Source: Rhodoferax potami
GTDB lineage: Bacteria > Pseudomonadota > Gammaproteobacteria > Burkholderiales > Burkholderiaceae_C
Assembly: GCF_032193765.1 (NCBI RefSeq)
Contig: NZ_JAVBIJ010000002.1
Coordinates: 71,134 to 135,133, forward strand
DNA: 64,000 bases
Direction: 5' to 3'
How positions within the stretch are numbered: the first letter of the stretch is position 1; each line of letters opens with the position of its first letter. The position numbers were made by a program, and so were the translations under genes. Of this stretch, positions 1 through 64,000 are shown piece after piece. Under the pieces are notes generated by a model. That model did not search any database. It was not told the origin of the DNA and saw nothing but the letters and a program-made list of their open reading frames with translations.

Positions 1-181
1 ACTGCAACAGAGTCCCGACACCACGCTGCTATTTGAATGAAGGTCAATTCCGCAGTATTTCATCTCAGCCTCCAAGTTGGTTAAAGAAAGTTTGCTAACT
101 CACTTTAGACTAACACCTACCTCGAAGGCAGGATGCCGGCTAGATGATTTTCAGGACCAGCCTCGCGCCAGGCGGATCCGT

Positions 182-796
182 TCAGATCTGAATGCCGACC
201 ACCTTGGTTCTGGCCGCGTTGGAGGCCTTGACGCTGCGGGTCAACGAATTCTCGATGGCACGCAGCTGGGATTCGAAATCTGTTTCAACCAGTCCCATGT
301 CGCTGCTCAGCATGACCGCGCCGGGTTTGAGGCGTGAGTCCCTTTCCACAACCAGCGTTTGCAACGGCGGTGATTGTCGCAGCAGGTCGGTAACGGCTGC
401 GCAGAGGGCGTCGTAGTGGGTCGGATGAACGTGCAGCGTGGCCTGCGTTTCCTGGCGCAGGGCTTTGAGCGCCTTGCCCACGGCCAGTGTGGCGCGTTCA
501 TGGTCGCTGTACTGGGAAAAGATCGACCGCACCGCATTGATGACGACGCTCACGAGTTCCTGCTCAATGTCTGCCATGTATGCATCCCGACTGGCGATGG
601 CCTCCAATAGGAGGCGGGATTTTTCCTGGGCGGCGACTTCTGTACTCTCGCGGCGGATACTTTCAGCCTGCTCGGTTGCCTGATGGTTCGCCGCTTCCAG
701 CAACTGCGCAGCTTCTGCTTTCGCATCGGCCAGAATGCTGGATGCCAGACGCAAGCAGCTGGCATCCTCGCGACGAATGATCTTTCCCGATCTCAT
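182..796 (-). CDS. sctL: Type III secretion stator protein SctL (HrpE/YscL family)
   Basis: SctL is the peripheral stator of the type III ATPase. It binds the ATPase SctN at the cytoplasmic face of the injectisome and links it to the sorting platform, like FliH in flagella. The 204-residue product starts MRSGKIIRREDA, a typical SctL opening, and continues with a long Ala/Glu/Gln-rich helical stretch (about residues 20-70, likely coiled coil). A C-terminal alpha/beta part follows with the family-like sequence LKPGAVMLSSDMGLVETDFE. The frame is open upstream to 970, but that extension reads through sctK in another frame. I chose the ATG at 796 because it overlaps the sctK stop by 4 bases (ATGA), the usual sign of translational coupling. 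No sctN is visible; it may lie left of the window. The family call is by recognition. Confidence 0.8.
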   Translation of the reverse strand: MRSGKIIRREDASCLRLASSILADAKAEAAQLLEAANHQATEQAESIRRESTEVAAQEKSRLLLEAIASRDAYMADIEQELVSVVINAVRSIFSQYSDHERATLAVGKALKALRQETQATLHVHPTHYDALCAAVTDLLRQSPPLQTLVVERDSRLKPGAVMLSSDMGLVETDFESQLRAIENSLTRSVKASNAARTKVVGIQI

Positions 797-1395
797 GCCG
801 CCTCTCCGGGGGCATCGAGCGCACCCGCCAGAATGGGCTCGGCTTCCCTCAGCACGCGCTGCAAGAGGGCGCCGCTGGGCGCCATCACAAGCAGACGTGG
901 GGTCGACGCGTCGCGGTCGACTGCATTCAACCGGGCCGACACGCGCGCGGCGAGCATTGGGTGGTCGCATTCAAGGCCATGGCAATAGGCGTGCAAAGCG
1001 GCCATGCCGGCTTCGCGCACGGCTGTGCCCGCTTGCTCCGGGTCTTCGAACCAATATGGCGGAACGGCCAGCATGCCGACGAGGGGGGCACGCAGCATGC
1101 CGAAAAGGTACAGCTCTTGCCCCAGCTTTTCTCGGAATATGGCCATGCGCCTTCCATCCAGTACCTTGCGCAAGGTGGCCGCCGCACCCAATACACCCAC
1201 GTAGTCGGCGAATCGCTCCAGGCGCGTTGCAGGTATGGAGAGTAGTGTCCACGCCAAGACATAAGAGTGCCCAAGGCTCGGAGTGTCTGCCCCGCGTTCT
1301 GCGGGAAATGTGACTTTCAACAACAGCTGGCGAGCGCGCTCGCTCAGTCGGTTGGTGTCAATGCCGTGAATGTGGTGAGGGGCATCAGGAGACAT
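793..1395 (-). CDS. sctK: Type III secretion sorting-platform protein SctK (YscK family)
   Basis: SctK joins the cytosolic sorting-platform pods (SctQ, SctL, SctN) to the inner-membrane ring. The product from the ATG at 1395 has 200 residues, the usual size for YscK-type proteins. The middle carries the conserved-looking stretch LGHSYVLAWTLLSIP, followed by LRKVLDGRRMAIFREKLG and a hydrophobic GMLRAPLVGMLAVPP segment. The open frame reaches back to 1572, but the first 59 residues look like translated leader. MSPDAPHH is the better start because it leaves room for a promoter between this gene and the divergent gene at 1565. It overlaps sctL by 4 bases and is presumably co-transcribed with it. 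SctK proteins are poorly conserved, so the call rests on size, position beside sctL and the hydrophobic pattern. Confidence 0.7.
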   Translation of the reverse strand: MSPDAPHHIHGIDTNRLSERARQLLLKVTFPAERGADTPSLGHSYVLAWTLLSIPATRLERFADYVGVLGAAATLRKVLDGRRMAIFREKLGQELYLFGMLRAPLVGMLAVPPYWFEDPEQAGTAVREAGMAALHAYCHGLECDHPMLAARVSARLNAVDRDASTPRLLVMAPSGALLQRVLREAEPILAGALDAPGEAA

Positions 1396-1519
1396 GGAGC
1401 TGTGACAGGTAAAGCTAGAAACTGGCTTGAAGGATGAGTGGTTACCCGTAACACTGGAGTTTATCCGTGCAACAGAAGAAACCAAAAAATAAAAAAAGGC
1501 GTCCCTGCTGAACTTTCGT

Positions 1520-1547
1520 TTCACCCCATCCCACTCAGATGGGTGAA
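1520..1547. promoter_or_regulatory. Inverted repeat in the divergent sctK / chaperone-gene promoter region
   Basis: The 169 bases between the sctK start (1395) and the rightward gene at 1565 hold no gene. They contain an inverted repeat with arms TTCACCCCAT (1520-1529) and ATGGGTGAA (1539-1547), which match apart from one extra C. It lies 18 bases before the rightward start. An operator controlling both halves of the secretion locus is a reasonable inference. No plant-pathogen PIP box was obvious. Confidence 0.35.
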
Positions 1548-1564
1548 CTACAGCAATTGAGCTC

Positions 1565-1900
1565 ATGTACAACGCGAAGACAGCCTATCCGAACCAAAAC
1601 ATTGAGTCATTGTCCGTGGCGGGCGTGCTTGCGCCAGGGTTGGCTAGGTTATTGAGTGAGGTCGGTTTTCTGGCCATTGATCAAAAAGATTGGCCGCGGG
1701 CGCATCAGATTTTCTCGGTGCTCAAGGAATTTCGATCGGAGAGTGAGTTTCCCTACGTGGGGCTAGTGTTGATTGAGTTGCTCCAGTCGAGGTTCGAAGC
1801 TGCCGCTGCAGAGGTGGCGCAAGGTCTGGTGAAGGTGCCTGAAAGTCGAGCGTTGATCGAGCTGCTGGATATTGTTTTGCAGAATGGAGCTTCGACATGA
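1565..1900 (+). CDS. TPR-like type III secretion chaperone (YscG/PscG-type candidate)
   Basis: The 111-residue product consists almost entirely of short amphipathic helices. The segment [20 protein letters not shown] has the alternating small/large pattern of a tetratricopeptide repeat, and [20 protein letters not shown] resembles a second one. Small TPR proteins in injectisome operons include YscG/PscG, which with YscE/PscE keeps the needle subunit from polymerising early, and HrpB1. Size and place at the head of the sctI-sctJ-sctF cluster favour a YscG-like needle chaperone, but this is inference. The stop overlaps the next start by 4 bases (ATGA at 1897-1900), so translation is probably coupled to sctI. 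The other possible partner, a small helical protein, lies at 3108. Confidence 0.55.
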
Positions 1901-2308
1901 GTCTAATGAGCAAGCCTGCAGTGGACCAGGCGCTGTCTTCGGACTTGTCACCGAAAGCAAAGGGACCAGGACGTGTGAATAATGCGGATGCTATTTCGTT
2001 TGCTGCCATGTATGCAGACCGCATGGGCTCGGGCTCCCCAGCCACCAGCGTTTCGGCTGGTTTTGTTTCTGACCGTCCTCCCACGATGGGCTGATGCCCT
2101 CTTGAAGTCGATAGGGCAAATAAGTCGGGGCGCGGAGGGTCACTGGAAGAGCGTGCTGGCGCCGATCAATCCGGCCGTTGGTTTCAACAGCGTCGATCTG
2201 CTCCAAAGGCAAATGCATTTGCAGCTGTTCACGTTGCAGGTCGAGTATGTTTCTCTGCTGGGCAAGCAGGCCGCCAAAACCGTCGATCAGCTATCCCACA
2301 CACAATGA
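1897..2308 (+). pseudogene. sctI: Inner-rod protein SctI, read across an apparent frameshift
   Basis: SctI forms the inner rod/adaptor between the export gate and the needle. No single frame gives the full protein. The first frame starts at the ATG at 1897 ([15 protein letters not shown]) and stops at 2094. A second, shifted by one base, carries the family-like C-terminus [20 protein letters not shown] and [14 protein letters not shown], ending at 2308. Skipping one base near 2086-2092 (a GGG run followed by CTGATG) joins them into about 136 residues, a normal SctI length. Both ends overlap their neighbours by 4 bases, as expected of an intact operon gene. A sequencing insertion, a recent inactivating mutation and programmed frameshifting all remain possible. 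A cell lacking SctI would not be expected to secrete. Confidence 0.6.
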
Positions 2309-3075
2309 TCAAAAAGGCTTGGCAGATCCTAGCGCATTGGACGCGGCCCCTTCTGGGGTTGGCGGTCGCGGGCATTCTGGCTGCTTGCTCTGCGTCCATC
2401 AATCTGGTGAGCGAACTGAACGACGCCGAGGCCAATGAAGTGCTCGGGCTTTTGCTTGAAGCCAACATTTCCGCCACCAAGACGACCAGCAAAACGGGGC
2501 GCGGCATCCTGGTGGAGTCGGGCTCGGTGGCGCAGGCGTTGGAAATCCTGCGCCAGAACGGTTTGCCGCGCGAGCGGCGCGCCAAGCTCGGTGATGTGTT
2601 CAAGAAAGAAAACCTCATCTCCTCACCCTTGGAGGAGCGGGCGCGGTATCTGTATGCGCTGGCGCAGGAGTTGGAGCACACACTGACCTCAATCGACGGG
2701 GTGGTCGCTGCCCGTGTGCACGTCGTGCTGCCCGAACGCATCGGACCCATGGACCCCTCCACACCATCCTCGGCCTCAGTCTTTCTGAAGTATCGCAAGG
2801 GATACGGGGTGGAAAACGTCGTGGTGCCAGTGCGGGCCTTGGTGGCGAGCGGCATTCCGGGGTTGTCCCTGGAGCGTGTCGCCGTGGCACTGGTGCCTGT
2901 TGCCAACGGTGAAGCTGGTAACGAGGCGCATGGCACCGCCTTTTCCAAGGTGTTGTTCATGAAGGTGGACCCGGGGTCAGCCACGGGTCTTTGGGTGCTG
3001 CTCGGCTTGCTGGCGGCAGGCTTAGTGGCCTGCGTTGCCGTGGCTATACGGCAGGTTATGCGCCTGCGCAACTGA
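2305..3075 (+). CDS. sctJ: Inner-membrane ring lipoprotein SctJ (YscJ/EscJ/HrcJ)
   Basis: SctJ forms the periplasmic inner-membrane ring of the injectisome. The 256-residue product has a lipoprotein signal ending in the lipobox LAAC near residue 28. It is followed by the hallmark YscJ/FliF ring-building fold: [27 protein letters not shown]-like strands, then [13 protein letters not shown] and the [19 protein letters not shown] helix. [12 protein letters not shown] and [10 protein letters not shown] are also diagnostic of the family. A single C-terminal membrane helix ([19 protein letters not shown]) ends the protein, as in YscJ. The start at 2305 overlaps the sctI stop by 4 bases. Full length, all motifs present, no damage seen. 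This is the most secure anchor for calling the locus type III secretion. Confidence 0.95.
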
Positions 3076-3107
3076 AGCGGCATGGTTTCAGAGGAGGACG
3101 TTTGACC

Positions 3108-3341
3108 ATGGACGATGAACGCGCTGACCCGCTGCTGTTGCCGTCATCGCCCGGGCGTGCGGGAAATATTTTTCCCATGTCACCCGGCCGCCGCGCACAA
3201 CTAGTTCGAGAAATTGGCCATGCAAGCCTAGAGGTCGAGCGCGCGATGCTGCGCGCGAATTCCAAGCAATACATGGGGCTGAAGCTGTTGAAGTCTGCTA
3301 TCGAAGCGGCTCATCAGGTTCTTGCCCCGTCTCGCCGGTAG
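3108..3341 (+). CDS. Small helical protein between sctJ and sctF (YscE/PscE-type candidate)
   Basis: This encodes 77 residues starting MDDERADPLLLPSS. A good ribosome-binding site, GAGGAGG (3091-3097), sits upstream and picks the ATG at 3108; the longer open frame from 2991 runs inside sctJ and is unlikely. The second half (RRAQLVREIGHASLEVERAM, then KQYMGLKLLKSAIEAAHQVL) would form two amphipathic helices. A protein of this size and shape directly before the needle gene fits the YscE/PscE co-chaperone, which pairs with the TPR chaperone. I see no diagnostic motif, so the role is inferred from position and helical content only. Confidence 0.45.
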   Translation: MDDERADPLLLPSSPGRAGNIFPMSPGRRAQLVREIGHASLEVERAMLRANSKQYMGLKLLKSAIEAAHQVLAPSRR

Positions 3342-3370
3342 GCTCCCTTCAACCCAACTACTTTTTGATC

Positions 3371-3649
3371 ATGGCACTTTTTAATACCTACGAATCCACG
3401 CCTTCTTCTGCGGGCGCTGGCGTGAACATTGGTTCTGTCTACAGCGTGCTCACGCCCATGCTGCAGACCATTTCCGAGCGTTTTCGTGATCGCTTGCAGC
3501 AAATACAAGGCCAGGGTGAAATGTCCAGCCAGGACTTGCTGGTGGTGCAGCGTGAAACGGCCGAAATGGCCGAAACCACCCAGCTGACATCGGAGCTCAT
3601 GAAGTCGTTGCGCGACATGGTCAGTTCAGTGCTCAAAAACGTGGCTTGA
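3371..3649 (+). CDS. sctF: Type III secretion needle subunit SctF
   Basis: SctF polymerises into the hollow needle through which effectors pass. The 92-residue product from ATG 3371 (MALFNTYESTPSS) is the usual needle size. It is predicted to be a helical hairpin with a polar N-terminus. The end, QLTSELMKSLRDMVSSVLKN, matches the characteristic C-terminal helix of YscF/MxiH-type subunits (Ser/Thr, then an xxSxxDxxxxIxxK pattern). A TTG two codons upstream could extend the frame but has no better ribosome-binding site. It follows sctJ and the putative chaperone gene, as in the psc/ysc operons. An alternative assignment as rod protein is less likely because the frameshifted gene at 1897 fits SctI better. 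Confidence 0.75.
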   Translation: MALFNTYESTPSSAGAGVNIGSVYSVLTPMLQTISERFRDRLQQIQGQGEMSSQDLLVVQRETAEMAETTQLTSELMKSLRDMVSSVLKNVA

Positions 3650-3665
3650 AACCCGGCATCATTGA

Positions 3666-4130
3666 ATGCGCCATACGCAAGCCATCACCAATCTGTTCCG
3701 GGCGCTGGAGAAATTTGGCGTCGCACAGGCGCAGTGCCGTGCCGATGGTCGCTATTCACTGAGCTACGACGGTGGCCGGCGGCTGGACATTCACGCTTTG
3801 CCAGATGGACGTCTGGTGCTGGAAGCAACGCTGGCCGTATTGCCCGAATCTGTCGCCGCCCGGTCCGCACTCATCCAAAAGGCGTTGCGGTTTTCAACGG
3901 CGCGAATGCAGATTCGGCACGACACGCTGTGTCTGCTTGCCGATGCACTTGTCCTGCAGTGTGCGGTGCCCGACCGGGCAGGGCCCGTGGCCGCGCTTTC
4001 CGCGCTAGAGCACTTTCTCAATTCGGTCGATGACTGGGGGAGTGCGATCAACCCCGCAGCCGAGTCGACTGCAGCGGTGCGCCAAGCCGTGCGGGTGCAG
4101 CCCGCATCGCGATCCGCGCTTCAACCATGA
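3666..4130 (+). CDS. CesT/Tir-type type III secretion chaperone
   Basis: The 154-residue acidic product reads as a class I effector or component chaperone. The order of elements is that of the CesT fold: an N-terminal helix (ITNLFRALEKFGV), a strand (GRYSLSYDGGRRLDIHAL), then DGRLVLEATLAVLPE, and a final helix starting ALSALEHFLNSVDDW. Such chaperones bind secreted substrates as dimers in the cytoplasm. The partner is not identifiable here. The start at ATG 3666 lies 16 bases after sctF and the stop overlaps the sctC start by 4 bases (4127-4130), so it belongs to the operon. The last 25 residues are low-complexity Ala/Arg/Ser and may be a tail. Confidence 0.65.
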   Translation: MRHTQAITNLFRALEKFGVAQAQCRADGRYSLSYDGGRRLDIHALPDGRLVLEATLAVLPESVAARSALIQKALRFSTARMQIRHDTLCLLADALVLQCAVPDRAGPVAALSALEHFLNSVDDWGSAINPAAESTAAVRQAVRVQPASRSALQP

Positions 4131-6298
4131 ACGGGGAAGGCCGTTTTTGCGCGAAGCTGGTGGCCGCGCTGGTGCTGTGTGCGGCGACGGGGTTCATGCC
4201 TCGGTCAGACGCCTCGCCTCTCCCGTTTGACAGCAGTTCGTATGCCTACCATGCGAATGACACACCACTCGTGAAGATGCTGACCGAGTTCTGTTCGAAC
4301 TTCGGTATACAACTGCAGATGGACACCGGCATTGCCACTCGCATGAGTGGCAGGCTGGGCGCACCATCAGCGTCCGAGTTTCTGAACACGGTGACGGCCT
4401 CCTCAGGTCTGGACTGGTTTTACTACGCAGGTACCGTTTACGTGACACGCGTGACCGAACGGGACACGCAGGCCCATGCCATTTCGCGCGAGTCCATTCC
4501 AGGACTGAAGCGTGCCCTGTTGGACCTGAAGGTATTGGATGAGCGCTTTGGCTGGGCTACCTTGCCGGAACAGGGCATGGTGGTGGTCACAGGGCCACCG
4601 GCTTACCTGGACCTGGTTGCCAAAACCATGCGCACGGTGCAGGCCGCACCCACCGGGCAGCAGATGGTGGTGTGGAAGTTGAAATACGCCAACGTCGAAG
4701 ACCGCCAGGTCACCGTTCGCGACAAGACCACCCTCATTCCCGGCATTAAGAGCTTGCTGCAAGCGTTGGGTGGCAGCCGCTCCGATGTGGTGGTGAAAAA
4801 TGCGAATGGGCAGGACAGTGTTTCTCGGCTTGAGTCCTTGAAGCCGGCGCCTTCCATCGGAGGCGGCGGGGCCGCAAGCCCGCCTTCCGGTTCGAGCCTC
4901 GATGCGGGTGCCGCAGGGGGGCAGGGCGCAACGCCCACCCTGCCTGCCGGTGCTGCCGAAACCACAGCACCTGGCCGGCCCCAGTTACTCTCGGGCCGGG
5001 GGGTCACCATCGAGGCCGACGTTCGACTCAATGCGATCGTGATGAAAGGCCCCGCCGATCTGATTGCAGGCTACCAAGCCCTCATTGCTGCACTGGACAC
5101 GCCTGTTGGCTTGGTTGAGATTGAAGCCATCACCATCGATGTCAACAAGTCGCGCCTGGAAGAGCTGGGAATTGACTGGAGCGCTAACCTCCGCAACGTC
5201 AGCGCGGGCTTCGGCGTCGCCAATCAGCCGGTAGCGCCTGGCGTGTTGTCGCTGGGCTACCGGGGCGCCGCCGCAGCGACCACGGTGGTGGCCGATCAGG
5301 CGTCTGCGTTGCTCGCCCGTATACGCTTCCTGGAAACCACAGGCGATGCCTATGTGGCGGGAAAGCCCTCCATTCTCACGTCCGACAACCTAAGCGCCTT
5401 GATAGACCTGAGCCAGACCTTCTATACAAAGGTGACGGGCGAACGCGTGGCCAATCTCACGCCCGTCACAGTGGGCGTCATGCTCAAGGTGTCGCCGCGC
5501 ATCGTCACCACCGAGGCTGGCCAGACAGAGATTCAGCTTGTCATAGACATCGAAGACGGGGCTCTGGTGGACCGCACCGGCCTGGATCTGCCCGTGGTTC
5601 AGCGCACCACCATCAGCACGCAGGCCACGATCCTGGAGGGCCAGAGCTTGCTCATTGGCGGTTACGACACAGAAACCCAACAAAACAGCATGGAGAAAGT
5701 CCCGCTCCTGGGAGATATACCCAAGCTGGGCGCGTTGTTTCGTTCCACGCGGGTGGATCAGCAGCGCAGGAAGCGCATGTTTTTGATCACGCCACGCATT
5801 GTCTCGATGGGCGCCCCCACCCTTGCGATCGCTCGGTCTACACAGGTGCCGACTGAAGCCATGACCTTGCAGCCCCTGGTAGCCAAGCCTGAGCCAGCTG
5901 CGCCACCACCGCCTACCCTGTCAAGCACTGCTGCCGCGCTGGAGAACAGCACTCAGGAGGCGGAGACAGCAGCCATCCGGCGCGCGATCACCGCGTGGGC
6001 TGAAGCTTGGAGCAGGCGCGATATCACCCGTTATCTGGACGCATACTCGGCAGACTTTACGCCTGCTAACGGACAATCACGCCAAGACTGGGCGAAGGAT
6101 CGTCGCGCCCGAATCGAGCAGCGCAAGTTCATCCGCGTTCGAGTAAGCCAACTTCAGGTGGAGCTGAAGCAGTCAGATGCTCATGTGAGATTCGAGCAGT
6201 CTTATGAATCTGACGGTATCAACGCTACTAACGTCAAAATATTGGAGTTGAGCAACTCAGGCGGCCGCTGGCTAATTGTTCGCGAAAGAGCTTTGTGA
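4127..6298 (+). CDS. sctC: Outer-membrane secretin SctC with an extra C-terminal NTF2-like domain
   Basis: SctC forms the outer-membrane ring channel. The 723-residue product has a signal peptide (residues 1-30, LVAALVLCAATGFMPRSDA). N0/N1 ring domains follow (SYAYHANDTPLVKMLTEFC; LPEQGMVVVTGPPAYLD), then an N3 domain after a Gly/Ala/Pro linker at about 245-290. The secretin core spans about 290-565 (VEIEAITIDVNKSRLEELGI, LLIGGYDTETQQNS, VPLLGDIPKLGALFRS, RRKRMFLITPRIV). SctC proteins normally end soon after that. Here a Pro-rich linker (PEPAAPPPPTLSS) leads to about 110 more residues (IRRAITAWAEAWSRRDITRY ... GRWLIVRERAL). These resemble SnoaL/NTF2-like domains of the kind found on Cds6-type periplasmic proteins. 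The added domain would face the outside or periplasm; its function is unknown. Confidence 0.9.
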   Translation: MNGEGRFCAKLVAALVLCAATGFMPRSDASPLPFDSSSYAYHANDTPLVKMLTEFCSNFGIQLQMDTGIATRMSGRLGAPSASEFLNTVTASSGLDWFYYAGTVYVTRVTERDTQAHAISRESIPGLKRALLDLKVLDERFGWATLPEQGMVVVTGPPAYLDLVAKTMRTVQAAPTGQQMVVWKLKYANVEDRQVTVRDKTTLIPGIKSLLQALGGSRSDVVVKNANGQDSVSRLESLKPAPSIGGGGAASPPSGSSLDAGAAGGQGATPTLPAGAAETTAPGRPQLLSGRGVTIEADVRLNAIVMKGPADLIAGYQALIAALDTPVGLVEIEAITIDVNKSRLEELGIDWSANLRNVSAGFGVANQPVAPGVLSLGYRGAAAATTVVADQASALLARIRFLETTGDAYVAGKPSILTSDNLSALIDLSQTFYTKVTGERVANLTPVTVGVMLKVSPRIVTTEAGQTEIQLVIDIEDGALVDRTGLDLPVVQRTTISTQATILEGQSLLIGGYDTETQQNSMEKVPLLGDIPKLGALFRSTRVDQQRRKRMFLITPRIVSMGAPTLAIARSTQVPTEAMTLQPLVAKPEPAAPPPPTLSSTAAALENSTQEAETAAIRRAITAWAEAWSRRDITRYLDAYSADFTPANGQSRQDWAKDRRARIEQRKFIRVRVSQLQVELKQSDAHVRFEQSYESDGINATNVKILELSNSGGRWLIVRERAL

Positions 6299-6429
6299 GG
6301 ACGGCGCTGGTCTCGGTTGGTTTGACCGCATGTTCCGATCCATAACAAGCGATTCAAAGTTGCCCCACCCATCTCAAGCGCTTTGGCGCCATCCCGTTCT
6401 GATACGGCCTCGGACGTGGAAACGGCTTT

Positions 6430-6597
6430 GAGAGATATACCCAAGCTGGGCGCGTTATTTCGTTCCACCCTAGTGGTTCAGCAGCGCAGGAAGCGCATGT
6501 TTTTGATCACGCCACGCATTGGCTCGAGGGGCCGCCCACCTTCGCGATGGCTCGGTCTGCACAGATCCCGACTGAGGCCATGCATTGCAGCCCCTGC
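6430..6597 (+). pseudogene. Degenerate partial duplicate of the sctC 3' region
   Basis: These 170 bases closely match sctC positions 5711-5880, covering the codons for DIPKLGALFRS through KRMFLITPRI and beyond. There are scattered substitutions and small indels (for example GTCTCGATGGGCGCC became GGCTCGAGGGGCCGCC). No start codon or intact frame is associated with it. The rest of 6299-6638 shows no gene. It is a local duplication of the secretin gate-coding segment that has decayed, perhaps a footprint of recombination beside the IS insertion at 6639. Confidence 0.75.
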
Positions 6598-6638
6598 TGC
6601 GCCTCGACAGAAAGCCCGGTGGCTTTCCATAAGTGGTT

Positions 6639-8251
6639 GTCCCTGCAAAACCCCTGCAACCCGCATGAACGCTTGTGATCTGGGGTGATTCCGGATGGTC
6701 AGAACTCTCAAATAGATATTCAATGGAGTCTGTTTTCTGGGAGTTTTTGAAAGCAGCGCCATGACCGATGACTTTTTCCGCAACCGCCTGGATCAGATGA
6801 TCGATTTGCGCCACCCTCTGGCGGTGCTTGCTAACCGCATGCCTTGGCAAGAGATCGAAGCCTCCCTCGTCCAGCGCTGGGCACGCCAGGTCAAGTCTGG
6901 CAAGAAGATAGAAGACTTGGACTTGTTTGGTCCGGTCTCGGCCGTTGCCGGTGGCGGCGTCTCCAATGCCGGCCGTCCCCGTCTGCCCACCCGGTTAATG
7001 GTTGCCTTGCTGTACCTCAAGCATGCGTTCAATGAGAGCGACGAGGACGTGATCCAGCGCTGGGGTGAGACCCCCACTTGGCAGTACTTTTCTGGCAACG
7101 AATACTTTGAACACCAGTGGCCGTGCGACCCGACACAACTGGGGCGCTTTCGTAAAGCTCTGGGCGAAGAAGGCGTGGAAGAACTGCTGGCCCGCACCAT
7201 GGAAGTGGCGGTCACCCTCAAGCTGATTGCCAAGAAAGAATTGACCCGCATGATCGTGGACTCCACGGTGCAAGAAAAAGCTGTGGCACATCCCACCGAC
7301 AGCAAGCTGCTGGAGACCGCCCGATCCAAGGTGGTCGAGTTGGCCAAAGCCAATGGCATCGAGCTCAAACAGACCTACGCCAAAGAAGGCCAACTGCTGG
7401 GCTACAAGGCTGGGCGCTATGCCCATGCCCGCCAGTTCAAGCGCATGCGCAAAGCCATCAAACGCCAGCGCACCATCGTTGGACGGCTGCAGCGCGAGGT
7501 GGCTCGCAAGATGACCACGCTCAGCCAAGCCATACAAGAGACCTTGGGCCAGACCTTGGACAAGGCCAAACGCTTGGTCACGCAGACCGGCAGTCGCAAG
7601 GCAGTGGACAACCGCGCCAAGCTCTACAGCTGGCATGCGCCCGAGGTGGAGTGCATCTCAAAAGGCAAGAGCCGCAATCCGTACGAGTTCGGCGTGAAGG
7701 TGGGTCTGGCCATGACGCTCAAGGGCAATTTGATCGTGGGAGCCAGGAGCTTTCCCGGTAACCCGTATGACGGGCACACCATGCACGAGCAGATCGAGCA
7801 AAGCGCTATCCTGATGCAAGGCTTGGGGGTCAAGCCCGAGGTGGTGTACGCAGACTTGGGCTACCGGGGTGTGGACAAAGACAACCCGGACATTGAGATC
7901 AAACACCGGGGCAAGGACAAGCGGTTGACCGATGAAGAGCGCAGACTGCTCAAACGGCGCCAAGCGATCGAGCCGATCATCGGGCACCTCAAAGCGGATC
8001 ACCGCATGGACCGCTGCCACCTCAAAGGCTCAGCAGGCGATGCACTGCACGCGGTGCTGTGCGCGGCGGGCTACAACATCCGCTGGCTGCTGCGGATGAT
8101 CGCCCGGAAAGGCCTGGGCCTTTTGTTGTGCCTGCTGCAGGTGAGCGGTTTGACGGGCTTGTTTGAGAAATTGGCCAAAATCATCGGCCTCAACCGACTG
8201 CAAGGCTCAGATCGGCGCTGGGGGGTGGCTTGAAGTGAATTTTGCAGGGAC
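6639..8251 (+). mobile_element. IS5-family element A, complete
   Basis: Ends share the inverted repeat GTCCCTGCAAAA (6639-6650) and its complement (8240-8251). The element carries one transposase gene at 6761. A 3' fragment of the same element lies inverted at 9474-9822, so element B and an IS21 remnant are now sandwiched between two opposed element A ends. No convincing target duplication was seen. Confidence 0.75.
6761..8233 (+). CDS. IS5-family transposase (element A)
   Basis: DDE-type transposase of 490 residues that catalyses cut-and-paste movement of its element. The N-terminal DUF772-type part contains LPTRLMVALLYLKHAFNESD and FEHQWPCDPTQLGRFRKALG. The DDE core has the first Asp in MIVDSTVQEKAV, the second in VVYADLGYRGVD, and the Glu in RRQAIEPIIGHLKADHRMDR. 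The length is normal and the frame intact, so the enzyme may be active. A long basic insert (AKRQFKRMRKAIKRQ region, about residues 225-265) separates the first two acidic residues, as in related elements. The stop is 6 bases before the right terminal repeat. Confidence 0.9.
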   Translation: MTDDFFRNRLDQMIDLRHPLAVLANRMPWQEIEASLVQRWARQVKSGKKIEDLDLFGPVSAVAGGGVSNAGRPRLPTRLMVALLYLKHAFNESDEDVIQRWGETPTWQYFSGNEYFEHQWPCDPTQLGRFRKALGEEGVEELLARTMEVAVTLKLIAKKELTRMIVDSTVQEKAVAHPTDSKLLETARSKVVELAKANGIELKQTYAKEGQLLGYKAGRYAHARQFKRMRKAIKRQRTIVGRLQREVARKMTTLSQAIQETLGQTLDKAKRLVTQTGSRKAVDNRAKLYSWHAPEVECISKGKSRNPYEFGVKVGLAMTLKGNLIVGARSFPGNPYDGHTMHEQIEQSAILMQGLGVKPEVVYADLGYRGVDKDNPDIEIKHRGKDKRLTDEERRLLKRRQAIEPIIGHLKADHRMDRCHLKGSAGDALHAVLCAAGYNIRWLLRMIARKGLGLLLCLLQVSGLTGLFEKLAKIIGLNRLQGSDRRWGVA

Positions 8252-8254
8252 GAC

Positions 8255-9379
8255 TAAGGATGGTGTCCAAAACTCAACGCCGAAGCGGCTGTAAATGTCT
8301 GAATCCCGCATAACGGATCTGACGGATTCCATTTCAATTGAATCTGCGCTGCAGCCATCGAAATCCTGGCGTTTTCGCGCCCGATCTGGGCGCCCTGGCC
8401 GTTTGCGGGCGCACTCATGCCTGCGATCCTGCTGCCAGTTTCTTGCGAACCATCCACAGGTTCGAGAGCATGAACAGCGTGAACAACTGCGCGGTGTTCT
8501 TGGACAGACCGCGATAGCGCACCTTGTTGTGGCCAAACTGACGCTTGATCACCCGAAACGGATGCTCCACCTTGGCTCGAATGCTGGCCTTGAGTTTTTC
8601 AATCTGGTCGGTGATCGCACCCAGCGTGCTCGTCTTGTCCAGTGCCCGGCGCTTGCCCGGCCGCATGGCTACATGCCAGTTGACATCCATGCCTTGGGTT
8701 TCTTCGCGCTTGCCCACCCCCTGGTAGCCGGCATCGGCATACACGTCGCTCTCGCTTCCATGCACCAGCGCATGGGCCTGCGTGACATCGTTGACGTTGG
8801 CCGCAGTGCCCACCATCGAGTGAACCAGGCCAGAGTCAGCATCCGAGCCAATGTGCGATTTTATGCCGTGATGCCACTGATTGCCTTTCTTGGCCTGGTG
8901 CATCTCAGGGTCGCGCTTGCCGCTGCTGTTCTTGGTGGAGCTGGGTGCATCGATGACGGTGCCACTGTTGAGCATCAGGCCACGAGCCTTGAGCATGGCA
9001 TTGACGGTCTCGAAGAATGCCTTGGCCAGGTTGTGCTTCTCCAGCAGGTGGCGAAACCTAAGAATGCTGACCCGATCGGGCAATCGGTCGTTCGTATCCA
9101 AGCCGGCAAATTCGCGGTACAGCGGCGTCTCAAACAGAGCTTCTTCCATGGCGAAGTCGCTCAGACCAAAGAGTTGCTGCAGAAGATGCAAGCGCAGCAT
9201 GATCTCATGCCCAAAGGGCGGGCGGCCCGTTGTCTTGGGCGGCGACACCGCTATGAGCTGGGCCACCAGCTCAGGCCAGGGAACCACGCAATTCATCAGC
9301 TCCAGCAGTTCCATCTTGCGCGTGCGGCGCGTGTTCAGGTCAAGACCAAGGTCGGTTTGTTTCATGCCGTCATTGAACG
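8255..9379 (-). mobile_element. IS5-family element B (ends approximate)
   Basis: A second, unrelated IS5-family transposase gene fills this interval, between the right end of element A (8251) and an IS21 end remnant (from 9380). Terminal repeats were not resolved by eye, so the limits are set by the neighbours. Confidence 0.5.
8415..9365 (-). CDS. IS5-family transposase (element B)
   Basis: Transposase of 316 residues from the ATG at 9365 (MKQTDLGLDLNTRRTRKME), a usual length for IS5 enzymes. DUF772-like N-terminus: RPPFGHEIMLRLHLLQQLFG and LPDRVSILRFRHLLEKHN. The DDE triad is visible as TVIDAPSS (first Asp), DVYADAGYQGVGKR (second Asp) and KASIRAKVEHPFRVIKRQFG (Glu). The open frame extends to 9485, but the extra codons are the translated IS21 end remnant, so I rejected that start. 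The frame is intact. It shares no close similarity with the element A transposase. Confidence 0.88.
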   Translation of the reverse strand: MKQTDLGLDLNTRRTRKMELLELMNCVVPWPELVAQLIAVSPPKTTGRPPFGHEIMLRLHLLQQLFGLSDFAMEEALFETPLYREFAGLDTNDRLPDRVSILRFRHLLEKHNLAKAFFETVNAMLKARGLMLNSGTVIDAPSSTKNSSGKRDPEMHQAKKGNQWHHGIKSHIGSDADSGLVHSMVGTAANVNDVTQAHALVHGSESDVYADAGYQGVGKREETQGMDVNWHVAMRPGKRRALDKTSTLGAITDQIEKLKASIRAKVEHPFRVIKRQFGHNKVRYRGLSKNTAQLFTLFMLSNLWMVRKKLAAGSQA

Positions 9380-9471
9380 TGTTGATTACAGCGTCAAACT
9401 GAGCCAGATTCCAATCGAATATTGAGCCACCTGGTTTAAAGGTATTTTTGGCTACTCGATTGTGGATAAGT
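9380..9471 (-). repeat. 92-bp right-end remnant of IS21-type element 3
   Basis: Begins TGTTGATTACAGCG and matches the right end of the IS21-type element at 27138 base for base up to GTGGATAAGTC. The rest of the element is absent here, so this is a scar of an earlier copy. Confidence 0.85.
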
Positions 9472-9473
9472 CG

Positions 9474-9822
9474 TCGTCCCTGCAAAATTCACTTCAAGCC
9501 ACCCCCCAGCGCCGATCTGAGCCTTGCAGTCGGTTGAGGCCGATGATTTTGGCCAATTTCTCAAACAAGCCCGTCAAACCGCTCACCTGCAGCAGGCACA
9601 ACAAAAGGCCCAGGCCTTTCCGGGCGATCATCCGCAGCAGCCAGCGGATGTTGTAGCCCGCCGCGCACAGCACCGCGTGCAGTGCATCGCCTGCTGAGCC
9701 TTTGAGGTGGCAGCGGTCCATGCGGTGATCCGCTTTGAGGTGCCCGATGATCGGCTCGATCGCTTGGCGCCGTTTGAGCAGTCTGCGCTCTTCATCGGTC
9801 AACCGCTTGTCCTTGCCCCGGT
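9474..9822 (-). pseudogene. 3' fragment of the IS5 element A transposase gene
   Basis: Encodes the last 100 or so residues of the element A transposase (from TDEERRLLKRRQAIEPII to the stop at 9494), identical to the complete copy. It includes the element A terminal repeat at 9474. The coding sequence is cut at 9822 by the end of IS21-type element 1, so it cannot make an active enzyme. Confidence 0.9.
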
Positions 9823-9965
9823 TGTCAAACGCAGTTTCGATTTGATACAGCTGTCGAACGCAAACGCGGCGTGGATTTGATACACCGTTGTGTGGGGCGA
9901 TTGTCTGTTTTGTCTTTGCTTGTCTTTCAAGCAGTCAGTGGCTCGCCACTGACTGCTTGGCGCCC

Positions 9966-11863
<1,898 letters not shown>

Positions 11864-11960
11864 TGCCAGTCCCATCCATGGTTCGGATGGCTTGGCACGT
11901 TAGTCGAGGTGTATCAATTCCTCACCGCGTTTGCGTGTCATTTTCATACTGCGCGTGACA

Positions 11961-12725
11961 CCTATTTCGAGTCGCGCCGCCACGAGCACGTACAGCAGGC
12001 ATTGGGGCTGCCAGGGGCCACAGATGCCGTGCTGCTCACTGACGGCTATGAGGCCTATGCACGTTACGCTGCCAAGACCGGCATTACGCATGCCCAATGC
12101 TGGGCGCACTGCAGGCGTGGCTTCTTTGAAGCTCTAGGGGCCGAGCCACAGGCCGCTGGCCAGGCGCTGCAGCAAATTGGCGAGATTTACGCCCAGGAAG
12201 AAGCCATTCGTGAACGTGACCTCTACGGGGATGCCAAACGAGAGCACCGTCTAAGCCACAGCAAACCGCTGGTGCAGAACTTCTTTGAATGGGTGGATTT
12301 GCAGTTCGAGCGGCAAGGCTTCCTGCCCAGCAATCCGTTGACCAAGGCATTGGCCTATGCACGCGAGCGCCGCGCGCAACTGCAGGTGTTTCTGGGCGAT
12401 GCGGATGCGGCCATGGATACGAACCATCTGGAACGCGCCTTGCGCGCGATACCAATGGGCAGGCGCAATTGGTTGTTCTGCTGGACGGAGGTGGGCGCCA
12501 AGCACGCGGGCATCATGCAGAGCCTGATCGTGACATGCCGTTTACATGACATTGACCCCTACACCTACCTGGTTGATGTCTTGCAACGCGTAGGCCACCA
12601 CCCCGCCTCCAGGGTTTCAGAACTGACGCCTCGTCAATGGAAGCAGCACTTCGCCGAGAATACATTGCGTTCACCATTACACGGTTTGGTAACGTAGGCA
12701 ATAACGCTGGCCAGTGACCGGTTAC
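11961..12725 (+). pseudogene. 3' fragment of IS66 element 1 (tnpC C-terminal part)
   Basis: The fragment starts in mid-codon at CCTATTTCGAG, where IS21 element 1 interrupts tnpC. It reads through ESRRHEHVQQALGL, the acidic catalytic region and WTEVGAKHAGIMQSLI to the stop at 12697, then the right end of the element (CCAGTGACCGGTTAC, to 12725). The matching 5' half is at 25800-26669. The region 12726-12894 after it shows no gene. Confidence 0.92.
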
Positions 12726-12894
12726 TTTGCAAAAGACTTGAATCGACGAGTTTCAGCGTCAACATTCTTCAAAAGATTACTTGATGATTCATTCAAAAAA
12801 TCGTGACTCGCTAAATGCTGCATCAAGTGGAGCTAGTGAGAAAGTGTTGTCGTCATATTGGGCGTAGGTCCTTACAGCCACCCGATACTTAAAT

Positions 12895-14985
12895 CTAAAT
12901 ACTGCGCCGCTTCATAAGCTTCACCGCATCGATCTTTCTCGCTAACTCCTGAGTCGAGTAAATGGAAGTCGTATCGATAGAGGCGTGTCCTGCCAGTTCG
13001 CTCACCACTTCAACCGGAACGCCATCAACCAATGCCTGTCGAACAAATGTGTGTCGCATCCAGTGGGTAGATGCTTTTAGGAATCTGGCTTGTTCTAAAC
13101 CTGCCTCATGGCAGAGATACGAGATCTTATTGAAGAAGCGTTTGAGAACTGCGTAGATCCCGGAGGCCGATAGTGGTAAGCCACGCATCGTCGAGACGGC
13201 GCTCACGTGTGTAGCGCCTGTGCTGGATTGGTGCCACTTCGGTACTGATGCATGCAAGGTGCGGATCAGGGGGAGTTCACCCGCATCTACCAGTTGCTTG
13301 TCCTCAGCTAAGAACTCTTTAGCGTGTTGGGAGATAAGCGCAACTATGGAGTCCTTCAGCGGGATTTCACGGATCTTATTACGCTTGCCTGTGACAGTAA
13401 GTACCCAGGTGGGTGGCAAATCAGAAATATTTTCAAGGCGCAGATCTTTGTAGCGTGCGTTCGTCAATTCTTCCAAGCGCACGCCGCTGGTGACCAATAG
13501 TTCAAGAATGCAACGTAGACGATGAGACTCCGGAGAAGAGGGCAGGGCGCTTAAGTTCTGCAGCACAAAGGCCCACTCTGCTTCAGTAAAGCTGCGACGG
13601 ATGTCTACTTTGGAGACCGGCAAGTCAAAGGACTTCATCAGGGCTCTGAACGGGTTGGCCACTAGGTAGCCGGCATCCATGAGTCCGGTGAACAACGTCT
13701 GCAAAATGACCAATGCTTGCTTTTGCGAAACAGGGGAGGGCTGCCCTCTAAATGCCCGCCACTGGGGATCGGATTGCGGGACAGGCAGGGGGTGGATCCA
13801 GGATGCAGGGACTGCTTTCAGAAACTCCCGGTAGCGTTGGCAATCGGGGGCGGTGATGGAACTGATGGGCTTGCGCAGTTCTTGGGCACACCAGAGAGCG
13901 AAACGTTCAACTTCTTTACGGTAGCTGCGCTGGGTCGATGGCTTCTCGTTGTAACGACTTAGCCAGGCAGTGATGGCTTCCCAGTCGTTGCCGGCGCCTA
14001 GTGTGTTGGCCATGTGACTGCGAAACACTCCGCCTTCTCCGGTGAGGGTGGGGGTGAGTGCGATGCGCTGGAGTTCGCGGTCGATCAGGGTGAGGGTGCC
14101 GGAGGTACTGCCTGAAGCGGAGGGAAGGGCAGGGGAGGGTGATTCTGAAAAGATGACTTTGGGGGACTGCAGGGCGCTCAGGGATTTAGGTTGGAGGGCC
14201 GTGGCTTGGATAGCCATGCGCAGCTGTTCTTGCTGGAGTTGCAGCCAGTAAACCACCTGCCTTGCTCTCAGTCCACCAAAGCCTTCAATGCGCCCGTGCC
14301 AGCGGTAGCCATAGACATTGATGAAGTTCACCAAGTCTTTGAGAAAAAGCAGTCCCACATTGCGCAGGCGTTTGACCACCGGGCGAGCGAACCAGAGCTC
14401 CAGCTTGTCCTCGGCCGTAGGCTGGATGGCCAGCAAAGATTCCAGGTGGTTCAGGGCGCGCACCTGTTCGGCGGAAGGGTCCTTGAGATGGGAGCCGGCC
14501 TCCAGAGCATCGGCATTGTCCAGTCCGAAAGCGGCCTTGTATTCGTCCATCAGCTCGGCTTCCGAGTACATGTCGGGGTCCATGCCTTCTTGCTCCACCC
14601 ATTCCTCCAGAGTTGGCAGCTGCACGGCTGCGACCGGTTTTGCCTGGCTGCGCAGTAGGTCCAAGGAGGCATGCAGGCCCGCGTGTTTGGGCAGTCCAAG
14701 GTCAAGGTTGCGTCCAGCTTCGATGATCTGCTGGAGCAAGGCATCCTTGCGGTTCTGGACGTAACGCAGATCGGTGGTGCTCTCCGCCCAGGCGAGGTAG
14801 CGGTCAAAAGACTGGCGCAGATCCAATCCGAGCAAAGCGGAGCGCACGAAGGCGAAATGGTGCACTCCTAAAGAGCGAGGGTCCTTGATGACCTTGGACT
14901 TGGACCCTGCGGGGCGGCCGCGGCGCTTGGGCACTGGGCTGTGAAACAGCGGGTCTGCCGAGGGAAAAGCGGTGGAAACTGCCAT
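12895..14985 (-). CDS. Large tyrosine recombinase / integrase
   Basis: Site-specific recombinase of 696 residues. The C-terminal half has the tyrosine-recombinase catalytic set: an Arg in VTSGVRLEELTNARY, the HxxR box in THWMRHTFVRQAL, the His in LAGHASIDTTS and the nucleophilic Tyr in TSIYSTQELARK. A SAM-like core-binding domain precedes it (AITAWLSRYNEKPSTQRSYR). The first 350 residues are an unusual N-terminal extension with an RRGRPAGSKSK basic patch that could contact DNA. Some Burkholderiales integrases have similar long N-termini. It shares its C-terminal style (HWMRHTHATHAL) with the truncated recombinase at 45623. A perfect 11-bp inverted repeat lies 53 bases upstream of its start. 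Its att site and cargo are not evident. Confidence 0.88.
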   Translation of the reverse strand: MAVSTAFPSADPLFHSPVPKRRGRPAGSKSKVIKDPRSLGVHHFAFVRSALLGLDLRQSFDRYLAWAESTTDLRYVQNRKDALLQQIIEAGRNLDLGLPKHAGLHASLDLLRSQAKPVAAVQLPTLEEWVEQEGMDPDMYSEAELMDEYKAAFGLDNADALEAGSHLKDPSAEQVRALNHLESLLAIQPTAEDKLELWFARPVVKRLRNVGLLFLKDLVNFINVYGYRWHGRIEGFGGLRARQVVYWLQLQQEQLRMAIQATALQPKSLSALQSPKVIFSESPSPALPSASGSTSGTLTLIDRELQRIALTPTLTGEGGVFRSHMANTLGAGNDWEAITAWLSRYNEKPSTQRSYRKEVERFALWCAQELRKPISSITAPDCQRYREFLKAVPASWIHPLPVPQSDPQWRAFRGQPSPVSQKQALVILQTLFTGLMDAGYLVANPFRALMKSFDLPVSKVDIRRSFTEAEWAFVLQNLSALPSSPESHRLRCILELLVTSGVRLEELTNARYKDLRLENISDLPPTWVLTVTGKRNKIREIPLKDSIVALISQHAKEFLAEDKQLVDAGELPLIRTLHASVPKWHQSSTGATHVSAVSTMRGLPLSASGIYAVLKRFFNKISYLCHEAGLEQARFLKASTHWMRHTFVRQALVDGVPVEVVSELAGHASIDTTSIYSTQELARKIDAVKLMKRRSI

Positions 14986-15037
14986 GAGCGGGACCTCGTA
15001 TGTCTGGGAAATAGCGACTTAGACTAATTTATTCCAC

Positions 15038-15063
15038 GTCATGATTATAAGGATAATCATGAC
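15038..15063. promoter_or_regulatory. Perfect 11-bp inverted repeat upstream of the recombinase gene
   Basis: Arms GTCATGATTAT and ATAATCATGAC are perfect complements separated by AAGG. The site lies 53 bp upstream of the recombinase start codon. It could be an autoregulatory operator or a recombinase-binding core; tyrosine recombinases typically bind paired 11-13 bp arms, though with a longer spacer. Confidence 0.5.
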
Positions 15064-15328
15064 GCACTCAGATCGCAATAATTAGAGGAGGGCAGAGGGG
15101 AGGGCGTTGTGGGCGGGAAACGGCATAATTGCCCAAGCAGGATAAGAGGGAAGATGTACTACTTCCATGAACATGCAAACACACCAAGAGCATGCTGCCG
15201 ACTGGGTAGACCGAAGTAACACTTTGATGGCATGGGCCGTCACCTATCAGGAACGCAAGGCCACGTACATCGGAAGCCTCCAGCGCGAGCAGACGGGCCT
15301 TATCGTTGTACTCCAACATTGGAATGAG

Positions 15329-15360
15329 GTTTCAATCCACGCCCCTACGCGAGGGGCGAC
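15329..15360 (+). repeat. Solitary CRISPR-like repeat, subtype I-C type
   Basis: A 32-base unit begins GTTTCAATCCACGCCCC and ends GAGGGGCGAC. It contains the hairpin GCCCCT-ACGCG-AGGGGC expected of subtype I-C repeats, in length and sequence style. There is no second copy within several hundred bases and no cas gene in the window. The 300 bases before it (15064-15328) contain only a weak open frame. Confidence 0.55.
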
Positions 15361-15426
15361 AGAACGAGTTTTACGCCGCACCCCCGCACTGTCAAGATTC
15401 CATTGGCGCCAACAGCGCTACCCAAA

Positions 15427-15906
15427 ATGCCGATATCCGTTCCTGATCATGTTCTGACTGTCCCAAGGGATACGTTGGAGCAGTTTTTTCTCGTATTCGC
15501 AAGATTTGAATTTGCTTGCAAGGCGGCCGGTTATTCGAAAAGAGGGAAATTTGGCAACATAGAAGTTGATTGGGAAAAAGTGTCTCGTGCGTTGGGGACT
15601 CAGCTTTGTGAGTCTACTGATGCAGCGCTAGTTTCCGCAATCAAATATTTGACGGAGGAGCCTCCGAAGCTAGACACGTACAACGCTACGCCTAGGTGGC
15701 AAGAACGACCAGCGCCGGCTCGATACACCCGCATGCAATCCTTGTTCTTTTACGTTCAAGGGGTCCGAAACAATCTTGTACACGGTGGGAAATTTCAGGA
15801 GACTACGGATCCGGTGCGCGACATGAGGCTTTTGGAGGCTTCAATGACTGTCATTGAGGCCTGCCTCAACTACTGCCCCGACATTGGCACTGCCTTCGTT
15901 AGTTGA
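15427..15906 (+). CDS. HEPN-type (Apea-like) protein
   Basis: The 159-residue product starting MPISVPDHVLTVPR is helical. Near the C-terminus it carries VRNNLVHGGKF, the Rx4H motif of HEPN domains, in a form very like those of Apea-type HEPN proteins. HEPN domains with this motif are often RNases in toxin-antitoxin, CRISPR-linked and phage-defence systems; catalytic activity here is inferred only from the motif. The frame is open upstream to a TTG at 15403, but the ATG at 15427 is the ordinary start. It stands alone 66 bases after the lone CRISPR-like repeat, with no recognisable nucleotidyltransferase partner. The 140 bases after it are non-coding. Confidence 0.65.
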   Translation: MPISVPDHVLTVPRDTLEQFFLVFARFEFACKAAGYSKRGKFGNIEVDWEKVSRALGTQLCESTDAALVSAIKYLTEEPPKLDTYNATPRWQERPAPARYTRMQSLFFYVQGVRNNLVHGGKFQETTDPVRDMRLLEASMTVIEACLNYCPDIGTAFVS

Positions 15907-16046
15907 TTGCGCGCCAGGACGGCTGGCCTAGAGCTATCGGGTAGACGTTCTCCGATGTCGAGATGAGCACTAGTAAATGAAAGCAAGCGAGCCTGGCAGT
16001 CAACAAAATACACACGGCGGTTTCACGCCGGTCACAGGGAGTAGAA

Positions 16047-16745
16047 ATGAACTGGACAACAGACCAGCTATTAGATGAGCTGAAACGCCTATTGCAACCA
16101 GGCGTCATCGGCTTTTATGAGAGCTTTGAGGTCACAGAGATTCTTGGGTTTCAGAAGGACGGCACTGCTACCAACTTCTTCAGTCTCCTTGTTGCCGAGC
16201 ATGGCTTACCGCCAAAAGGCACCGGCGAACCGGAGTGCCTGACCCCGAAGCGCATTGAGCTCAAGAAAAGTGACTACAAGTTCGGTGTTTTCCGATTCCG
16301 CGTCTCAACACAGTTCCTCGTGGACGTCGTGGAGCATTTCGCTCGGACCGGCGAGTGGAAAACCGGGCCAAAGCCTCTGAAGGTTGGCAAGCTTGCGCCC
16401 GTGGCTCCACAGTTCGTGCACCCCGACTTGAACGATCCGCATCCGTGGAACAGTGTGCTGAAGAACAACTTCTACGAGGGATCGCACGTTCTTGAGCTGT
16501 TTGACACTTCCAAGGATGCGGCGCGGTTCCTGCAGCGCGACTCGCGCCTGCTGGTCGAGCTCTCGCAACAGGTTCGCTCCATTGTGCCCATGGATATCGA
16601 CGGGCTTTCGGATCGGCTTGGAAATATTGCTATCCAGATGCCTGTCACCGTGATTTCCACAGGTGTGCGCGGCTCGCCTGTCGGCGATCAATCGGTCCGC
16701 GTGGCTTGGCATGAGAAGGCAACACCACGACCACTGCGCATCTCC
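16047..16745 (+). pseudogene. Unrecognised gene truncated by IS66 element 1
   Basis: The frame starts at the ATG at 16047 (MNWTTDQLLDELKRLLQPGV), preceded by GGGAG, and codes for about 233 native residues. At 16746 the left end of IS66 element 1 begins, and the frame then runs into IS sequence to a stop at 16871. Distinct stretches include EVTEILGFQKDGTATNFFSL and VTVISTGVRGSPVGDQSVRV. I do not recognise a domain with confidence. The neighbours (HEPN protein, hipBA, recombinase) suggest a defence-type accessory gene, but that is context only. The missing 3' part is not found after the IS. Confidence 0.5.
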
Positions 16746-16831
16746 GTAACCGGTCACTGTCCGGCGTTCTTGCGAACTGATTGCAGGTACCAAAGAATGC
16801 GCCCTGATCAACAAACAGGACGGGGTCGGAT

Positions 16832-17170
16832 ATGGAAGAGACGCAGAGCGTGCTCAGGCGTGCAGTGTTGAGTGAACAGACTTGGGCTGAGGTACTGGAT
16901 CGTTTTGACCGCGCTGGATTGACGATAGATAAATTTTGCAGCCGCGAAGGCATCAGTCGCAGCAGCCTTGCTCGCCGACGCACGCTTAGGAATAAACAGA
17001 GGGGAATCGCGTCCCCGCTGCGAACGAACAAGGTAGCCCCCACCACCGTGCCGAAGGCGGCGTTCGTTGATCTGGGCGACCTTGCTGGAGTGCACGGCAG
17101 CGGCAATGGAGCCATGGGGTTACGCATCGAACTCGGCTCGGGCATGAGTTTGCATCTGGTACGCCGGTAA
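16832..17170 (+). CDS. tnpA: IS66 accessory protein TnpA (element 1)
   Basis: A 112-residue basic protein with an N-terminal helix-turn-helix (FDRAGLTIDKFCSREGISRS), the usual first gene of IS66 elements. Its biochemical role is not settled. It overlaps tnpB by one base (TAATG at 17168-17172). The start codon at 16832 lies about 85 bases inside the element. Confidence 0.8.
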   Translation: MEETQSVLRRAVLSEQTWAEVLDRFDRAGLTIDKFCSREGISRSSLARRRTLRNKQRGIASPLRTNKVAPTTVPKAAFVDLGDLAGVHGSGNGAMGLRIELGSGMSLHLVRR

Positions 17171-17517
17171 TGTTCTTTCCCGAGGGCCGCATTCGCGTGT
17201 TCCTGTATGGCCAAGCTGCCGATATGCGCCAGTCCTACGACGGCTTGTACGCTCTGGCACACCAGGGGTTTGAAGTGGATGTGCTGGCCGGACACATGTT
17301 TGTTTTCATCAACCGGCGGCAAACACAGATGAAGGTGCTGTACTTTGACCGCAGCGGCTGGTGCCTGTGGTGCAAGCGTTTGGAGAGCGGCAAGTTCTCC
17401 CGTAAAGGCGTTCAAGGCGGCAGTGGCGAGATCGACTGCACGGCGCTCAAACTGATGCTCGAAGGCATCGAAGTGCGCCGACGCCACAAACGCTACCAAC
17501 ACCCTGCGCGGAGGTGA
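17170..17517 (+). CDS. tnpB: IS66 accessory protein TnpB (element 1)
   Basis: A 115-residue protein of the IS66 Orf2/TnpB family, needed for transposition in studied elements but without known enzymatic function. Diagnostic stretches are MRQSYDGLYALAHQGF, FVFINRRQTQMKVLYFDRSG and WCLWCKRLESGKF. It is intact here and missing from the other, truncated element 1 copies in the window. Confidence 0.92.
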   Translation: MFFPEGRIRVFLYGQAADMRQSYDGLYALAHQGFEVDVLAGHMFVFINRRQTQMKVLYFDRSGWCLWCKRLESGKFSRKGVQGGSGEIDCTALKLMLEGIEVRRRHKRYQHPARR

Positions 17518-17586
17518 CGATGTGCCCATTTTCAATCCGGAGAAGCACTCTTTTGCTTTGTCCCTAAAGGCCGCAAGATAAGGCCC

Positions 17587-19188
17587 ATGTCGATGCCCAA
17601 TACCAGCACTCCCACATTTACCGTCGAAACGGTCATGGGGCTGTCGCCGCAGAGCATCGCGCAGACACTGCAAGCACAGGCCGCCAGCATCAGCGCGCTG
17701 GAGCAGCAGCTCGAATGGTTCAAACGCCAACTCTTTGGCAAGAAGAGCGAGCGCTTTGCACCCTTGCCCGATGCGCAGCAAATGCACCTGGGGCAACTCC
17801 TGGGCGACCTCCCTGCCACTGATGCGCCCGAAGCCGACTCCGACTCCAACACCATCCCTGCACACCAGCGACGCAAACCCCGCAGCAACTTTGCCGACGA
17901 GGGCACGCCCGCATCGTTCTTTGACGAAACCAAGGTGCCCGTGCACACCATCGAGCTGGCCAACCCCGAGACCAAAGACCTCTCGCCCGATCAGTACGAG
18001 GTTGTCAGCCAGAAGGTCAGCCACCGCTTGGCACAGCGCCCCGGTGCCTATGTGGTGCTGAAGTATGTGCGCTCTGTCATCAAGCGCCACAACACGCAAA
18101 CCCTGCACTGTGCGGGCGCGCCAACAGGCATCATTGAGAGCAGCCGCGCTGACGTGAGCTTGCTCGCAGGCGTTGTTGTTGACAAGTTTGCCTGGCACAT
18201 TCCGCTGTACCGGCAGCACCAGCGCCTGAGCCAAGCGGGCTTCAAACTCAGCCGGGCGTGGCTGACGCAACTGGCGCAAAAGACCATTTCCCTGCTGGAG
18301 CCGATTTACGACACGCAGCTCGAGTCGATCCGCAACAGCCGGGTCAAGGCAATGGACGAGACCCCCATCAAGGCCGGGCGCAGTGGGCCCTGCAAGATGA
18401 AGTCGGCCTACTTCTGGCCTGTGTACGGCGAACTCGATGAGGTGTGCTTTGCCTATTTCGAGTCGCGCCGCCACGAGCACGTACAGCAGGCATTGGGGCT
18501 GCCAGGGGCCACAGATGCCGTGCTGCTCACTGACGGCTATGAGGCCTATGCACGTTACGCTGCCAAGACCGGCATTACGCATGCCCAATGCTGGGCGCAC
18601 TGCAGGCGTGGCTTCTTTGAAGCTCTAGGGGCCGAGCCACAGGCCGCTGGCCAGGCGCTGCAGCAAATTGGCGAGATTTACGCCCAGGAAGAAGCCATTC
18701 GTGAACGTGACCTCTACGGGGATGCCAAACGAGAGCACCGTCTAAGCCACAGCAAACCGCTGGTGCAGAACTTCTTTGAATGGGTGGATTTGCAGTTCGA
18801 GCGGCAAGGCTTCCTGCCCAGCAATCCGTTGACCAAGGCATTGGCCTATGCACGCGAGCGCCGCGCGCAACTGCAGGTGTTTCTGGGCGATGCGGATGCG
18901 GCCATGGATACGAACCATCTGGAACGCGCCTTGCGCGCGATACCAATGGGCAGGCGCAATTGGTTGTTCTGCTGGACGGAGGTGGGCGCCAAGCACGCGG
19001 GCATCATGCAGAGCCTGATCGTGACATGCCGTTTACATGACATTGACCCCTACACCTACCTGGTTGATGTCTTGCAACGCGTAGGCCACCACCCCGCCTC
19101 CAGGGTTTCAGAACTGACGCCTCGTCAATGGAAGCAGCACTTCGCCGAGAATACATTGCGTTCACCATTACACGGTTTGGTAACGTAG
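17587..19188 (+). CDS. tnpC: IS66-family transposase TnpC (element 1)
   Basis: DDE transposase of 533 residues. The N-terminal coiled coil (ISALEQQLEWFKRQLFGKKS) and zinc-finger-like region precede the core with KAMDETPIKAG (first Asp), VLLTDGYEAYARYAAKTG (second Asp) and DTNHLERALRAIPMGRRNWL (Glu). The C-terminal IS66 tail (HDIDPYTYLVDVLQRVGHHP) is present. It starts at the ATG at 17587, 69 bases after tnpB, and is the only copy here still with tnpA and tnpB. Confidence 0.93.
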   Translation: MSMPNTSTPTFTVETVMGLSPQSIAQTLQAQAASISALEQQLEWFKRQLFGKKSERFAPLPDAQQMHLGQLLGDLPATDAPEADSDSNTIPAHQRRKPRSNFADEGTPASFFDETKVPVHTIELANPETKDLSPDQYEVVSQKVSHRLAQRPGAYVVLKYVRSVIKRHNTQTLHCAGAPTGIIESSRADVSLLAGVVVDKFAWHIPLYRQHQRLSQAGFKLSRAWLTQLAQKTISLLEPIYDTQLESIRNSRVKAMDETPIKAGRSGPCKMKSAYFWPVYGELDEVCFAYFESRRHEHVQQALGLPGATDAVLLTDGYEAYARYAAKTGITHAQCWAHCRRGFFEALGAEPQAAGQALQQIGEIYAQEEAIRERDLYGDAKREHRLSHSKPLVQNFFEWVDLQFERQGFLPSNPLTKALAYARERRAQLQVFLGDADAAMDTNHLERALRAIPMGRRNWLFCWTEVGAKHAGIMQSLIVTCRLHDIDPYTYLVDVLQRVGHHPASRVSELTPRQWKQHFAENTLRSPLHGLVT

Positions 19189-19216
19189 GCAATAACGCTG
19201 GCCAGTGACCGGTTAC

Positions 19217-19735
19217 GATGCAGCGTCATGGCATCAAGACCAAGACCAAGCTTAAATTTGTGGTGACCACCGACAGCAAACACCACTAGCCGGTGGCCCC
19301 TGACCTGGTTCAGCGCCGGTTTAACCCACTTGAACCTAATCAGGTGTGGTCAGGAGACATCACCTACCTGCCCACCGATGAAGGATGGCTGTATCTGGCG
19401 GGCGTTCTAGATTTGCACAGTCGACAGTTGGTGGGCTGGAGCATGAAAGCCAACATGCAGACGGATCTGGTCAAGGACGCTCTGGCAATGGCCTGGTTCC
19501 GGCGTAGACCCGCACTGGGCCTGATCTTCCACAGCGATAGAGGCGGTCAATATTGCGGCCATGAATTCCGGGACGCATTGGGGCAATGGAACATCCGATC
19601 ATCCATGAGCCGCAAAGGCAAATGCTGGGACAACGCGCCGACGGAAAGCTTTTGGGGGCGCCTGAAGGCCGCATGCATTCATGGTCAAAAATTCGCCACG
19701 CGTAGACAGGCCATGGATGCGGTGCGATTCAAAGC
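19217..19735 (+). pseudogene. IS3-family transposase (orfB) fragment
   Basis: The fragment begins abruptly at the IS66 right end and has an in-frame stop near 19290. It then reads LEPNQVWSGDITYLPTDEGW (first Asp of the DDE core), IFHSDRGGQYCGHEFRD (second Asp) and CWDNAPTESFWGRLKAACI (Glu). Similarity ends at about RQAMDAVRF, short of the usual C-terminus. Both ends are lost, so it is a dead remnant. The 70 bases after it lead to the hipA stop. Confidence 0.85.
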
Positions 19736-19806
19736 CTCCAACAAACTCGGGCAGATTCATAGAGCTGGCTGCACCTGGCTCTATCCATCCACCTTCTTTA
19801 AGAGGT

Positions 19807-21189
19807 TTAGCCTTGGACGTCTCGTAGCGTTTTTTGAAGCTCTGGAGTTGCAATTTGGTCCAATCTCCTGATGGCTCCGTCAAGGTGCACCATATCCTTT
19901 TGAGACGCACCGAACTTCTCGAAAAACGGCTTCCAGGCACGAGCTACCAGCCACACTTCGTGAAGTGCCCTCAATGCTTCTATTTTGCTTGAAAAGTACA
20001 CAGCCCAGTGAGTCATCAGGTTATCCAGGGTAGCTAGTCTGCCCCTTTCTCCAACCTCCAAATGCAGCATCCGTTCCTGGGCAATAACGCTCATAGGTAG
20101 CACGTCATAAAGTGGGCTCAGTGTCCATCCCTTGGCTGCGACCTGGTACAGAAATCCGTGATTGCGTAAGTGGTCATCATTGTTAGTGACGAAGATGTTG
20201 AGCGCCTGCCGCTTGAACAGCTCACGCAAGTCTCGCGCGAGATACTGGGGGAGCGCGTGGGCACGCATTTTTTCTGCCAAGGCCTTGTAGGAGCTACGTG
20301 TTGCATCATGCTCATCGAGGCCCATGAGCGTGAGAGCCGAGCAAAAACCTATGCGTCCTTCGATAGGCTCTAGGCCTTTAGGCCTTTCTAACGGCATCCA
20401 ACTTTCTTTGTCGGGCTCAGGCACAACGCCAGGCTCGGCCCAGTATCGGTCAAATCGCCGGATGAACAGTACCTTGGCATCGCCTACCGGCATGACTTTC
20501 AAGGGAGGTACCCGGAGTCCTGCGGCACGTGCAAGCTCCAATGCACCAGCTTCTAGGACAGCATTACAAGCTCGGTCCGAATTGGAGGGGAACTTGGCGA
20601 GCCAGAGAATACCGTCATCAGTTCGAACGGAAGCTTTAGGGCGCGCGCCACCGGCGCTCCCAAGATTCCCGAAGTACATGGCGAGGTCCTTCCCGACGTA
20701 CTCCTCATTTTCTATGCGGTCCGCTGCTTCCAGAAGGCGCGCCAGGTCCGTCTCAACTGATACCGGTGCCGTGGCCTTGGAATCCCGCGCGAGGCGCACA
20801 TCTAAGGCGCCCACCCGGTCTGAGCCCGCTTCCAAGAGGTATGCCACCTCAGGCAACTTGTTCGCAGCCACCTTGAGCTTGTTCTCAATGACCCTACGTC
20901 CCCAAGAATCCGGTGCTGCGTCGCGGATACCTCCGAACTCCGTGAGTCCAGCCAAGACAAAGCGCTTGGCTCCTCCCTCCTCATCCCTCAGTGGCAAAGC
21001 GACGGGATCCACCTCGACTGCATAGGGGCGCTGCACATAGCGTTTTCCATAGACGAAAACAGGCTGCGGTGTGTTTGCTCCTTCTAGTGAACCCGCTGGC
21101 ACGAAGTCCGCGCCATGCTCATCCGCCACGTGTGCGAACACAAGTACATCACGGGGAGGACGGGCATAAGGGTTGTGGTCAGAAGTCAT
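19807..21189 (-). CDS. hipA: HipA-family serine/threonine kinase toxin
   Basis: HipA toxins phosphorylate translation components (glutamyl-tRNA synthetase in E. coli) and slow growth. The 460-residue product has the N-terminal HipA subdomain (FVPAGSLEGANTPQPVFVYG), the nucleotide-binding region (SAGGARPKASVRTDDGILWL, KFPS) and the catalytic loop IFVTNNDDHLRNHGFL. The metal-binding region LSPLYDVLPMS follows. All key elements look intact. It overlaps hipB by 11 bases at its start, the classic hipBA order. Length is near the 440 residues of the family. The target is not predictable from sequence. Confidence 0.93.
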   Translation of the reverse strand: MTSDHNPYARPPRDVLVFAHVADEHGADFVPAGSLEGANTPQPVFVYGKRYVQRPYAVEVDPVALPLRDEEGGAKRFVLAGLTEFGGIRDAAPDSWGRRVIENKLKVAANKLPEVAYLLEAGSDRVGALDVRLARDSKATAPVSVETDLARLLEAADRIENEEYVGKDLAMYFGNLGSAGGARPKASVRTDDGILWLAKFPSNSDRACNAVLEAGALELARAAGLRVPPLKVMPVGDAKVLFIRRFDRYWAEPGVVPEPDKESWMPLERPKGLEPIEGRIGFCSALTLMGLDEHDATRSSYKALAEKMRAHALPQYLARDLRELFKRQALNIFVTNNDDHLRNHGFLYQVAAKGWTLSPLYDVLPMSVIAQERMLHLEVGERGRLATLDNLMTHWAVYFSSKIEALRALHEVWLVARAWKPFFEKFGASQKDMVHLDGAIRRLDQIATPELQKTLRDVQG

Positions 21190-21628
21190 AGGGATCTTGT
21201 TCAGCTTTGCGCTTCGTGGTCATTTGGGTAGACGGCCCTATATCTGGTTGAGAGGTCGTTTTGGCCCCACTTTTGATACCTAAAGTGGAGCCGTGTACCT
21301 TGCGTCCTGCGCTTGTATTTGACTTGTAGACACGATGGACGCGAGGTGTCTCATTGAATACACGTACAGCAGCTGACCTGTGTGTCAGTAATCCAGCCAA
21401 GGTAAGCTCAGGTTCCAGGGCGTGCAAGTAGCGCAGGACCTGGGAGAGTGTGCGACCTTCATCCCCCTGCTCCAACAATACCGCGGTAGACCGAGAAACG
21501 CCTGCACGCGCTGCCGCATCACTCTGGGTTATGCCGCGCGCAATGCGCAGTGTGCGGAGCCGAGCACCAATCTGTTCTGCCTCTTTCAGGCGAGCTTCAG
21601 GCGTGCGGAGTGATTCGTCGTACTTCAT
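21179..21628 (-). CDS. hipB: HipB-like Xre-family antitoxin
   Basis: A helix-turn-helix protein expected to bind HipA and repress the operon. From the ATG at 21628 (MKYDESLRTPEARLKEAEQI) it has 149 residues. The Xre domain covers roughly residues 20-75, with the recognition helices in GITQSDAAARAGVSRSTAVL. The tail of about 70 residues is long, basic and polar for a HipB and ends at the hipA overlap; it may be the HipA-contacting or degradation-signal part. An ATG 7 codons upstream (21649) is an alternative. The 325 bases upstream (21629-21953) hold no gene and presumably the hipBA promoter. Confidence 0.88.
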   Translation of the reverse strand: MKYDESLRTPEARLKEAEQIGARLRTLRIARGITQSDAAARAGVSRSTAVLLEQGDEGRTLSQVLRYLHALEPELTLAGLLTHRSAAVRVFNETPRVHRVYKSNTSAGRKVHGSTLGIKSGAKTTSQPDIGPSTQMTTKRKAEQDPYDF

Positions 21629-21953
21629 TGCTTTTCCGTAAAGGTGCAACCCATTTCTGCAAGGTAGCAGTAACCGGAGAGGCTAAGACCAGACGCCACG
21701 ATTGGTGTCTTTAATCGCAGTCCTTATGAATTACAAAGACTATTATTGCGGTCATTGTTTCACCGAATTTGTTAGCAGTCAAGCTGAACCAGATGCATAT
21801 CTATTTCGCCAATAACATTCGCTGAATGTAATTGCGACTGTGATTGGCGACATATTTTTCATCTGCATAAATAGATTGCAAAGACTTACATACCGCGCCG
21901 GTACTTATGAAAGGTTCGTCTTGCTACCCACCTGCCTGCCTGCCTGTGTCAAG

Positions 21954-23661
21954 GTAACCGGTCACTGGCCAGCGTTATTGCCTACGTTACCAAACCGTGT
22001 AATGGTGAACGCAATGTATTCTCGGCGAAGTGCTGCTTCCATTGACGAGGCGTCAGTTCTGAAACCCTGGAGGCGGGGTGGTGGCCTACGCGTTGCAAGA
22101 CATCAACCAGGTAGGTGTAGGGGTCAATGTCATGTAAACGGCATGTCACGATCAGGCTCTGCATGATGCCCGCGTGCTTGGCGCCCACCTCCGTCCAGCA
22201 GAACAACCAATTGCGCCTGCCCATTGGTATCGCGCGCAAGGCGCGTTCCAGATGGTTCGTATCCATGGCCGCATCCGCATCGCCCAGAAACACCTGCAGT
22301 TGCGCGCGGCGCTCGCGTGCATAGGCCAATGCCTTGGTCAACGGATTGCTGGGCAGGAAGCCTTGCCGCTCGAACTGCAAATCCACCCATTCAAAGAAGT
22401 TCTGCACCAGCGGTTTGCTGTGGCTTAGACGGTGCTCTCGTTTGGCATCCCCGTAGAGGTCACGTTCACGAATGGCTTCTTCCTGGGCGTAAATCTCGCC
22501 AATTTGCTGCAGCGCCTGGCCAGCGGCCTGTGGCTCGGCCCCTAGAGCTTCAAAGAAGCCACGCCTGCAGTGCGCCCAGCATTGGGCATGCGTAATGCCG
22601 GTCTTGGCAGCGTAACGTGCATAGGCCTCATAGCCGTCAGTGAGCAGCACGGCATCTGTGGCCCCTGGCAGCCCCAATGCCTGCTGTACGTGCTCGTGGC
22701 GGCGCGACTCGAAATAGGCAAAGCACACCTCATCGAGTTCGCCGTACACAGGCCAGAAGTAGGCCGACTTCATCTTGCAGGGCCCACTGCGCCCGGCCTT
22801 GATGGGGGTCTCGTCCATTGCCTTGACCCGGCTGTTGCGGATCGACTCGAGCTGCGTGTCGTAAATCGGCTCCAGCAGGGAAATGGTCTTTTGCGCCAGT
22901 TGCGTCAGCCACGCCCGGCTGAGTTTGAAGCCCGCTTGGCTCAGGCGCTGGTGCTGCCGGTACAGCGGAATGTGCCAGGCAAACTTGTCAACAACAACGC
23001 CTGCGAGCAAGCTCACGTCAGCGCGGCTGCTCTCAATGATGCCTGTTGGCGCGCCCGCACAGTGCAGGGTTTGCGTGTTGTGGCGCTTGATGACAGAGCG
23101 CACATACTTCAGCACCACATAGGCACCGGGGCGCTGTGCCAAGCGGTGGCTGACCTTCTGGCTGACAACCTCGTACTGATCGGGCGAGAGGTCTTTGGTC
23201 TCGGGGTTGGCCAGCTCGATGGTGTGCACGGGCACCTTGGTTTCGTCAAAGAACGATGCGGGCGTGCCCTCGTCGGCAAAGTTGCTGCGGGGTTTGCGTC
23301 GCTGGTGTGCAGGGATGGTGTTGGAGTCGGAGTCGGCTTCGGGCGCATCAGTGGCAGGGAGGTCGCCCAGGAGTTGCCCCAGGTGCATTTGCTGCGCATC
23401 GGGCAAGGGTGCAAAGCGCTCGCTCTTCTTGCCAAAGAGTTGGCGTTTGAACCATTCGAGCTGCTGCTCCAGCGCGCTGATGCTGGCGGCCTGTGCTTGC
23501 AGTGTCTGCGCGATGCTCTGCGGCGACAGCCCCATGACCGTTTCGACGGTAAATGTGGGAGTGCTGGTATTGGGCATCGACATGGGCCTTATCTTGCGGC
23601 CTTTAGGGACAAAGCAAAAGAGTGCTTCTCCGGATTGAAAATGGGCACATCGTCACCTCCG
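21954..23661 (-). mobile_element. IS66 element 1, copy lacking tnpA and most of tnpB
   Basis: The intact right end (GTAACCGGTCACTGG in this orientation, from 21954) and a whole tnpC are present. The element is cut at 23661 within the tnpB end by IS21 element 1, copy 2. Confidence 0.9.
21982..23583 (-). CDS. tnpC: IS66-family transposase TnpC (second copy)
   Basis: A 533-residue reading frame identical to the copy at 17587 by inspection, with the same DDE residues (KAMDETPIKAG, VLLTDGYEAYARY, DTNHLERALRAI). It has lost tnpA and tnpB in cis but could act with proteins from the complete element. Confidence 0.92.
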   Translation of the reverse strand: MSMPNTSTPTFTVETVMGLSPQSIAQTLQAQAASISALEQQLEWFKRQLFGKKSERFAPLPDAQQMHLGQLLGDLPATDAPEADSDSNTIPAHQRRKPRSNFADEGTPASFFDETKVPVHTIELANPETKDLSPDQYEVVSQKVSHRLAQRPGAYVVLKYVRSVIKRHNTQTLHCAGAPTGIIESSRADVSLLAGVVVDKFAWHIPLYRQHQRLSQAGFKLSRAWLTQLAQKTISLLEPIYDTQLESIRNSRVKAMDETPIKAGRSGPCKMKSAYFWPVYGELDEVCFAYFESRRHEHVQQALGLPGATDAVLLTDGYEAYARYAAKTGITHAQCWAHCRRGFFEALGAEPQAAGQALQQIGEIYAQEEAIRERDLYGDAKREHRLSHSKPLVQNFFEWVDLQFERQGFLPSNPLTKALAYARERRAQLQVFLGDADAAMDTNHLERALRAIPMGRRNWLFCWTEVGAKHAGIMQSLIVTCRLHDIDPYTYLVDVLQRVGHHPASRVSELTPRQWKQHFAENTLRSPLHGLVT

Positions 23662-23758
23662 TGTCACGCGCAGTATGAAAATGACACGCAAACGCGGTGA
23701 GGAATTGATACACCTCGACTAACGTGCCAAGCCATCCGAACCATGGATGGGACTGGCA

Positions 23759-25656
<1,898 letters not shown>

Positions 25657-25799
25657 GGGCGCCAAGCAGTCAGTGGCGAGCCACTGACTGCTTGAAAGAC
25701 AAGCAAAGACAAAACAGACAATCGCCCCACACAACGGTGTATCAAATCCACGCCGCGTTTGCGTTCGACAGCTGTATCAAATCGAAACTGCGTTTGACA

Positions 25800-26709
25800 A
25801 TAGGCAAAGCACACCTCATCGAGTTCGCCGTACACAGGCCAGAAGTAGGCCGACTTCATCTTGCAGGGCCCACTGCGCCCGGCCTTGATGGGGGTCTCGT
25901 CCATTGCCTTGACCCGGCTGTTGCGGATCGACTCGAGCTGCGTGTCGTAAATCGGCTCCAGCAGGGAAATGGTCTTTTGCGCCAGTTGCGTCAGCCACGC
26001 CCGGCTGAGTTTGAAGCCCGCTTGGCTCAGGCGCTGGTGCTGCCGGTACAGCGGAATGTGCCAGGCAAACTTGTCAACAACAACGCCTGCGAGCAAGCTC
26101 ACGTCAGCGCGGCTGCTCTCAATGATGCCTGTTGGCGCGCCCGCACAGTGCAGGGTTTGCGTGTTGTGGCGCTTGATGACAGAGCGCACATACTTCAGCA
26201 CCACATAGGCACCGGGGCGCTGTGCCAAGCGGTGGCTGACCTTCTGGCTGACAACCTCGTACTGATCGGGCGAGAGGTCTTTGGTCTCGGGGTTGGCCAG
26301 CTCGATGGTGTGCACGGGCACCTTGGTTTCGTCAAAGAACGATGCGGGCGTGCCCTCGTCGGCAAAGTTGCTGCGGGGTTTGCGTCGCTGGTGTGCAGGG
26401 ATGGTGTTGGAGTCGGAGTCGGCTTCGGGCGCATCAGTGGCAGGGAGGTCGCCCAGGAGTTGCCCCAGGTGCATTTGCTGCGCATCGGGCAAGGGTGCAA
26501 AGCGCTCGCTCTTCTTGCCAAAGAGTTGGCGTTTGAACCATTCGAGCTGCTGCTCCAGCGCGCTGATGCTGGCGGCCTGTGCTTGCAGTGTCTGCGCGAT
26601 GCTCTGCGGCGACAGCCCCATGACCGTTTCGACGGTAAATGTGGGAGTGCTGGTATTGGGCATCGACATGGGCCTTATCTTGCGGCCTTTAGGGACAAAG
26701 CAAAAGAGT
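25800..26709 (-). pseudogene. 5' fragment of IS66 element 1 (tnpC N-terminal part)
   Basis: Codes for the first 290 or so residues of tnpC from the ATG at 26669, ending at EVCFAY where IS21 element 1 begins (25799). Its other side is cut at 26709 by the left end of IS21 element 2. The open frame runs on at both ends through IS sequence, which gives a spurious 410-codon ORF. It complements the 3' fragment at 11961. Confidence 0.9.
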
Positions 26710-27137
26710 TGGGTATTTCGGACGAACGTGAACAGCCATTTCGGGCAACGTGAACGGGCGTTTTGATAGCTTGCAGCTAAGGATTTCGGCATCGTGAACG
26801 TTGATTTCGGAGTCGTGAACAGCGAATGTGGCGCAGGCGTATGCCTGCATAGAAGTGGGGACTGAAGTTGCGCAAATGAGACCACCCTGGCGGGTAGGCT
26901 GCCTGATTTTTGACAGGAGGCCGGATGCCCGCCCGAAAGATCGCGATGCGCAAAGTTAAAGAAACATTGAGATTGAGCCTGGAGTGCAGGCTACCCTACG
27001 ATCAGATATCCCAAGCCCTGGGACTGTCCAAAGGCGTCATCTCCAAATACATCCGTCAGGCTCTTGCAGCAGGACTGGATTGGAGTGCCATAGAAACCTT
27101 GGATGAGGGAGAGTTACACCGCAAATTGCGGGGCCAG
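26710..27137 (+). pseudogene. Left-end fragment of IS21 element 2 with truncated istA
   Basis: Starts at the element 2 end TGGGTATTTCGGACGAACG and carries istA codons from the ATG at 26925 (MPARKIAMRKVKETLRLSLE) for about 70 residues. At 27138 the right end of IS21 element 3 cuts in and adds a stop. Identical to the start of the complete copies at 45397 and 49362. Confidence 0.9.
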
Positions 27138-27209
27138 TGTTGATTACAGCGTCAAACTGAGCCAGATTCCAATCGAATATTGAGCCACCTGGTTTAAAGG
27201 TATTTTTGG

Positions 27210-27508
27210 CTACTCGATTGTGGATAAGTCTACATCTGGCGCGTCTCCTTTTTGTGTTTTTGCCTTGCCGCCTTTGCGTGCTGGCTTAGCCTGCGCACTG
27301 GAGTTCTTGAACCTCCAGCTGTCATTGCCGGTCTCCACGATATGGCAGTGATGGGTCAGCCGGTCCAATAGCGCGGTGGTCATCTTGGCGTCCCCAAACA
27401 CGTTGGCCCATTCCGAGAAGCTCAGGTTGGTGGTGATCACCACACTGGTTCTCTCATAGAGTTTGGACAGTAAATGGAACAGCAGAGCACCACCGGACTG
27501 GGTGAACG
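27210..27508 (-). pseudogene. istB: istB of IS21 element 3, C-terminal piece
   Basis: Encodes the end of an IstB ATPase from [20 protein letters not shown] to the stop at 27210. Sensor-type sequence [16 protein letters not shown] is visible. The N-terminal piece with the Walker motifs lies beyond the IS66 insertion at 30014-30536. Confidence 0.9.
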
Positions 27509-27544
27509 TAAGCAACCGGTCAACACACATTGACGGCGCAATGT

Positions 27545-29104
27545 TTACGTGGTCTGCGGTGCCCAGTTGTGAGGCAGCAATTCCCCGATCTGACTGGCCC
27601 GCTGCGTGGGCAAGCGTGTGAGTACGTCTTTCAGATAGGCGTACGGATCGTGCCCATTGAGCTTGGCACTCTGAATCAAACTCATCACCGCCGCCGCACG
27701 TTGACCAGCACGCAGGGAACCCGCGAATAACCAGTTGCCCCTGCCGACAGCTGCCGGGCGAATTTGGTTTTCGCACCAATTGTTATCTATGGGTACTTGC
27801 CCATCGTCCAGATACAGCGTCAACGCCTCCCAACGTTTGATGCTGTAGTTAATCGCTTTTGCGGTGGCCGATCCACTGGGCACCTTGCTGGCCTGCAACA
27901 GTAGCCACTGGTGCAGTAGGTCGGCAATGGGCCTGGATTTTTCCTGCCGGATTTGCAGACGAATGGCCGCTGGTAATGACTTGATGTCACGTTCGACGTC
28001 ATACAGTAGGTCGAAGAATTTCAGTCCCTCTGCGGCAATCAGACTGCTGTGATTGGCGTGCAGTTCAAACAGCTTTCGGCGTGCATGCGCCATGCATCCG
28101 GCTTCTTTGACGCCTTTGGTGAACAGCGATTTATAACCCCCGTAATCGTCGCAAACCAGAGAGCCACGCCAGCCACGGTCATCGTCATCAGACTTCCCCA
28201 GAAACGTTCTGGCATTCTGGCCGGCGCGGGTCTCGCAGAAGTCGTAGACGACGGCGTGTATCTGCTCAAAGGCACCAGGAGCGTATGCCCACAAGTAGGC
28301 CTTGTGGGTCTTCTTATTGCCGGGCTTGAGCATCGGGATCGGAGTCTCATCGGCATGCACCACAGCGTGACTCAGTACCGTCTCTTTCAACGCATCCACC
28401 AGCGGCTGCAATTGCACGCCGCACATGCCCACCCAGGCTCCCAGCGTGGAACATGCAATCTCCAAGCCGGCGCGGCCAAAGATTTTCTCTTGCCGGTACA
28501 GCGGCAAGTGATCCGCATATTTGGCCACCAGCACCTGTGCCAACAGGCCAGCGGTTGGAATGCCTTTGTCAATGACTTGGGCCGGTACCGGCGCCTGAAT
28601 CAGTGTTTCACACTGGCCACACGCCCATTTGCCGCGAACATGCAGCTCAACAGTGAATACGCCGGGCGTGTAGTCCAGCTTTTGCGCGACGTCCTGGCCA
28701 ATGCGCTTGAGCTGGCAGCCACAAGTGCAGGTGGTGGAGTCTGGTTCGTGGTGGATTTCTACACGGGGCAGGTGATCCGGCAGCGCTGCACGTTTGGGCT
28801 TGCTACGGTGGTCTTTATCGGGCTTGGGCGTCGGCGTGAGGTTTTTGAGTTCTTGCTCAATTGCCGCCAGGTCTTCATCGCAGGCTTCATCGAGCAGACT
28901 GGTCTGCGTGGCATCGAGTTGTTCGCGGCTACGACCAAACTGCAGTCGCTTCAAGGTCGCCATCTCGTGCGTGAGCTGGTCGATCTTGCTCTGACGGTAC
29001 AGCAGCTCTTTGCTCTGCGTGCTGACCTTTTCCATCAGTCCACTGACCAGATTGCACACATCGTACGCGCTCATTTGTTGCAGTGAATCGGGCGTAAAAA
29101 CCAT
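27545..29104 (-). CDS. tnpC: IS66-family transposase TnpC (element 2)
   Basis: A DDE transposase of 519 residues from the ATG at 29104 ([15 protein letters not shown]). It has an N-terminal coiled coil ([20 protein letters not shown]), a zinc-finger-like CTCGCQ / CGQC region, and catalytic positions in [24 protein letters not shown] and [20 protein letters not shown]. Intact and full length. It is only distantly related to element 1 TnpC. The longer open frame to 29149 lacks a better start. Confidence 0.93.
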
Positions 29105-29214
29105 GGATCGAAGTGTGCCAAATGGCGCAGAATTTCGCCATCGGTGCATGCACTAATGGACGCCAAGTACGCGCGCTACTCGATTGGCAAACCATTGGCG
29201 TACACGCCCACCCC

Positions 29215-29550
29215 TCAGACGACGGTGATGATTCCTGCGCTTCCAATGCGCTGCCAGGGAAGTCCCAATACCAGCGCTTGGAGCTGTTCATTGCTGAGTT
29301 GCTGGTGCCGACCGACGCCCGGTGTGGGCCAGACAAATTTGCCTTGATGGAGCCGACGCGCGGCCAGCCAGATGCCAATGCCGTCATGTACCAGAACCTT
29401 CATGCGGTTGGCACGGCTGTTCGCAAATAGGTAGGCATGGTGCGGGTGGGCAGCGCCAAACACCTGCACGACTCGCCCCAGCGCCGTATCCGTACCCGCA
29501 CGCATGTCCAGTGGTTGGACTGCCAACCAGGCGAAGTCGATGCGGATCAC
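29215..29550 (-). CDS. tnpB: IS66 accessory protein TnpB (element 2)
   Basis: A 111-residue IS66 Orf2 protein, with LDMRAGTDTALGRVVQVFG, YLFANSRANRMKVLVHDGIG and IWLAARRLHQGKF as the family landmarks. It overlaps tnpA by 4 bases (29547-29550). The last 20 residues resemble the long-tailed TnpB type. Confidence 0.92.
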   Translation of the reverse strand: MIRIDFAWLAVQPLDMRAGTDTALGRVVQVFGAAHPHHAYLFANSRANRMKVLVHDGIGIWLAARRLHQGKFVWPTPGVGRHQQLSNEQLQALVLGLPWQRIGSAGIITVV

Positions 29551-29933
29551 TTGAGAAGGGCGCCCGACCAGCCGGCAAATTCATGGGCAGCAGACATGGG
29601 CCAAGTGACGGTCATGCTCAAACTACCTTTGCGGACCTCCACACGAATCGTGCGCTCCACGGGCTCTGCCGTTTGCGTGAGCAGGGGCACCGGGATAAAT
29701 GCTGGCATGTCTATCGGCTCTGACGGAAGGGCTTCGGCGTGAGCGTCCGGCTGTGCTTGCTCCTTCAGCCAGCGGTGCAACACATTGGCGTTCATGCTAT
29801 GCGCGCTGGCGACCGCTGCGATGGACGCGCCCGGCGCCCTGCACGCGGCAAGCAACGCGGCTTTGGTATCTGCTGAATAGGTTCGCTTGGTACGGCGCAC
29901 GGCGTACCTCGGGGTGTCTGAGTCTTTGAGCAT
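29547..29933 (-). CDS. tnpA: IS66 accessory protein TnpA (element 2)
   Basis: A 128-residue protein from MLKDSDTPRYAVRRTKRTYS with a helix-turn-helix of the transposase-8/IS66 TnpA type (PGASIAAVASAHSMNANVLH). An upstream in-frame start at 29963 adds 10 residues of terminal-repeat sequence and is unlikely. It is the first gene of the element. Confidence 0.85.
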   Translation of the reverse strand: MLKDSDTPRYAVRRTKRTYSADTKAALLAACRAPGASIAAVASAHSMNANVLHRWLKEQAQPDAHAEALPSEPIDMPAFIPVPLLTQTAEPVERTIRVEVRKGSLSMTVTWPMSAAHEFAGWSGALLK

Positions 29934-30013
29934 TGTGTCCACGATCAATTGTTGTGGACGCAATGTTGCAAGGTCGAGGGTCGGTCAACAAGGTGACTTC
30001 GCTGGCCGCTTAC

Positions 30014-30536
30014 GGGTGAACGGCAGGTAACCCATCTCATCCAGGATCACCATGTCCACATACATCAGTCGGTAGGCCAGTTGTCCTGACTTCCCCTGCG
30101 TCTTCTCCAGTTCCAGGGCGTTGACCAACTCGACCGTAGAGAAGAACCGCACCCGTTTGCCATGGTTGCGAATTGCTGCAACCCCAAGACTGGTAGCCAG
30201 ATGCGTCTTGCCAGTGCCTGGCCCGCCAATCAGAACAACGTTATGAGCCGACTCTAAGAATTTCATTTGGTGCAGATCGCGAACCAAAGCCTCATCAACA
30301 TTAGCCTGGCTGAAGTCGAACCCAGCAAGGTCACGGTGTGATTGGAATCTCGCGACCCGCATTTGGTAGGCCATGGAGCGCACCTCACGCTGTGCAGATT
30401 CCGCCTTGAGCAGCTGGTGTAGCACTGTTTCATGGTCCAACGTCTTGATGCGTGCGGTACCCAGCACCTCCGGCCACGCGCTGGCCATGCCATGCAGGCT
30501 TAAGGACTTCAGAGCGGCAACGATGTCATTGGACAT
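30014..30536 (-). pseudogene. istB: istB of IS21 element 3, N-terminal piece
   Basis: Starts at the ATG at 30536 (MSNDIVAALKSLSLHGMASA) and includes Walker A GGPGTGKTHLATSLGV and Walker B VDMVILDEMGYLPF. The IS66 element 2 then interrupts it. Removing that element and one octamer restores a continuous istB, so the inactivation is recent and simple. Confidence 0.92.
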
Positions 30537-32049
30537 GGCGGGCCTCCTGGGTGCGCAGACTGTCGTAGCGCGATACGTTGGCCAGTGGCGGGGTCTGCAA
30601 TGTCAGCGGCGTATCAATTTGAAGCACTGCCAACGGGCGTGCGCCATCCTTGAGCCGGGCCAGCGTGTTGATGACATGTTCGGCGCTCGCACGTCCTCCT
30701 TCCAGCGCAATCTCGATGGCCACCAGAACAGTGTCCAGGCCATGCATAGGGATGGCACTGAGCACCTGCGCCATCACGCGGTCCCCTCCCGCGTTCTTAA
30801 GTAACTGCCGTTGCAACTCCTGAAGTGGCTCGGGCATGGTCTTGAAGGGGGCGCCGTTGCGCAGGGCACCGGGCTTGCGCTCTATCAGGCTGATGTAGTG
30901 GCGCCAGTCATAGAAGGTCTGATCACGCTCAAAGCTGCGAACCAGATCAACCACTTCGCCGTGGCTGTCCACCACGCGAAGGAATTCTGGATACGCCCGC
31001 AGACTCACTACCGTGTTCACCCATTCGCAAGGCACGCTGTAGCGGTTGCGCTGGAAGTGGATCAGCGCCGTGGAGGTGACCCGCAAAGGTTGCTCCACAT
31101 AGCCGTCAAATGCCTTGGGCAAGGCCAACAGGCGGCTACGCTCATCCTGCATGACGTCGGCTACTGTGAGCTCCGGCCAGTCCGGGTGGCTCAGTTCTGC
31201 CCAACTGTCCTGACAGGCCTGCAGCAACCAGTCATTGAGCTCGGCAAGACTGGTCCAGCGCTTCTCGGCCGCTTCCCGCCAGATGTGCCGACGCCGGTCC
31301 TGGACATTCTTCTCCACGCGCCCCTTCTCCCAGCCCGCTGCGCGGTTGCAGAACTCGGCCTCAAACAGGTAGTGCCCTGTCATCGATTCAAACCGGGCAT
31401 TGACGCTGCGCTCCTTACCTTTACCCACCTTGTCCACGGCCGTTCGCATGTTGTCGTAGATACCGCGCTTGGGCACGCCACCGAACACTTCAAAGGCCTT
31501 GGTATGCGCATCAAACAGCATCTCGTGGGACTGGGTGAAGTACGCCACCAGCACGAATGCCCGACTGGCCGCCAGCTTGGTGTGCGCCACTTCCAGACGT
31601 TTGCGTAAGCCCCCAATTACTACGTATTCGCAGCTCCAGTCAAACTGGAATGCCTCGCCGAGTTCAAAGCTCAGCGGCACAAACCCCGCATTGCGCGGGG
31701 CGTTGGCCTGCTCTTGCCGCCAGTTGCTGCAAAAACCATAAACCAGATTCTTGCTGCCGGTAAAACCCATGGCACGGATCGCCTCAAAGTAAGCCCGCAC
31801 ACTACGGCGCTCACGTTTGCCACGGTAACTGTCGGCTTTGAGCCAATTGGCCAATTGCTCTCGATACGGATCCAGCAGGCTTGGCACAGCTGCGCGCTGT
31901 GGGTAGCGCGGCTCCACCATCTGTGATTCATTCAACCACTTGGCTGCGGTGTTTCTGGAGATACGCAGCCGTCTGGCCGCTTCGCGCACGGATACGTTCT
32001 CACGTAACACCATACGTCTGAGTTTGCTGAGGGTTCCCACGTCTATCAC
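30526..32049 (-). CDS. istA: IstA-like transposase (IS21 element 3)
   Basis: DDE transposase of 507 residues with the helix-turn-helix VREAARRLRISRNTAAKWLN near the N-terminus. Core residues are in AFQFDWSCEYVVIGG (first Asp), RGIYDNMRTAVDKV (second Asp) and GWEKGRVEKNVQDRR (Glu). Intact, but its istB partner is split, so this copy probably cannot move unaided. Its stop overlaps the istB start by about 10 bases. Confidence 0.92.
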   Translation of the reverse strand: MIDVGTLSKLRRMVLRENVSVREAARRLRISRNTAAKWLNESQMVEPRYPQRAAVPSLLDPYREQLANWLKADSYRGKRERRSVRAYFEAIRAMGFTGSKNLVYGFCSNWRQEQANAPRNAGFVPLSFELGEAFQFDWSCEYVVIGGLRKRLEVAHTKLAASRAFVLVAYFTQSHEMLFDAHTKAFEVFGGVPKRGIYDNMRTAVDKVGKGKERSVNARFESMTGHYLFEAEFCNRAAGWEKGRVEKNVQDRRRHIWREAAEKRWTSLAELNDWLLQACQDSWAELSHPDWPELTVADVMQDERSRLLALPKAFDGYVEQPLRVTSTALIHFQRNRYSVPCEWVNTVVSLRAYPEFLRVVDSHGEVVDLVRSFERDQTFYDWRHYISLIERKPGALRNGAPFKTMPEPLQELQRQLLKNAGGDRVMAQVLSAIPMHGLDTVLVAIEIALEGGRASAEHVINTLARLKDGARPLAVLQIDTPLTLQTPPLANVSRYDSLRTQEARHVQ

Positions 32050-32155
32050 TCCTATGTACCCCTGCTTAAAAATGAAGCAAGGATTGTGGATAACGTGGCT
32101 CAGTTTTCGACTGGAATTCCTTTTAAATTGGCCCAGTGTTCAGTTGGAATCAACA

Positions 32156-32895
32156 TCCTGGAGACGCTGACTGGATGAGCTCTCCACACTACGGCGAAGT
32201 TGATTGAAGGTTTTCATTCCTTCGAAATGACACTCAGCTACGGTAAGGATTCGACGACCACGAACCTATCCTGCCTTAAAGCATATTGGCTGCTGTGCAG
32301 CCCGTGGTATGCAGCAAGTCGTTCACTTTATAAGTAGCAGCCGCACTTGTGTGGGGAACCTGGCAATTGAACAATTGCTGTCAGGAGCACACGACAACAT
32401 CGCCTGATGAACCATCGCTCTCAAGTTGCCAGTCTAAGCCGATCTGGTTGGGCTTCACCGCGCAACAAAGTTTTTGGCGTCAACGACAGGGCGTAGCTTC
32501 CTTCCCCGAGTTGTTGAGAGCGTAAGCGAGGGTTGCTGCATTTCTGACCAATTAGCACAACCTCTCCAGCAGCAACCTTGAAGGCGTTCAGCAACAAAGT
32601 TAAAGCCACCTGCCGCAGTGAAACCAAATCGATGCTTGACGCCCACTTCGATAAGTCTAAGGCGTGCGGAATCTCCATGCGCAAGGCGAATAGGCCGCTG
32701 TGCCAAATCGCGATCCATCTAGATACTTCACGCTCTCGCTGATTACAGGCTGACATGAGTTATATGTCTGGGATGTTCTCATTCAGTATTTTGGCGGCTC
32801 TCTTCCTCCCTTCACTGCGTACGTTGATGGAGACATTGTTCGAGGGATGCTGAATTTTTATTCATACTGGAAACTCTGGCACTTGCGGTATGTTC
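32156..32895. other. Gap without a recognisable gene
   Basis: Two overlapping leftward open frames of about 87 and 111 codons cover 32421-32756. They show no family resemblance and no clear ribosome-binding site. I see no repeat or RNA structure that I can support here. Confidence 0.4.
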
Positions 32896-33465
32896 ATGCT
32901 TAGTTTCAAGAAGGGAGCGTACGGGAGCCTCTCCGGCAGTTTCGCATACACTTTTAACGGCGATAACGATTGCTCCATGGATTCGATGTTGGACACCGAT
33001 GATAAGTACGCCTATTTGCGCGGCTAGAACAACTTCAGGAGTTACCTCAATGCGACGCAGTTGGATATGTCAAAGCGTGAGGTTGTGGGGCAAGCCACCA
33101 GTCATACCGGCAACCTTGCTGTGCATCCTGACGGATATGACTTGTCGATTTGTCGGCACCTTCTGGCTTACCTGCTTAGGCCCGATGAGATGGAGCGCGA
33201 ACGCGCAGAGCCTCTTGAAGCAGACTCCACCACCGGTAAGACACCACGTACTGCAGACAACCTATGCAAGTCAGCACACCAGTTTGAGCGTGCAAACGAA
33301 CACGATGTAATCCCAATAGACTTTAAATGGGGCTTGCACCACTTTGTGAACAGCGGCTTTCGAGCCCTGCATATTTGGTGCCACATCAAGCAATTGGGTT
33401 TCCACTGCATGATTTCAACCATGAAGAAGGCGCCTAAAGGCGATGGGATTGATGAGGTGCGATAG
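32896..33465 (+). pseudogene. Unrecognised reading frame with an in-frame TAG
   Basis: A frame starts at the ATG at 32896 (MLSFKKGAYGSLSGSFAYTF) and is broken by TAG at 33025-33027. It then runs on in the same frame, NNFRSYLNATQLDMSKREVV, to a stop at 33465. The full conceptual product would be about 189 residues and soluble. I do not recognise a domain. It may be a decayed plasmid gene, or the second part alone may be expressed from a start near 33061. Confidence 0.3.
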
Positions 33466-33990
33466 TTTGAATTGGTACATTTGACAAGGTTGTACCAACA
33501 GACGGCCTGCGTTTTTCTGCAGCAGTGAGTTGGAATTGGCATCATGATCGGCGGATTGCACATACGAAGATCGCTGGATAGCGAATTGTCTAGTCTGCAG
33601 AAGGGGAGACCCTTTAGGTCAATGCAGGGATGGCGGCACTGATTGATCGCTAATGCAACACAAACTTCAGCGCTATGCCCCATAACGATGCAGCACTGAA
33701 AACAACGAGGCTTCTTCTGAAATATGGAATTGCGATCATCCCAAGCTCGATGATTGGTTGCTACCAGTACATGGCTCAGCGCGCAAAATACTTCACGCGC
33801 TTGTGCAAATAGTTAAACTCCGCGTCTGCTAGGCTTGATGAATACCAGCCAGACGATTGATTCAGTAACGCAAAGCATGCGAGGCTGATTGGGGAGATGA
33901 ACTGGTTGACGACTTGCGGCTTTCACTGATTTCACTGCAAAGAATATCACAGCCAACCTCGGATCGTTGTCGGGCCACCTTTACAACCCA
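33466..33990. other. Gap without a recognisable gene
   Basis: No supported coding sequence. The stretch leads into the palindrome field upstream of parA. Confidence 0.4.
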
Positions 33991-34577
33991 ACTTCCTCTA
34001 GAGAAAGTTTTCACCACCTAGCGCATCGAATCACGGGCAAGTAGACTTCAACCAGAGAAACATTCTCCACAGACATCACGCAAAACTTTCCCCAGAGAAA
34101 GTTTCACGCTCGCCGCAAGAGCCAACAGGACCAGACAGCAAAGGACTTTTGCTCTATAGAGCTTGAGACCAGGAACTCAGTCCAGGATATGCAATTCCAG
34201 AAACCAACAGACTGCAATCCTCGATCCGCCAAAACCAACTTCCGATCTTTCTCCAGAGAAACATCCAGCTCCATGACCTGATGCTCACCCTAAAAAATGA
34301 ACTTGCGCCACACTCCGCATCAAACCGAAAAGCAGGTGAACTTTCTCCGGGGAAATATTGAAACCAAAAGCGCAAGCCACCTCAAAAATAGCTCACCGGG
34401 CTCTCGACTTATCTTGAATACCACCTGGCGCAAACAAATTCACTCTTACGAAACTTCATAAATCGGATGCCTGAGATGCTCAATCCGCAGCCTTGCCCTC
34501 AAATCTTTCCCTGGAGAAACTCTGAATACAAGGGTTTGGAAGCCTTGGGCCGATCTAACTTTCTCCAGAGAAAGTTC
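33991..34577. repeat. Seven dispersed palindromes upstream of parA (candidate partition or operator sites)
   Basis: Variants of TTTCTCC-AG-AGAAA recur at about 33993, 34050, 34085, 34248, 34339, 34506 and 34555. The best copies are ACTTTCTCCAGAGAAAGT at 34555 and TTTCCCTGGAGAAACT at 34506; one is a half-site. Spacing is irregular (36-163 bases). No gene overlaps them. Their confinement to the 600 bases before parA suggests binding sites for ParB or another plasmid regulator. Confidence 0.6.
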
Positions 34578-34705
34578 TCGGTGGCTGGATAATCGCACGT
34601 CCGAGAGCATGGGACGCAGTAGTAGCAACCAACATCAATTGATCTAGCAAGCAACACTGAGCAATAAACAACTAGTAAATTAAAACTATTGAATATTGGC
34701 AGCAA

Positions 34706-34734
34706 TTGACAAAATATAGTCAAATCTTTACAAT
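34706..34734 (+). promoter_or_regulatory. parAB promoter with overlapping inverted repeat
   Basis: TTGACA (34706-34711) and TACAAT (34729-34734) are separated by exactly 17 bases. The inverted repeat TTGAC-N8-GTCAA (34706-34723) covers the -35 box and spacer, a natural place for ParA-type autorepression. A related half, GTCAAACATAGTTAAAC, follows the -10. The parA ribosome-binding site AAGGAG is just before 34801. Confidence 0.6.
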
Positions 34735-34800
34735 AGCTGTCAAACATAGTTAAACACTGATGCGGCGTGACCCGCATTTCATCAAAAGGAGTGCAATACG

Positions 34801-35496
34801 ATGATCTTGATGGTCGGACACGAAAAAGGCGGCGTAGGCAAAAGCACGATCGCCATCACCTTGGCCCATCTCATTGCTCAAGTCACAAAATCCAAAGTAG
34901 CTTTGGTAGATACAGATGAGTCCAATAACACATGCATGTGGGGCCAGCTGCGGTCTAGCATGGGACTGACTAGCGATGTAACGATCATGAATCAGGCCAT
35001 CGACCCAACCGCGAACATACCCAACCTCGCCAAGGTATATGACATCGTGGTGGTTGATGTTGGCGCCGGTGACTACAAGCGATTGATTGAGATGGCCCGG
35101 ATCGTTGACCTTTGGATTGCGCCGACTGGCCCCAGCCAGAAAGAGGCTGATTCCAACATCAACCTTATCGAAGCCTTCGCAAGCGCTAACCACAAACACA
35201 AAAACGGCAAGATTCCCCTCGCGTTCGTCTACAACCGCGCACCCGCAAGTAGCAACTCCACCGAAGCACAGGAAGCCATTGATGCCTTACGTCAGTACGC
35301 ACCTGAAGTGACAGTGATGAACTCCGTGCTGTGCGAGCGAAAAATCTACCGTGACGCTGACAAGATGGGCCGAACCATCATGGAAATGGCACCAGCTCAA
35401 CGTCGCAAAGCAGAGGCTGAATTCGTAGCGTTCTTCAACGAAGCATTCAGCATTTACGACCAGTTCCAAAAGGAGGCCAAAAATGGCAACACATAA
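34801..35496 (+). CDS. parA: ParA-family partition ATPase
   Basis: Walker-type ATPase that positions plasmid copies by dynamic binding to the nucleoid. The 231-residue product has the deviant Walker A motif HEKGGVGKST at residues 7-16, Walker A' VALVDTDESNN and Walker B DIVVVDVGAGD. It lacks the N-terminal helix-turn-helix of type Ia ParA, so it resembles the small type Ib/MinD-like group. Ribosome-binding site AAGGAG is suitably placed. It overlaps parB by 14 bases. All motifs are intact. Confidence 0.93.
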   Translation: MILMVGHEKGGVGKSTIAITLAHLIAQVTKSKVALVDTDESNNTCMWGQLRSSMGLTSDVTIMNQAIDPTANIPNLAKVYDIVVVDVGAGDYKRLIEMARIVDLWIAPTGPSQKEADSNINLIEAFASANHKHKNGKIPLAFVYNRAPASSNSTEAQEAIDALRQYAPEVTVMNSVLCERKIYRDADKMGRTIMEMAPAQRRKAEAEFVAFFNEAFSIYDQFQKEAKNGNT

Positions 35497-36547
35497 ACCA
35501 AAAGGGCCAGTGATGCCCCAACGCCGTCCTGGCGCAGTAGTCATCCCGGCAATTGTTGTGCCGACCATTGGACGCAGCACTGACCATGAGCAGATGCGAC
35601 GCGCCTTGAGCACTTTGCCTGAAGCGACTACCGTCACGACTACGCCCCGAGCTGTGCCGGGTGAGCGTGCACTGGGCTTCCAAGCCGCAAAGCTCGCCTT
35701 GGAAGGTGAGGATTTCGTCATCGGTCAGAACTACATCATTCCGCACCAGCGCATCATTCGCAGCAAAAACAACGCTCGGATTTACTACACCGCTGCCGAT
35801 CTTGAAGAGACGACTGAAAGCCTGATTCAGAACAAGCAGCTCCAGCCTGCACTGGGTTACGTGCGGGACGGGAAGGTCGTATTGACGGATGGCGGTAAGC
35901 GCCTGCAAGCCTCGGCGATGGCTGGCATTTACACACTGGAAGTGAAGATCATTCCAGAGCCAGAAACAGAAGCGGAAGAGTACGAGCAGTCCCGCTTGAT
36001 CAACCTGCATCGCAGCGCTCAAAGTGGCATTGATGACGCCTTCAAGTGGAAAGAGTTGCTTGATCGAGGCGTCTACCGGACGCAAGAAGAACTGGCAACA
36101 CGGTTGGGCGTGAAGCCACCACAGGTGTCGAAAATACTGGGCATCACCCGCATCCCAGAACGGCTGATCAAGACGATGGTGGAGCATCCGTCTACAAGTG
36201 GATGGGCCATGGCGTATGCGATCAGCCAAATCTTCGAAACCAAAGTGGTTCAAGAGCGTGGAGCCGAAGAGTGCGAAAAGATCGCTGAAGAGATCGTGGA
36301 TATGGCCACCAAGGGCGACCTGAGCCGTAGCCAAGTCGAGGCCTTGATCAAAAAGCGCATGGATGGCCCAAAAACCCGTCTACAGCCTCTCACAAACGCG
36401 ATCAACTACGGCGGCATTGCGGGCACGCTGAAAGTGTTTCCACAGCGCGGCCAGCTCGATCTGTCGTTCACCGGCCTGGCACCGGAGAAGGTCACCGAGT
36501 TGGAAGAACTGATCAAGAAAGCGCTGAGCGAGCAAAAGGCGAACTGA
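35483..36547 (+). CDS. parB: ParB-family partition protein
   Basis: Centromere-binding partner of ParA. The 354-residue product has an N-terminal Arg/Pro-rich tail that could stimulate ParA. A ParB/Srx-like domain follows (FVIGQNYIIPHQRIIRSKNN; SRLINLHRSAQSGIDD), then a helix-turn-helix region (YRTQEELATRLGVKPPQVSK, ILGITRIPERLI) and a C-terminal dimerisation-like segment. The usual GERR-type box is replaced by GGKRLQASAMAG. It is co-transcribed with parA by overlap. Its own terminator is now separated from it by an IS1595 insertion. Confidence 0.9.
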   Translation: MATHKPKGPVMPQRRPGAVVIPAIVVPTIGRSTDHEQMRRALSTLPEATTVTTTPRAVPGERALGFQAAKLALEGEDFVIGQNYIIPHQRIIRSKNNARIYYTAADLEETTESLIQNKQLQPALGYVRDGKVVLTDGGKRLQASAMAGIYTLEVKIIPEPETEAEEYEQSRLINLHRSAQSGIDDAFKWKELLDRGVYRTQEELATRLGVKPPQVSKILGITRIPERLIKTMVEHPSTSGWAMAYAISQIFETKVVQERGAEECEKIAEEIVDMATKGDLSRSQVEALIKKRMDGPKTRLQPLTNAINYGGIAGTLKVFPQRGQLDLSFTGLAPEKVTELEELIKKALSEQKAN

Positions 36548-36569
36548 GGGTTTAACACCCCTTTCAAAA

Positions 36570-37634
36570 GGCTCTGTCACCTTATCGTGTTGGTGAGTAC
36601 ACTTTGGCGCTATGCGCCGCCGAGATTTCCAGCGGTTGGTGGAGTCCTTAGAGTCCCTCAGCCCCCATCAATTGCGTCAACTGGACGAGACCGTAAGCAA
36701 GCTCGCCCAGCAAACTGCCGTGCGGGAGCTCGTAACTGCGCATGTGGAACGTGAGGGGCAATGCCCTCACTGCCAAGGTAATGCGTTCCAGCGGTGGGGG
36801 ACTACTGCGTCCGGGGAGCAGCGATACCGGTGCAAGAAGTGCTTCAAGAGCTTCACCGGGCTCACGGGTTCCCCGTTAAACGGCCTCTGGCATAAAAGTC
36901 TGCTGCTGGAGTACGCCCAGTGCATGAAGGTCGGTTTGAGCGTGCGAGAGACTGCTGAGCAACTCGGACTGCACCGCAATGTGGTGTTTCGTTGGCGACA
37001 CCGACTGATGCCGCCAAATAGCGCGCATCAACCCGAAGCATTAGAGGGAGTGGCAGAGGTCGATGAAGCCTTCTTTCGGGAGTCGTTTAAGGGTCTCAAG
37101 AAAGGAATGCCTCGAACAGCCCATAAGCGCGCTATGCCGGCGGGCAAGCGAGGAATCTCCAAAGAGCAGATTCCTGTACTTACAGCCGTATCCCGCGGCT
37201 CCCGCACAAGCTTCATGTCTGTGTTACCTGGTGTACCAAGTGCTTCCTCGATTACTTCTTCTTTGGGGCCGCTCCTGTCCAAAGATACGGTCTTGGTATC
37301 GGACTCAGCAAGTTCGTATAAAACCGCAGCCAAGAACTTGGGAATTGTTATCCGTCAAATCCCCAGGGGGACTCACAAGCTGGGGCCGTATCACATCCAG
37401 AACGTTAACGCTCTGCACAGTCGCATGAAGAGCTGGTTCAAACCCTTTAAGGGAGTTGCAACGAAGTACCTCCCTGTCTACTTGGCGTGGTTCCGGTTCT
37501 ACGACGAGAGCGGATGGTCACGAGTCCCTGAAGACTTGATAAAGGATGTCATATCCAGACCGCGTGTGAGACCCAACGGCCCCTCTGAAACATCAACATT
37601 GGAGTAAATTCCAACACGATAAGGTGACAGAGCC
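36570..37634 (+). mobile_element. IS1595-family element (1065 bp) with 8-bp target duplication
   Basis: Terminal repeats start GGCTCTGTCACCTTATCG at both ends. TTTCAAAA is duplicated at 36562-36569 and 37635-37642, the 8-bp duplication expected of the family. It carries one transposase gene. A truncated copy is at 60980. Confidence 0.95.
36612..37607 (+). CDS. IS1595-family transposase
   Basis: A 331-residue transposase. It has an N-terminal zinc ribbon (CPHCQGNAFQRWG ... YRCKKCFKSF), a helix-turn-helix (SVRETAEQLGLHRNVVFRWR) and the DDE-type core of IS1595 enzymes. The core starts in GVAEVDEAFFRESFKG, with the second Asp in DTVLVSDSASSYKTA and the final motif around YHIQNVNALHSRMKSWF. Full length and apparently intact. 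Confidence 0.93.
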   Translation: MRRRDFQRLVESLESLSPHQLRQLDETVSKLAQQTAVRELVTAHVEREGQCPHCQGNAFQRWGTTASGEQRYRCKKCFKSFTGLTGSPLNGLWHKSLLLEYAQCMKVGLSVRETAEQLGLHRNVVFRWRHRLMPPNSAHQPEALEGVAEVDEAFFRESFKGLKKGMPRTAHKRAMPAGKRGISKEQIPVLTAVSRGSRTSFMSVLPGVPSASSITSSLGPLLSKDTVLVSDSASSYKTAAKNLGIVIRQIPRGTHKLGPYHIQNVNALHSRMKSWFKPFKGVATKYLPVYLAWFRFYDESGWSRVPEDLIKDVISRPRVRPNGPSETSTLE

Positions 37635-37644
37635 TTTCAAAAAG

Positions 37645-37667
37645 GCCACCCTCGGGTGGCTTTTTTT
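37645..37667 (+). terminator. Rho-independent terminator of parAB, displaced by IS1595
   Basis: The stem GCCACCC / GGGTGGC with loop TC is followed by seven T residues. It would sit about 30 bases after parB if the IS1595 element and its duplicated octamer were removed. Confidence 0.85.
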
Positions 37668-37699
37668 CGCCAGAAAACAATCAGCCCCAGAGTGGAAAA

Positions 37700-39367
37700 C
37701 GTGCTGTACCGCTAATACGGATCTTGAGCACTTGGACTGCCTATCTGGGTGAGAACGCTCATGGATATTAGCGCTCCAGCTGGTGTCGTGTTGCTCCGCT
37801 AATACTGTTAATCAGCAAAACCCGACGTCTCGCGGTCACAGGACTGAGTGAAAAAGGCACAACGTGTTGTTCCGCTAATAGATTGGGACCGATTTTTAAT
37901 CGCCATACGCCCATGGAAACCGTCTTGTTGTGACGTTCCCGCTCAAGAACGTGCTGTACCGCTAATACGTTTGCCCTTTTTTCAGCCCATCACACAAGGC
38001 GCGAAGCAAAGCTAACGGCGTTGGATGCCAAAAACGTGTTGCTCCGCTAATAGTAGTGGCCGGAATCAGGGCCTGACCCCATAGCAGGCGTGTTGTTCCG
38101 CTAATACTTCGACGTCGCGGATGGGCAGAGTGGAAGTCCAGAACCACCATGGGTAGGCGCGTCCAAGGAGAAACGTGTTGTTCCGCTAATAAATCATGAG
38201 TACAACGTCCACAGCTACCCAAAGTGTCATGGTTCAACGCATTGAAACGGTGTCATAGCTCGGGAGGGAAATATTCAGTGCCCTTAGTATTAGCGGACGA
38301 ACACGATTTTGCATCGCTCTCAGAAATTAGCCGTTACAAATAGGAAGATTTAGCGAAAGCGAACACTAACTTCAATCCAAAAATAATTTATCAGCGTCTG
38401 ACTCCAAGGAAAAGCAAGACCAGCGAGCCGCAGATCAAGATCGTGTTGTTCCGCTAATAGCCTGCTCCATAGCGATCTCAAGGCAAACCGGCTGGAAGGC
38501 CTATGGATAAAGGGTTTGCACGATAGGCCGTGTTGTTCCGCTAATAGACCGTACTGTGTAAAAGTCACTATCAGATGCAAAAAACTCACGCAACGATGCA
38601 AGAACACATCAAAAGCCAGGACGCAGAAAGATTGAGCACTTGTATTAGCGGACGAACACGATTTAAGAAACGCATTCAACAAACATATTTATAGAAGGGC
38701 TCTCCCAAGAGGGTAAGCACTAACATATGAAAGAGACAGTCCCACTCTATCGTGTTGCAGCGCTAATACTTTGTTCATTTACCCAGTGCAGCGGGATGAG
38801 TGCGACCAGAATCCAAACGAAGTGAGTTTTAGATAGCGAGAAATGGGGGACTGATCAATCGTGTTGTACCGCTAATAGAAATAAGTCGCTAAAAGAGTCG
38901 GTGATGGGATGCCAAATTTCGGTGAAAGGCAGGGTGTGATTAAAAAATAATCAAACCATTAGCGGTACAACACGATTGTGCCAACCGACATCAAGAAATC
39001 CATTGCTGACGATGCCTATACAATGAGCAGACACTAACTTAACAGAAGGAAATAGGGGGGAAGCGTGTTGCTCCGCTAATGATTTAATGAGCTACCTGTG
39101 GATAAGTGGGTGGCGACTATTAGCGATGTGTCATTCCGCTAATAGCGCTGTGCTGTTCCGCTAATAGCGATACGACGCTTAGCTATTAGCGGATCAACAC
39201 TCAAAATCTCTTGAAACCCGCATGAATAGGGCGTTTGCGGCCTCCTAAGTCTTTCTTAAAGTCTTTCTTAAAGTCTTCGCGATGGCTCTCCGATGGGGTT
39301 ATTGAGTCCAAAACGCACACTTTATAAATTTTCAAAGCCAAAGAAAAAACGTGCTGCTCCGCTAATA
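37700..39367. repeat. Dispersed iteron field, likely origin of replication
   Basis: About 19 copies of an 18-base motif, consensus CGTGTTGYTCCGCTAATA. Direct copies start at about 37700, 37787, 37863, 37950, 38035, 38089, 38174, 38442, 38529, 38751, 38860, 39064, 39126, 39149 and 39350. Inverted copies start at 38288, 38643, 38957 and 39184. Many neighbours are 76-87 bases apart, far looser than classical iteron arrays. AT-rich stretches lie between them. The short element CACTAAC recurs near 38362, 38718 and 39032, and CTTTCTTAAAG is tandemly repeated at 39247-39275. Iterons next to a TrfA-type gene mark an oriV, though no minimal origin can be delimited by eye. No protein-coding gene is supported in the interval. 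Confidence 0.85.
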
Positions 39368-39429
39368 CTGTCGCTTGACGCACAAGGTTTTGATGCATCT
39401 AATCCACAGACGTAACAAACCCGGACGCC

Positions 39430-40509
39430 ATGCGAGCCCTAGCCGATCTACTTCCTGAAGACACGATGCAACCACATGTTGCAAAGGCAGTTACTGCATC
39501 AGGAAAAAAGGAAGCGGCAAAATCAGCACTGAAACCAGCAACCAAGCCCCGTACAGTTGCAGAGATCTCGGATAAGAGCAAAGACTTTTTGGCGAAACGA
39601 GTCGAAAAAGCCAAGAAAGCATTGGAATCTGAAACTGCTGGGGAAGTCGTTGTCCGAAGGGTTCCAAGCAGTGCAAGTATCGAGCAACGAGTATTGCAAG
39701 CCGTTCTGCCGTTGTGGGACGATGAAAACAGAGCTGTCCCAAACCATTTCATCCGCTCTGGTCTATTCACCGTGAACAGCGGTCTTCAACGCGAGTTCAT
39801 ACCTGATCTAAAAATTGCCTCGCTCTCCAATTTGGATGTGCTCTACAGAGGCGAAGAGCTACATCAGTCAGACCTAACGGTCTGGATGGCCTTGATAAAT
39901 TTGGCTCGAAACAAGCCCTTGTCCGAAGGCATTTTCTTCACCGGATATCAGATCGTGACCGACTGCGGCTGGCGTCTGCATTCTGATAGCTACAAGAAAG
40001 TCAAAGACGCGATCAAGCGATTGAAAGTGACCGCGATATCTATCTCGGCCAAAGGCAATGAGTCGGCCTATACCGGATCGTTGATTCGTGACTATGCGTT
40101 CACCGATGCTAATTCAGAAGATGGCGATACAAAGTGGATGGTTCGATTTGAGCCGCGCATATCCGCATTGTTCATGGAAGACACAACGACTTTTCTGCAA
40201 TGGGAAGAGCGTAAGCGGATCGGCCCCCGCGCCAAGCTCGCGCAGTGGTTGCACGCTTTCTACTTCTCCCACCGGGGCGACCCACTTCCAAACGCTGTTT
40301 CTCGTCTACACGAGCTTTGCAGATCCAAAGATTCATTGAGTAGCTTCCGACGCAACCTCAAGACCGCATTGATGCACCTCCAAGAGCGCGACTTGCTGGA
40401 ATCCTTCACTGTCGTAAACGACATGGTTCGAGTCACTAAGTATTCCAAGCCACGCCTTGCAGCGGTCAAGAAGCCTCGTATAACAACGAAGAAAAAAGTA
40501 ACAGAGTAA
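39430..40509 (+). CDS. trfA: TrfA-family plasmid replication initiator
   Basis: A protein of 359 residues related to IncP TrfA, which binds iterons and opens the origin. The N-terminal 75 residues are Lys/Ala-rich and probably flexible. The winged-helix part follows: NRAVPNHFIRSGLFTVNS, LYRGEELHQSDLTVWMALIN, IFFTGYQIVTDCGW, then KKVKDAIKRLKVTAISISAK and TTFLQWEERKRIGPRAKLAQ. These line up with the TrfA landmarks (initiation-type WH1/WH2). The start at ATG 39430 is 63 bases after the last iteron. An internal start giving a shorter form, as in RK2, is possible but not shown by the sequence. Confidence 0.88.
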   Translation: MRALADLLPEDTMQPHVAKAVTASGKKEAAKSALKPATKPRTVAEISDKSKDFLAKRVEKAKKALESETAGEVVVRRVPSSASIEQRVLQAVLPLWDDENRAVPNHFIRSGLFTVNSGLQREFIPDLKIASLSNLDVLYRGEELHQSDLTVWMALINLARNKPLSEGIFFTGYQIVTDCGWRLHSDSYKKVKDAIKRLKVTAISISAKGNESAYTGSLIRDYAFTDANSEDGDTKWMVRFEPRISALFMEDTTTFLQWEERKRIGPRAKLAQWLHAFYFSHRGDPLPNAVSRLHELCRSKDSLSSFRRNLKTALMHLQERDLLESFTVVNDMVRVTKYSKPRLAAVKKPRITTKKKVTE

Positions 40510-40704
40510 ATCGCTCAACGACCCAGTAGGGCCCTCCTAGCTGAATTAGGGCTTGAGACCTGCCACGGTGCGATCCCTTCCAAAATGTCATCGCTAGCAT
40601 CAGGCCAGTAACCAGTAGATATGCAAGTGAAGTTCACCAATAGGGCTTATTGGAACCTCTTGGCACCGTTCTACAAGTAGTTCGCGCGACTAGTGATCTT
40701 ATGC

Positions 40705-41068
40705 GTAAGCGGCCAGCGAAGTCACCTTGTTGACCGACCCTCGACCTTGCAACATTGCGTCCACAACAATTGATCGTGGACACATGTACACCAACAAGCA
40801 ACTCACTCCGACTGGCCGCGGCCGTCGCTCCTACAGCCCTGAGTTCAAGGCCCAATTGGTGGCCGCCTGCCGCATCCCCGGCATGTCGGTCGCCTCCGTG
40901 GCCCGAAACCACGGCATCAATCACAACATCCTGCACCGCTGGTTGCGTGAGCTGTCTGACAGTGGCCATCGGAAATCTAGATGGGATGGCCGGACGCTTA
41001 CGTACATCACGACACAACGGCAGCATCTACTACTTGCCGGCCCGTGGCGCTGGCTGCAAATGAAGTGA
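40705..41068 (+). pseudogene. IS66-type left end with a tnpA fragment
   Basis: Begins GTAAGCGGCCAGCGAAG and matches the outer 78 bases of IS66 element 2 exactly up to the tnpA start region. A different tnpA follows (ATG 40784, MYTNKQLTPTGRGRRSYSPE, helix-turn-helix GMSVASVARNHGINHNILHR), which loses similarity after RWLRELSDSG. tnpB and tnpC are absent. It is a remnant of a related element or a hybrid. The 195 bases before it (40510-40704) hold no gene. Confidence 0.75.
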
Positions 41069-41920
41069 GTTTCAAGCGGCCACAGAGCATGCGCAATTGA
41101 TTGCCATGCAACTCGAAGTGGGTGAAGTCCAGCCGTGTGAGAAAAATGAGTTAGCACTTCTCCGATGAGAAGCAGGGTGCCTCTGTAACACAGAACAGAA
41201 ACGGCCAGTACGCTGCAAGCCTGCGCTTTCGCATGGATGATGACAACATTGAAAAGCGTGTGACGTAAGAGGAGGGCACACTACAGGTGCGGTGTAGGCT
41301 ATCATCAATCGTATCAATGCTCATCTGGTTGGTTTGCGACGCGCTCTGGTGTCGCTGCCTGTGGGACCGGTTGAAATTGAGCTTGCATTGAAAACTGCCC
41401 CGCATCGGGGGTCTCGATTAATGACGCGCTCATACGGGTCTAAATGATCTGAGCGAGGCTAGGGGAGAGCGGGTTGCTTGCTGCCTAGCATGACAAGGAC
41501 CAATGAGTTAAGTGAACCGCAGGGGCGGGTCCATAGAACCAATGCAGTGGATTTAAATTTGAGCCGTGACAGTGTTGTCATGTCCCGCCGTCTTTGTGAC
41601 GCCACAACCGGTGTGCGTTTGGTCAGAAGCGGAAACTAAGCTTCTCTCGAGCGGCCATTTTGTCGGGGTCTGCTGGGACGCTTGATCAGCTCGCTCGTTC
41701 TTGTTGCCGCCCACAGAAATATGACTATCAAGATTCCATCGGCGCCAACACTCCAACCTCAAAGACTTCAGTGATTTCGGTGAATCTAGAGTACGGTGGT
41801 GCTTATCTATGATTGACTTGATCATCCAGCTGGTAATCGTGATCCAAATTACCTTTTGGTGGATTACCTTAAGAATTTTCGTTCATGGGGGTGGTGGTTA
41901 TTTACTACTTCGAGATCAGA
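41069..41920. other. Gap without a recognisable gene
   Basis: Only short, unsupported open frames. A 23-base sequence at 41728-41750 (TCAAGATTCCATCGGCGCCA...) recurs with one change at 15392-15414. Confidence 0.4.
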
Positions 41921-42382
41921 TCAAACGTGGTCAAGTTTTGGGTGAATGGATGAAAGGTGAATTGACACTCCACCAGCGATGTCACGTCCAATTGCCGTAC
42001 AGAGGCGTTCCGCCTTCAGCGGCTCTCTTGCATTGAGCAGCTCCTGTACTGCGGGTGACTCCAGTTGTAAGGTTGGATAGAGCAACCTCGCAGAAATGAT
42101 AGGCAACCCAGTTGGCGTGTATTGCGATGCGCCTTTGAATCCATTGCCCGACTTAACTTTTGCACTCATTACCTGATCTTTAGAAAGCATGGCTAACCGT
42201 ACTTCTTGTGCCTTTGCGCTTGGGCTGTTCAAGTGAGAACGGACCTTCTGCAATACGCTGTGAGTCATTGGGTGTTTAGGCAAACGGTCCAAGTAGTCAG
42301 CCACCTCTTTCAGTAAATCCAGCGTCGTTTGGTGAGCATCGGCGTCTACTTGTTCATAGCGCTCGCTATCCTGAGGGGTCAT
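41921..42382 (-). CDS. Hypothetical plasmid protein
   Basis: A frame of 153 residues beginning MTPQDSERYEQVDADAHQTT, with AAAGGA about 9 bases before the ATG at 42382. The N-terminal half is helical and charged (TLDLLKEVADYLDRLPKHPM); the C-terminal half contains GNGFKGASQYTPTGLPIISA. No transmembrane segment and no motif I recognise. It has the codon use of a real gene and a fitting ribosome-binding site. The tail after SIHLSS may be foreign sequence if the 3' end was rearranged. Confidence 0.55.
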   Translation of the reverse strand: MTPQDSERYEQVDADAHQTTLDLLKEVADYLDRLPKHPMTHSVLQKVRSHLNSPSAKAQEVRLAMLSKDQVMSAKVKSGNGFKGASQYTPTGLPIISARLLYPTLQLESPAVQELLNAREPLKAERLCTAIGRDIAGGVSIHLSSIHPKLDHV

Positions 42383-42584
42383 CGCAAAATTTCCTTTGAT
42401 TTGGTAGTGCAATTCTGGCTTGAATATCCAGAAAAATCATAAATAGAGATTGCGAGTTGCTTGCACACCTTCCTGCGAACTCAAGTCGGGTCTACGGTTC
42501 GACCGTTAACGCCAAAAGGAAATGTGGTTCCCTGTAAATTTTTGGATGAGCTGTTTCCTTAGTCCGCGCTGAATAAAACAATTA

Positions 42585-42900
42585 TCAAACGACCAAGCGA
42601 AACTGGCAATGCTGCATGTCTGGAATTCCTTGCAGTAACGCTCGTAAGTTCAAGCCATATAGAGTACAAAGAAGCAGCAGCTTCTTGATCAACATACGGA
42701 TGTTGTGGCCAGCGCCACAAAGAACCGCATGCAACGCGTCCCCGATAGCGCCTTTGAGGGGATTTCTTCCCAGTCTGCCGTCCATCTTCATGTGACCGAT
42801 CGCGGGTTCAATGGCACTGCGCCGTTTGATCATGGCTTTCATAGCCTGTGTTACCCCTGTGCGCTGACCAGACCTCAGGATCTGCGTCCCTGTTAACTCC
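42585..42900 (-). pseudogene. C-terminal fragment of a third IS5-family transposase
   Basis: Reads KRRSAIEPAIGHMKMDGRLG (catalytic Glu region), GDALHAVLCGAGHNIRMLIK and a hydrophobic tail to the stop at 42585. It is related to, but clearly different from, the element A enzyme. The upstream part is replaced by the right end of IS21 element 2 at 42901, so it is inactive. Confidence 0.85.
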
Positions 42901-43070
42901 TGCGTATTTCGGCGAAGATGAACGGCGATTCCGGGATCGTGAACATGGATTCCGGCCAATATGAACGCAGCGGCAGTGAGGAACTGATATTGCGCTCTTT
43001 TATTTTAGGCCGAGGTGGTTTTTCGGCAGAGTGACTCCTTGTCAGGTTGGTTGATTGGGGCTTTTCTTAA

Positions 43071-43844
43071 TCAACCCGCCGCGGACTCAGCGTTGGCGGT
43101 TTTGCCTTTTCCGGGTGCAGGTTTCTTTCGCAACGACTCACCCGTGATCGTGAAGCGATGATGGTTCTCCATTAACCGGTCCAGCATCGCATCGGCCACT
43201 GTCGGGTCACCAATCCACTCGTGCCAATGCTCAATGGGCAACTGACTGGTAATGATCGTGGCCCGACTTGATGTCCTGTCATCAATGATCTCCAGCAAGT
43301 CCGCCCGGCTCTGGCTGTCCAGCGCAGCCATGCCCCAGTCATCGAGCAGCAGGACATCGGTTTTGCGGATCTGATCGAGCCACTTGCCAAACGTGCCGTT
43401 GGCATGGCGGATACGCAATTCCTCCCCCAGTCGTGGCACCCGCTGGTAGTGGGCACTGAAGCCCCGCCGGCACGCATGTTGGGCCAACGCACAGGCCAGC
43501 CAGGATTTACCCGCCCCGGTCGGCCCCGTAATCAGCACAGCATGTCCGCTTTGCACCCACCCGCCCAGGGCCAGACTCATCACTGCACTGCGTTGAATGC
43601 CGCGCCCGGCGCGGCTGTCAATGTCTTCGATAGCCGCTTGCGGATACTTCAGCCTAGCCTGTTTCAACAGGCGGGTTTGGCGCTTGTCATTGCGCCAGTG
43701 CACCTCCCTGTCTACCAATAGCGCCAACCGCTCTTCAAAGCTCATGGCCGCCACGCCTGCTTGACTGAGCTGCTCCTGCAGCCCCGTGGCCAAGCCCTCC
43801 AGCCTCAATTCACGCAGTTGGGCTAATGTCGTATTCATCATCAT
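43071..43844 (-). CDS. istB: IstB-like helper ATPase (IS21 element 2, copy A)
   Basis: A 257-residue AAA+ protein from MMMNTTLAQLRELRLEGLAT, with Walker A LITGPTGAGKSWLACAL, Walker B VLLLDDWGMAALDSQSRADL and the sensor segment ATIITSQLPIEHWHEW. The start codon follows a GGAGAGACCCCC ribosome-binding region. The longer open frame to 43916 overlaps istA and is unlikely. Confidence 0.92.
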   Translation of the reverse strand: MMMNTTLAQLRELRLEGLATGLQEQLSQAGVAAMSFEERLALLVDREVHWRNDKRQTRLLKQARLKYPQAAIEDIDSRAGRGIQRSAVMSLALGGWVQSGHAVLITGPTGAGKSWLACALAQHACRRGFSAHYQRVPRLGEELRIRHANGTFGKWLDQIRKTDVLLLDDWGMAALDSQSRADLLEIIDDRTSSRATIITSQLPIEHWHEWIGDPTVADAMLDRLMENHHRFTITGESLRKKPAPGKGKTANAESAAG

Positions 43845-43864
43845 GGGGGTCTCTCCATTCGTCT

Positions 43865-45397
43865 CTATTGGTAATAGCCAGGCCCGCGCACGTGAGCATG
43901 TGCCGGGCTGCTCCACTCGGGGGCCTCGGTCTTAAGCAACTGATCCCCGCGGTTGACCAGGATGTCGCGGATATGGCTGTATTTGCAGGTGCCCAACTGC
44001 AGCGCCATCAAGCTCGCCGCTTCCAGCCTGGCATGGCCGTATCGGCGCCCCAGGGAGAGCAAACCCAAGCAGGCCCGGTAGGCATGTTCAGGGTGGCGCT
44101 GGCGCTCCAGCATCTTGCTCACTACCCCGGCCGTGGCCACGCCGATTTGCTCGCCCCAGGCCAGAAGCCGCTCCGGACTCCACTGTGCATGCGCCCGGTG
44201 TGCCTCTGGCATGTGTTCATCCGTCGTGGTGAAGCCGCCCCGGCGAGCGCTTCTGAGGTGGCTGCACACCCGCTGGCCCCGGTTCAGAATCTCCAGTGTG
44301 GTGCGGGTCACCCGCAGCTCCAGCGTCTGGCCCACCAGTGCATGTGGAACGCTATAGCGGTGGCCTTCAAACTCGACGTGATAGTCAATGTGTACTTTGA
44401 CCGTCTTGAATACCGCAAGCTCAAACGGTTCAGGCGGCAGGGCCATCAATGCTGGCACATCCAGGGCGGTAAACGCGCTTGCCCGGCATCCGGGTAGCTT
44501 CTGAAACGGTTTGTTGTTCAGATACTCCAGCAAAGGGGCAATGGCTGCGTTGACCTCAGTGACGCTAAGAAACGATTGATGCCGCAGTCGCGCCAATATC
44601 CAGCGCTCAACAATCTGGACCGTGGACTCGACTTTGGCCTTGTCCTGCGGGTGGTAGGCACGCGCAGGTAGTACGCTGCAGCCGTAATGGCATGCAAAGT
44701 CCAGCACGGTGTCAGTAGCTCGGGGCTCGTAACGGCTGACCTGCGCAATCACTGCGCGCGGGTTGTCCGGCACGATTAGCTGCGGCACTCCACCATAGAA
44801 GGTCAGCGCCTTGACACACCCCTCCAGCCAATCTGCCGTGGTCTGTGCAGGTGTCGCCCACGCGAAGGCGTAACCTGAGGCGCCCAAGGCGGCCACGAAG
44901 ATATTGGCTTTACCACCCTCGGCCAGCACAATGGTCGGGCCAGCGTAGTCAATGAACAGTTTTTCTCCGGCGCGATGCACTTGGCGCATTGAGCGCTTCA
45001 GTGTCTTGGCAAACCGGCGGTAGTGCTCGCAGAATTGGGTGTACTGGTAAGGCCTGACCTGGGTGTCTTCGGCCCACTTGGCGCAGTATTCTTGCCACAG
45101 CAGCATCAACGTAACGCCTTTGCCGCGCAGCTCCAAGTGCACCCGTGCGTAGTCAGGCGCAACAAAGACAACGGGCTCACTTTGCTGGCCCCGCAATTTG
45201 CGGTGTAACTCTCCCTCATCCAAGGTTTCTATGGCACTCCAATCCAGTCCTGCTGCAAGAGCCTGACGGATGTATTTGGAGATGACGCCTTTGGACAGTC
45301 CCAGGGCTTGGGATATCTGATCGTAGGGTAGCCTGCACTCCAGGCTCAATCTCAATGTTTCTTTAACTTTGCGCATCGCGATCTTTCGGGCGGGCAT
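43865..45397 (-). CDS. istA: IstA-like transposase (IS21 element 2, copy A)
   Basis: A DDE transposase of 510 residues from the ATG at 45397 (MPARKIAMRKVKE), preceded by AGGAGG. The helix-turn-helix is in YDQISQALGLSKGVISKYIR. Core residues: KLFIDYAGPTIVL (first Asp), LIVPDNPRAVIAQV (second Asp) and KAKVESTVQIVERWIL (Glu). It differs from copy B at one noticed residue (FTALDVPALM versus FTALDAPALM). Confidence 0.92.
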   Translation of the reverse strand: MPARKIAMRKVKETLRLSLECRLPYDQISQALGLSKGVISKYIRQALAAGLDWSAIETLDEGELHRKLRGQQSEPVVFVAPDYARVHLELRGKGVTLMLLWQEYCAKWAEDTQVRPYQYTQFCEHYRRFAKTLKRSMRQVHRAGEKLFIDYAGPTIVLAEGGKANIFVAALGASGYAFAWATPAQTTADWLEGCVKALTFYGGVPQLIVPDNPRAVIAQVSRYEPRATDTVLDFACHYGCSVLPARAYHPQDKAKVESTVQIVERWILARLRHQSFLSVTEVNAAIAPLLEYLNNKPFQKLPGCRASAFTALDVPALMALPPEPFELAVFKTVKVHIDYHVEFEGHRYSVPHALVGQTLELRVTRTTLEILNRGQRVCSHLRSARRGGFTTTDEHMPEAHRAHAQWSPERLLAWGEQIGVATAGVVSKMLERQRHPEHAYRACLGLLSLGRRYGHARLEAASLMALQLGTCKYSHIRDILVNRGDQLLKTEAPEWSSPAHAHVRGPGYYQ

Positions 45398-45622
45398 CCG
45401 GCCTCCTGTCAAAAATCAGGCAGCCTACCCGCCAGGGTGGTCTCATTTGCGCAACTTCAGTCCCCACTTCTATGCAGGCATACGCCTGCGCCACATTCGC
45501 TGTTCACGACTCCGAAATCAACGTTCACGATGCCGAAATCCTTAGCTGCAAGCTATCAAAACGCCCGTTCACGTTGCCCGAAATGGCTGTTCACGTTCGT
45601 CCGAAATACCCACCCAGAATGA

Positions 45623-46432
45623 AAGCCCTTCACCGGCCCACTTTCCGCTCGATCAGTGGCTTACGCTCTCTCCGTGCTGGGCGCCATGTACCGCTGGCTG
45701 ATGGAACAAGGCTATGTACTGACCAACCCATTTGCTGGCATTAAGGTGCGCGGCACCGCACGTACCAACGCCATGGAAACCCATCACGTCTTTACGGAGG
45801 GCGAATGGGCGCTGATCCGTACGATCGCCGACGGCCTGGAATGGTCCTATGGGTGGACGCCCCTGGCTGCACAACGGCTGCGCTTTATTCTGGACTTCGC
45901 GTATGCAACGGGTCTGCGTATCAGTGAATTGGTCGGGGTAACTTTGCGCGCGGTGCATGTGGATGACCATGACGACCAGTGGCTGCTCCTGGTGGGCAAA
46001 GGCAGCAAGCCGGGCAAGGTGGCATTGCCTCCACTGGCTCGTTCTGCCCTGCAGCGATACCTGCTTCAGCGAGGACTACCGACCACGCCAAGCATGTGGA
46101 TTCCGACGACCAAGTTGATTGGGGCCATGGATCTGGTTAGCCAGACTGGCATTTCCTCAACCCGGCTCTGGGTCGTGATGAAGCGGTTCTTTGAAACGGC
46201 GGCCAATGAAGTTGAATCGGAGAGCCCGGCCCTTGCTGAAAAGCTGCGTCTGGCCACTCCTCATTGGATGCGGCATACCCATGCAACCCATGCACTGGCT
46301 AAAGGCGCAGAGCTGACTTCAGTGCGGGACAATTTGCGTCATGCTTCGATTGCGACCACGTCGATCTACCTGCACGGGGATGATCTCAAACGGGCCAAGC
46401 AAATGGGCAGCGCGTTCTTGGCGAGGGAGTGA
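45623..46432 (+). pseudogene. Tyrosine recombinase lacking its N-terminal part
   Basis: The frame has about 269 codons from KPFTGPLSARSVAYALSVLG to the stop at 46432 and is cut at its 5' side by IS21 element 2. It retains the core-binding end (YVLTNPFAGIKVRGT) and the complete catalytic domain. That domain shows Arg in FAYATGLRISELVGVTL, HxxR in PHWMRHTHATHAL, His in NLRHASIATTS and Tyr in TSIYLHGDDLKRA. A GTG at 45656 could start a shorter product, but without most of the N-terminal clamp it is probably inactive. It is of the same general kind as the recombinase at 12895, not a copy of it. Confidence 0.85.
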
Positions 46433-46451
46433 TCCAACAGACTGACTGCGA

Positions 46452-46463
46452 ATGATATATCAT
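46452..46463. promoter_or_regulatory. Palindromic operator candidate before the toxin-antitoxin pair
   Basis: ATGATATATCAT is a perfect 12-base palindrome 35 bases before the antitoxin start, with a second partial copy (GGTATCAT) 13 bases on. Ribbon-helix-helix antitoxins bind such repeats to autoregulate. Confidence 0.55.
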
Positions 46464-46497
46464 TTAGTAGTCAAAGGTATCATCTGAGAGGTTTCAT

Positions 46498-46788
46498 ATG
46501 ACAGCTACAGCCTTACGCCCCACCACCATTAAGATTGACACTGAAACTAAAGAGCGGGTGAAGCGCCTGGCCGAAGCTCGCCATCGAAGCTCCCACTGGA
46601 TGATTCTTGAGGCGATCCGTCAGTATGTTGGACGCGAAGAAAAGCGCGAATTGATGCGCCAAGATGGGCTTCGAGCCTGGAGCGACTATCAGGCAAATGG
46701 CCTGCATGTGACGCATGCAGAGGCCGAGGCCTGGATGGCCAAGCTGGAGGCGGGCCAAGATGTTGCGCCACCTGCATGCCACGTCTGA
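46498..46788 (+). CDS. ParD/CopG-like antitoxin
   Basis: A 96-residue ribbon-helix-helix protein. The strand RPTTIKIDTETKERVKRLAE and the helices EARHRSSHWMILEAIRQYVG fit the CopG/ParD fold, in which paired strands enter the DNA major groove. The Glu/Ala-rich C-terminus (THAEAEAWMAKLEAGQDVA) would wrap the toxin. It overlaps the toxin gene by 13 bases. A GAGAGG ribosome-binding site precedes it. Confidence 0.88.
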   Translation: MTATALRPTTIKIDTETKERVKRLAEARHRSSHWMILEAIRQYVGREEKRELMRQDGLRAWSDYQANGLHVTHAEAEAWMAKLEAGQDVAPPACHV

Positions 46789-47066
46789 TCTGGGCACCAG
46801 CGGCACTGCTGGACTTACAGCGTCTCCATCGATTTCTTGCCGAGAAGAACGTCGATGCAGCCAAGCGCGGGGTGCGGGCCATTCGCGAAGGAATGAAAGT
46901 TATCACCAAGCAGCCAGGTATCGGTCGCCCGGTAGAAGATATGGAGCCGGAGTTCCGTGAGTGGTTAATTGATTTTGGGGAGAGCGGATATGTGGTGCTG
47001 TACCGCTACGATGGTGAAATTGCTGCGGTCTTGGCTGTTCGGCATCAGCGCGAATTGGGTTACTGA
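46776..47066 (+). CDS. ParE/RelE-superfamily toxin
   Basis: A 96-residue protein with the ParE-like landmarks LIWAPAALLDLQRLHRFL, the basic helix AKRGVRAIREGMKVI, PGIGRPVEDM and the closing strand EIAAVLAVRHQRELGY. ParE toxins act on DNA gyrase and RelE toxins on mRNA at the ribosome; the catalytic RelE residues are not obvious, so a ParE-type action is more likely. Together with the upstream antitoxin it would stabilise the replicon. Confidence 0.88.
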   Translation: MPRLIWAPAALLDLQRLHRFLAEKNVDAAKRGVRAIREGMKVITKQPGIGRPVEDMEPEFREWLIDFGESGYVVLYRYDGEIAAVLAVRHQRELGY

Positions 47067-47476
47067 CACCTAACTTTGATTTTTCGGGGACTGGGCAAAT
47101 TTAGCGAGGTTACGGCCGTCCCCCAGCTTGTCGTGCATGAAGTCCATCGACAACCAGACCTGATTGATGGCCTCTGGCACAGCCAAAGGCTCGGGTTTCT
47201 CACGCACCAAGCGCTTCCTAGGCTTGATACGTAGGTTCAACTCCAGCTCACGATAGATGCGGTACACGCGTTTATGGTTCCACCCGAAACTCTTCACGTT
47301 GCGCAGGTACAGGTAACACAGTCCAAATCCCCAGTTGCGGTGGTTGTCCGTCAGGCGAATCAGCCAGTCCGCTATGAGGGCGTTCTCGGCGTCTTGCTTG
47401 GGCTCATAGCGGTAGCAGGACTCGCTCAACATAACGCTGCACAGGCCAGCCGTATGGGGATGCTGTGTGTCTGAAC
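47064..47476 (-). pseudogene. IS3-family transposase (orfB) remnant
   Basis: Reads SCYRYEPKQDAENALIADWL, then NHKRVYRIYRELELNLRIKP and NQVWLSMDFMHDKLGDGR (first Asp of the DDE core), and then breaks off into what looks like the element's right end (CTAAATTTGCCCAGTCCCCG). Most of the catalytic domain is deleted, and IS66 element 1 cuts the 5' side at 47477. It differs from the IS3 fragment at 19217. Confidence 0.8.
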
Positions 47477-49146
47477 GTAACCGGTCACTGGCCAGCGTTA
47501 TTGCCTACGTTACCAAACCGTGTAATGGTGAACGCAATGTATTCTCGGCGAAGTGCTGCTTCCATTGACGAGGCGTCAGTTCTGAAACCCTGGAGGCGGG
47601 GTGGTGGCCTACGCGTTGCAAGACATCAACCAGGTAGGTGTAGGGGTCAATGTCATGTAAACGGCATGTCACGATCAGGCTCTGCATGATGCCCGCGTGC
47701 TTGGCGCCCACCTCCGTCCAGCAGAACAACCAATTGCGCCTGCCCATTGGTATCGCGCGCAAGGCGCGTTCCAGATGGTTCGTATCCATGGCCGCATCCG
47801 CATCGCCCAGAAACACCTGCAGTTGCGCGCGGCGCTCGCGTGCATAGGCCAATGCCTTGGTCAACGGATTGCTGGGCAGGAAGCCTTGCCGCTCGAACTG
47901 CAAATCCACCCATTCAAAGAAGTTCTGCACCAGCGGTTTGCTGTGGCTTAGACGGTGCTCTCGTTTGGCATCCCCGTAGAGGTCACGTTCACGAATGGCT
48001 TCTTCCTGGGCGTAAATCTCGCCAATTTGCTGCAGCGCCTGGCCAGCGGCCTGTGGCTCGGCCCCTAGAGCTTCAAAGAAGCCACGCCTGCAGTGCGCCC
48101 AGCATTGGGCATGCGTAATGCCGGTCTTGGCAGCGTAACGTGCATAGGCCTCATAGCCGTCAGTGAGCAGCACGGCATCTGTGGCCCCTGGCAGCCCCAA
48201 TGCCTGCTGTACGTGCTCGTGGCGGCGCGACTCGAAATAGGCAAAGCACACCTCATCGAGTTCGCCGTACACAGGCCAGAAGTAGGCCGACTTCATCTTG
48301 CAGGGCCCACTGCGCCCGGCCTTGATGGGGGTCTCGTCCATTGCCTTGACCCGGCTGTTGCGGATCGACTCGAGCTGCGTGTCGTAAATCGGCTCCAGCA
48401 GGGAAATGGTCTTTTGCGCCAGTTGCGTCAGCCACGCCCGGCTGAGTTTGAAGCCCGCTTGGCTCAGGCGCTGGTGCTGCCGGTACAGCGGAATGTGCCA
48501 GGCAAACTTGTCAACAACAACGCCTGCGAGCAAGCTCACGTCAGCGCGGCTGCTCTCAATGATGCCTGTTGGCGCGCCCGCACAGTGCAGGGTTTGCGTG
48601 TTGTGGCGCTTGATGACAGAGCGCACATACTTCAGCACCACATAGGCACCGGGGCGCTGTGCCAAGCGGTGGCTGACCTTCTGGCTGACAACCTCGTACT
48701 GATCGGGCGAGAGGTCTTTGGTCTCGGGGTTGGCCAGCTCGATGGTGTGCACGGGCACCTTGGTTTCGTCAAAGAACGATGCGGGCGTGCCCTCGTCGGC
48801 AAAGTTGCTGCGGGGTTTGCGTCGCTGGTGTGCAGGGATGGTGTTGGAGTCGGAGTCGGCTTCGGGCGCATCAGTGGCAGGGAGGTCGCCCAGGAGTTGC
48901 CCCAGGTGCATTTGCTGCGCATCGGGCAAGGGTGCAAAGCGCTCGCTCTTCTTGCCAAAGAGTTGGCGTTTGAACCATTCGAGCTGCTGCTCCAGCGCGC
49001 TGATGCTGGCGGCCTGTGCTTGCAGTGTCTGCGCGATGCTCTGCGGCGACAGCCCCATGACCGTTTCGACGGTAAATGTGGGAGTGCTGGTATTGGGCAT
49101 CGACATGGGCCTTATCTTGCGGCCTTTAGGGACAAAGCAAAAGAGT
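47477..49146 (-). mobile_element. IS66 element 1, copy lacking tnpA and tnpB
   Basis: The intact right end (from 47477) and whole tnpC are present; the upstream part is replaced by IS21 element 2, copy B, at exactly the same base as in the fragment ending at 26709. Confidence 0.9.
47505..49106 (-). CDS. tnpC: IS66-family transposase TnpC (third copy)
   Basis: A 533-residue frame from the ATG at 49106, the same as the copies at 17587 and 21982. The open frame extends to 49322 only because IS21 sequence upstream happens to lack stops. It has no tnpA or tnpB in cis. Confidence 0.92.
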   Translation of the reverse strand: MSMPNTSTPTFTVETVMGLSPQSIAQTLQAQAASISALEQQLEWFKRQLFGKKSERFAPLPDAQQMHLGQLLGDLPATDAPEADSDSNTIPAHQRRKPRSNFADEGTPASFFDETKVPVHTIELANPETKDLSPDQYEVVSQKVSHRLAQRPGAYVVLKYVRSVIKRHNTQTLHCAGAPTGIIESSRADVSLLAGVVVDKFAWHIPLYRQHQRLSQAGFKLSRAWLTQLAQKTISLLEPIYDTQLESIRNSRVKAMDETPIKAGRSGPCKMKSAYFWPVYGELDEVCFAYFESRRHEHVQQALGLPGATDAVLLTDGYEAYARYAAKTGITHAQCWAHCRRGFFEALGAEPQAAGQALQQIGEIYAQEEAIRERDLYGDAKREHRLSHSKPLVQNFFEWVDLQFERQGFLPSNPLTKALAYARERRAQLQVFLGDADAAMDTNHLERALRAIPMGRRNWLFCWTEVGAKHAGIMQSLIVTCRLHDIDPYTYLVDVLQRVGHHPASRVSELTPRQWKQHFAENTLRSPLHGLVT

Positions 49147-49361
49147 TGGGTATTTCGGACGAACGTGAACAGCCATTTCGGGCAACGTGAACGGGCGTTT
49201 TGATAGCTTGCAGCTAAGGATTTCGGCATCGTGAACGTTGATTTCGGAGTCGTGAACAGCGAATGTGGCGCAGGCGTATGCCTGCATAGAAGTGGGGACT
49301 GAAGTTGCGCAAATGAGACCACCCTGGCGGGTAGGCTGCCTGATTTTTGACAGGAGGCCGG

Positions 49362-50894
49362 ATGCCCGCCCGAAAGATCGCGATGCGCAAAGTTAAAGAA
49401 ACATTGAGATTGAGCCTGGAGTGCAGGCTACCCTACGATCAGATATCCCAAGCCCTGGGACTGTCCAAAGGCGTCATCTCCAAATACATCCGTCAGGCTC
49501 TTGCAGCAGGACTGGATTGGAGTGCCATAGAAACCTTGGATGAGGGAGAGTTACACCGCAAATTGCGGGGCCAGCAAAGTGAGCCCGTTGTCTTTGTTGC
49601 GCCTGACTACGCACGGGTGCACTTGGAGCTGCGCGGCAAAGGCGTTACGTTGATGCTGCTGTGGCAAGAATACTGCGCCAAGTGGGCCGAAGACACCCAG
49701 GTCAGGCCTTACCAGTACACCCAATTCTGCGAGCACTACCGCCGGTTTGCCAAGACACTGAAGCGCTCAATGCGCCAAGTGCATCGCGCCGGAGAAAAAC
49801 TGTTCATTGACTACGCTGGCCCGACCATTGTGCTGGCCGAGGGTGGTAAAGCCAATATCTTCGTGGCCGCCTTGGGCGCCTCAGGTTACGCCTTCGCGTG
49901 GGCGACACCTGCACAGACCACGGCAGATTGGCTGGAGGGGTGTGTCAAGGCGCTGACCTTCTATGGTGGAGTGCCGCAGCTAATCGTGCCGGACAACCCG
50001 CGCGCAGTGATTGCGCAGGTCAGCCGTTACGAGCCCCGAGCTACTGACACCGTGCTGGACTTTGCATGCCATTACGGCTGCAGCGTACTACCTGCGCGTG
50101 CCTACCACCCGCAGGACAAGGCCAAAGTCGAGTCCACGGTCCAGATTGTTGAGCGCTGGATATTGGCGCGACTGCGGCATCAATCGTTTCTTAGCGTCAC
50201 TGAGGTCAACGCAGCCATTGCCCCTTTGCTGGAGTATCTGAACAACAAACCGTTTCAGAAGCTACCCGGATGCCGGGCAAGCGCGTTTACCGCCCTGGAT
50301 GCGCCAGCATTGATGGCCCTGCCGCCTGAACCGTTTGAGCTTGCGGTATTCAAGACGGTCAAAGTACACATTGACTATCACGTCGAGTTTGAAGGCCACC
50401 GCTATAGCGTTCCACATGCACTGGTGGGCCAGACGCTGGAGCTGCGGGTGACCCGCACCACACTGGAGATTCTGAACCGGGGCCAGCGGGTGTGCAGCCA
50501 CCTCAGAAGCGCTCGCCGGGGCGGCTTCACCACGACGGATGAACACATGCCAGAGGCACACCGGGCGCATGCACAGTGGAGTCCGGAGCGGCTTCTGGCC
50601 TGGGGCGAGCAAATCGGCGTGGCCACGGCCGGGGTAGTGAGCAAGATGCTGGAGCGCCAGCGCCACCCTGAACATGCCTACCGGGCCTGCTTGGGTTTGC
50701 TCTCCCTGGGGCGCCGATACGGCCATGCCAGGCTGGAAGCGGCGAGCTTGATGGCGCTGCAGTTGGGCACCTGCAAATACAGCCATATCCGCGACATCCT
50801 GGTCAACCGCGGGGATCAGTTGCTTAAGACCGAGGCCCCCGAGTGGAGCAGCCCGGCACATGCTCACGTGCGCGGGCCTGGCTATTACCAATAG
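49362..50894 (+). CDS. istA: IstA-like transposase (IS21 element 2, copy B)
   Basis: A 510-residue DDE transposase, as in copy A apart from the Val/Ala change in FTALDAPALM. Complete, with the same ribosome-binding site AGGAGG before the ATG. Confidence 0.92.
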   Translation: MPARKIAMRKVKETLRLSLECRLPYDQISQALGLSKGVISKYIRQALAAGLDWSAIETLDEGELHRKLRGQQSEPVVFVAPDYARVHLELRGKGVTLMLLWQEYCAKWAEDTQVRPYQYTQFCEHYRRFAKTLKRSMRQVHRAGEKLFIDYAGPTIVLAEGGKANIFVAALGASGYAFAWATPAQTTADWLEGCVKALTFYGGVPQLIVPDNPRAVIAQVSRYEPRATDTVLDFACHYGCSVLPARAYHPQDKAKVESTVQIVERWILARLRHQSFLSVTEVNAAIAPLLEYLNNKPFQKLPGCRASAFTALDAPALMALPPEPFELAVFKTVKVHIDYHVEFEGHRYSVPHALVGQTLELRVTRTTLEILNRGQRVCSHLRSARRGGFTTTDEHMPEAHRAHAQWSPERLLAWGEQIGVATAGVVSKMLERQRHPEHAYRACLGLLSLGRRYGHARLEAASLMALQLGTCKYSHIRDILVNRGDQLLKTEAPEWSSPAHAHVRGPGYYQ

Positions 50895-50914
50895 AGACGA
50901 ATGGAGAGACCCCC

Positions 50915-51688
50915 ATGATGATGAATACGACATTAGCCCAACTGCGTGAATTGAGGCTGGAGGGCTTGGCCACGGGGCTGCAGGAGCAGCTCAGTCAAGC
51001 AGGCGTGGCGGCCATGAGCTTTGAAGAGCGGTTGGCGCTATTGGTAGACAGGGAGGTGCACTGGCGCAATGACAAGCGCCAAACCCGCCTGTTGAAACAG
51101 GCTAGGCTGAAGTATCCGCAAGCGGCTATCGAAGACATTGACAGCCGCGCCGGGCGCGGCATTCAACGCAGTGCAGTGATGAGTCTGGCCCTGGGCGGGT
51201 GGGTGCAAAGCGGACATGCTGTGCTGATTACGGGGCCGACCGGGGCGGGTAAATCCTGGCTGGCCTGTGCGTTGGCCCAACATGCGTGCCGGCGGGGCTT
51301 CAGTGCCCACTACCAGCGGGTGCCACGACTGGGGGAGGAATTGCGTATCCGCCATGCCAACGGCACGTTTGGCAAGTGGCTCGATCAGATCCGCAAAACC
51401 GATGTCCTGCTGCTCGATGACTGGGGCATGGCTGCGCTGGACAGCCAGAGCCGGGCGGACTTGCTGGAGATCATTGATGACAGGACATCAAGTCGGGCCA
51501 CGATCATTACCAGTCAGTTGCCCATTGAGCATTGGCACGAGTGGATTGGTGACCCGACAGTGGCCGATGCGATGCTGGACCGGTTAATGGAGAACCATCA
51601 TCGCTTCACGATCACGGGTGAGTCGTTGCGAAAGAAACCTGCACCCGGAAAAGGCAAAACCGCCAACGCTGAGTCCGCGGCGGGTTGA
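50915..51688 (+). CDS. istB: IstB-like helper ATPase (IS21 element 2, copy B)
   Basis: A 257-residue AAA+ protein, as in copy A, with GPTGAGKSW (Walker A) and LLLDDWGM (Walker B) intact. It starts 20 bases after the istA stop. Confidence 0.92.
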   Translation: MMMNTTLAQLRELRLEGLATGLQEQLSQAGVAAMSFEERLALLVDREVHWRNDKRQTRLLKQARLKYPQAAIEDIDSRAGRGIQRSAVMSLALGGWVQSGHAVLITGPTGAGKSWLACALAQHACRRGFSAHYQRVPRLGEELRIRHANGTFGKWLDQIRKTDVLLLDDWGMAALDSQSRADLLEIIDDRTSSRATIITSQLPIEHWHEWIGDPTVADAMLDRLMENHHRFTITGESLRKKPAPGKGKTANAESAAG

Positions 51689-51918
51689 TTAAGAAAAGCC
51701 CCAATCAACCAACCTGACAAGGAGTCACTCTGCCGAAAAACCACCTCGGCCTAAAATAAAAGAGCGCAATATCAGTTCCTCACTGCCGCTGCGTTCATAT
51801 TGGCCGGAATCCATGTTCACGATCCCGGAATCGCCGTTCATCTTCGCCGAAATACGCAATGGGGGCTAAAACATGACCGTAGAAGGGGAAATTGACGCCA
51901 AATTCGGCGGCGGTTTCA

Positions 51919-51970
51919 TCATGTGAACAAGTCCCCCTCAACGGCAGCTCCTGAGGCTGTTGTGCAGACC
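51919..51970 (+). repeat. Left 52-bp inverted repeat bounding the DGR-like segment
   Basis: Begins TCATGTGAACAAGTCCCC and ends TTGTGCAGACC. It is the exact reverse complement of 60822-60873. It lies 60 bases inside the IS21 element 2 end. Those 60 bases contain a short reading frame (51873-51926, ending KFGGGFIM) that looks like the tail of a lost gene. Confidence 0.95.
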
Positions 51971-51974
51971 ATCC

Positions 51975-52349
51975 CTAGACCGTCTCAAACCACTGCTGCC
52001 AGCGCGCCGCCTGCCGGCTGATAGCCTCCAGCCGTATGCCGAACTCTGTCAGCGCGCCATGCGAAACCAGCTTGAGCTTCCAGCCCAACAGCAAAAAGCC
52101 GCGTATCACCTCGATACCGGCGCGAACCTGGCGCACGTACGCCGCGCCGTCACGCCGGCCAAGCTGACTCTGCTTGTCCACCGCGTTAGCTAGCACGACC
52201 AGCCGCAAACACTCAGCCAGCTCCGACAGAATGCGATCGCCCACCGCATAGCGAAAAGGTTTGGGCAAGTTGTTATGCATCGGGTAATAAAGCTGGCACA
52301 GGCTCAGCAAGTCTGCAAAAATCTGAGGGTGTTTGAACGTGCGTTCCAT
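51975..52349 (-). CDS. avd: Avd-like accessory variability protein of a DGR
   Basis: Avd proteins are small basic four-helix bundles that form a pentamer, bind the DGR reverse transcriptase and its template RNA, and are required for mutagenic copying. The 124-residue product fits in size and pattern. LPKPFRYAVGDRILSELAEC matches the typical first long helix, followed by LRLVVLANAVDK, RQVRAGIEVIRGFLLLGWKL and the closing helix LTEFGIRLEAISRQAARWQQ. GGAGAA lies just before the ATG at 52349. The frame extends far upstream across the RT gene, but that is antisense noise. It is divergent from the RT gene, with 8 bases between the two likely starts, which is unusual because avd and RT are normally co-directional. 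Confidence 0.8.
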   Translation of the reverse strand: MERTFKHPQIFADLLSLCQLYYPMHNNLPKPFRYAVGDRILSELAECLRLVVLANAVDKQSQLGRRDGAAYVRQVRAGIEVIRGFLLLGWKLKLVSHGALTEFGIRLEAISRQAARWQQWFETV

Positions 52350-52357
52350 ACTTCTCC

Positions 52358-53583
52358 ATGACTCAAAACGACATTGCCCGGCAGTTGTTTGCCTGCGCCG
52401 CCAAAGCCAGCAACAGCGAACACAAGCGCGCATCTGCTGCAGCTGCCCAACATGGTGCTTGCATTGGCGCATGACATTGCCAGCGGCCACTACAGGCCCA
52501 GCGGCTTCACGGTCTTTGCCGTCACCGACCCCAAGCTGCGCGAAATCTTTGCTCCGGCCTTCGCCGACCGCCTGGTCCAGCAATGGCTGGTACAACACAT
52601 TGAACCCTGGTGGAACAAGCGGTTTATTGACGACAGCTACGCCAACCGGCAAGGCAAGGGCACGCAAGCCGCTATCGGGCGCCTGCAGCACTTCATGCGC
52701 CAACCCGGACACCGGTGGTACTGCCAACTCGACATCCGGGCCTTCTTTCCCAGCATCGACCGCCGCATCCTGCTGCAGCTGCGGCAAACCGCCTTGCCCA
52801 AACTGCCTTGGCCTGCGTCCACACGCCAGCAGCTGGACCAAGTGGCAACCGCCATCATTCAACAATCGCCCACCGAGCCTCCGCCCCGGCGCAGCGGCGA
52901 CATCGACCTGCTGGCGCGCGTACCGCCGCACAAGTCTCTTTTTGGCGCACCGCCCGGTGTTGGCATGCCGATTGGCAGCCTCACCAGCCAGTTCTTTGCC
53001 AACGTCTACCTCAACGAGCTCGATCAGTTCGTCAAACACACCCTCAAGGTGCGCGGCTACATACGCTACGTTGACGACTTTGTCCTGCTGGCTGATGCCC
53101 CCCAGACCCTGCTGGTGCACAAAGCCCGCATTGAACAATTCCTGCAAGAGCGGCTGCGCCTGCAGCTGCATCCCACAAAAACTGTTCTGCAACGCTGCAG
53201 CCAGGGCGCTGATTTTCTGGGCGCCATCGTCCACCCCCACCACCGCCTGACCCGTCAACGCGCAGTACGTGCTTTGAAGCGGCGGCTGCATTGGTTCAGG
53301 GCCTTGGTGTTCCCGCACGATACGCACCACCCCATGCAGCAGCCCAGTGGCAGTTGGCAACGCTGGCTGGCCAACCACCAGGCCATCCACGCCCACGGGT
53401 ACCGCGCTGCTGCAGCGCATGCTGGCCACCCTCAACAGCTACTACGGCATCTATGGGCACGCCAGCACCTGGCGCTTGCGCAAGCACATCTACGAGCACG
53501 AACTCGGCCCCCTCAAAACCTTCTTCCTGCCGGACGGCCCCAACTACCGCCACCTCAGAATCCGCAAGGCATGGCTGCCTTGA
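52358..53583 (+). pseudogene. DGR-type reverse transcriptase, apparently frameshifted near both ends
   Basis: RNA-directed DNA polymerase that in DGRs copies a template repeat with adenine-specific errors. The main frame (52374-53400) has GHYRPSGFTVFAVTDPKLRE, FIDDSYANRQGKGTQAAIG, CQLDIRAFFPSIDRRI (first catalytic Asp), GMPIGSLTSQFFANVYLN (the DGR-type SQ box) and YIRYVDDFVLL (YVDD). The natural N-terminus (MTQNDIARQLFACAAKASNS, ATG 52358) is in a different frame that should join near 52420. The natural C-terminus (MLATLNSYYGIYGHASTWRL to IRKAWLP, stop 53583) is in a third frame joining near 53400. Each join needs one base skipped. The catalytic domain is intact, and a TTG at 52374 could start it. 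Group II intron or retron RT is less likely because of the SQ box, Avd and target. Confidence 0.8.
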
Positions 53584-53610
53584 ACAAGATGAGCGCACGG
53601 CTGCGGGTGG

Positions 53611-53627
53611 CTCAAACAAGGTTTGAG
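53611..53627. other. Hairpin between the RT gene and the target gene
   Basis: CTCAAAC-AAG-GTTTGAG forms a perfect 7-bp stem with a 3-base loop, 24 bases beyond the target stop codon. DGR variable regions are often followed by such a hairpin that helps target recognition; it could also be a shared terminator, but no T-run follows it. Confidence 0.45.
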
Positions 53628-53650
53628 AATGTCGCTCCGCGAAAACCGCC

Positions 53651-53800
53651 TCACAATACCTGAAAGGCAAAGTAAGCGGTGAAGTTGTCAGTCCAGGCGA
53701 CGACTTCGCCACCGTACATGCCGGCACCAAGGTTGACCATGGCGTGGCCATTTGGCGAGGGCGTCGCAGACCAGTAGTTGACGATGGGGAGCCAACCAGC
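53651..53800 (-). other. Variable-region-like end of the target gene
   Basis: Codes for residues about 2190-2240, from WLPIVNYWSATPS to the stop. After GHAMVNL most codons at expected exposed positions end in C or T (GGT GCC GGC, GGT GGC, GTC GTC GCC, GAC AAC TTC ACC GCT TAC). This pattern would arise from AAC/AAT template codons after adenine mutagenesis. No second copy of this sequence was found in the window. Confidence 0.55.
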
Positions 53801-56800
53801 CGGCACGCCGTACTGACCGGTTCCGGTTCCACTGCCGTTAATACCATCCCAAATCGCCAGATAGTCGTTGTAGGTAGCGTTGCCGTTGGGCGTAGGGTCA
53901 TTAAGGTTATCCCCGCTAACTAGCGGATTTGCGCTGTAACTGGTGCCGTTTTTAGCACCAAAACTCGTTGGCTTACCGTCGACCCCCACCGGGCCGCCAT
54001 AAGTAGGCAATTTCACCGTAACGCCGTTAATCGTGAACGTCCGGTTGCTCTCGGTGATCGCGCTGGCAATAGTTCCTAAATTGATGGCTAATTGTTCTAA
54101 TGAAATGGCATCCGCGGAATCCGCAACGCCATTGCCACTTTTGTCATAGAAGTAATACCAATTACCTTCCACTTGAATTGGAGCAATAAGCTTACCCATT
54201 GAACCCAGGCTAATTGAGGCGTCGCCGGGTTGCGAGTTGGATGTCGTAAAGTTCAGCGTATTCAGGTCGCTGATGCCTGCATAGGTATTGCCTGCGGTAT
54301 CTGTAATGGCTGTGTTGCCTATTTGTACGGCGTATTGCTTGCCTCTCGCCAAATCGCTGCTCGGGTTGATGGTGAGCGTATTGCCGCTGATGCTGAGCTG
54401 GTTGCTGTGGCTGGCAACATCAATGACTACATCAGCAGCGCCATCGATCGCCTTGAGCGTGATGTTGCCGCTGCCCAGCGCAATGTTTTCACTGAAGCTC
54501 AGCGTCAGATTGGCGCTTATGCCCACATCTGTAGCGTCGTCCACAGGCGTGTTGCTGCTCAATCTGGGGCTTTCTTTATCTATCGTCACGTTGAGACTTG
54601 AGGCCGCAGACTCGTTGCCCGCCGCATCGGTGGCTTTGACCGTGAGGGTGTGCGTGCCATTGACCAGGGCACTGCCCGGCGTGATGCTCCACTTGCCGTC
54701 GCCACCGGTCGTGGCGCTGCCCACTTGCGTGCTGCCGTCATACAGCTTGACGCTGCTGCCGGATTCAGCCGTGCCGCTGATGGTGGGTGTGTTGTTGTTG
54801 GTTACGCGGTCGCTGTTGCTGATGCCCGTGTCCGAGGCTGCATCCAGCACCAGGGTGGGTGCCGCAGGTGCGGTGTTGTCCAGGGTGTAGGTCTGCGCGC
54901 TGCTGAGGTATTGACTACCATCTTGCTTGGTCAGCCTGAATACTATGTTGTTGACACCGGAATTCAGAGTCACGCCCGTCCAAGTGATGGCGCGATCAGT
55001 GACCATGCTGTTTATTTTTTCCCAGGTAGCGCCGCTATTCACAGATCCTTCCAATGTGTCACCAGCAGAGATAACGGTGCTGAGTTTTGCACTGATGGTC
55101 TGGTTATTGACCGTTGTTACAAAATCTGTGGAGAAACTGCCGGTGTCGTTTGACAATTGGACATCGCTTGGAGAAAAAGCTGCGCCAGATACCAAGGTTT
55201 GAAGTTTGCTCAGACTGTTGATGGCGCTGCCATCATCGGCGCTGTTAGCTATTGCTTGACGCACTACTGCCAGGTTGTCCGCCGTAACGCCCTTGATCCC
55301 CAGCTGCTCGAGCTGGGCCATGCTCAGCGAGGCTCCATTGGCCGACGCTGCCGCCTCCAATACGGCATTGGATGCAAGCGCTAACGCCTTGATCTCTGAC
55401 ACCGTATCCGCGTCAATCTTGTTCTTGCCGTCGATCACGCTGCCCAGCAGCGCTGCCTGAGTGATAGTAGTGACTTCGCTCACGCCTATCTTGCCGTACT
55501 CAGCCAGACTGGGCAGATTGGCAGCGTCTGTGTTGCCTGCCACCGCGTCGGCCGCGGCCAGCACTTTTCGGTAGGCGTCGACAATGCCCTGTACTTCAGC
55601 GGCCGTGTCCTTGTTCGCACCGGGCAGTCCCTTGAGGGCATCGTTGATCGATGCAATGTTGCCCGCATCCACCCCCGTGACTCCGATGTCCTTGTATGTC
55701 TGAGTCGTAGGTGCGCTCTGTCCGTTAGCGCCGTTGTAGCTTTGCAAACCAGTCAGCACGCTTGCGACTTGCGTTGTCGTTGCACTCACCACGCTTTGCA
55801 GCTTGGTCAGGCTGTCGATGGCGCTGCCATCATCGGCGCTGTTAGCTATTGCTTGACGCACTACTGCCAGGTTGTCCGCCGTAACGCCCTTGATCCCCAG
55901 CTGCTCGAGCTGGGCCATGCTCAGCGAGGCTCCATTGGCCGACGCTGCCGCCTCCAATACGGCATTGGATGCAAGCGCTAACGCCTTGATCTCTGACACC
56001 GTATCCGCGTCAATCTTGTTCTTGCCGTCGATCACGCTGCCCAGCAGCGCTGCCTGAGTGATAGTAGTGACTTCGCTCACGCCTATCTTGCCGTACTCAG
56101 CCAGACTGGGCAGATTGGCAGCGTCTGTGTTGCCTGCCACCGCGTCGGCCGCGGCCAGCACTTTTCGGTAGGCGTCGACAATGCCCTGTACTTCAGCGGC
56201 CGTGTCCTTGTTCGCACCGGGCAGTCCCTTGAGGGCATCGTTGATCGATGCAATGTTGCCCGCATCCACCCCCGTGACTCCGATGTCCTTGTATGTCTGA
56301 GTCGTAGGTGCGCTCTGTCCGTTAGCGCCGTTGTAGCTTTGCAAACCAGTCAGCACGCTTGCGACTTGCGTTGTCGTTGCACTCACCACGCTTTGCAGCT
56401 TGGTCAGGCTGTCGATGGCGCTGCCATCATCGGCGCTGTTAGCTATTGCTTGACGCACTACTGCCAGGTTGTCCGCCGTAACGCCCTTGATCCCCAGCTG
56501 CTCGAGCTGGGCCATGCTCAGCGAGGCTCCATTGGCCGACGCTGCCGCCTCCAATACGGCATTGGATGCAAGCGCTAACGCCTTGATCTCTGACACCGTA
56601 TCCGCGTCAATCTTGTTCTTGCCGTCGATCACGCTGCCCAGCAGCGCTGCCTGAGTGATAGTAGTGACTTCGCTCACGCCTATCTTGCCGTACTCAGCCA
56701 GACTGGGCAGATTGGCAGCGTCTGTGTTGCCTGCCACCGCGTCGGCCGCGGCCAGCACTTTTCGGTAGGCGTCGACAATGCCCTGTACTTCAGCGGCCGT

Positions 56801-59800
56801 GTCCTTGTTCGCACCGGGCAGTCCCTTGAGGGCATCGTTGATCGATGCAATGTTGCCCGCATCCACCCCCGTGACTCCGATGTCCTTGTATGTCTGAGTC
56901 GTAGGTGCGCTCTGTCCGTTAGCGCCGTTGTAGCTTTGCAAACCAGTCAGCACGCTTGCGACTTGCGTTGTCGTTGCACTCACCACGCTTTGCAGCTTGG
57001 TCAGGCTGTCGATGGCGCTGCCATCATCGGCGCTGTTAGCTATTGCTTGACGCACTGCTGCCAGGTTGTCCGCCGTAACGCCCTTGATCCCCAGCTGCTC
57101 GAGCTGGGCCATGCTCAGCGAGGCTCCATTGGCCGACGCTGCCGCCTCCAATACGGCATTGGATGCAAGCGCTAACGCCTTGATCTCTGACACCGTATCC
57201 GCGTCAATCTTGTTCTTGCCGTCGATCACGCTGCCCAGCAGCGCTGCCTGAGTGATAGTAGTGACTTCGCTCACGCCTATCTTGCCGTACTCAGCCAGAC
57301 TGGGCAGATTGGCAGCGTCTGTGTTGCCTGCCACCGCGTCGGCCGCGGCCAGCACTTTTCGGTAGGCGTCGACAATGCCCTGTACTTCAGCGGCCGTGTC
57401 CTTGTTCGCACCGGGCAGTCCCTTGAGGGCATCGTTGATCGATGCAATGTTGCCCGCATCCACCCCCGTGACTCCGATGTCCTTGTATGTCTGAGTCGTA
57501 GGTGCGCTCTGTCCGTTAGCGCCGTTGTAGCTTTGCAAACCAGTCAGCACGCTTGCGACTTGCGTTGTCGTTGCACTCACCACGCTTTGCAGCTTGGTCA
57601 GGCTGTCGATGGCGCTGCCATCATCGGCGCTGTTAGCTATTGCTTGACGCACTGCTGCCAGGTTGTCCGCCGTAACGCCCTTGATCCCCAGCTGCTCGAG
57701 CTGGGCCATGCTCAGCGAGGCTCCATTGGCCGACGCTGCCGCCTCCAATACGGCATTGGATGCAAGCGCTAACGCCTTGATCTCTGACACCGTATCCGCG
57801 TCAATCTTGTTCTTGCCGTCGATCACGCTGCCCAGCAGCGCTGCCTGAGTGATAGTAGTGACTTCGCTCACGCCTATCTTGCCGTACTCAGCCAGACTGG
57901 GCAGATTGGCAGCGTCTGTGTTGCCTGCCACCGCGTCGGCCGCGGCCAGCACTTTTCGGTAGGCGTCGACAATGCCCTGTACTTCAGCGGCCGTGTCCTT
58001 GTTCGCACCGGGCAGTCCCTTGAGGGCATCGTTGATCGATGCAATGTTGCCCGCATCCACCCCCGTGACTCCGATGTCCTTGTATGTCTGAGTCGTAGGT
58101 GCGCTCTGTCCGTTAGCGCCGTTGTAGCTTTGCAAACCAGTCAGCACGCTTGCGACTTGCGTTGTCGTTGCACTCACCACGCTTTGCAGCTTGGTCAGGC
58201 TGTCGATGGCGCTGCCATCATCGGCGCTGTTAGCTATTGCTTGACGCACTGCTGCCAGGTTGTCCGCCGTAACGCCCTTGATCCCCAGCTGCTCGAGCTG
58301 GGCCATGCTCAGCGAGGCTCCATTGGCCGACGCTGCCGCCTCCAATACGGCATTGGATGCAAGCGCTAACGCCTTGATCTCTGACACCGTATCCGCGTCA
58401 ATCTTGTTCTTGCCGTCGATCACGCTGCCCAGCAGCGCTGCCTGAGTGATAGTAGTGACTTCGCTCACGCCTATCTTGCCGTACTCAGCCAGACTGGGCA
58501 GATTGGCAGCGTCTGTGTTGCCTGCCACCGCGTCGGCCGCGGCCAGCACTTTTCGGTAGGCGTCGACAATGCCCTGTACTTCAGCGGCCGTGTCCTTGTT
58601 CGCACCGGGCAGTCCCTTGAGGGCATCGTTGATCGATGCAATGTTGCCCGCATCCACCCCCGTGACTCCGATGTCCTTGTATGTCTGAGTCGTAGGTGCG
58701 GTGCCGCCATTACCCGCTCCCCCTACTATCAACTTAAAGCCATCTTGTGCATTTGGCAAGGAAGCGAGCGCTTCAGAAGACAGCTTACGAATCAGACCAG
58801 ACCCAACAAGTGCATCAATTTGAACAGCTGAAAGAGATGCAGCTTGAGTTCCAGTCATGCCCGATATGCCCGCTCCGATAAATGAAATTTTCGTACCGGA
58901 CAAGCTACTGATTGCAACCGGAGGGATCCAACCAATTTGTTGCGCGGTCATCAATGAAAGCTGAGTTGACGTGAGGCCAGCAATATCCTTCGGCAAAGCT
59001 GAGACCAAATCTTGTTGCCCAAGAGCTTTAACGTCACTAGCCCAGCCGGGGGCAGAATTGCGAGAAGCTTCACTGAAATTAAACTGATAACAAACTACGT
59101 TGTAAATATCAACCCCTAACTTCGTCCCGACTGTATCTGCTCCTTGAAACAAGATCCGCTGCACATTGTTGCTAACCGTCGGAACGACACTAGAGGAAAT
59201 ACCATTTGCAACTGCCGCTAATGTAGCCTCCATGCCGACCAAGTTTTGATCTGCTCCCGAAAGAGCGGCAAGTGCATATCCGTATTTTTTTGACTCAGCC
59301 TCTGCTGAGGAAAAATTAATATCATTAACAGCTACCGGCTTTACCCTAGTGATATCAGTAAGACCAAAAACTGTTGAGACCCTTGAGTTTATAGAGTTGA
59401 CTGAAGTTATATCCAACCCCGAGCCCCCTGCCACTTTACCTTCAATATCCAACTGGCGGACGGCGATTTCTGTAATCGGGGAAATAACCAACGTGCACTG
59501 CCCAGCTCCATTGATAACCGCTGCTGCACGCAAATTCACCGGCAAATCAATTTGCAATCGACTTGCTTCATCCAAATAATCCGCTCCGGCATCATCGCCG
59601 TCAACAACCCGAGCAATGACCACACCTGTATATTTAGCATCAAAGCTAACAGAATAAGTGCCATCATCATTCACTTTGACTCGACCCAATTCGCCATTAT
59701 TATCGGCTCTCGACACCACAACTGTGAGTTGATTTCCAGCTACGACAGGTCCAGCAACGATAGAACCATTGAGAGTCACCACTCCTGATGCCGACTCAGC

Positions 59801-60373
59801 TGTGGATGGCGTATTCTTTGTGGCATTCACCACAACAGCGGTCGCTGAAAGAATACCTAAGCCACCGGATAAAATACCTAGGCCTGAGGAGGCATTAGAA
59901 ACAACAGAGCTAGCAATTTCTAGAGAATCTATTTCTGAAGCAATATTTGAAATAGCAGCAATTGAAGATGAGCCAGCGCTTGATGGAGATGCCTCCATCA
60001 TTTGACCAAAGCTTTCTGTATTACCTCGATCATCAATTGATAAGATGGGATCCGATTTTGCTGGAGTACCCAAGCGGCTATATGACTCAAGACTGTTGGA
60101 AGTTACAGCTTCAGCCTCTAGGTTTGCGCTACCATCCAAAACGGCTCGCTGGTCTGCGGCAGAATATTCTGGGGGGTCGAGTTCAGCGTTTCTACCAAAC
60201 TCCAAAGGCTCAAGATTTTCTCGATGAGCATCTTCATTCTGTAAGTTGCGTTCACTCTTTTTATTTCGTATCCGCCGATTTCCAAGTTGGACCAAGTCTG
60301 GAGCATTTTTATCAATCGCTGCATCAATATGATTTGTTGAAGGTTTTGCCTTTGCCGAATTCAATTTTTTCAT
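53651..60373 (-). CDS. Giant repeat-containing surface protein, likely DGR target
   Basis: A 2240-residue protein. Residues 1-150 are polar, without a Sec signal; about 160-190 form a Gly-rich hydrophobic stretch (GLGILSGGLGILSATAVVV). About 195-310 form a beta domain (LNGSIVAGPVVAGNQLTVVV; GADYLDEAS) common in large adhesin-like proteins of this group. Six near-identical 199-residue modules follow (about 557-1725). Ig-like domains come next (TPTISGTAESGSSVKLYDGS; VDDATDVGISANLTLSFSEN). The C-terminal 160 residues resemble the C-type-lectin-like fold of DGR targets, ending YWSATPSPNGHAMVNLG to AYFAFQVL. Role inferred: surface display of a diversifiable ligand-binding domain. How it is secreted is unclear; neither an RTX tail nor an autotransporter barrel is visible. 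The ATG at 60373 has only a weak ribosome-binding site (AAGAG). Confidence 0.85.
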   Translation of the reverse strand: MKKLNSAKAKPSTNHIDAAIDKNAPDLVQLGNRRIRNKKSERNLQNEDAHRENLEPLEFGRNAELDPPEYSAADQRAVLDGSANLEAEAVTSNSLESYSRLGTPAKSDPILSIDDRGNTESFGQMMEASPSSAGSSSIAAISNIASEIDSLEIASSVVSNASSGLGILSGGLGILSATAVVVNATKNTPSTAESASGVVTLNGSIVAGPVVAGNQLTVVVSRADNNGELGRVKVNDDGTYSVSFDAKYTGVVIARVVDGDDAGADYLDEASRLQIDLPVNLRAAAVINGAGQCTLVISPITEIAVRQLDIEGKVAGGSGLDITSVNSINSRVSTVFGLTDITRVKPVAVNDINFSSAEAESKKYGYALAALSGADQNLVGMEATLAAVANGISSSVVPTVSNNVQRILFQGADTVGTKLGVDIYNVVCYQFNFSEASRNSAPGWASDVKALGQQDLVSALPKDIAGLTSTQLSLMTAQQIGWIPPVAISSLSGTKISFIGAGISGMTGTQAASLSAVQIDALVGSGLIRKLSSEALASLPNAQDGFKLIVGGAGNGGTAPTTQTYKDIGVTGVDAGNIASINDALKGLPGANKDTAAEVQGIVDAYRKVLAAADAVAGNTDAANLPSLAEYGKIGVSEVTTITQAALLGSVIDGKNKIDADTVSEIKALALASNAVLEAAASANGASLSMAQLEQLGIKGVTADNLAAVRQAIANSADDGSAIDSLTKLQSVVSATTTQVASVLTGLQSYNGANGQSAPTTQTYKDIGVTGVDAGNIASINDALKGLPGANKDTAAEVQGIVDAYRKVLAAADAVAGNTDAANLPSLAEYGKIGVSEVTTITQAALLGSVIDGKNKIDADTVSEIKALALASNAVLEAAASANGASLSMAQLEQLGIKGVTADNLAAVRQAIANSADDGSAIDSLTKLQSVVSATTTQVASVLTGLQSYNGANGQSAPTTQTYKDIGVTGVDAGNIASINDALKGLPGANKDTAAEVQGIVDAYRKVLAAADAVAGNTDAANLPSLAEYGKIGVSEVTTITQAALLGSVIDGKNKIDADTVSEIKALALASNAVLEAAASANGASLSMAQLEQLGIKGVTADNLAAVRQAIANSADDGSAIDSLTKLQSVVSATTTQVASVLTGLQSYNGANGQSAPTTQTYKDIGVTGVDAGNIASINDALKGLPGANKDTAAEVQGIVDAYRKVLAAADAVAGNTDAANLPSLAEYGKIGVSEVTTITQAALLGSVIDGKNKIDADTVSEIKALALASNAVLEAAASANGASLSMAQLEQLGIKGVTADNLAVVRQAIANSADDGSAIDSLTKLQSVVSATTTQVASVLTGLQSYNGANGQSAPTTQTYKDIGVTGVDAGNIASINDALKGLPGANKDTAAEVQGIVDAYRKVLAAADAVAGNTDAANLPSLAEYGKIGVSEVTTITQAALLGSVIDGKNKIDADTVSEIKALALASNAVLEAAASANGASLSMAQLEQLGIKGVTADNLAVVRQAIANSADDGSAIDSLTKLQSVVSATTTQVASVLTGLQSYNGANGQSAPTTQTYKDIGVTGVDAGNIASINDALKGLPGANKDTAAEVQGIVDAYRKVLAAADAVAGNTDAANLPSLAEYGKIGVSEVTTITQAALLGSVIDGKNKIDADTVSEIKALALASNAVLEAAASANGASLSMAQLEQLGIKGVTADNLAVVRQAIANSADDGSAINSLSKLQTLVSGAAFSPSDVQLSNDTGSFSTDFVTTVNNQTISAKLSTVISAGDTLEGSVNSGATWEKINSMVTDRAITWTGVTLNSGVNNIVFRLTKQDGSQYLSSAQTYTLDNTAPAAPTLVLDAASDTGISNSDRVTNNNTPTISGTAESGSSVKLYDGSTQVGSATTGGDGKWSITPGSALVNGTHTLTVKATDAAGNESAASSLNVTIDKESPRLSSNTPVDDATDVGISANLTLSFSENIALGSGNITLKAIDGAADVVIDVASHSNQLSISGNTLTINPSSDLARGKQYAVQIGNTAITDTAGNTYAGISDLNTLNFTTSNSQPGDASISLGSMGKLIAPIQVEGNWYYFYDKSGNGVADSADAISLEQLAINLGTIASAITESNRTFTINGVTVKLPTYGGPVGVDGKPTSFGAKNGTSYSANPLVSGDNLNDPTPNGNATYNDYLAIWDGINGSGTGTGQYGVPAGWLPIVNYWSATPSPNGHAMVNLGAGMYGGEVVAWTDNFTAYFAFQVL
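55190..58704 (-). repeat. Six near-identical 597-bp tandem coding repeats
   Basis: Period is exactly 597 bases (199 codons). Each unit starts PTTQTYKDIGVTGVDAGNIA and ends VASVLTGLQSYNGANGQ. The three N-terminal units read DNLAAVRQ and the three C-terminal ones DNLAVVRQ, a single T/C difference that divides the array in two. The last unit diverges after AINSLSKLQTLVSG. Short frames of 60-79 codons recurring every 597 bases on both strands are shadows of this array. Confidence 0.97.
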
Positions 60374-60821
60374 ATTAGCGCTCTTAGATATTTACATTTT
60401 AATAGTAGCCTTGTTACGAATAAATTCCTTTCAATTCCTTGCTTTTTTTGCATCCATCAAAGGCAATGAAATATTTATGCCTATCACGATTTCCTCAATT
60501 TTTTTCGAATGCAACTCCTCACGAGGCTGACGTGTGGTCAGGCCAGTTGTGACGAGGGAATCCCCCATCTGATTCTGTGAGGCCTGCACGTGATTTCTGC
60601 CTGTCGCTCGCTATTGGGCAAAGACCGATTGCGCATGTGATTCAGAATCAGACGGGCGTGTTCTCGGAGCCCCTCCCCCTGATGGAGTCTCCAGCTGAAG
60701 AAAACAAAGTTCATAAAAAGTCAAATAGTCAGCATATTGAAAGAGGTCGAATTGGGAGGCAAGGTCGGTGAGACCTGCAGGAGACCCGGCGGCAGCGCGC
60801 CCAGTTACTACAACTAGGGCA
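60374..60821. other. Region upstream of the giant gene, no complete gene
   Basis: The first 120 bases are AT-rich and presumably hold the promoter of the giant gene. A leftward open frame of 73 codons (60611-60832, including QFDLFQYADYLTFYELCFLQ) looks protein-like, but begins in the inverted repeat and is not a family I recognise; it may be a fragment. No match to the variable region was found here. Confidence 0.4.
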
Positions 60822-60873
60822 GGTCTGCACAACAGCCTCAGGAGCTGCCGTTGAGGGGGACTTGTTCACATGA
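60822..60873 (-). repeat. Right 52-bp inverted repeat bounding the DGR-like segment
   Basis: The exact reverse complement of 51919-51970. It is directly joined to the IS21 element 2 end at 60874, whereas 60 extra bases separate the two on the left side. Confidence 0.95.
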
Positions 60874-60979
60874 TGCGTATTTCGGCGAAGATGAACGGCG
60901 ATTCCGGGATCGTGAACATGGATTCCGGCCAATATGAACGCAGCGGCAGTGAGGGACTGATATTGCGCTCTTTTATTTT
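60874..60979 (-). repeat. Right-end fragment of IS21 element 2
   Basis: Starts TGCGTATTTCGGCGAAG and matches the outer 106 bases of copies A and B with few changes (GAGGGACTG here, GAGGAACTG there). It is cut by an IS1595 end at 60980. Confidence 0.92.
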
Positions 60980-61365
60980 GGCTCTGTCACCTTATCGTGT
61001 TGGTGAGTACACTTTGGCGCTATGCGCCGCCGAGATTTCCAGCGGTTGGTGGAGTCCTTAGAGTCCCTCAGCCCCCATCAATTGCGTCAACTGGACGAGA
61101 CCGTAAGCAAGCTCGCCCAGCAAACTGCCGTGCGGGAGCTCGTAACTGCGCATGTGGAACGTGAGGGGCAATGCCCTCACTGCCAAGGTAATGCGTTCCA
61201 GCGGTGGGGGACTACTGCGTCCGGGGAGCAGCGATACCGGTGCAAGAAGTGCTTCAAGAGCTTCACCGGGCTCACGGGTTCCCCGTTAAACGGCCTCTGG
61301 CATAAAAGTCTGCTGCTGGAGTACGCCCAGTGCATGAAGGTCGGTTTGAGCGTGCGAGAGACTGC
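60980..61365 (+). pseudogene. Truncated IS1595 element with 5' part of its transposase gene
   Basis: Left terminal repeat GGCTCTGTCACCTTATCG, then the transposase from the ATG at 61022 through the zinc ribbon to SVRETA. At 61366 the left end of IS21 element 3 cuts it. It is identical to the complete copy at 36570 up to that point. Confidence 0.93.
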
Positions 61366-61862
61366 TGTTGATTCCAACTGAACACTGGGCCAATTTAAAA
61401 GGAATTCCAGTCGAAAACTGAGCCACGTTATCCACAATCCTTGCTTCATTTTTAAGCAGGGGTACATAGGAGTGATAGACGTGGGAATCCTCAGCAAACT
61501 CAGACGTATGGTGTTACGTGAGAACGTATCCGTGCGCGAAGCGGCCAGACGGCTGCGTATCTCCAGAAACACCGCAGCCAAGTGGTTGAATGAATCACAG
61601 ATGGTGGAGCCGCGCTACCCACAGCGCGCAGCTGTGCCAAGCCTGCTGGATCCGTATCGAGAGCAATTGGCCAATTGGCTCAAAGCCGACAGTTACCGTG
61701 GCAAACGTGAGCGCCGTAGTGTGCGGGCTTACTTTGAGGCGATCCGTGCCATGGGTTTTACCGGCAGCAAGAATCTGGTTTATGGTTTTTGCAGCAACTG
61801 GCGGCAAGAGCAGGCCAACGCCCCGCGCAATGCGGGGTTTGTGCCGCTGAGCTTTGAACTCG
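61366..61862 (+). pseudogene. Left-end fragment of IS21 element 3 with truncated istA
   Basis: Begins TGTTGATTCCAACTG; istA codons run from 61472 (MIDVGILSKLRRMVLREN, Ile where the other copy has Thr) to FVPLSFEL, then IS21 element 1, copy 3, starts at 61863. Confidence 0.93.
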
Positions 61863-61959
61863 TGTCACGCGCAGTATGAAAATGACACGCAAACGCGGTG
61901 AGGAATTGATACACCTCGACTAACGTGCCAAGCCATCCGAACCATGGATGGGACTGGCA

Positions 61960-63857
<1,898 letters not shown>

Positions 63858-64000
63858 GGGCGCCAAGCAGTCAGTGGCGAGCCACTGACTGCTTGAAAGA
63901 CAAGCAAAGACAAAACAGACAATCGCCCCACACAACGGTGTATCAAATCCACGCCGCGTTTGCGTTCGACAGCTGTATCAAATCGAAACTGCGTTTGACA

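Follow-up and report, generated by a model that had tools for sequence, protein, structure and literature searches.

Does the avd-RT-adhesin segment carried by this plasmid work as a diversity-generating retroelement (DGR), or is it what remains of one? In a DGR, RNA from a template repeat (TR) undergoes reverse transcription that is error-prone at adenines, and the resulting cDNA takes the place of a variable repeat (VR). The stretch analysed, called the window below, is the final 64,000 bases of C2 (135,133 bp), the second contig of a two-contig 4.0-Mb genome. Because C2 carries a TrfA replication gene (39430-40509) and a ParA gene, it is taken as a plasmid. The preliminary description assigned an Avd-like gene, a reverse transcriptase (RT) gene and the gene of a giant protein to a single DGR, placed on an IS-bounded segment of a plasmid with type III secretion genes. 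All of these genes, including those for a type III secretin and for an SctL/HrpE protein, are present on C2. In window coordinates, the features are:

182-970, SctL/HrpE (type III secretion stator-like) gene
4127-6298, secretin gene (type III secretion)
51753..51858, outer left end, common to the right-hand IS1595-family element
51858..51978, truncated IS5-like (DDE_Tnp_1) end on the left, its CTAG (51975-51978) falling at the stop codon of avd
51975..52349, minus strand, avd (accessory variability determinant), 124 aa, intact
52374..53663, plus strand, open frame of the RT catalytic core (RVT_1, SLTSQ, YVDD), 429 codons
53634..53809, minus strand, W, VR cassette in TR position, forming the 3' end of the target gene
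53651..60373, minus strand, target, adhesin-like, 2240 aa (Big_13, Big_5, Ca_tandemer), with a C-terminal C-type-lectin-like domain at about residues 2050-2240
55191..58772, minus strand, six tandem 597-nt (199-aa) units in the target
60814..60875, right IS5-like end, inverted orientation, with CTAG (60814-60817)
60874..61381, plus strand, right IS1595-family end with transposase fragment

As proposed, the segment is bounded by IS ends; these form inverted arms on both sides of avd, RT and target. A repeat search gave outer arms of 106 nt (51753-51858 and 60874-60979, 99% identical) and inner arms of 62 nt (51917-51978 and 60814-60875, 97% identical). The ends are nested around the three genes, those shared with the IS1595 family lying outside and the IS5-like ends with CTAG inside. 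A fuller copy of the inner element holds a DDE_Tnp_1 transposase, and ends of this type presumably belong to the IS5 family. On the outside, an IS21-family element (istA/istB, 49347-51688) in turn cuts off the 51753-51858 end. The IS ends of the segment are found again elsewhere on the plasmid, near IS1595 and DDE_Tnp_1 transposase genes. C2 is rich in IS of the IS21, IS66, IS1595 and IS5-like types, several of them present as near-identical copies.

The Avd-like reading frame exists and lies on the minus strand. Three HMM libraries agree on its product, by weak matches under the curated cut-offs: PHROG 3206 'Avd protein of DGR' (E 9.7e-10), NF033474 (1.7e-8; 34.7 bits for a cut-off of 80) and bAvd PF22296 (9.3e-5; 23.3 bits for a cut-off of 40). 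Its nearest homologues, at 96% and 89% identity, bear PF22296. Comparison of the product with solved structures gave no match. Eighteen plasmid records carry Avd relatives (14 from Vibrio, two each from Aeromonas and Shewanella), and 17 of the 18 cover at least 80% of the query. The frame of avd also belongs to a 486-aa open frame (51975-53435, minus strand) that runs antisense across most of the RT; it was dismissed as a gene, being probably an effect of base composition.

The RT is of the DGR type. Its plus-strand core contains the SLTSQ (52977-52991) and YVDD (53067-53078) hallmarks noted earlier. The best match is 8ub7 (3.6e-35, 125 bits), the next row standing at 60 bits; PHROG 1423 'Reverse transcriptase' is matched at 3.2e-83, and the best NCBIfam row is a group II model at 117 bits, far under its cut-off of 300. 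In a within-DGR tree built from 166 DGR loci and the window (167 leaves, none dropped), the window RT falls, among these DGR loci, inside an inverted-DGR clade (support 0.995) together with L190, L191, L192, L011, L012, L013, L014, L205 (pSbal02), L206 and L207; its plasmid-borne members come from Aeromonas, Shewanella, Vibrio and Yersinia. This clade holds no member with a sense TR: the TR lies opposite to the RT in 9/9 relatives with a detected pair, and no TR/VR pair was found at L014. The inverted arrangement occurs at 16 of the 147 loci with a detected pair, a further 19 loci being without a pair, and seven inverted loci outside the window clade occupy five further places in the tree. Repeat pairs biased to A or T are present at 139 of the 160 loci nearest to the window RT; the base-bias control on 160 loci gave A 130, T 9, G 6 (each also A) and C 0. 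In the window, VR and target lie opposite to the RT, and there is no TR to orient.

The RT gene is, moreover, broken twice. Near 52.42 kb, the frame holding the start, which begins at 52358, stops early, apart from the core frame. Near 53.40 kb (about residue 347), the conserved C-terminal tail continues in another frame, whose stop ends at 53583. RT and target converge, as had been described: the target stop codon starts at 53651, which leaves 67 bases between them. Among 198 related genomes searched with the RT, nine gave E <= 1e-40 and one a close match, the same-genus genome G020, in which start, core and tail form a single frame of 418 codons with a core 96% identical to that of the window. 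Over 315 codons of the core, the two genes differ by 21 synonymous and 6 non-synonymous codons; because non-synonymous differences are few relative to synonymous ones, the frame breaks look recent. A shortened RT retaining the catalytic motifs could still arise from an internal start.

The giant protein of 2240 residues is likewise confirmed, with its ending in ...YWSATPS...FQVL. Structure prediction of its tip from three sequences was useless (pLDDT 33), and prediction from an 18-row alignment succeeded. This alignment comprised the window domain, L013 and 16 of a set of 24 proteins; of the eight left out, one was the window's own and seven had no such domain in their last 75 residues. The model obtained agrees with the C-type-lectin-like fold suggested for the variable domain. 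Foldseek with the predicted tip returned no match at E <= 0.001; its best viral structure was a virion protein of Pseudomonas phage Noxifer (1.7e-3, probability 0.96) and its best PDB match a C-type lectin (E 0.45). Neither Mtd nor TvpA is among the Foldseek matches listed, an absence that carries no weight either way. The target C-terminus has matches in 9 of 198 genomes; the G035 and G085 loci encode a C-terminus like it, and the 3.6 kb examined of each contains no A-biased pair. A search of viral contigs for the domain found no relative.

The G020 locus (L190, 3,696 bp) is complete, in the order avd(-), RT(+), TR(-) and VR(-). Its TR lies about 50 nt past the RT stop, and 577 nt separate it from the VR, located 3'-terminally in the gene of a giant adhesin. 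All 24 mismatches between TR and VR fall at TR adenines, with no gaps (p 5.5e-15). The locus resembles that of the window in its avd (about 96% identical), in its RT core and in the type of target C-terminus; the G020 contig starts with the same IS5-like/avd junction as the left side of the window segment. It differs in that the RT is unbroken, the TR kept and the differences adenine-specific. The order RT, TR, VR, with both repeats on the opposite strand, recurs in L011, L012, L013, L191 and L192, and the TR-VR spacing is 509-578 nt in all six relatives measured; the window has no such spacing. The adenine bias is weaker in L013 (25/33).

What became of the template in the present genome? A repeat search of 50500-62500 found no TR. 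When the whole genome was searched with the G020 TR, only three cassettes, W, T and C, matched at length, and no intact TR was recovered. A search of the same genome with W for a second type of TR gave no match at length beyond these cassettes. Among 103 same-genus genomes, the G020 TR matched at length only in this genome and in G020, next to one 27-nt match in G022 and short matches.

W closes the plasmid adhesin gene and yet stands in TR position. Its RT-side flank is that of T and resembles the flank of the G020 TR; its target side resembles C and the G020 VR. T belongs to a second avd-RT copy (C2:12366-14311), 111 kb away along the contig. The two copies are identical over 51858-53670, and all differences lie in 53671-53791, bar the first aligned base; both RT genes are thus broken in the same way. 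T is in TR position, with TR-type flanks and no long target ORF. It is a mosaic, TR-like first and then VR-like, and retains AACAACAACAAC at its start. A motif like CACAGTGAARACGCAA is found directly upstream of the TR in G020, L011, L012 and L013 (less alike in the last) and of T, where it is doubled; it may belong to the template RNA or to the promoter of that RNA.

C is the VR of a chromosomal copy of the adhesin (2434 aa, seven 199-aa repeats counted in translation; L171 12190-19494). In the parts outside the repeats and VR, the plasmid and chromosomal adhesin genes differ at 4/1671 and 7/1404 nt, and the upstream flank common to both is only about 37 nt, with one mismatch. Within the plasmid target, the 597-nt units are 97-98% identical across the 300-nt stretch compared. 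The number of near-identical 199-aa repeats varies, from six on the plasmid to seven on the chromosome.

Compared with the G020 TR, C has 19 mismatches, 17 of them at A, and no internal indel (p 8e-9). W has 31 mismatches, 21 at A, plus 15 gap columns, and T has 17 of 28 at A; relative to this TR, W has 15 extra nt and T has 9. A comparison of T with W reveals no clear adenine bias (12/29 and 9/29). W and T have in common a middle segment that the G020 TR explains neither in length nor at non-adenine positions. A second template type may once have existed, or blocks of T and W may have been exchanged by further recombination. Since the VR of L192 is one codon longer than its TR, a single extra codon is in itself not strange. 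Positions 1-2158 of the G020 locus align with the T locus, and those from 2212 onward with the chromosomal locus. Plasmid and chromosome thus look, from these alignments, like two halves of one ancestral locus.

Taken together, we consider that the segment is a rearranged remnant of a plasmid-borne inverted DGR, with a probability of about 0.8. The idea of a single DGR system therefore stands as regards its parts, which are real and related to inverted DGRs, but not as regards its working: a TR and an unbroken RT were both looked for and neither was found, so the segment is not classed as a working DGR. In the intact form, as in G020, Avd and RT are transcribed divergently, with the TR opposite to the RT. 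Adenine-mutated cDNA would enter the VR and rewrite the ligand face of the C-type-lectin-like tip; we infer mutagenic copying in this DGR because TR/VR differences are adenine-specific. TR and VR being direct repeats, recombination between them would lose the interval and leave one VR cassette in TR position. The junction is observed, and such a crossover is its simplest reading. It would have left no template in cis and given the VR a TR-side flank. The element is probably dead, since the same two breaks are present in the RT gene of both plasmid copies. On plasmid and chromosome alike the adhesin survives as an intact ORF, and the two tips differ; the adenine signature of the DGR is seen in the chromosomal tip and only in part in the plasmid tip. 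Thus, an inverted DGR that was duplicated and dispersed, and that is probably dead, seems to have left differently rewritten adhesins on two replicons.

The flank that W would have gained may matter for retrohoming. A GC-rich hairpin can form about 35-41 nt after the VR in C, G020, L011, L012 and L191 (the L192 flank is the same); L013 has no VR-side hairpin, which slightly lowers our confidence in the remnant reading. In W, TR flank stands in place of this hairpin flank and can form an AT-rich 7-bp stem. According to the sections of PMC3240598 at hand, efficient retrohoming in BPP-1 depends on a hairpin shortly after the VR, and phage DGR hairpins lie 4-34 bp from the VR and have a GRNA loop. 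The VR-side loops of C, G020 and relatives do not fit this GRNA consensus, and their hairpins may instead be terminators. W might conceivably be a poor acceptor for retrohoming.

Other explanations have to be weighed. The DGR could be active in trans, T serving as template, one of the RT copies yielding enzyme through a frameshift or an internal start, and the chromosomal C acting as acceptor. T has the position, the flanks and the AACAACAACAAC start of a template, C retains its VR-side flank with hairpin, and trans diversification of incomplete loci has been published (Dore 2024, PMC10907252, in the part available). However, both RT copies have the same breaks, and T and C differ by 28 mismatches, of which 11 are at A of T, and 16 gap columns. 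Because these mismatches include non-adenine sites, the present C was not written by T, and activity in trans is improbable. T was also considered as the TR on account of its position and its AACAACAACAAC start, and rejected in that role: most differences from W and C lie off its adenines.

According to a further explanation, the tips differ by ordinary recombination between adhesin alleles, cassettes being exchanged with no reverse transcription. Indels and non-adenine changes do separate the W and T tips, which look as if whole blocks had been swapped, but the adenine bias of C against the G020 TR (17/19) and the adenine-specific differences of the G020 VR (24/24) refute such exchange for C and G020. 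It is likely for part of W and T; as an account of the tip differences as a whole, it is very improbable. Finally, a working DGR acting in cis on the plasmid adhesin can hardly be maintained and is largely refuted: avd and target are both undamaged ORFs and the frame of the RT core, with its two motifs, stays open over 429 codons, but no TR fitting W was found in the window or the rest of the genome, the RT start side and C-terminal tail are out of frame, and W is flanked by TR-side, not VR-side, sequence.

If the segment is the remnant of an inverted DGR, it illustrates a natural route by which a hypermutation cassette loses its template and keeps its product; a sister species retains the intact state, and the chromosome of this genome holds an adhesin copy that was rewritten differently. 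TR x VR recombination might even be regarded as an inbuilt mechanism by which a DGR freezes one chosen adhesin tip. The proposal is conceivable since the two direct repeats, TR and VR, lie about 0.5 kb from each other, so that one crossover removes both the template and the VR-side flank; we nevertheless hold it to be rather doubtful. If true, the plasmid would lock and spread one adhesin tip, the chromosomal copy would keep another, and the fused repeat in template position could seed new mosaic templates, such as T. Whether TR/VR fusion is a common route to fixing a DGR target becomes a testable question.

Several elements of this picture are already known. Inverted DGRs, with the RT on one strand and TR, VR and target on the other, were described in Shewanella baltica OS155 pSbal02, Vibrio sp. 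RC586 and Photobacterium angustum S14 (Schillinger 2012, PMC3521204, in the sections at hand); the window shares with them a VR and target opposite to the RT, plasmid carriage and the RT clade. Like the window, pSbal02 has an adjoining Ig-like target; unlike these systems, the window has no TR, a broken RT and a VR in TR position, and the pSbal02 RT is 42.7% identical. Another cassette with the RT inversed appears in the accessible text of PMC6642488. In Thiohalocapsa PB-PSB1, DGR duplication is linked to transposons, with incomplete loci and with targets apart from RT and TR, as in the present case; the part of that report at hand mentions, however, neither a TR x VR fusion nor a division between plasmid and chromosome (Dore 2024, PMC10907252). 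A leftover target of Treponema denticola has a VR that fits the TR of another strain, with 19/21 mutations at adenines (PMC4891356, sections at hand). It too is a target without its own DGR, whereas the window genome keeps RT remnants, twice. Inverted architecture and plasmid carriage, transposon-linked duplication and leftover targets are therefore not new, as these excerpts attest. No description of a TR/VR fusion was found in the portions of the literature searched, including PMC8144416. Within that literature, as far as searched, what is new is a VR standing in TR position and a single inverted DGR apparently divided between plasmid and chromosome.

Inverted DGRs beside large surface-type proteins thus lie on plasmids of Vibrio, Shewanella, Aeromonas and Yersinia, and occur in this genus too. 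Two Aeromonas caviae plasmids, pWP2-W18-ESBL-01_1 (L191) and pWP5-W18-ESBL-02_1 (L192), are arranged like the window, with a 'four helix bundle protein'(-), RT(+), TR(-) and a giant Ig-like target(-). They differ from it in that their TRs are retained and an IS30 gene lies between RT and TR. Their repeat pairs are:

L191, 14723-14884 and 15276-15437
L192, 14418-14579 and 14971-15135

The 162-nt TR is identical in both and the VRs are different, with 22 differences from the TR (18 at A) in L191 and 17 (16 at A) in L192. Judging from these repeats, the Aeromonas inverted DGR appears to have rewritten giant Ig-like plasmid proteins, and different tips beside the same TR suggest that plasmid adhesins diversify in nature. 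The open RT frame runs for 342 codons in L191, fewer than the 472 in L192. L205, L206 and L207 (Yersinia hibernica pCFS1934) are plasmid inverted DGRs next to Ig-like, OmpA-like or inverse-autotransporter genes, and in L207 an IS1 gene occupies the expected place of avd.
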